Of a stretch of 23,457 nt of DNA, positions 1-23,457 are shown piece by piece (the stretch's first letter is position 1; the number at the start of each line of letters is the position of its first letter). Both the position numbers and the translations under genes were made by a program. The stretch is from positions 1-23,457 of IMG/VR virus record IMGVR_UViG_3300042691_050257; one strand, 5' to 3'. The notes beneath the pieces were generated by a model that saw only the letters and a list, made by a program, of their open reading frames with translations, had not been told where the DNA came from and did no database searches. The stretch comes from a virus.

Positions 1-562
1 ACTTCTGGTAAAAGCACTCAATCACTACGGACAATACTACCAACAGGTAGAGATCCCGTGGATCGTCCCGCCAGAAATTACTGCCATCACCTGGCCACAG
101 AGAACCGACGCTTACAAAACGTCTTTTGGAGACCTAGTTGGATCAGCAGAACAAGGATTTCTTGATCTACTTCATCGAAAGGAAATTAGGCCTGGCGCAT
201 ACATGGCTGTATCACCATGCTTTCGTGATGAATCAACTCTTGATGCTTTGCATCAGCGCTGGTTTTTGAAACTAGAACTAGCTCATATTTTTGCACCAGG
301 ACCAATCTGGCCTGTAAAGCTTGCTCTTGGAAAAATGCTTAGCTACGCTCAAGAGTTCTTTAAGGCGCAGGGCATTTATGCCGTCCCATTGGTGGAAGAC
401 GAAAACAACTACACAATTGACCTGGTCGACTGCTTTACCTATGCAGAGCTAGGTTCTTACGGAGTTAGAACCTATGAACACCAACATCTTGTCTACGGTA
501 CAGGACTGGCGCTGCCGCGCTTCACAAATGTGCAAGCATCTCAGCCTATCATTAGTTCTTGA
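1..562 (+). CDS. Class II aminoacyl-tRNA-synthetase-like protein (5' end outside window)
   Basis: The frame is open from base 2 to the stop at 560-562, so the gene begins before the window; the ATG at 203 is internal. About 186 residues are visible. They contain a class II synthetase motif 2-like stretch (CFRDE, then LHQRWFLKLEL) and near the C-terminus a motif 3-like GTGLALPRF. Before motif 2 the segment LVGSAEQGFLDL also fits a catalytic-core strand and helix. No anticodon-binding domain follows motif 3, and the protein ends about a dozen residues later. In this fold these motifs bind ATP and the amino-acid carboxylate, so activation or ligation of an amino acid or similar carboxylate is likely. 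Charging of tRNA is not shown. Stand-alone core paralogs such as AsnA-type or other ligases are the alternatives. The fold call is fairly sure; the substrate is unknown. Confidence 0.6.
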   Translation, partial: LLVKALNHYGQYYQQVEIPWIVPPEITAITWPQRTDAYKTSFGDLVGSAEQGFLDLLHRKEIRPGAYMAVSPCFRDESTLDALHQRWFLKLELAHIFAPGPIWPVKLALGKMLSYAQEFFKAQGIYAVPLVEDENNYTIDLVDCFTYAELGSYGVRTYEHQHLVYGTGLALPRFTNVQASQPIISS

Positions 563-734
563 TTGCGATCCGGTATTGCCAGGTCGGGCAGTACATGATT
601 ACGTAGACGTACAGCATCTAACTTGGCGGATCTTACCTACCCCGAAAATCTCTAACTTTGTAGAGTATCGGGGCGTGGCGCCTGACATTATGAATTCCAC
701 GACGTACAACGCAAAGTACTTGGCACAACAATGA
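528..734 (+). CDS. Small hypothetical protein, 68 aa
   Basis: This fills the space between the synthetase-like gene and the next gene, and its TGA overlaps the following ATG as ATGA. I prefer the ATG at 528, which overlaps the upstream gene by 35 bases. An earlier in-frame ATG at 474, nine bases after a GGAG, would give 86 residues but would overlap the motif 3 coding region of the upstream gene. The C-terminal half (ISNFVEYRGVAPDIMNSTTY) looks like ordinary protein sequence. No domain, signal peptide or membrane segment is recognised. The start is uncertain; the frame is supported mainly by the tight junctions on both sides. Confidence 0.45.
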   Translation: MCKHLSLSLVLDCDPVLPGRAVHDYVDVQHLTWRILPTPKISNFVEYRGVAPDIMNSTTYNAKYLAQQ

Positions 735-1075
735 CTACTGAAGAACTAATTGAATACATGGCTAGTGCCAGAGTTGCGCTAGAGCGGCTTGGCTATCGTC
801 CACACGAGGTTTCTGACGTGGTGGCAATCTGGATTCATAACCAGATTGGCGCCACGATTAGGCGAGTTGACGATCGATACGTCAACTCGATCAGGCTAGA
901 CGATCAAGACTGCTGGATGGACTTTGACGTCTGCGGCAACGGCACTACCAGGCCAACCGTGAATTTGGGAATGACCATGGACACAAGTGTTTTTGTTCCA
1001 TATCATGAGTTCACTAACGAACAAATTGCTGCAGCAACCCAGCTACAGGAGGCGGCCTTTGCGCTACTTGCTTAA
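731..1075 (+). CDS. Hypothetical protein, 114 aa
   Basis: It starts at an ATG overlapping the previous stop by ATGA, so translational coupling is likely. The protein is acidic and soluble, with an N-terminal helical region (MTTEELIEYMASARVALERL) and a central beta-like part containing an acidic cluster (RLDDQDCWMDFDVCGNG). The final helix is alanine-rich. I recognise no family and no catalytic motif. Its first 15 bases are identical to those of the gene at 7754, but the proteins diverge at once, so this is not evidence of relatedness. Its last codons contain an AGGAGG at 1047-1052 that appears to serve the next small gene. Confidence 0.75.
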   Translation: MTTEELIEYMASARVALERLGYRPHEVSDVVAIWIHNQIGATIRRVDDRYVNSIRLDDQDCWMDFDVCGNGTTRPTVNLGMTMDTSVFVPYHEFTNEQIAAATQLQEAAFALLA

Positions 1076-1163
1076 CAAACTAATCGATCAATATGAATAC
1101 TGGTACAACGCCGTGTTTGACAAGCTGGCAGAACTATTATGGAGTGGCTTCGATGACGACTAG
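1059..1163 (+). CDS. Possible 34-aa microprotein with TTG start
   Basis: An AGGAGG at 1047-1052 stands six bases before a TTG at 1059. This opens a 34-residue frame rich in aromatic and leucine residues (LINKLIDQYEYWYN-like helix, then an acidic DDD end; exact start MRYLLNKLIDQ). Its TAG at 1161-1163 overlaps the ATG of the exonuclease at 1153, the same junction style as elsewhere in the block. It also explains the 77 bases otherwise left between the 114-aa gene and the exonuclease. An amphipathic helix is plausible. No family is recognised. The alternative is that the AGGAGG is only a chance part of the upstream gene and the exonuclease starts at ATG 1093. Confidence 0.4.
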   Translation: MRYLLNKLIDQYEYWYNAVFDKLAELLWSGFDDD

Positions 1164-1689
1164 ACGAATTGCGCTTGATATCGAAACCCTAGGCACACAG
1201 GAGACGTCTGTAGTACTAACTATCGGTGCAGTCAACATTGACAATCCTGATGAGCAGCTCGAAATCGCTTTATCAGTTGAAGATCAAATTGCACTCGGAT
1301 GCACCATGGACTGGCCAACAATCCAGTTCTGGTTTAACCAGTCAAATGAGACACGAGCCGCCCTGTTTGAAAAAAGACCGGTCCCAGTAACTTCGGGCCT
1401 ATCGCTGCTCTCGCGCTTCTGCACACACGATGCAAGAAGTATTCCTGCTAGCCAAATAGAAGTCTGGTCTTACGGTAACATGGACGCCAAAATCCTCGAG
1501 CACTTAAATTCCCTTGCAACTGGCGGCCGACCTCTAATCGGCTATCGAGATTGGTGCGATGGCCGAACACTTGCACGAATTACAGGTTTGCGACTTCCTA
1601 CGCCATCAATACCTCACCATGCACTATCTGACGCTTTGTCACTGGCTACGCTAGTACGCAAAGCAACTCAGTCTATCAATGCCAAGTGA
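1153..1689 (+). CDS. DEDD-family 3'-5' exonuclease
   Basis: This 178-residue protein carries the three exonuclease motifs of the RNase H-like DEDD superfamily. Exo I is IALDIETLG near residue 8 (D9 and E11). The middle acidic motif is WSYGNMDAKIL. The Exo III motif is HHALSDALSLA, with the spacing of a DEDDh enzyme. The closest type known to me is the small stand-alone exonuclease group that includes phage DNA exonucleases and the Rv2179c-like exoribonucleases. It probably trims 3' ends of DNA or RNA using two metal ions; the substrate cannot be chosen from sequence. I chose ATG 1153 because GGAG lies eight bases upstream and motif I follows immediately. ATG 1093 would add 20 atypical residues and has no ribosome-binding site. 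It overlaps the next gene by 11 bases. Confidence 0.8.
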   Translation: MTTRRIALDIETLGTQETSVVLTIGAVNIDNPDEQLEIALSVEDQIALGCTMDWPTIQFWFNQSNETRAALFEKRPVPVTSGLSLLSRFCTHDARSIPASQIEVWSYGNMDAKILEHLNSLATGGRPLIGYRDWCDGRTLARITGLRLPTPSIPHHALSDALSLATLVRKATQSINAK

Positions 1690-2161
1690 ATGGCGCTGGC
1701 CACTTCCACTGGCTCCAGAACTTCCTGACGCGCCGGGGCGTTTCGGCGCCCGGCGCAAATACGATTTCCACACTGGCGTTGATTTGTACTGCCCACCTGG
1801 AACTGCCGTCACTGCCGTAGAAGATGGTGTAGTAGTAGCTATCGAACTGTTTACTGGTGAAGCCGCAGGCAGCCCGTGGTGGAACGACACGCACGCAGTG
1901 CTAGTAAAAGGCGCGACCGGCATTGTTGTCTACGGCGAAATCACACCGTTAGTATCTATCGGCCAAACAGTAAAACAAGGTCAAGAACTAGGTGTGGTCA
2001 AAACAGTTCTAAAACAAGACAAGGGACGACCGACGACAATGCTTCACATCGAACTGATGTCTTCGAGCGCCGACACCACTCTTTGGTGGCCACTTGGTAC
2101 CGCGCAGCCACCCGACCTACTAGATCCAACTCCATACCTGGAGGCTCTATGCAAACGCTAA
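1679..2161 (+). CDS. M23 (LytM-like) peptidase-fold protein with altered active site
   Basis: The 160-residue protein is essentially one M23 domain: HTGVDLYCPPGTAV (H31 and D35), then a beta core with GVVVA, a VKQGQELGVV turn, and MLHIEL near residue 121. In canonical LytM or lysostaphin the zinc ligands are His, Asp and the second His of HxH, and all three are present here (H31, D35, H123). The first His of HxH, usually the general base, is Met (M121), and the His of the usual YxHL strand is Glu (YGEI, E87). There is no signal peptide or membrane segment. As a phage protein it could cut peptidoglycan cross-bridges, as a lysin or tail hydrolase. The substitutions also allow a variant activity or a binding-only role. 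Confidence 0.75.
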   Translation: MPSEWRWPLPLAPELPDAPGRFGARRKYDFHTGVDLYCPPGTAVTAVEDGVVVAIELFTGEAAGSPWWNDTHAVLVKGATGIVVYGEITPLVSIGQTVKQGQELGVVKTVLKQDKGRPTTMLHIELMSSSADTTLWWPLGTAQPPDLLDPTPYLEALCKR

Positions 2162-2376
2162 AACAATACTTGCTAGCCAACGACTTAAAGCCACCGCCCG
2201 GGCAGCTGTACTTATGTAACGACTACGAGCGCAACAACGTGTGTTGGCTGGCAAAAGCTGGCAAAAGCGACATGTTCGTCGACAACGTCAATATCAACGG
2301 ACGCACGCGCCGGCTCTGGTGTTACCCGCACGAAGTCTCCTTGCACCTCCTAGACTTACCATTGGTGATTCAATGA
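2149..2376 (+). CDS. Hypothetical protein, 75 aa
   Basis: The ATG at 2149 follows a GGAGG with a four-base spacer, inside the last codons of the M23 gene, and the stop overlaps the next ATG by ATGA. The 75 residues include two cysteines separated by ten residues (LCNDYERNNVCW) and a later WCYPHEV. Metal binding or a disulfide is possible but not shown. A perfect 10-base tandem duplication (GCTGGCAAAA twice, 2247-2266) encodes the LAKAGK segment. No family is recognised. A longer open frame upstream in the same register lies over the M23 gene and is a shadow. Confidence 0.7.
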   Translation: MQTLKQYLLANDLKPPPGQLYLCNDYERNNVCWLAKAGKSDMFVDNVNINGRTRRLWCYPHEVSLHLLDLPLVIQ

Positions 2377-2636
2377 ACAACATCGTAGTAGTATTTCAGA
2401 AAGACTATGTAACATGGCTTGATACGGCAGAAGAACTAGCTGATGTCGATAGCGTTTGTTACGGTTTACGCCTTGCTAACGATTTTCTAGACGGCGAGGA
2501 CCGACTGCGCGTTTACATCTGGCCACAAAACCGTGACAAGATTCTAGATGAGGCAGAGGCGCTAACAGACTGGGTGCAGCGCGACTCACTTCTCAACAGC
2601 CTACTAGGATACGATGAAGACCATGAACAAGTATGA
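2373..2636 (+). CDS. Hypothetical protein, 87 aa; paralog of the gene at 2987
   Basis: This 87-residue acidic protein starts at an ATG overlapping the previous stop by ATGA. It aligns over its whole length with the product of 2987-3241. Shared positions are an initial beta-strand, then W-[LI]-[DE]-T, a central G..L.ND, a V.[IV]WP.[ND].D stretch, and a C-terminal VQR..L...LLG. A one-domain alpha/beta protein is likely. I recognise no named family and no catalytic motif. The two paralogs are separated only by the unrelated 2614-2997 gene, which suggests local duplication followed by strong divergence. Confidence 0.75.
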   Translation: MNNIVVVFQKDYVTWLDTAEELADVDSVCYGLRLANDFLDGEDRLRVYIWPQNRDKILDEAEALTDWVQRDSLLNSLLGYDEDHEQV

Positions 2637-2997
2637 ACTACTAGAGTTTCTTAGAACGCACCCTCTCAATCGCGGCTTTGTCGGTGTCAAAAAAGTAAAT
2701 GACGCAATGGATTTGCACTTTGGAATCCAAGCCAGTTCGCACGTCGTCCTCACAGAACAAGCATGTACTCCCCAGTACATTAATCTTGCACTCGAGCGCG
2801 TTCAAGATGAGCTGAACAGAGAGTTTCTACGCCTTGCCGGCTACGACGTAAGCTTTACCTTAAAAGCCAAGATCCAGGAATTAATTGCCAAATTGCGCTA
2901 TGAGCTTCCATATCGCTACGACATTGAAGAGACACTGCGCAATCTCATGGCGCTAGTAGATCAAATCCCAGCACTAGAGAAAACAGATGCAAAATGA
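2614..2997 (+). CDS. Hypothetical helical protein, 127 aa
   Basis: It starts at ATG 2614, shortly after an AGGA, and overlaps the previous gene by 23 bases; ATG 2623 (MNKYELL) is a second possible start. The product is rich in predicted helix, especially LKAKIQELIAKLRYELPYRY and the final RNLMALVDQIPALEK. No membrane segment or known motif is seen. It sits between two paralogous small genes and overlaps both, so it was probably kept as part of the same translationally coupled set. Function unknown. Confidence 0.7.
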   Translation: MKTMNKYELLEFLRTHPLNRGFVGVKKVNDAMDLHFGIQASSHVVLTEQACTPQYINLALERVQDELNREFLRLAGYDVSFTLKAKIQELIAKLRYELPYRYDIEETLRNLMALVDQIPALEKTDAK

Positions 2998-3241
2998 AGA
3001 AAAGATATACGCCATCGCGTATGAAGATGGATTTTGGAATTGGATTGAGACTTCTAGAGATGCCCTTCCATATCTTAAACAAGGCTTCTCGCTTCTTAAT
3101 GATCTTATGCGTGATCACCATTGCCTATATGTTTGGCCCAACGACAAAGACTCTCTCATAGATATGTTTGAATCCAAGTATGGTGACGAAGTTCAGCGAA
3201 CCAAGCTTATGGCTCTTTTAGGAGTACACTCTGACTCCTGA
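2987..3241 (+). CDS. Hypothetical protein, 84 aa; paralog of the gene at 2373
   Basis: The 84-residue product matches the 2373 gene product in order and spacing: KIYAIAYEDGFWNWIET against NIVVVFQKDYVTWLDT, then LLND, LYVWPNDKDSLID against VYIWPQNRDKILD, and VQRTKLMALLG against VQRDSLLNSLLG. Most identity lies in the Trp-Pro strand and the C-terminal helix, which suggests a buried core. Function is unknown. Its 3' end contains the AGGAG (3220-3224) that appears to drive the next gene from a CTG codon. Confidence 0.75.
   Translation: MQNEEKIYAIAYEDGFWNWIETSRDALPYLKQGFSLLNDLMRDHHCLYVWPNDKDSLIDMFESKYGDEVQRTKLMALLGVHSDS
3220..3233 (+). promoter_or_regulatory. Ribosome-binding site deciding a CTG start
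   Basis: AGGAGTACACT is followed directly by CTG. The same 11 bases at 9004-9014 are followed directly by ATG at the start of the 9015 gene. Both are therefore likely initiation regions of the same type, one with an A-to-C change in the first codon position. Confidence 0.55.
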
Positions 3242-3656
3242 CCCAACACTACTGCACCAAATTCGAACCTTTCGAGAACGACTTGAAACCTATTGCTGGA
3301 CACCAGATACAAGTTCATGTGGAAGCCAAGGCTCAAAAGGACAGTGTGCTGTTACGGCTATGCTGTTGAAAGAACGATGGCCAAACAGCTCTTACAGAAG
3401 CGCCGTTATGAACGGCGAATCTCATTGGTATTTAAGAATCCAGCTTGCAGATACTGCTGTTGATGTAGACATCACAGCAGATCAGTTTGGCTTAAGCCCA
3501 ATACAAGTTGGTCTCGACATATATCCAGATAGCAAAGAACGACACGAAAACGAAATCGACGAAGATACTCGGCGCCGGTTCTCAATCCTTAAAACCAGGT
3601 ATCGAGAACTCGCCTTGTTTCTCGATATAGATTATTGGTGGATGACAGCATCATGA
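3231..3656 (+). CDS. YunG-like protein with apparent CTG start, 141 aa
   Basis: From the first ATG (3360) only 98 residues would be made, cutting into a recognisable domain. The frame is open upstream to a TAG at 3219-3221, and the extra residues are clearly part of the same fold: CWTPDTSS, then SKGQCAVTAMLLKERW, later GESHWYLRI and VDVDITADQF. These match my memory of the YunG family (W..[DE]TS, GQC.VTAL, H.YN, DLT..QF), where a Cys, His and Asp recur in a papain-like order; here C39, H65 and D80. No ATG, GTG or TTG exists in the extension. CTG 3231 has AGGAG six bases upstream, with a leader identical over 11 bases to that of the gene at 9015. Biochemical role unknown. Confidence 0.65.
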   Translation: MTPDPTLLHQIRTFRERLETYCWTPDTSSCGSQGSKGQCAVTAMLLKERWPNSSYRSAVMNGESHWYLRIQLADTAVDVDITADQFGLSPIQVGLDIYPDSKERHENEIDEDTRRRFSILKTRYRELALFLDIDYWWMTAS

Positions 3657-3952
3657 CACAAGCGCACAGAACGAATATGAACGACGATAGTTTCTTGTTT
3701 AAGGGTATCTTCTTTCACGACTATAAAAATATCTATTGTCTGCTAGCCAATCACGAAGATCTGCAACACAATGCAATCATTAGATCCTTAGTGAAACAAG
3801 GTATTTCGTACGTTCGTGGAAACTATGCTGAGGGAACATTTGTAGGCTCCGCGAGACGTCTTACTCAAGATGAACTTAGATTGCTAGGCCAAAACAAACT
3901 TGATATCAGTTCAATGGATACAAAACTTATGAAAGCGAAAACCACATCATGA
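3653..3952 (+). CDS. Hypothetical protein, 99 aa
   Basis: I use the ATG at 3653, which overlaps the previous stop by ATGA. A TTG at 3635 in the same frame would add only six residues, and ATG 3677 (MNDDSFLF) is a further possibility. The sequence begins with a beta-rich part (FLFKGIFFHDYKNIYCLLA), followed by a basic helix (AIIRSLVKQGISYVRG) and a polar C-terminus. No domain, signal peptide or membrane helix is recognised. The stop overlaps the next ATG by ATGA, so it belongs to the same coupled run. Confidence 0.7.
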   Translation: MTQAHRTNMNDDSFLFKGIFFHDYKNIYCLLANHEDLQHNAIIRSLVKQGISYVRGNYAEGTFVGSARRLTQDELRLLGQNKLDISSMDTKLMKAKTTS

Positions 3953-4341
3953 CACGTGAACAAGCATTACAGCTATGGAAAAATCACTTTGGCAACCAAC
4001 TGCAAATTACCGAAAGCGAAGACGGTCGGGTAGCCTTCGAAGTTAGGCAGCAAGCTGTATGTATCGTAAAGATGTCCGGCGAACAACTGGACCCGACAAC
4101 ACTCGAAATACAAAGCCACACCATATACCAGGTAGAAGAAGCTCTTAAGAGGTATCTACTGCAAAGCATGTGCCTGGAGCGGAGTGGGCTCCCTCATTTT
4201 GAAATTCTGAGGCTTCTAGCAGAGGCTAAATCGTTAACCAAAAATACCAAAATCCACGACCTAATCGATCAAGCCACCAAAGAAATAAGCGCCTTGCCTC
4301 TTCTTGCTTACAGCAAGGTGCACGTTAGGAGTGGTCCGTGA
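3949..4341 (+). CDS. Hypothetical protein, 130 aa
   Basis: The start overlaps the previous stop by ATGA, and the stop overlaps the following GTG by GTGA. The N-terminal half looks alpha/beta (a helix around residues 3-14, then strands ending ACVIVKM-like in AVCIVKMSGEQLD). The C-terminal half is helical (VEEALKRYLLQS, FEILRLLAEAKSL, IHDLIDQATKEIS). No conserved catalytic or binding motif is evident. Function unknown; its only context is the accessory-gene run upstream of thyX. Confidence 0.7.
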   Translation: MTREQALQLWKNHFGNQLQITESEDGRVAFEVRQQAVCIVKMSGEQLDPTTLEIQSHTIYQVEEALKRYLLQSMCLERSGLPHFEILRLLAEAKSLTKNTKIHDLIDQATKEISALPLLAYSKVHVRSGP

Positions 4342-4691
4342 CGACCCAGACAAGAAAACCATTTCACATCCTTATTAACGAACTACCCGACGGTCGCTTC
4401 GTCGCCTGGGTTGACCAGCCGTCAAATGAATTCCTAGCTCGTTATCGACTTACATTGTGCCTTGGATATCCGTGGAACGCACATGATAGTGTTTTTGGAT
4501 ATCTAGATCCTGGCTTCTGGATTATCAAAGGCGAATACTGGATCGAAAATATACCGGGGCTGGCCGACGGCGATGACTTTCATTTCTACTACACAACCTT
4601 TCGCAAGCTACAAGACATCGAAATCTACAAACTAGCCAAAGGCAAGCTTCATCCTAAGGACATTTATGACGCGCGAACAACTACTAGCTAA
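4338..4691 (+). CDS. Hypothetical protein, 117 aa (GTG start)
   Basis: GTG at 4338 overlaps the previous stop as GTGA, and no better ATG lies nearby in the frame. The product is aromatic-rich and probably mostly beta (FHILINELPDGRFVAWV, FGYLDPGFWIIKGEYW, DDFHFYYTTF), with no transmembrane helix. It overlaps thyX by 26 bases. I recognise no family. Its position directly before thyX and the tight overlap suggest cotranslation, but give no functional link. Confidence 0.7.
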   Translation: MTTQTRKPFHILINELPDGRFVAWVDQPSNEFLARYRLTLCLGYPWNAHDSVFGYLDPGFWIIKGEYWIENIPGLADGDDFHFYYTTFRKLQDIEIYKLAKGKLHPKDIYDARTTTS

Positions 4692-5595
4692 ATACGCAAA
4701 CCCAATCTTAGTCGGTCCGCATGGACATGTACGCCTTGTAGACGTGATGGGAGACGACGCTGCCATCGTACAGGCAGCGCGCGTCTCCTATGGCAAAGGC
4801 ACCAAGACAGTCAATGAAGATCGTGGGCTCGTCCGCTACTTGATTCGTCACCGCCACACCACCCCATTGGAAATGTGCGTAATCAAGTTCCATCTTAAGA
4901 TGCCAATACACGTGGCGCGCCAGCATATTCGTCACCGCATGAGCTCCACTAACGAATACAGCACTCGTTATAGCGAAGTAGCTGATGAGTTTGAAATCGT
5001 AAGCGAATTTCGCTCCCAATCTACTACTAACAAACAGGGTAGCGGCGACCTGGTTACAGAAGCACCGGAGAATTTCCTAGATACTCTAGACTATAACGAA
5101 GTAGAGCTGGCGGAAGATTTTGCTAACGGCTACTGTAGCCTTCCAGAACTTCTGGAAGAAAACGTCAAAGCCTCTATCCGTCACTCATATCAGACCTACC
5201 AACTTCAGCGCAACGCCGGCGTAGCTCGCGAACAAGCCCGCAACGTCTTGCCTCTAGCCACCTACACTGAGATGTATTGGAAGATTGACCTCCACAATCT
5301 TTTCCATTACCTAAAGCTACGCATGGATCCTCATGCTCAAAAAGAGATCCGCGAACTTGCGCAAGCCATGTACGAGATTGTGAAAGACTGGGTGCCGGTG
5401 GCAGCCGAAGCGTTTGAAGACTACAGCCTCAACGCCGTAACGTTTAGTCGACAAGAACTAGAATGGCTGCGCGAAGCATTGAACGCCACACTAAAGTTCG
5501 CTCCAAAAGACTCTATGATAGATAGTTTTGTCAGCACTGGCATTACCAACAAGCGCGAACAGCAGGAGTTTCTAACCAAGTTGGGCCTTTCATGA
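4666..5595 (+). CDS. thyX: Flavin-dependent thymidylate synthase ThyX
   Basis: ThyX makes dTMP from dUMP using methylene-tetrahydrofolate, FAD and NADPH, and so supplies thymidine for phage replication. The diagnostic RHRxxSxNExSxRY signature is intact at residues 89-102 (RHRMSSTNEYSTRY). The second substrate-binding region is also clear: ARNVLPLATYTEMYWKIDLHNLFHYLKLR, followed by AQKEIR. At 309 residues it is longer than typical bacterial enzymes (about 220-250 residues). The extra length is in a middle insertion (about residues 115-150) and the C-terminal extension after residue 260. The ATG at 4666 gives the usual N-terminus, with RLVDVMGDD and VQAARVSYG soon after. The gene overlaps its neighbours on both sides. 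A strong inverted repeat lies inside it at 4747-4791. Confidence 0.95.
   Translation: MTREQLLAKYANPILVGPHGHVRLVDVMGDDAAIVQAARVSYGKGTKTVNEDRGLVRYLIRHRHTTPLEMCVIKFHLKMPIHVARQHIRHRMSSTNEYSTRYSEVADEFEIVSEFRSQSTTNKQGSGDLVTEAPENFLDTLDYNEVELAEDFANGYCSLPELLEENVKASIRHSYQTYQLQRNAGVAREQARNVLPLATYTEMYWKIDLHNLFHYLKLRMDPHAQKEIRELAQAMYEIVKDWVPVAAEAFEDYSLNAVTFSRQELEWLREALNATLKFAPKDSMIDSFVSTGITNKREQQEFLTKLGLS
4747..4791. repeat. Inverted repeat inside thyX
   Basis: GGAGACG (4750-4756) pairs with CGTCTCC (4782-4788), and CGCTGCC (4758-4764) with GGCAGCG (4773-4779). They are separated by a small internal loop (A against CG) and closed by an 8-base loop. Two more pairs and one G-T wobble extend the base to 4747 and 4791. 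No T-run follows, so it is not an ordinary terminator. Confidence 0.6.
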
Positions 5596-5930
5596 CGTAT
5601 CACCACCAATCCCCACCAAGAAGCCATCGCCACACCGCTCATCACCTAGTGCCTACCGACGTAGATCCAGAATGGGCTAAACAGAAATCGGATGCTGCGG
5701 AGGCTGCCAGAAAAGAAGCGTCACGCCATAACAAGTACGCTTTGTACTTCCGCCCCATATACTTAGGCCTACTCTTCACCACAGAAGATGGACGTTACAT
5801 TGTAGAATCGGTTACTCGATTCACAGTCAACGGCCATTTACTAGAACTGCACTGGTGGCCTGAACAGCGACCAAGCTGGGTAGCCCTGGCGCCACACTGT
5901 TCAACCGGATATCACTATGAAAAGAATTGA
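5592..5930 (+). CDS. Hypothetical protein, 112 aa
   Basis: It starts at an ATG overlapping the thyX stop by ATGA. The N-terminal 25 residues are unusually rich in His, Ser and Pro (HHQSPPRSHRHTAHH), followed by a charged alanine-rich helix (AKQKSDAAEAARKEASRHNK). A beta-rich C-terminal half follows (YLGLLFTTEDGRYIVESVTRF, then LELHWWPEQRPSWVAL). The His cluster could bind metal, but no known fold matches. It overlaps the next gene by 14 bases. Confidence 0.7.
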   Translation: MTYHHQSPPRSHRHTAHHLVPTDVDPEWAKQKSDAAEAARKEASRHNKYALYFRPIYLGLLFTTEDGRYIVESVTRFTVNGHLLELHWWPEQRPSWVALAPHCSTGYHYEKN

Positions 5931-6231
5931 GCGTGACGATATTCTTATAAGTGTTCAGCCGGACTTCTTTTCGCCTGCTGAGTACGTAAAGCTAGAGGCC
6001 CAAAGCCCTATATGCTCAGAACGACATATACTGGTCGTCAAAATGCCAAAGTCGATACGAGATAAGTATCCACGTTACCACAGAACTCTTTTGTACTTTG
6101 CCATCCGTCATTTCAACGCCGGATACTGCCTCTATCCTGTTGATGCTCAGTACATGATTACTACCGTAGATACACTGTACTGCGAAGACCAAACAACAGA
6201 GGAGGAATTTTGGGCAATCCAGTCAAAGTGA
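5917..6231 (+). CDS. Hypothetical protein, 104 aa
   Basis: ATG 5917 lies inside the last codons of the upstream gene. The product looks like a compact alpha/beta protein with a basic middle (MPKSIRDKYPRYHRTLLYFAIRHF) and an acidic C-terminus (EDQTTEEEFW). No family is recognised. It carries an AGGAGG at 6200-6205 in its final codons, which serves the downstream nucleotidyltransferase. I considered whether the pair is a HEPN/MNT-type module and found no R-x4-6-H HEPN motif, so that idea is not supported. Confidence 0.7.
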   Translation: MKRIERDDILISVQPDFFSPAEYVKLEAQSPICSERHILVVKMPKSIRDKYPRYHRTLLYFAIRHFNAGYCLYPVDAQYMITTVDTLYCEDQTTEEEFWAIQSK

Positions 6232-6566
6232 ATATGCCAGTGTTGGTGCGGCGCCTTATTTCGGCCAGCCCAAACATCTGGGCAACCGGAAGCTCCGCAG
6301 CCTTTCTGGCAGGAGAAACAACTACGCCACCACGAGACTACGATCTGTTTGTGACTGATATTCATACATGGAACTGGGTTCTCCAATTCCTCGAAGAATC
6401 AAAGTACGTAACAGAAAGAAACATTTTGGCTGGATTCAAAGTCAAACTGCCAGAAGGTGTAGAGCTAGATATATGGTACGACACGCTAGAGCGCCGCATG
6501 CTATCTCCATATACAAAAGCACTTTTCTGCTTTGTCCATAACAGATACTGGACATCTAATGCCTAG
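6210..6566 (+). CDS. Minimal nucleotidyltransferase-fold protein (TTG start)
   Basis: The 118-residue product has the three landmarks of the polymerase-beta-like nucleotidyltransferase fold: a glycine-serine turn (WATGSSAAFLAG, residues 24-35), the D-x-D motif in PPRDYDLFV (D43 and D45), and a third acidic residue in GVELDIWYD (D87). Such proteins transfer a nucleotide from NTP to RNA, protein or a small molecule. The size is that of a bare catalytic domain, and the acceptor cannot be predicted. TTG 6210 is chosen because AGGAGG (6200-6205) lies four bases before it. GTG 6228 and ATG 6234 are later alternatives that keep all motifs. Neighbouring genes give no antitoxin or CCA-adding context. 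Confidence 0.65.
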   Translation: MGNPVKVNMPVLVRRLISASPNIWATGSSAAFLAGETTTPPRDYDLFVTDIHTWNWVLQFLEESKYVTERNILAGFKVKLPEGVELDIWYDTLERRMLSPYTKALFCFVHNRYWTSNA

Positions 6567-6598
6567 TGTCTACTTTTCTACCAAACCCAGGAGGGCTA

Positions 6599-6907
6599 AT
6601 GGCCGTTCGTAAACCACCTGTCTACGGTATCTGGTGTCGTGCCGACAAAAAGTTTTATTGGCTTGATACCGGAGATATTCCGTTTGCTTCACCCACTGCA
6701 CGTATTCTCCGAATGCTAGTTCAGCGCGGACTAATCAAGTATCCAGAAGACGGTCGACTGCTTCCAGACGAAGAGCCGTACCTGGTTATGGAATACAAAC
6801 AAGCTCAAGAAAAGAATTTTGAAATCGTGCGTATTCCCCTACATGAAGGGATCAAAGACAATGGCACTCCAGATGGAACCCCAAAGAAACCGCTTTGGCG
6901 TAGTTAA
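6599..6907 (+). CDS. Hypothetical protein, 102 aa
   Basis: The ATG at 6599 has an AGGAGG five bases upstream. A GTG at 6566 in the same frame would add 11 residues but lacks such a site. The product starts with KPPVYGIWCRADKKFYWLD, is likely alpha/beta, and ends in a basic polar tail (DGTPKKPLWRS). No domain is recognised. Its 3' end overlaps the next gene's start region by 47 bases. Confidence 0.65.
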   Translation: MAVRKPPVYGIWCRADKKFYWLDTGDIPFASPTARILRMLVQRGLIKYPEDGRLLPDEEPYLVMEYKQAQEKNFEIVRIPLHEGIKDNGTPDGTPKKPLWRS

Positions 6908-7757
6908 AGCATTTCTAGCCACCTGCCTAGCCGCCGGCCTTTTGGCCAGCGGCTTTGCTATTCGCGACTGCTCTGCCGATGCTGAATCGCGCGCGCTACA
7001 AGATTACTGGCGTGAGCAGGTCGCTGCCGATGGCGTGAAGCTTGAGACTTCACGCCATCATGCTACTACACTAGAACGTGCGTTACGTGTTGCAGACCGG
7101 CGTCATGATCTGGTAAAAGAGCACTTGGTTCGCACTCAGGCTGACGTGCGAAAGCTTCAGTACCTTGTAGCTTCCAATGGCAAGCTAGAAGCACCACCGC
7201 CGACGATTGTTACTGTCGAGCGCAACGTTCCTGCACCATCGCATAAGTTCAGAACCGTTGACGACTTACTGGTGGCCGAACTGATCACTACGCAATCAGA
7301 GCTAACGACCTCTTACCAGTACGCAGTCTACGAACTAGACTTTCAAACAAGCATTGTCATAACAGACAAACAGGCATCAGTTGACGTACAGGTAGCATCC
7401 GCGGCCGAACCAGATAAGTACGTTCGCGTTGTACAAAAGACTGAATCTTGGGACACCTCGCAAAAGCATAAGCTACTGAAGCCGCAGTTGTTGCTAGGCG
7501 CCACACTAGCTGCCGATCTGACTCCACAGTTGGGCGGAAGCCTAGGCCTTAACTGGCTGCACCCTCATCCAGCCGTAGACGTACTTTCTCCACGCGTAAC
7601 TGGCACTCCAGATACTTTCTACTTTGGTATCGACGCCCTACACTACAACGTAGGCGATCCAATTCCAGTACTAGAAAATCTATGGATTGGCGTAGGTGCA
7701 AACGTAAGTCATCGCGGTGAATTCTCTGGTGCCCTGACGCTAGGGGCCAAGCTATGA
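6861..7757 (+). CDS. Membrane-anchored coiled-coil protein, about 298 aa
   Basis: One N-terminal hydrophobic helix (about residues 13-34, VVKAFLATCLAAGLLASGF) is preceded by basic residues. It could be a membrane anchor or an uncleaved signal; the lone Cys just after it lies in RDCSA and is not a proper lipobox. A long charged helical region follows (about residues 40-115, including ERALRVADRRHDLVKEHLV), suiting a coiled coil. The last 100 residues look like a beta-structure with alternating hydrophobics (LLLGATLAADL to FSGALTLGAKL). This layout resembles periplasm-facing phage inner-membrane proteins such as spanin-like components, but no specific match is claimed. The start is ATG 6861 or 6873; longer readings begin with non-ATG codons inside the upstream gene. 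Confidence 0.7.
   Translation: MALQMEPQRNRFGVVKAFLATCLAAGLLASGFAIRDCSADAESRALQDYWREQVAADGVKLETSRHHATTLERALRVADRRHDLVKEHLVRTQADVRKLQYLVASNGKLEAPPPTIVTVERNVPAPSHKFRTVDDLLVAELITTQSELTTSYQYAVYELDFQTSIVITDKQASVDVQVASAAEPDKYVRVVQKTESWDTSQKHKLLKPQLLLGATLAADLTPQLGGSLGLNWLHPHPAVDVLSPRVTGTPDTFYFGIDALHYNVGDPIPVLENLWIGVGANVSHRGEFSGALTLGAKL
6930..6953. repeat. GC-rich hairpin in the anchor-coding region
   Basis: GCCGC and GGCC pair with GGCC and GCGGC around a TTTT loop, with one C-A mismatch (6935 against 6948). It lies 70-93 bases after the start codon, within the hydrophobic-helix codons. Confidence 0.4.
7029..7059. repeat. Perfect 12-bp inverted repeat in coding sequence
   Basis: GATGGCGTGAAG (7029-7040) is the exact reverse complement of CTTCACGCCATC (7048-7059), with a 7-base spacer. 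It lies in the coiled-coil region of the membrane-anchored protein. No T-run follows. Confidence 0.65.
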
Positions 7758-8302
7758 CTACTGAAGAAATTCAGGCCATCTGCCAACGCTATCTTGGCCA
7801 GCCAGTAACTCAGCAGCTACTGGAAAAAATTCAAAGCGAGATTGCGCGAGCGCCAGAACACCTGCTGCGCCCACCTCCAATTCATATCGAAATAAACCAC
7901 GTTGTGGAGAAACCATCATTTACCTATATGTATGCAGTAACGAGAAATGCTCTGCCCACGGTAAACACGTGGAGCGAATTGTCAGAACAACGAACGCAGG
8001 AACACAACAGTGCGACGCCTGCCAGGAACTCCTTACAAGGCTACCAGCATTTCCAACCTCTAAGCACAGTAGCTGGTCGCGTTGGTAAAGCCATTAACAA
8101 GCTCAAGCGGCTCATCAATCACTTCAGCAGCCGCCGGTGTACTCAACACCAGCAGCAAGAACTACTAAATGGTTTTACTCGCTACCTAGCAGAACTCGGA
8201 GAACCAAATCCGAGCTCCTACATTACCTTCAAAGACGGCTACCCGGCTTTTGACATGGACAGGATTGACTTCCTATGCTTAAGACCGCCGGTACTGTACT
8301 AA
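7754..8302 (+). CDS. Hypothetical open frame, 182 aa, possibly a fusion by loss of a stop
   Basis: The ATG overlaps the previous stop by ATGA. The first 54 residues (MTTEEIQAICQRYLGQPVTQ to HVVEKP) read like a small helical protein. From 7915 to 8088 the frame lies over a zinc-ribbon gene in another frame, and its translation there looks like a shadow. After about 8090 it again looks protein-like (LLNGFTRYLAELGEP, YITFKDGYPAFDMDRIDFL). A TGA instead of TCA at 7916-7918 would end the first part exactly where the zinc-ribbon gene begins. So this may be a 54-aa gene (7754-7918) plus a separate 3' gene lacking a normal start (perhaps ATT 8093), or one read-through protein. Function unknown. Confidence 0.5.
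   Translation: MTTEEIQAICQRYLGQPVTQQLLEKIQSEIARAPEHLLRPPPIHIEINHVVEKPSFTYMYAVTRNALPTVNTWSELSEQRTQEHNSATPARNSLQGYQHFQPLSTVAGRVGKAINKLKRLINHFSSRRCTQHQQQELLNGFTRYLAELGEPNPSSYITFKDGYPAFDMDRIDFLCLRPPVLY
7906..7917 (+). promoter_or_regulatory. Ribosome-binding site before a non-AUG codon
   Basis: GGAG followed by AAACC and then ATC. The spacing is normal for initiation, but the codon is ATC where the protein family calls for a start methionine. Confidence 0.4.
7915..8088 (+). CDS. FmdB-like zinc-ribbon protein, apparent ATC start, 57 aa
   Basis: In the frame beginning at 7915 the translation is IIYLYVCSNEKC, then ERIVRTTNAGTQQCDACQELLTRLPAF, ending at TAA 8086-8088. This matches the small FmdB-type zinc ribbon in order: aromatic strand, two cysteines, about 20 residues, then CxxC and LxRL. 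Four cysteines would bind one zinc. There is no ATG, GTG or TTG before the first cysteine pair. GGAG at 7906-7909 lies five bases before ATC 7915 and eight before ATT 7918. ATC would give the family-like N-terminus M-I-Y-L-Y-V-C. A single C-to-G at 7917 would restore ATGA. Either a non-AUG start is used, or the gene is newly silenced, or the base is a sequencing error. Such ribbons are often regulators or nucleic-acid binders. Confidence 0.6.
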   Translation: MIYLYVCSNEKCSAHGKHVERIVRTTNAGTQQCDACQELLTRLPAFPTSKHSSWSRW

Positions 8303-9018
8303 CCGACAATGATTTACGGACTGTTAGCCGCTGCTCTGAACTATTTGACTTGGGCGCTAGACTACATCTCGCTCCAGAAGAGCAAATCGTTAAGCGCGCG
8401 CTCGAACACTCGATTGCACAATCTCTTAGAAAAGCACAACTATGGCCAGAGTTCTTTCCCAAAGGAGTAGCTCAGGCCATTACTGACTTGCGACTCTATC
8501 GAGATTATCTAGACGGCCAGGTAATACAATGGCAAAACCAAGCCATTTTGTGGCACGACTTACTGAGTAAAATTCTCAGCCCGGCACAGTACTTTCCTGT
8601 ACTGGGCCCGACTCCATGGCGAGTTCAGGTAAGCAAAACACCTGTTGACATCAACGTAGTTGGAGTTCTGCGAACGGCAAAGAACCAGACACTTCACGTT
8701 CTGTACTATTCACCGTACGCAGACACTCATGATCGACTCAACGATCCAGCTCTGCCATTGCTGCTATCCACCATGGATAAGCTGTTGCCGCAAAGCCACG
8801 CACGAAAAACCAATGTACGCGCACACATTGTCGGCTCCGACAAACAAGGTGGTTTGTATTACAACAACCTTGACTCTGCTAGTGTTACTAACCAAATGAT
8901 AGAGCGCGCGTCATCAATTGTGAAAACGCTAGAGGCCGGCCTTCACTGGCCGGCCCTACCATGTCCTTGGGCGACATGCCCAGTAAAACACAAATGCTCT
9001 TCCAGGAGTACACTATGA
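8275..9018 (+). CDS. RecB/Cas4-like PD-(D/E)XK protein with cysteine cluster, degenerate active site
   Basis: The N-terminus TVLTDNDLRTVSRCSELFDLGARLHLAPEE has the form of RecB-family nucleases (L..SDL.....CP..F), with C20. The C-terminus has three more cysteines, C230, C235 and C241 (LPCPWATCPVKHKC). One N-terminal and three C-terminal Cys is the arrangement that holds a 4Fe-4S cluster in Cas4 and AddB. The central strands should carry the nuclease motifs: VDINVVGVL keeps an Asp, but the usual D-Y-K strand reads HVLYYSPY, without the Lys or the second acid. A catalytically weak or DNA-binding role is possible. ATG 8275 overlaps the upstream frame by 28 bases, with no strong ribosome-binding site. 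Downstream are two other nuclease-fold genes. The family call is by motif only. Confidence 0.6.
   Translation: MLKTAGTVLTDNDLRTVSRCSELFDLGARLHLAPEEQIVKRALEHSIAQSLRKAQLWPEFFPKGVAQAITDLRLYRDYLDGQVIQWQNQAILWHDLLSKILSPAQYFPVLGPTPWRVQVSKTPVDINVVGVLRTAKNQTLHVLYYSPYADTHDRLNDPALPLLLSTMDKLLPQSHARKTNVRAHIVGSDKQGGLYYNNLDSASVTNQMIERASSIVKTLEAGLHWPALPCPWATCPVKHKCSSRSTL
8934..8955. repeat. GGCCGGCC hairpin
   Basis: Two copies of the self-complementary GGCCGGCC (8934-8941 and 8948-8955) flank TTCACT, forming an 8-bp all-GC stem within the RecB/Cas4-like gene, just before the C-terminal cysteine codons. No T-run follows. Confidence 0.5.
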
Positions 9019-9368
9019 GTCGTTCTTGGGGAACAGACTTCGTAATCGTTAACGACGTTCATCAGCGCCTATCACAAGAACATCCAGGATGGGAGCATTG
9101 GGCCACTATCAGACGTGGCCTAGATGAATACATTGTTTTCCATTGCAATCCAGGACCAGAACACGTTCTTGACACCGGATATGCTGGTCGTACATATATT
9201 GAAAAGCTTGCACGCGATCAAGTCCAAATTGCCTTTGTTCAAATTGAAAACCCTGTAGAATTTGAAGACGTCGAAGGGTTTGCCCGTGCGGCCGGCCTAC
9301 TACACCGCGATGGCAAAACAGAACTAAAACTAGGATACTGGTACGATGACCAATTTACGGGCACTTAG
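9015..9368 (+). CDS. Hypothetical protein, 117 aa
   Basis: ATG 9015 overlaps the previous stop by ATGA and has AGGAG six bases upstream, so the earlier ATG at 8961 is not preferred. The product looks like a soluble alpha/beta domain: a helix with VNDVHQRLSQEHPGWEHW, strands DEYIVFHCN and QVQIAFVQI, then a basic-acidic C-terminus ending in YWYDDQFTGT. I recognise no family. It overlaps the endonuclease gene by 23 bases and sits within the DNA-processing cluster. Confidence 0.75.
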   Translation: MSRSWGTDFVIVNDVHQRLSQEHPGWEHWATIRRGLDEYIVFHCNPGPEHVLDTGYAGRTYIEKLARDQVQIAFVQIENPVEFEDVEGFARAAGLLHRDGKTELKLGYWYDDQFTGT

Positions 9369-9771
9369 ATCTCGCTGGACAGACCAGTTCAAGCAGCTGC
9401 CAAACCAAAGTCAATTTCACGAACGTACAAGACAGCTGTTGTGCCAGGGCATGTTCAAAAGCTTTAAGGCCTACCAGGAAGTACCAGTAGATCAAATCTG
9501 CGATTACGACAATGGCAGTCACAGATTTGACTGGTACATCCCAGATCTAAATGTCGTTATTGAACTGCATGGCGAACAACACTATAAGCCAACAAATCGA
9601 GGCAATATCTCTTACAACAAAGCTCTTCAGGAATTTGAAAACGGACGCATGCGCGACTCAGCAAAAAAACAGGCCGCCATTGAGTCTGGAATTAAATACG
9701 TGGAGATACCTTACTCCCTAGCACACAAGCTAGATCTAGAAACCCTAAAGCAAATGGTGCTAAATGACTGA
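9346..9771 (+). CDS. Vsr/EDxHD-type PD-(D/E)XK endonuclease
   Basis: The 141-residue protein has the core of the Vsr-like and I-Bth0305I-type nuclease group: E45 in AYQEVPVDQI, D62 in HRFDWYIPDLNVVIELHGEQHY, the GEQH motif with H79, and RMRDSAKKQAA with D104, followed by GIKYVEIPY. That order (E, D, then QH, then RD..K) fits the EDxHD catalytic pattern known from phage homing and repair nucleases. It would cut double-stranded or mismatched DNA. It is free-standing, not inside an interrupted gene, so mobility is not shown. It overlaps the upstream gene by 23 bases and the ClpP-like gene by 8. Confidence 0.75.
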   Translation: MTNLRALRSRWTDQFKQLPNQSQFHERTRQLLCQGMFKSFKAYQEVPVDQICDYDNGSHRFDWYIPDLNVVIELHGEQHYKPTNRGNISYNKALQEFENGRMRDSAKKQAAIESGIKYVEIPYSLAHKLDLETLKQMVLND

Positions 9772-10414
9772 AGACGTTACTGAAGAAGTTCTTCCTGAGG
9801 ATATCGCAACAGAAGAGGCAGAAGAAGGCGGTATGCTTCTCGGCCTTGGAGATGCCGATTGGCAACCAAGCGAAGTAGTGGGGTTCGGCCCAGGCTCTCG
9901 CGTTATCCCACTGTTTGGTGAGTTTGGCGACGAAATGCTTTTGCCGCTCATGAGTCAGCTTATCGAGCTTGACCGAGCAGAGCCAGAAACGCCAATTACC
10001 ATTCTGCTCCATTCGATCGGAGGAGACGCCGTTGCTTGCTTTGCTCTTGCAGACTTGGTCAAAGCGCTAACTTCACCCATCAAGATTGTTGTGATCGGCC
10101 AGGCAGCCTCAGCTGGCCTGCTTTTCCTACAAGCAGCCGATGAGCGAGTGGCCCTCCCCAGTGCACGCTTCTTCTACCATGCACCAATTGCCGAAGGGCA
10201 GGCTATGACACCGTACGGCGCTGCCAGCTTTGCTGCCAACTACAAGCGCATGTCTGATCAGGCAAAAAAGCTTATGCGCGCCAAGACCGAAATCTCAGAT
10301 GCAGATTGGCTGCAATTCTTTGATGACACAGTAGGTCATGAGTTTGGCGTTGACGAGGCTCTTGCCTGGAAGGTCATTGATCGTCTTGCAACCGCAGAGG
10401 ATTTTCATGGCTAG
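9764..10414 (+). CDS. ClpP-like (S14) serine protease
   Basis: The 216-residue protein has the ClpP fold signature: ITILLHSIGGDAVACFALAD (strand, GG turn, helix), GQAASAGLLFLQAAD with the nucleophile Ser116, and LPSARFFYHAP with His139. The expected catalytic Asp region aligns with FFDDTVGHEFGVDEALAWKVID. The usual Asp (seven residues before EA) is replaced here, with Asp187/188 or Asp197 as candidates. The first 24 residues are strongly acidic, and there is no signal peptide. In phages this family usually matures proheads or degrades host proteins. No capsid gene is nearby, and the neighbours are DNA nucleases, so a role outside head assembly is open. It overlaps the genes on both sides by 8 bases. 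Confidence 0.8.
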   Translation: MTEDVTEEVLPEDIATEEAEEGGMLLGLGDADWQPSEVVGFGPGSRVIPLFGEFGDEMLLPLMSQLIELDRAEPETPITILLHSIGGDAVACFALADLVKALTSPIKIVVIGQAASAGLLFLQAADERVALPSARFFYHAPIAEGQAMTPYGAASFAANYKRMSDQAKKLMRAKTEISDADWLQFFDDTVGHEFGVDEALAWKVIDRLATAEDFHG

Positions 10415-10817
10415 TAGAGGAAGGGGTGCCCGAGTCAAGGGCGCCCAGTTTGAAAGAGATGTGGCAGAATGGCTTACCTCTCATACACCAGATGGCTGGG
10501 AATTCAAACGTGGTTTAGGTCAAGCTAGAAGCGCCGCGACCGAAGGTGGCGACGTACAATGTGATAAACTTGACGGCGTAATGCACTTTGAGTGCAAGCG
10601 CCAAAAGAATTCACAGCCCAAAGCCGCTATGGATCAAGCAATAGCAGATGCAGGCACAGCAGTGCCTATCGTCATTACAAAAGACGACCGTCGCCCAACG
10701 TTGGTAACTATGCGGCTAGAAGACTGGCAAATTCTATTTAATGCCTGGCTATCTACATGGAGTACCAATGCTGCGAAAGATCAAGCAAAGGAAAAACCCG
10801 CTTCACCTGCGAGTTAA
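10407..10817 (+). CDS. Hjc-like Holliday-junction resolvase (PD-(D/E)XK)
   Basis: ATG 10407 follows AGAGG with a six-base spacer and gives 136 residues. The order of motifs is that of archaeal-type Hjc resolvases and related phage enzymes: a basic N-terminus, KGAQFERDVAEWL (E16), a GLGQARSAATEGGDV turn with D49, the ECK motif FECKR (E62 and K64), then MDQAIADA. The enzyme would cut branched DNA during phage recombination, replication or packaging. The C-terminus is a lysine- and alanine-rich tail. It lies immediately downstream of the ClpP-like gene and overlaps the next gene by 50 bases, the longest overlap in this part of the block. Confidence 0.75.
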   Translation: MASRGRGARVKGAQFERDVAEWLTSHTPDGWEFKRGLGQARSAATEGGDVQCDKLDGVMHFECKRQKNSQPKAAMDQAIADAGTAVPIVITKDDRRPTLVTMRLEDWQILFNAWLSTWSTNAAKDQAKEKPASPAS

Positions 10818-11436
10818 TTCAGACGCCTTTTTTGACGAATGGGAGCGCTGCGCGAAAGACAGATCGCGCGACGCTTCCTTTTTGTTTTTAATGGCAGAGC
10901 CACTGCTTAATCATTGGACACACATGTTTACGCAGCCCGGGTATCCAAAAGACTCTTTCTACATGATGCTAGCTCACTACCTGAAATCTAAAGGCGACCC
11001 AGCGGCACTGATCGCCGCCTGGGTCGACTACGAGGAAGAGCGCAATCTCTCCGTGAAGTCATTTATGAATTTCGCGCTCGCAAAAACATTACGCAAGCTA
11101 TCGACATTCAAAATTGGCACCAGAGCCAAGCTGGCACATCAAATCAATATGTATATAGTTCAGGCTCTTTTTATCGAGATCAGGTCATTTGGATTAAAAC
11201 GAGTTGACGAGCCATCAATCGAGTCTACATTTTCAACACTGGCCTACGTTGAGGAGTGTCCGGACTGGCTACAGCTGAAAAACGCCGGGCTCACTGACTG
11301 GGAGTACTACACAATCATGTTGTATGGAACTGCCGGATTGGGCCTAACAGACATCAGCAATCTAACTCATATCCTCATCCCTACCCTCCAAACACAGGAA
11401 AACAAACTATGGCACTCACTAAAAGCGAAGCACTAG
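10768..11436 (+). CDS. Hypothetical helical protein, possible sigma-like factor, 222 aa
   Basis: ATG 10768 has GGAG five bases upstream; ATG 10741 is an earlier alternative. The protein is nearly all helical. Its C-terminal 50 residues (LTDWEYYTIMLYGTAGLGLTD, then ISNLTHIL and ENKLWHSLKAKH) have the spacing of a sigma-70 region 4-like helix-turn-helix: an E before a hydrophobic helix, a glycine turn, IS.LT, then L..LK. The middle (VKSFMNFALAKTLRKLSTFK and a following basic helix) could be region 2-like. It is the second-last gene before the strand switch to structural genes, where a late regulator would fit. This is inference by pattern only; a structural or DNA-binding protein is equally possible. 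Confidence 0.6.
   Translation: MLRKIKQRKNPLHLRVNSDAFFDEWERCAKDRSRDASFLFLMAEPLLNHWTHMFTQPGYPKDSFYMMLAHYLKSKGDPAALIAAWVDYEEERNLSVKSFMNFALAKTLRKLSTFKIGTRAKLAHQINMYIVQALFIEIRSFGLKRVDEPSIESTFSTLAYVEECPDWLQLKNAGLTDWEYYTIMLYGTAGLGLTDISNLTHILIPTLQTQENKLWHSLKAKH
10995..11026. repeat. Inverted repeat with one-base bulge
   Basis: CGACCCAG and CGGC (10995-11006) pair with GCCG (11014-11017) and CTGGGTCG (11019-11026). The loop is 7 bases, with one bulged C at 11018. It lies within the possible sigma-like gene. Confidence 0.5.
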
Positions 11437-11915
11437 CTAGCGGCATTTCAAATCAGCAAGCCCTAGTCAAAGCAATGATTACACGCAAGCGTGAACCCAA
11501 GCGCATGCTCATTCCCGGCGGTAAGACACTTCTCCAGAATCTGGACGAACGCAATCTGGCTTCGTCAATTTTCATTTGGTTGCGCGGCGCACGATGGTTT
11601 GACTCAGTCACACTGTCGTTTGTAAGTGGCACAGTCTCTCGCCCAAGCAAAACCATTAAGGTTTCGGAATTCCCAAAGGCAGCCAACGGCCTACGCCCCT
11701 GGGATCGCCAGGACATTGGTGGCAAGCGTTGGCTTGCAGACAGAATTGCTGACGCCTTGTCGTCGAATCTCGTCCTTTCTGTCACTGCTAAAGAAGACGG
11801 CCTGTACGTGACTACCCCAACAGAGACTATGACTGCAGAACAGCTTCAGAGCGCTGAAGACTTTATGCCGCACCTAGATTTCGTACTTCGTCAGACTGAC
11901 GAATATCGAGTCTGA
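11409..11915 (+). CDS. Hypothetical protein, 168 aa, last gene of the plus block
   Basis: The ATG at 11409 follows AGGAAA and overlaps the upstream gene by 28 bases. The product has a basic N-terminal helix (MALTKSEALASGISNQQALV) and a basic linker around KRKREPKRM-like residues (TRKREPKRMLIPGG). A mixed alpha/beta region follows with FIWLRGARWFDSVTLSFVSG, and an acidic C-terminus. No family is recognised. Its stop is 13 bases before the shared terminator, so its position fixes the end of the plus-strand transcription unit. Confidence 0.75.
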   Translation: MALTKSEALASGISNQQALVKAMITRKREPKRMLIPGGKTLLQNLDERNLASSIFIWLRGARWFDSVTLSFVSGTVSRPSKTIKVSEFPKAANGLRPWDRQDIGGKRWLADRIADALSSNLVLSVTAKEDGLYVTTPTETMTAEQLQSAEDFMPHLDFVLRQTDEYRV

Positions 11916-11928
11916 AACAACAGTAGAC

Positions 11929-11966
11929 AAAAGAAAAGGCCGCCCTCAAGGCGGCCTTTTTCTTTT
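11929..11966. terminator. Bidirectional intrinsic terminator between convergent blocks
   Basis: A perfect 7-bp stem, GGCCGCC (11938-11944) with GGCGGCC (11950-11956), has a CTCAA loop. It is flanked by AAAAGAAAA on the left and TTTTTCTTTT on the right, so each strand ends in a U-rich run. It lies 14 bases after the last plus gene and 8 bases beyond the stop of the last minus gene, and should stop both. Confidence 0.9.
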
Positions 11967-11973
11967 GAGGTGA

Positions 11974-12186
11974 TCAAGTAGGATCGTTGAGGTCCAATTC
12001 TAATCGCGCTTCAACACCAGTAACTCGCTCTTCTAGCACATCGAGGCGACCATTAGATAGGTACGTAAGCTGATGTACTTGATTAACAGTTACAAACTGA
12101 TTGATGGCTACCAGCAAATTTGAAACCGTGTCCTCCAGCTTCTTCACTCGCGCAACTAACGCTGCATGTTGTAAGTCACTTACCAT
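11974..12186 (-). CDS. Short coiled-coil protein, 70 aa
   Basis: ATG at 12186 has AGGAG six bases upstream; the longer reading from 12207 is not preferred. The product is a continuous amphipathic helix with heptad-like leucines and valines (ARVKKLEDTVSNLLVAINQF, then RLDVLEERVTGVEARLELD) broken around QVHQLTYLSNG, and it suits a coiled-coil oligomer. It is the last gene of the structural block and overlaps the membrane-anchored gene by 11 bases. It may be a small tail or fiber accessory, or a partner of the membrane protein. No family is recognised. Confidence 0.7.
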   Translation of the reverse strand: MVSDLQHAALVARVKKLEDTVSNLLVAINQFVTVNQVHQLTYLSNGRLDVLEERVTGVEARLELDLNDPT

Positions 12187-12841
12187 TTTGTTCTCCTGCG
12201 GCTGCAATTTCTTCCATTAGAATAGCCTTTATCTCGCGCACAATCAAGCTCACAGTCTCTCTGTATGCAGGATCATCTGGAACGTCTTCAGTAAAATGCA
12301 CAGTCAGATAATACATTTCCTTGTTACTGTGGCAAATAGCCCGTGCATCTGTGGCGCCGACCAGCCCAAAACGCAATGCGTCTTTAAGAACAGATTCATC
12401 TGGTAGGCTATCGGTCGAAAATTCAACGCTTTGCTTAGCCAGCAACTCGATAAGAAATTGAATGTACACGTCATCTACCGGCCGGTTCAACCAGTGATGC
12501 CGCATTGGCGTCATGTGGCTAGCGTGTACTTCTGCTACTGACGTGACAAACAGCGGAACGCCAATACGTGGAATACTCCCACTATCTGAAGCCTTAAGTA
12601 AGGCCACACGCACAGCCCCGTAGGTTTCAATCGGCGGACGCAGGGCATCGTATAGGCGAGCGAAGGCATTAAACATCTGCGGAATGCGCTCTGCCATCAT
12701 AGCCTGCCGCGCCGCCCACTCTTCTTTTTTTAGTTTATCGCGTCGCTCTAAAAGCCACTTCACCAAACCAATGATGCCGGTCAACCCGGCACCACCAGTA
12801 ACTAACGTAGCTACAATAGCAATAACAGATTCACCAGCCAT
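12176..12841 (-). CDS. Membrane-anchored protein, 221 aa
   Basis: A GGAGG four bases before the ATG at 12841 supports the start. Residues 5-30 form one glycine-rich hydrophobic helix (VIAIVATLVTGGAGLTGIIGLV), followed at once by a basic-amphipathic stretch (KWLLERRDKLKKEEW) and a long soluble part with several helices. The topology is probably N-out with a cytoplasmic domain. It is much longer than usual single-helix holins (about 70-150 residues), although a lysis or membrane role remains possible next to a fiber gene. No motif is recognised. A 52-base gap to the fiber gene is the largest in the minus block; I see no promoter or terminator in it. Confidence 0.75.
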   Translation of the reverse strand: MAGESVIAIVATLVTGGAGLTGIIGLVKWLLERRDKLKKEEWAARQAMMAERIPQMFNAFARLYDALRPPIETYGAVRVALLKASDSGSIPRIGVPLFVTSVAEVHASHMTPMRHHWLNRPVDDVYIQFLIELLAKQSVEFSTDSLPDESVLKDALRFGLVGATDARAICHSNKEMYYLTVHFTEDVPDDPAYRETVSLIVREIKAILMEEIAAAGEQNGK

Positions 12842-12893
12842 ACCACCTCCACCACAGGCTAGAGCTATAGAGTAGCAGTAACGTAGTGGTTTG

Positions 12894-14396
12894 TCATGTC
12901 TCCTGGTAAGCCCAAATAACTACAATGGCATTTACTGTAGGATTTGCGCCGTTTGCAACTACAGTCAAGCCAGTTGCTGGCCCAAACCCACTACCATCAA
13001 AATCTGAATCGGCTGTTACGATATCTGTGGCGCGCAGGATCTCGCCAGGAGCGACTCCGTTTACGTCAAAGACAATACAAGGGCCATCGGCGTTTTGAAT
13101 CTCAATAGTCTCCGCCGCGACACCGGTAGAGCTAATCTTGATTAGCTGAGCGTCAAAGACCTTGCCCTTGAATGGCGGCTGAATTGCAATCGGGCTATTG
13201 AGCCCAGTAATCTGCACGCGGTAGCAAACAGGCAAAAAGCCATTGCCATCATTGTCTGTCGTGGCATTAGGAACAGCGTTAGCAGGCACGGTAGGAAGAC
13301 CAAGCTGTAGCTTGCCAACGCCAGTCCCACCGGCTCCTGGTCCAATCGTTACCGCTCCAGCAGTACTGTTGGCGCCGCCGCTGGCAATCAATACATCTCC
13401 AGACTTGGTATCTCCCGACCCCGTAACTGCTTGGAAGTCACCAGATTCCCCAGCCGTTACATTGCCAGTGCTAATAAATACAGGACCACTATTGTCTGTA
13501 GCGGACTCACCAGTAAAGATCTCTATTCTTCCAGACCTGCCACTAGCTACACCATCCGTATTGTCGGCATTGCCGGTAGTAATTTGAATATTACCTGAAT
13601 CACCACCAGTTGCACCATTTGCTGTATCGGTAGGGCCAGTAAGAATAAATACCGGTGGCGAGCCAACGCCGCCACCTGCGCCGTCTGTAATTACCGTATG
13701 CGTCCACAAGGCTAGAGCGCTAGTGTACTGACTTGAGCCACCGCCAGCAACCGTTTCTGCTTGTGCGCCATTAGTAGCCAACAACGTGACCTCAAATGGG
13801 AAGGCCAAAGTGTTGACGCCAACCCAAAAGTCCTCATCGCTGCCTAGCTTCAAATACGTATCATCAGGAAACACGCCACCCGCACCAGCAACTGCGGCAT
13901 CTAGCTTCTGTACAGCTTCTTCAAGAGAGTCACCATCTGACACTACCGTCAACGCACCATGATCACTATAGGTGGGAACGCTGGTACTGGTATCCATGCC
14001 GATAAAGGTGCGAACCGCCTCTAGCCCACTAGCTTGGCTTCTCGATACAAGGCTATCTAGTCTCGCAATTTCTCCAATCAAAGAGTCAAAAGCTTCTTTG
14101 ACAGTAGCGGGGCGCGACTTAACAGTGTTCCACAGAACAAAGGAAGAGCCGGACGTAGCATCGCCATGAGCAAGCACTACGTTACCCACAAGTCCTTTTT
14201 CTAGCGCGTCGAGCCCGGTCTCGCTCACAAGCTGCTCTACCAAAGGTTTATAAACGGTATTGACCTGATCAATGAGTGAGGCAAGATCGCTCTTTACCGC
14301 ACGTGTAAAAGCGGCGCGCTGTGCCGGGGTGGCAAGCGCGCCCGCCGCGCTACCCGTACGCTGAACAAGAGTTTGCAATAAAGTATTTAACGACAT
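12894..14396 (-). CDS. Tail-fiber-like protein with strand-turn repeats, 500 aa
   Basis: Residues 1-170 are helical and soluble. Residues 175-245 look like a beta-domain (PDDTYLKLGSDEDFWVGVN). From about 246 to 354 there are seven copies of a short motif, usually SG-x-[IV]-x-[IV]-x-[TS]-G (for example SGNIQITTG, SGRIEIFTG, SGPVFISTG), spaced 21, 21, 15, 15, 14 and 14 residues. This suits a beta-solenoid or trimeric beta-helix shaft. Residues 380-500 form a separate C-terminal domain that could bind the receptor. The ATG overlaps the upstream stop in TGATG. The gene is downstream of the long baseplate-like proteins, as a distal fiber would be. Confidence 0.8.
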   Translation of the reverse strand: MSLNTLLQTLVQRTGSAAGALATPAQRAAFTRAVKSDLASLIDQVNTVYKPLVEQLVSETGLDALEKGLVGNVVLAHGDATSGSSFVLWNTVKSRPATVKEAFDSLIGEIARLDSLVSRSQASGLEAVRTFIGMDTSTSVPTYSDHGALTVVSDGDSLEEAVQKLDAAVAGAGGVFPDDTYLKLGSDEDFWVGVNTLAFPFEVTLLATNGAQAETVAGGGSSQYTSALALWTHTVITDGAGGGVGSPPVFILTGPTDTANGATGGDSGNIQITTGNADNTDGVASGRSGRIEIFTGESATDNSGPVFISTGNVTAGESGDFQAVTGSGDTKSGDVLIASGGANSTAGAVTIGPGAGGTGVGKLQLGLPTVPANAVPNATTDNDGNGFLPVCYRVQITGLNSPIAIQPPFKGKVFDAQLIKISSTGVAAETIEIQNADGPCIVFDVNGVAPGEILRATDIVTADSDFDGSGFGPATGLTVVANGANPTVNAIVVIWAYQET

Positions 14397-16399
14397 CAGA
14401 TTACTCTCACGGTAAAGGATTCAATAACAGGACTTACGTTGGCATCGGTTGTACGAAGACTCGCTTTAACCCAGACTTGATTTGAAGGACCCACCTGACT
14501 TAACCAGTCGACAGCAAAGCGTTCATTCTGCCAGTTTGGATCTTTTCGATCGACATTCACTTTAATGTACGCAGCACCACTTTTGCCAATATCGATGGTG
14601 TAAACGTCAAGCCAAAACGGATCGCCAGGGCTCATCATATCAAAGTCTTCAGTTGGAAGATAGCGCAGTACAGCACCAAAGTAATCAACTGCAGAAGGAT
14701 AAAGACGCTCACCTGTAAACCCAGGTGGGTACGCATAACCAGAAATCAAACCAGAATGATTGTAAGGGTAGAGCGGATCGGCGTCTTGGAGCTCATTCAC
14801 ATTTGCAACACCCTCTGGAATGACAACCCAATTGCGTTCCTCGGTTTCAAATGCTGAATATCCAGGCGGGATCCATACACGACCAGTTACAAAATTGCCG
14901 TTTACTTTCAAGCCGGTAGTGCCAAAATCCAGCCACCTGCCGTCAGCCTCCTCGACATAAATGGTGCAACGTATGATTCCTCTGGCTTTGTCATACATAA
15001 TACCGCTTGCAAATCCACGAACGCTCAATCCAGTAGGCAAGTTTCGATGAACCTTAAGCTGGCGTAGAGGAACAGCATTAACATAAGCAGACTCTATGTA
15101 GGTATTAACGACAGCCTCGCTTTCGTAATCCAGCGTAGGCAAATCTAGTACCTGAACCTGCAGACTACCTGCATTAGCAACCGGATCCAAAAAAGCCGCT
15201 GTATCGCCAGGCAAACTCTGACCTACATTCATAATTGAAAGACTAGCTTTTTCCGGACTTACGGCTGTCCAGCTAGCACCATCTGCGGACAAAAACCAGT
15301 TAATCTTGGTGCCCTCGGGCTCTACTACACAGCACCCAAGCGTTGCTTTTGTGTAATAAACCGATTCGCCATTGGCGTCAGCAATATCGTAGGGCCCAGC
15401 GAACACCCAAGCTTCATTAATCCTGTAGCCGTCCGTCAGCACCTTAACGCAATCAAAATGAAACAGCGTTGCCCATTGATTAACACCCGACACTCGCGTA
15501 TCAGCGGCGTCTTTTGCCACGCGAATCTGCACGGAAACAACGTTATCAAGATTAACGTCCCAGTGCATATCGGCACGAACAAGGCGCTCAACCGGCTCCG
15601 CCGGAATGAAATTGCTACCATCAAGCGAGTAGAACAGAGTGGCGACTGCGCGCTTACTTCCTTCGATTGGAAGTGAAGCCAATTGAATTCGTTTGACGGC
15701 TGTAGGGCCGTCAAACTTTACTTCAACAACCGCACTTACGCGTACGTTTGATTCCTTAGTGTACACGATCAAATCATATGATCTGCCATCTAGCTCTTTC
15801 AACACGCTGACAGGCTGACTGGCAATGTACGACAGCAATGTACCTTCAGTAACAGCTGATACGTTGATTCGAGCCGTCGACAAGTCGATACTAGATAGGC
15901 CATTGCGAGGAAGTGTAACCGACCCAGCCTCAATAGAAGCCGTAGTTTCATTCCAATTCACATGGTCGGCGGTATCAAAACTCTCTTCAAAGCCGTTTAC
16001 AAACACATCTACCGAACTGTTAGCTAGCAGCAAACTGTCTACTTTGCTTTCAATGGCGCGCAAACGCTTATCAAGACGAGCTACCGTTCCGTTGAAGCCA
16101 CGATAAACATCCTCTAACGCCTTTGCAGATTCAGAAAGCCGCTTGTCAATAGCTTTAAGGTCATCCATTAGCGCAAGGCGATTAGTATTTTCGTCTTCGG
16201 CTGAGATCTGCTCACCAAACCAAGGCCGCTCTGAATCGTAGCCAAAAAAGCCCAGGTTAGATACCAATGGCATTTGCTTTTCTAGCTCAGTAACGGCAAT
16301 AGAAAGTTCGGCTTTTGTCGGGGCACGATTATAAGTACGCACAAACGCACGCACAGCGCGCTCTTGTAATGCTAGCTGATAGACCTTGTCGTTACTCAT
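14396..16399 (-). CDS. Structural protein, 667 aa; third of three proteins with one plan
   Basis: It starts at an ATG overlapping the previous stop by ATGA. The first 130 residues are helical, with a coiled coil (about 70-130, DDLKAIDKRLSESAKALEDV and ARLDKRLRAIESKVDSLL). After a junction SVTLPRNGLSSI comes a long beta-rich region, with no membrane segment, ending in SPVIESFTVRVI. The two genes upstream have the same order: helices, then an LTLP-type junction, then a beta-domain. The end closely resembles SPLIESFGVRFR of the 984-aa protein. A perfect 10-bp inverted repeat lies at 15691-15716. A trimeric or hexameric baseplate or fiber-connecting role is likely but inferred. Confidence 0.8.
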   Translation of the reverse strand: MSNDKVYQLALQERAVRAFVRTYNRAPTKAELSIAVTELEKQMPLVSNLGFFGYDSERPWFGEQISAEDENTNRLALMDDLKAIDKRLSESAKALEDVYRGFNGTVARLDKRLRAIESKVDSLLLANSSVDVFVNGFEESFDTADHVNWNETTASIEAGSVTLPRNGLSSIDLSTARINVSAVTEGTLLSYIASQPVSVLKELDGRSYDLIVYTKESNVRVSAVVEVKFDGPTAVKRIQLASLPIEGSKRAVATLFYSLDGSNFIPAEPVERLVRADMHWDVNLDNVVSVQIRVAKDAADTRVSGVNQWATLFHFDCVKVLTDGYRINEAWVFAGPYDIADANGESVYYTKATLGCCVVEPEGTKINWFLSADGASWTAVSPEKASLSIMNVGQSLPGDTAAFLDPVANAGSLQVQVLDLPTLDYESEAVVNTYIESAYVNAVPLRQLKVHRNLPTGLSVRGFASGIMYDKARGIIRCTIYVEEADGRWLDFGTTGLKVNGNFVTGRVWIPPGYSAFETEERNWVVIPEGVANVNELQDADPLYPYNHSGLISGYAYPPGFTGERLYPSAVDYFGAVLRYLPTEDFDMMSPGDPFWLDVYTIDIGKSGAAYIKVNVDRKDPNWQNERFAVDWLSQVGPSNQVWVKASLRTTDANVSPVIESFTVRVI
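15691..15716. repeat. Perfect 10-bp inverted repeat
   Basis: GTTTGACGGC pairs with GCCGTCAAAC around the 6-base TGTAGG. It is within the 667-aa structural gene and has no adjoining T-run. Confidence 0.5.
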
Positions 16400-19350
16400 C
16401 TGAACCTTACCCCAAAGCTTTCAATTAGTGGGCTAAAAAACGGCGCCAGCTCTTTCATTTTGCTTGTGCCCGTATCGACTTCCCAGTAAATCTTTACACT
16501 CTTGCTTCCACCACCCAGAAGATTCTGCGTACTAACCTGTACACTATTGCTCTCTTTTCTATAGGAAAATGGAACAGGCGCGCAAACATCGTACGACATA
16601 ATGTAACTAGCAGTTTTGTAAGTAATCACCGTACCCGGCTCCATTGGCACGTAACTGTAGACAACGCCATTGAGATAATCTACCGAGTACTTGTTGGCCG
16701 GAACAAACTCTGGATTGCGATAGAAGTATCCAATAGCAATTCCACCGGGCAGAACACCACCAGGCCCTACGTAAACAGTGACCACTCCACTAGCAGATAC
16801 GTGGTATTTACCTGTACCGTTCACCAACCCGGCATTGGCCACGTGCGTTCCAAATACAACGTCATTGGAAAAACTTGGAGCAAATGTAGAGTCGTATAGA
16901 CTTCCAGCAGCTAGGTTAAACACTACCACGTTAGGTGAGGTTTCAGCTGTTTCGTTCGTGAACTCATCTGCAACTTGAACGAGGCCTAGAAACTCACTAG
17001 CGCCATCAATAAAGTCCACTTCAACAGGTCGGACGCTTGGCCCTAAAAAGCCAGCGCCGACCGTTAGCGTTCCACGTACGATACGCTCGCACGACAACAT
17101 TTGGCGTCGCGAGACCCCAACAAAGACATCGTTACGCGCTTCATACACATTGGTCTGCAAGTTGTATCTCTTGTGCAGTGTCTCACCAACAGTATCTGAC
17201 CACGTAGCGGCAGTAAAAGCCGTAGGGCTCAACAACACACCGACAGGTACTGCACGACGATATACAATCTGATAGTCAGCGTCATTGACCAGAACACGCG
17301 TACGGTGATCGTAAGACAAGCGAGCACCAACAGCACCGAGAGCGGCGGGAAGCACAAGCACACCGGCCACTACGTCTACAAAGCAATTGCCAGTACTAGC
17401 GGCGCTAGTTCTACTATCCGTATGCACAACCCAAGGAACACCATCTACTACAAGAGTGCAGCTTTCAGCAATCAGGTTTTTGTGTGGTAGCTGAATGACT
17501 CGCTTGTCACCGGGAACGCGAAAGACAGCACGGGCAGACTCTTGCCTAACATATTCGATTTTGATGTTTTCTTTATCGGCATCAAAAGGCAGCTGGACCT
17601 CATGGTAAAAGCCATTAGACGCCGCGGTAAAGAACATAAGCTCTTCTTCAAAAACGATTCCAACCTCAGCGCCAGCTTCGGTATCGCTTGAAAGCACAAG
17701 CTCTTTCATGTCTTCAGTTAAAGACCACTCGCCAGCCGAAACGGCAGTAAAGTCATCCACGTAAGTATAAGGCACACCTTCTACCGTGACTGTAATACCA
17801 GTAATGTCTAGAGAGGCTTTAAACAGGTCTACAGGCAGGGGTATGCGCGCAGCCACACCCTTAGTGCGGCCAAGCACTAACTTGCGCAGACGGCTGCCTC
17901 TACGCGCTATACGAGGCTGCTGAATATGCACCAGCTGATTCTTAGGCCTCTCTGAAAGTTGAATGGTGGCCGGCGAGATGGCGGGAGAGACAACCTTCAG
18001 AATCGACTTAACGTCACCACTAACGTCCGTGTCACTGGTATTAAATGACGAAGCGTTTTGAAGCGCTTCGTCATTTCTCGTGACATTCAAACGCCATATG
18101 AAAGTAGTTGGCGCCCCATCCAAAAGTATTGTTTCTCCAATACCAGTATCGGCATTAACTGGGCGAGACCATGTTGCGCCGCCATCAAGCGAGTAATCAA
18201 GCATCAAGTCATATAGCTTTGGATCGGCAGGCCATACGTCCACAAACGGCAACCCAGCATATAGGCCGCCAGGCAATTGGTAACCCACTGAATTAACAGA
18301 TCCGGCCTGTCCATATCGTACACGCCCAAACTCAATCTGCTTGAGTCCAATAGCCCACCGATTACGGACAGTGCCATTAGCTAGCTGAATTGGATAAAAA
18401 GAATCTTGCCGAAACTTTAGGACAGCAATCCGCGCCTTAACTGGCAAGAAATGAAGTTTCCATCCAACATCAGTTCCAACAGACTTAATCTGCAGCTTAG
18501 TTAGATCTAGGCTAGTTCCTGCAAGCTCAGTCAGGGTCTGAGTACTACCATTTGCCAGGGTAAATACAATGTCCTCTAGTACGAAAGCACTAGCGTTCTC
18601 AAAGTGGATAGGCGAGATTGTAAGCTGATTACATACTTCCGGCTTGTCAAACTCCACCTGCAAGCTCAAACGAAGCGGGCCGGCATCGAGTCTTTCGTAC
18701 TCAAACCAGTCATTAGGATCGTTATCGAATGCAAAAGCCGTACGGCTACCATTAACAGCTTCATTGCTGTTGCCAGGTCTTCCATTAGACCCTTGAGCAA
18801 TCTGACTACGCGCCACGCGCACCGGCTCGTAACCTTCGGCAGGCAAAGTCAAAACACCTTGACCTAAATCAGTCGAAAGGCTCTTTCCAGGTGAGAAACG
18901 CCAATCTAGAAAATCCAGATTGTAAAAGTGATCAGCAAGTACATACTTTGCGCCATAATCACCCCAGTTCTCTAACGCCGCGCGCTTCTGTCGAATACGC
19001 CTCATACGACCAATGAGCGCGTGGGTAGTTACCTGTGTCGTATTGAAATACGTTACAAACTGCTCATAAACCCGTCTACTCTTTTCCAGAGTAGAGCGCA
19101 AAAGCAAACCGTATTCACGGTAAAAGCCAACTAGTTCGCCAGCGTCAAACATGGCCCCAAAACCCAGCAGATCAAGCTGGTAATCAAACTCGTCTAGCTT
19201 CTCGACAAACTCATTCGCCTCCACCTCTACAGCAAGGCGTTCTTGCTCAGTTCGGGCGGACGCCCAACGACTAATAAACGAATTCAGCTGCCCCTCAAGG
19301 GCGCTGAATTCCAATACCAAGTTACGAGGCAGAAGTGCATTAACGGACAC
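16396..19350 (-). CDS. Large structural protein, 984 aa; second of three with one plan
   Basis: A GTG start at 19350 overlaps the upstream stop by 11 bases. Residues 1-135 are helical (including QLNSFISRWASARTEQERL and RIRQKRAALENW). A junction with GVLTLPAEG follows, then a region (about 175-345) with the look of a discoidin or galactose-binding beta-sandwich (LSLQVEFDKPEVCNQLTIS, later IAVLKFRQDSF). The rest is a series of beta-domains, with long strands such as VYTYVDDFTAVSAGEWSLTE-type segments. It ends in SPLIESFGVRFR, like the 667-aa protein. Probably a baseplate or tail-fiber component that may bind sugars. Two strong inverted repeats occur in its coding sequence. Confidence 0.85.
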   Translation of the reverse strand: MSVNALLPRNLVLEFSALEGQLNSFISRWASARTEQERLAVEVEANEFVEKLDEFDYQLDLLGFGAMFDAGELVGFYREYGLLLRSTLEKSRRVYEQFVTYFNTTQVTTHALIGRMRRIRQKRAALENWGDYGAKYVLADHFYNLDFLDWRFSPGKSLSTDLGQGVLTLPAEGYEPVRVARSQIAQGSNGRPGNSNEAVNGSRTAFAFDNDPNDWFEYERLDAGPLRLSLQVEFDKPEVCNQLTISPIHFENASAFVLEDIVFTLANGSTQTLTELAGTSLDLTKLQIKSVGTDVGWKLHFLPVKARIAVLKFRQDSFYPIQLANGTVRNRWAIGLKQIEFGRVRYGQAGSVNSVGYQLPGGLYAGLPFVDVWPADPKLYDLMLDYSLDGGATWSRPVNADTGIGETILLDGAPTTFIWRLNVTRNDEALQNASSFNTSDTDVSGDVKSILKVVSPAISPATIQLSERPKNQLVHIQQPRIARRGSRLRKLVLGRTKGVAARIPLPVDLFKASLDITGITVTVEGVPYTYVDDFTAVSAGEWSLTEDMKELVLSSDTEAGAEVGIVFEEELMFFTAASNGFYHEVQLPFDADKENIKIEYVRQESARAVFRVPGDKRVIQLPHKNLIAESCTLVVDGVPWVVHTDSRTSAASTGNCFVDVVAGVLVLPAALGAVGARLSYDHRTRVLVNDADYQIVYRRAVPVGVLLSPTAFTAATWSDTVGETLHKRYNLQTNVYEARNDVFVGVSRRQMLSCERIVRGTLTVGAGFLGPSVRPVEVDFIDGASEFLGLVQVADEFTNETAETSPNVVVFNLAAGSLYDSTFAPSFSNDVVFGTHVANAGLVNGTGKYHVSASGVVTVYVGPGGVLPGGIAIGYFYRNPEFVPANKYSVDYLNGVVYSYVPMEPGTVITYKTASYIMSYDVCAPVPFSYRKESNSVQVSTQNLLGGGSKSVKIYWEVDTGTSKMKELAPFFSPLIESFGVRFR
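18043..18076. repeat. Perfect 13-bp inverted repeat in coding sequence
   Basis: AAATGACGAAGCG (18043-18055) is the exact reverse complement of CGCTTCGTCATTT (18064-18076), with an 8-base spacer. It falls in the middle of the 984-aa structural gene and has no U-rich tail typical of a terminator. Confidence 0.7.
19280..19311. repeat. Inverted repeat near the start of the 984-aa gene
   Basis: GAATTCAGC (19280-19288) pairs with GCTGAATTC (19303-19311), and GCCC (19290-19293) pairs with GGGC (19299-19302). There is one bulged T and a CTCAA loop, as in the terminator. It lies 40-71 bases inside the gene. Confidence 0.5.
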
Positions 19351-21127
19351 TTTCTCTTACCTTTAGCGCATAGCGCTGAACAACTGGAGTTCCGTAGGTA
19401 CTACGGGATGCCGCGCGCATAATCGTAAGCACCTGACAAGTCCCTGAGGCTGTACGCCAGGGCTGGTCGACAACAACCTTGTCTCCCCGCAACATGATCG
19501 TACCATCTGACACGAGTTTCTGTCGCCGTTCGTGCTGATATGCACACCAGTAAAGTGCATTGCGATCCAGGTCAAGTATCTTGACGCGCGCTCTGCCAGC
19601 CCAAGACTTATCTAGCAAACTAGCAAAGTCAGTCTCTACTGACGACCAGTCTACATACCAGGTTGCACCGCCGTTAAGGCTAATATGGTAATCGGTACCA
19701 ATGGTCAATAGCTGATCGTTTGCATACAAATCAAAACCTTCTCCAGCTACACTGAGGTCGGGAAGAAATTTCATCTGCCCTTCTCGCCCAACGATAGGAA
19801 GAATTTCGCGCTGGATACCATGATCATCGACTAACGGCAAAACCGTCGACAAGCTATTGTTGCCAGCCTTCAACGTCAAAGCAAGCCAAAACTCCGGCAA
19901 TACAACATCTGCTGGCAAATAATGATCTTCGGCCCGAGCTATCATTCGACTAACGTGTGTTAGCTCAAATCCGGTGGGCTCGCGCAGCGCCAACTCTTGG
20001 CTTCGGAAAATACCAAGACCGTTATACGACTTTAAGCAAAACCTAATATTCTGAAGCGAGAAATCATACACTCGACCATACGTAGGCGTAGAGCTATAGG
20101 TCGGAAATTGAGAAAAGCCGGCAGCCTCTAGTCGTTCAGAAGCCAGGACGTTGGCACCTTGTTTTACAACAATGTCTGTTTTGCCAACGGGAGCGTATTG
20201 CACAAACTGTATTTTGAAAGCACGCGCGCGAACTGGAGCAAAAAAGACAGTCTGAAACTCCAAACTGTCCGTAACGTAAAAGTCGAGCGGAGTCCAAACT
20301 CCATCTAGCCCCTGGTATCGTAACTGTTCTATCAAGAGCGTGTTAGCTCCCAGCACCTCTAGTTCAAAACAATTTGCTACCGTGCTAGCAAACATTTCAA
20401 ACAGCAACGTCAACTTAGCCGGCTTTGCCGCCAAAGCTACACCTTCCTGATATTCAGGAACGACAACAACATGTCGCCAAGGCCGGTTGTCACGAACAAT
20501 ATCAACAGGGTCAGATTCGCCCGACAAAACAAAACCGGCAGTAGTATCTTCCGTTAAGACCGAGACAGTCCGCACGCCTACGTCTTGTCGCGAATCCAAC
20601 GGCAAAGTCAAGCCGCCACCCGCTACGTAGTCACACACGTTAGAAGAAATAAGACCAAGTCTAGACTTCGGGTCCACCATCCAACTATTGTTGTTAGCGT
20701 CGACGCCTTGGTCCTCTGCTCGTACAAAACTATTTACGTGAACACGCGTATAGCCTTTCTGGCTGATTAGCTGATCTTCCTGTACCTGCGCTTCAAGACT
20801 AGCCACTTCCTTTTGCAAGTCCTTAACAAGGCTGCGAGTAGACAAGCCGAATCTGCTAATCTCGTCAGCCACGGCTACACCTTCTTCATTCAGCAGGTTA
20901 ATCTGCATCTTCCAGTCTTTGACCAGGTCTCTTTGCTTACCAGAAGTTACAACATCATTCGGTCCGTAATTCAAACTAAACGATACCGAACGTTGACTTA
21001 CTACACGAACCGCAGCAGCAATTTCTTCTTCAGGAAAGACGACGTAAGGTACGTCCTGAATACGACGGCGGGCAGCGCTTTCCACGAAGCGCGCCCGCTC
21101 CTCAATAGACTTTAGTTGTAGCGCCAT
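19340..21127 (-). CDS. Structural protein, 595 aa; first of three with one plan
   Basis: A GGAG six bases before the ATG at 21127 supports the start. The N-terminal 140 residues are helical (LVKDWKMQINLLNEEG, then LVKDLQKEVASLEAQVQEDQ). They lead to the junction GGLTLPLDS and a beta-sandwich region (LTLLFEMFASTVANCFELEVL, later ARAFKIQFVQYAP) comparable to that of the 984-aa protein. The last third is beta-rich and ends in ALKVRESVR. The three proteins are separate tandem genes that touch or overlap, and probably differ in position in one assembly. Family identity with known baseplate proteins is inferred from architecture alone. Confidence 0.85.
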   Translation of the reverse strand: MALQLKSIEERARFVESAARRRIQDVPYVVFPEEEIAAAVRVVSQRSVSFSLNYGPNDVVTSGKQRDLVKDWKMQINLLNEEGVAVADEISRFGLSTRSLVKDLQKEVASLEAQVQEDQLISQKGYTRVHVNSFVRAEDQGVDANNNSWMVDPKSRLGLISSNVCDYVAGGGLTLPLDSRQDVGVRTVSVLTEDTTAGFVLSGESDPVDIVRDNRPWRHVVVVPEYQEGVALAAKPAKLTLLFEMFASTVANCFELEVLGANTLLIEQLRYQGLDGVWTPLDFYVTDSLEFQTVFFAPVRARAFKIQFVQYAPVGKTDIVVKQGANVLASERLEAAGFSQFPTYSSTPTYGRVYDFSLQNIRFCLKSYNGLGIFRSQELALREPTGFELTHVSRMIARAEDHYLPADVVLPEFWLALTLKAGNNSLSTVLPLVDDHGIQREILPIVGREGQMKFLPDLSVAGEGFDLYANDQLLTIGTDYHISLNGGATWYVDWSSVETDFASLLDKSWAGRARVKILDLDRNALYWCAYQHERRQKLVSDGTIMLRGDKVVVDQPWRTASGTCQVLTIMRAASRSTYGTPVVQRYALKVRESVR

Positions 21128-21130
21128 CTA

Positions 21131-21574
21131 TTACTCCAAGAGCAGATCGATATAGAAGCGTCGCGCTCCACCGCCAGGGGTATTAAACTCGACTGTAAAC
21201 TCAGCCTCTTCTGCCGGTGCTAAGTCTTTGAATGGGATGCGAGAATCAAAATTGGCGCCAGCACTATGACTAATTCGCTCAACCAAATCAGGACCAGTAT
21301 TTTGAGGCAAAGTCAGTGTAAGGCCAGGCGCAGGACTACCAGCCAAATCACCCCAGGTCAAAATATCTTCGTAATCAGTAGCAGGAGCGTTACTCATTAA
21401 TGCTTCAACGTCACCCAGCGAAGAAGGTGATGCAACGTAGACCCCTAAATCGTATAGGGTCTCGGATCCCAGATTTGTAACTCGAAACGTTACCGAAGTT
21501 GCAGAAACAAGATTAACTGGATCGTAAACCGTCTCATCGGTAGAAACAATTTCAAACAATAAGTCGCGGGCCAT
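21131..21574 (-). CDS. Small beta-sandwich structural protein, 147 aa
   Basis: The ATG at 21574 has GAGG seven bases upstream. The GTG at 21580 is too near that site to be the start. The gene begins two bases after the stop of the upstream gene. The product has the pattern of an immunoglobulin-like or CARDB-like domain: SATSVTFRVTNLGSETLYDLGVYV, then LAPAEEAEFTVEFNTPGG and a final strand FYIDLLLE. It probably serves as an adaptor or decoration between the larger structural proteins. No catalytic residue is seen. Confidence 0.8.
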   Translation of the reverse strand: MARDLLFEIVSTDETVYDPVNLVSATSVTFRVTNLGSETLYDLGVYVASPSSLGDVEALMSNAPATDYEDILTWGDLAGSPAPGLTLTLPQNTGPDLVERISHSAGANFDSRIPFKDLAPAEEAEFTVEFNTPGGGARRFYIDLLLE

Positions 21575-21576
21575 TG

Positions 21577-23457
21577 TCACACCTCGAGTCCAAACGCGTA
21601 GGGAACCGGATATTCGACCGCGCCTTCCTCTACACTAACACCCCAATAGTATACACCAGAGCTCAAGCCCGTATTGACATACGACATGTTTCTGCTGCCT
21701 GGCTCTGTATTTTGTGTAACTGTGGTTACAAGCTCCCAGCTAGAAACCAAACTTGTTTTGCGATATAGCCTATAGATGCCCGGCCCCTGCCACTTCCATC
21801 TTAACGTAGCTTCACCAGCGTTAGTTCGAGTACCGCTAAGTCTAACCTGGGGATAGACCCATCGTACAACCGGGTAAGTGGCAATATCTAGATGCGCTGT
21901 TGCAGCCTGAATTGCACGATCCTGCGTAAGCCAGCCACCGTAGTCTTCTAGCACGTATAGCGGAATCTCAATAACAACAACCCTATCCTTTGGTACGGTG
22001 AAGCCTTCAGGATTACCACCGTAAAGACTATGTTGAATTGCCGGCGAGCGAGCAATTACTTCTGTAGAAACCGGAACCCCTCCCTCACGACGCACGCTTA
22101 CGATCGTGCAGTCACGTTGGTCTGCGCTAGAAACCGGATGTACTTCTGCCAAAAGCATATAGCCGGCCGACTCAGTTCCGCCGGGAGCCATTGTGGCTAT
22201 CCAAACTTCATAAGTAACGCCAATAGCTGTATCGGTATTCACAACACCAGGGCTAATCCACAACTGCATATCAGGCTGACTTGCTTCAACAATTACGCCA
22301 TCTTTGTCGACAACAAGATGGTGTAGCGCCCGCTCGCCATCTTCTACATCTGGAATCAGGTAAAACACTACAAGCTTATCGCGTACCGACTTGTTTAGAA
22401 CCGGATTCAAATCAATGCCAGTGTATTCGAAATCATCTGCTTCGTAGTAGTAGCTGGCGCTTACTTGCCAGCTAGGATCCAAATCCAGACCCAAGGCAAT
22501 AAAGCCGCCTACGTTATCTGCACCGGCAATACCGCTTTCATACAAGACAGAACTGTTACCGTAACGACTTCCCCACAGTGATTCATCACTGGTAATGACC
22601 TTAACTAGATCTCCAGCATAATCGTGTGCGTACACAGTTACATGCAGTCCTGGAATGATTGCCAAGCGGTCGCGCGGGGCCTTCAACACCCTGCCATTAA
22701 CAATTTCAAGCTTCTCAAACGGCATGAAAATATAGGGACGAACAGGGGAGAATGGCTGTAACTCGTACTCTGGGATGCGATATCGACGAGCAGCAGAATC
22801 TACGTAGGCAACAAACTCTCCGTTTGTAAACCGAACGAACCAAGGTCGCTCGGCATTCAGAGCCATAGGCGCCAGAGGCTGAATCAGTGAGTCAGTACTC
22901 TCGCGCACATACCAGGTATCAACGACATTAAAATCAAAAGTGTTGGTACCAACACCTTCATCTCGCACGTAAAGCGGATAATCCGTACGCAACGAACCAG
23001 TGTCGAGATCAATGTCTTCCCATTGCGCTTCACGCGCTGCTGCCTCGGGGGCAAGCAGCTGCGTGATCGTACTACCGTCTTCTAGCGATACCAGTAGCCA
23101 GTAAAGAACGTACGCGCCGGTATTGCTATCAAACTGATTTCGATAGTTGGTAAAAACCTTGCCCGCACCTACATCTACAACGTAGCCACCTACCACAGGC
23201 AAGCGGTTACCGTTGGTAACGACCTCTAGTCGTACATCTACCGCACCATCAGGAAGGCGATGCTTGTACCAAAGCGGTTGTCTATCACCATTGGCGTTGA
23301 TGAACGTTTGGTTAGTCGCCATAATGTCACGATAAACGCTAACGTAACTATCGCCGTACAAAACATCGTAAGTTTCAGCCGTAGGGAGTCGCGGCCGATT
23401 CTCTACCACTTCTGAAGTACGGTTGAAGATCACCAAGTTGCGTTGAGGAGTAAACTC
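21577..23457 (-). CDS. Large structural protein with FN3-like C-terminus (5' end outside window)
   Basis: The frame stays open to the right edge; the TTG at 23436 is internal and the first visible residues are EFTPQRNLVIFNRTSEV. About 626 residues are visible. Most are beta-rich with many Tyr, Asp and Val residues. The last 75 residues (ATLRWKWQGPGIYRLYRKT, then SYVNTGLSSGVYYWGVSVE) have the Trp, Tyr and Leu spacing of a fibronectin type III domain, common at the ends of phage tail and fiber proteins. It is probably a tail or baseplate component. There is no helical N-terminal segment in the visible part, so it differs from the three proteins downstream. Confidence 0.8.
   Translation of the reverse strand, partial: EFTPQRNLVIFNRTSEVVENRPRLPTAETYDVLYGDSYVSVYRDIMATNQTFINANGDRQPLWYKHRLPDGAVDVRLEVVTNGNRLPVVGGYVVDVGAGKVFTNYRNQFDSNTGAYVLYWLLVSLEDGSTITQLLAPEAAAREAQWEDIDLDTGSLRTDYPLYVRDEGVGTNTFDFNVVDTWYVRESTDSLIQPLAPMALNAERPWFVRFTNGEFVAYVDSAARRYRIPEYELQPFSPVRPYIFMPFEKLEIVNGRVLKAPRDRLAIIPGLHVTVYAHDYAGDLVKVITSDESLWGSRYGNSSVLYESGIAGADNVGGFIALGLDLDPSWQVSASYYYEADDFEYTGIDLNPVLNKSVRDKLVVFYLIPDVEDGERALHHLVVDKDGVIVEASQPDMQLWISPGVVNTDTAIGVTYEVWIATMAPGGTESAGYMLLAEVHPVSSADQRDCTIVSVRREGGVPVSTEVIARSPAIQHSLYGGNPEGFTVPKDRVVVIEIPLYVLEDYGGWLTQDRAIQAATAHLDIATYPVVRWVYPQVRLSGTRTNAGEATLRWKWQGPGIYRLYRKTSLVSSWELVTTVTQNTEPGSRNMSYVNTGLSSGVYYWGVSVEEGAVEYPVPYAFGLEV

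Follow-up and report, generated by a model that had tools for sequence, protein, structure and literature searches.

Initiation at AUU is established for the E. coli genes infC and pcnB (PMC9410913). In S. aureus, cvfC1 encodes a putative zinc-finger protein of 61 aa and also begins at AUU, downstream of an extended Shine-Dalgarno (SD) sequence (PMC13009471). Another described case is S. aureus ccpN, whose start codon is AUA. In these genes an AU-rich near-cognate start stands behind an SD. The locus described here, which lies in an IMG/VR phage contig of 23,457 bases analyzed over its whole length (hereafter the window), has the same arrangement and resembles cvfC1 also in that the gene is small and encodes a putative zinc-finger protein, whereas the candidate start is AUC followed by AUU and belongs to a phage gene nested in another open reading frame (ORF). 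AUC is a very rare start codon, which speaks against such initiation. The protein itself resembles the FmdB family (Zn_ribbon_8, TIGR02605, T4-type gp39.2), whose members are short, start near a YxYxC motif, carry two cysteine pairs and occur in tailed phages; it differs from them in its family scores, which stay below the cut-offs, in a first cysteine pair spaced CxxxxC, and in having no ATG start. As in other nested overlapping phage genes, the whole gene sits inside another frame, but the outer frame shows no coding constraint across the shared bases, suggesting a possibly recent and one-sided overlap.

The original prediction held that a single base, C7917, removes both a start and a stop at a gene junction, and this is what the bases show: positions 7915-7917 are ATC, and positions 7916-7918 are TCA in the frame that begins at 7754 (Table 1). 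The zinc-ribbon frame reads ATC ATT TAC from 7915, while the frame from ATG 7754 reads CCA TCA TTT across the same site and stays open to 8302, giving 182 codons. The zinc-ribbon frame is open from 7765 to its stop at 8086-8088, and its upstream part holds no ATG, GTG or TTG. Its sole canonical start codon, GTG 7969, sits past the first cysteine pair, so that no canonical start preserves the conserved N-terminus, where ATC 7915 and ATT 7918 are the only near-cognate codons.

Table 1 Features of the zinc-ribbon locus and of the second start-less gene in the window.
Feature	Position	Strand	Remarks
YunG-family gene	3231..3656	+	Best start CTG 3231; frame 3222-3656
Leader AGGAGTACACT, 11 bases	3220..3230	+	Precedes CTG 3231; identical leader before ATG 9015
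Upstream conserved gene	6861..7757	+	33% identity to L002:10213-11085, 28% to L019; ends in ATGA 7754-7757
Segment A, codons 1-54 of the read-through ORF	7754..7915	+	Codon log-odds +17.9 over 53 codons, coding-like
SD motif GGAG	7906..7909	+	5 nt before ATC 7915, 8 nt before ATT 7918
FmdB-like zinc-ribbon gene, 57 aa	7915..8088	+	First codon ATC (or ATT 7918); stop TAA 8086-8088
Middle of the read-through ORF, +1 frame over the zinc ribbon	7916..8086	+	Log-odds -5, typical of off-frame sequence, not coding-like
Segment C, final third of the read-through ORF	8089..8302	+	Log-odds +9, coding-like
Downstream conserved gene	8275..9018	+	36% identity to L002:11270-12010, 31% to L019:3969-4709; 28-nt overlap with segment C

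No close relatives turned up among 50,697 phage records searched at the DNA and protein levels with the region and the large tail protein as queries; when the 7917 site was scanned for as a DNA pattern, a single contig matched, an unrelated one. Scans of viral contigs yielded two distant syntenic phages, L002 and L019, and scans of genome contigs yielded none. The better of them, the 82-kb contig L002, carries in this order a homologue of the gene at 6861-7757, a zinc ribbon, and a homologue of the gene at 8275-9018. Because its zinc-ribbon homologue was found at the syntenic position with a tblastn E of about 1e-8, the zinc-ribbon frame is clearly not a chance one, in agreement with the earlier claim that a zinc-ribbon protein is encoded from 7915. 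The two proteins are 35% identical and share the four cysteines as well as RLPA and HxSWSxW, and the L002 gene starts with ATG and forms an ATGA junction with its upstream gene. In the L019 contig no zinc ribbon was found and other small ORFs occupy the corresponding place, implying that the slot between the conserved neighbours is variable. Farther downstream, at 9346-10817 (+), a homing-endonuclease-like gene, a ClpP-like protease and a PDDEXK/RusA-like nuclease follow one another, in the same order as in L002 and L019.

All zinc-ribbon profile matches were weak (Zn_ribbon_8, E 0.0035; phrog_13665, E 3e-4; TIGR02605, E 0.0037), and the scores fell under the curated cut-offs (17.8 versus 34.4 bits for Zn_ribbon_8, 17.3 versus 31.3 for TIGR02605); we therefore call the protein FmdB-like and not a member of the family. 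The weak scores converge on the FmdB-like zinc ribbon, and the product of 7915-8088 has the two cysteine pairs and the N-terminal YxYxC of that pattern. In an alignment with the L002 protein and T4-type gp39.2, which also gave the only matches, weak ones, in searches of phage records with the zinc ribbon, C7, C12, C33, C36 and Y3/Y5 are invariant. The start of T4-type gp39.2 aligns about one codon away from ATC 7915, and the FmdB-like alignment places the expected N-terminus one to three codons or less from 7915. An AlphaFold (AF2) model of the zinc ribbon from two sequences was too poor for use (mean pLDDT 48). Judged by these sequence comparisons, the zinc ribbon at 7915-8088 is a genuine FmdB-like gene.

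The GGAG motif stands at SD distance from both near-cognate codons. Six of the 33 canonical starts have GGAG at such distances, compared with 1.9% of random positions, and the association of unusual starts with an SD gave a Fisher p of 0.047, a value based on two cases. RNA structure at the 7915 site is weak (-4.0 kcal/mol, whereas canonical starts average -6.3). We propose that GGAG 7906-7909 selects AUC 7915 or AUU 7918 for initiation, which would place the zinc ribbon one frame off within an upstream ORF that has no stop at the junction and reads on to 8302. If the zinc ribbon were instead made by a frameshift from segment A, its frame would be expected to be open upstream, as it is (to 7765, 50 codons into A), but this upstream portion has no coding signal, inspection of the sequence revealed no recognisable slippery heptamer ahead of 7915, and the L002 homologue is a free-standing gene; we consider frameshifting very improbable.

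The two ends of the read-through ORF score as coding and its middle does not (Table 1). The value for segment C is matched by just 0.5% of off-frame windows, with the initial 20 or so codons scoring weaker than the remainder. A single-sequence AF2 model of the 182-aa product agrees with this, being confident at both ends (pLDDT about 80 over residues 1-30, block means of 78-87 over residues 111-170) and falling below 50 over residues 40-106, and structure searches of PDB and BFVD with this model found no relative. No similarity to segment A, segment C or the 182-aa product was detectable in the L002 or L019 contigs. A weak match of segment A to L020:426-530 (E 0.02) falls in a different small ORF. 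The read-through product would consist of the 54 codons of A, a stretch over the zinc ribbon that is a linker at best, and segment C.

The openness of the frame across the zinc ribbon is compatible with chance. With protein and phage codon usage held fixed, the +1 frame was stop-free in 18% of random recodings, a protein-specific null that supersedes a previous estimate in which such openness appeared rare (1.4% of windows), and permuting the zinc ribbon's own codons gave P = 0.21. In L002, stops are present in the +1 frame over its zinc ribbon. The outer frame over the overlap accordingly shows neither stop avoidance nor coding usage, whereas the zinc-ribbon frame is conserved, and selection on both frames, as in a nested pair, was not seen in the overlap. 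The original prediction of a non-AUG start inside a read-through fusion holds in part: the zinc ribbon is real and, as written, needs a non-AUG start within an upstream frame that has no stop. The middle of the 182-aa product shows no independent coding usage, however, and L002 and L019 lack the product, both of which speak against a fusion of long standing. A related possibility is that the sequence is real, the zinc ribbon is now decaying after a recent loss of its start, and the 182-aa fusion is the functional product. The fully open 182-codon frame, the coding-like A and C ends and their confident single-sequence fold prediction would fit such a history, but the zinc ribbon has kept its four cysteines, its tail and an ordinary synonymous codon choice, the SD is intact, and the fusion has neither relatives in the collections searched nor coding usage in its middle; decay is therefore improbable.

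If base 7917 instead reflects an error of sequencing or assembly, or a variant that is minor in the population, the phage would have an ordinary short A and an ordinary zinc ribbon joined by an ATGA junction, with C a relic or expressed otherwise. The ordinary start and junction of the L002 gene point in this direction, as does a fusion middle that appears untranslated in its frame. Junctions of this kind are also common in the block, as originally stated: 4-nt ATGA or GTGA overlaps occur at 9 of 26 listed junctions (one ORF is doubtful), the one at 7754 included. However, such an error would leave the coding-like segment C without a good start. Past the zinc-ribbon stop, the sole ATG, GTG or TTG in the frame of C is ATG 8255, 15 codons from its end; ATT 8093 was rejected as a start because it has no SD and the site is strongly paired (-10.7 kcal/mol), and ATG 7928, which would give a 124-aa product, likewise has no SD. 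As written, C is reached mainly via read-through at 7917, which argues that the base is genuine. The error would also require a separate explanation for a second gene with an unusual start (see below), and the 16.7 kb of coding sequence supported by homologues show no other signs of error, so that we regard an error or variant at 7917 as somewhat unlikely.

The second gene surfaced in a scan for coding segments that lack canonical starts. Its frame contains no ATG, GTG or TTG between 3222 and 3360, where the first ATG is found, and the match to YunG (PF24585) is stronger with the part upstream of this ATG: it has E 4e-11 with that part included and 1e-4 without it, or 43.4 and 22.9 bits, the former above the Pfam cut-off of 27. 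AGGAG lies 6 nt ahead of CTG 3231, and the leader containing it has one further copy in the window. No homologue of the YunG gene was found in L002 or L019, and at most one or two among about 140 coding segments of these two relatives are start-less, so that start-less genes are not general in the group.

The sixteen genes with homologues, 16.7 kb in total, contain no premature stop, which makes a double start-codon error improbable. At an error rate of 1e-4, the probability is about 0.01 for one start-codon hit and about 6e-5 for two; at the highest error rate compatible with zero stops (0.5%), two hits would have a probability of about 0.1. Either one of the two unusual starts could still be an error. 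The CTG 3231 gene, the suitably spaced GGAG and the coding signal of segment C favour a genuine sequence, and the unusual starts are more likely to be real biology than a one-base error. Taking the error probabilities together with the CTG 3231 gene, the SD and segment C, we consider the most likely reading, at about even odds, to be near-cognate initiation at the SD site of a zinc ribbon nested in a read-through frame, in a genuine sequence.

The weak start codon would probably keep the zinc-ribbon protein low, and the YunG-like gene would likewise combine a weak start with a good SD. By extension, the phage might throttle several small genes through good SDs paired with near-cognate starts (CUG in the YunG-like gene, AUC or AUU in the zinc ribbon), one base both weakening the zinc-ribbon start and extending the flanking gene by fusion to 182 aa, and thereby setting the balance between the nested gene and its host ORF; we offer this as a speculative and, on present evidence, unlikely model. 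Because most gene finders recognise only ATG, GTG and TTG, they would overlook or shorten the zinc-ribbon and YunG-like genes. Should the starts be real, near-cognate starts may be more frequent in uncultured phages than annotation indicates, and the locus would be a compact testbed for how a single base shifts the balance between a nested gene and read-through of its host ORF. An error at 7917 would call for caution on single-base oddities in metagenome contigs.

Several further segments were recorded. Two coding-like segments in the two relatives (L023:17053-17742 and L026:15828-16022) have no obvious canonical start near their beginning. In the window, a gap of about 170 bases without clear coding signal (562-731, +) follows a match to phrog_4806 (histidyl tRNA synthetase), and the ORF at 474-734, which overlaps this gap, has a non-coding-like score. 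Between the ORFs at 731-1075 and 1153-1689, a possible 31-aa gene with a TTG start (1068-1163, +) shows coding-like codon usage.
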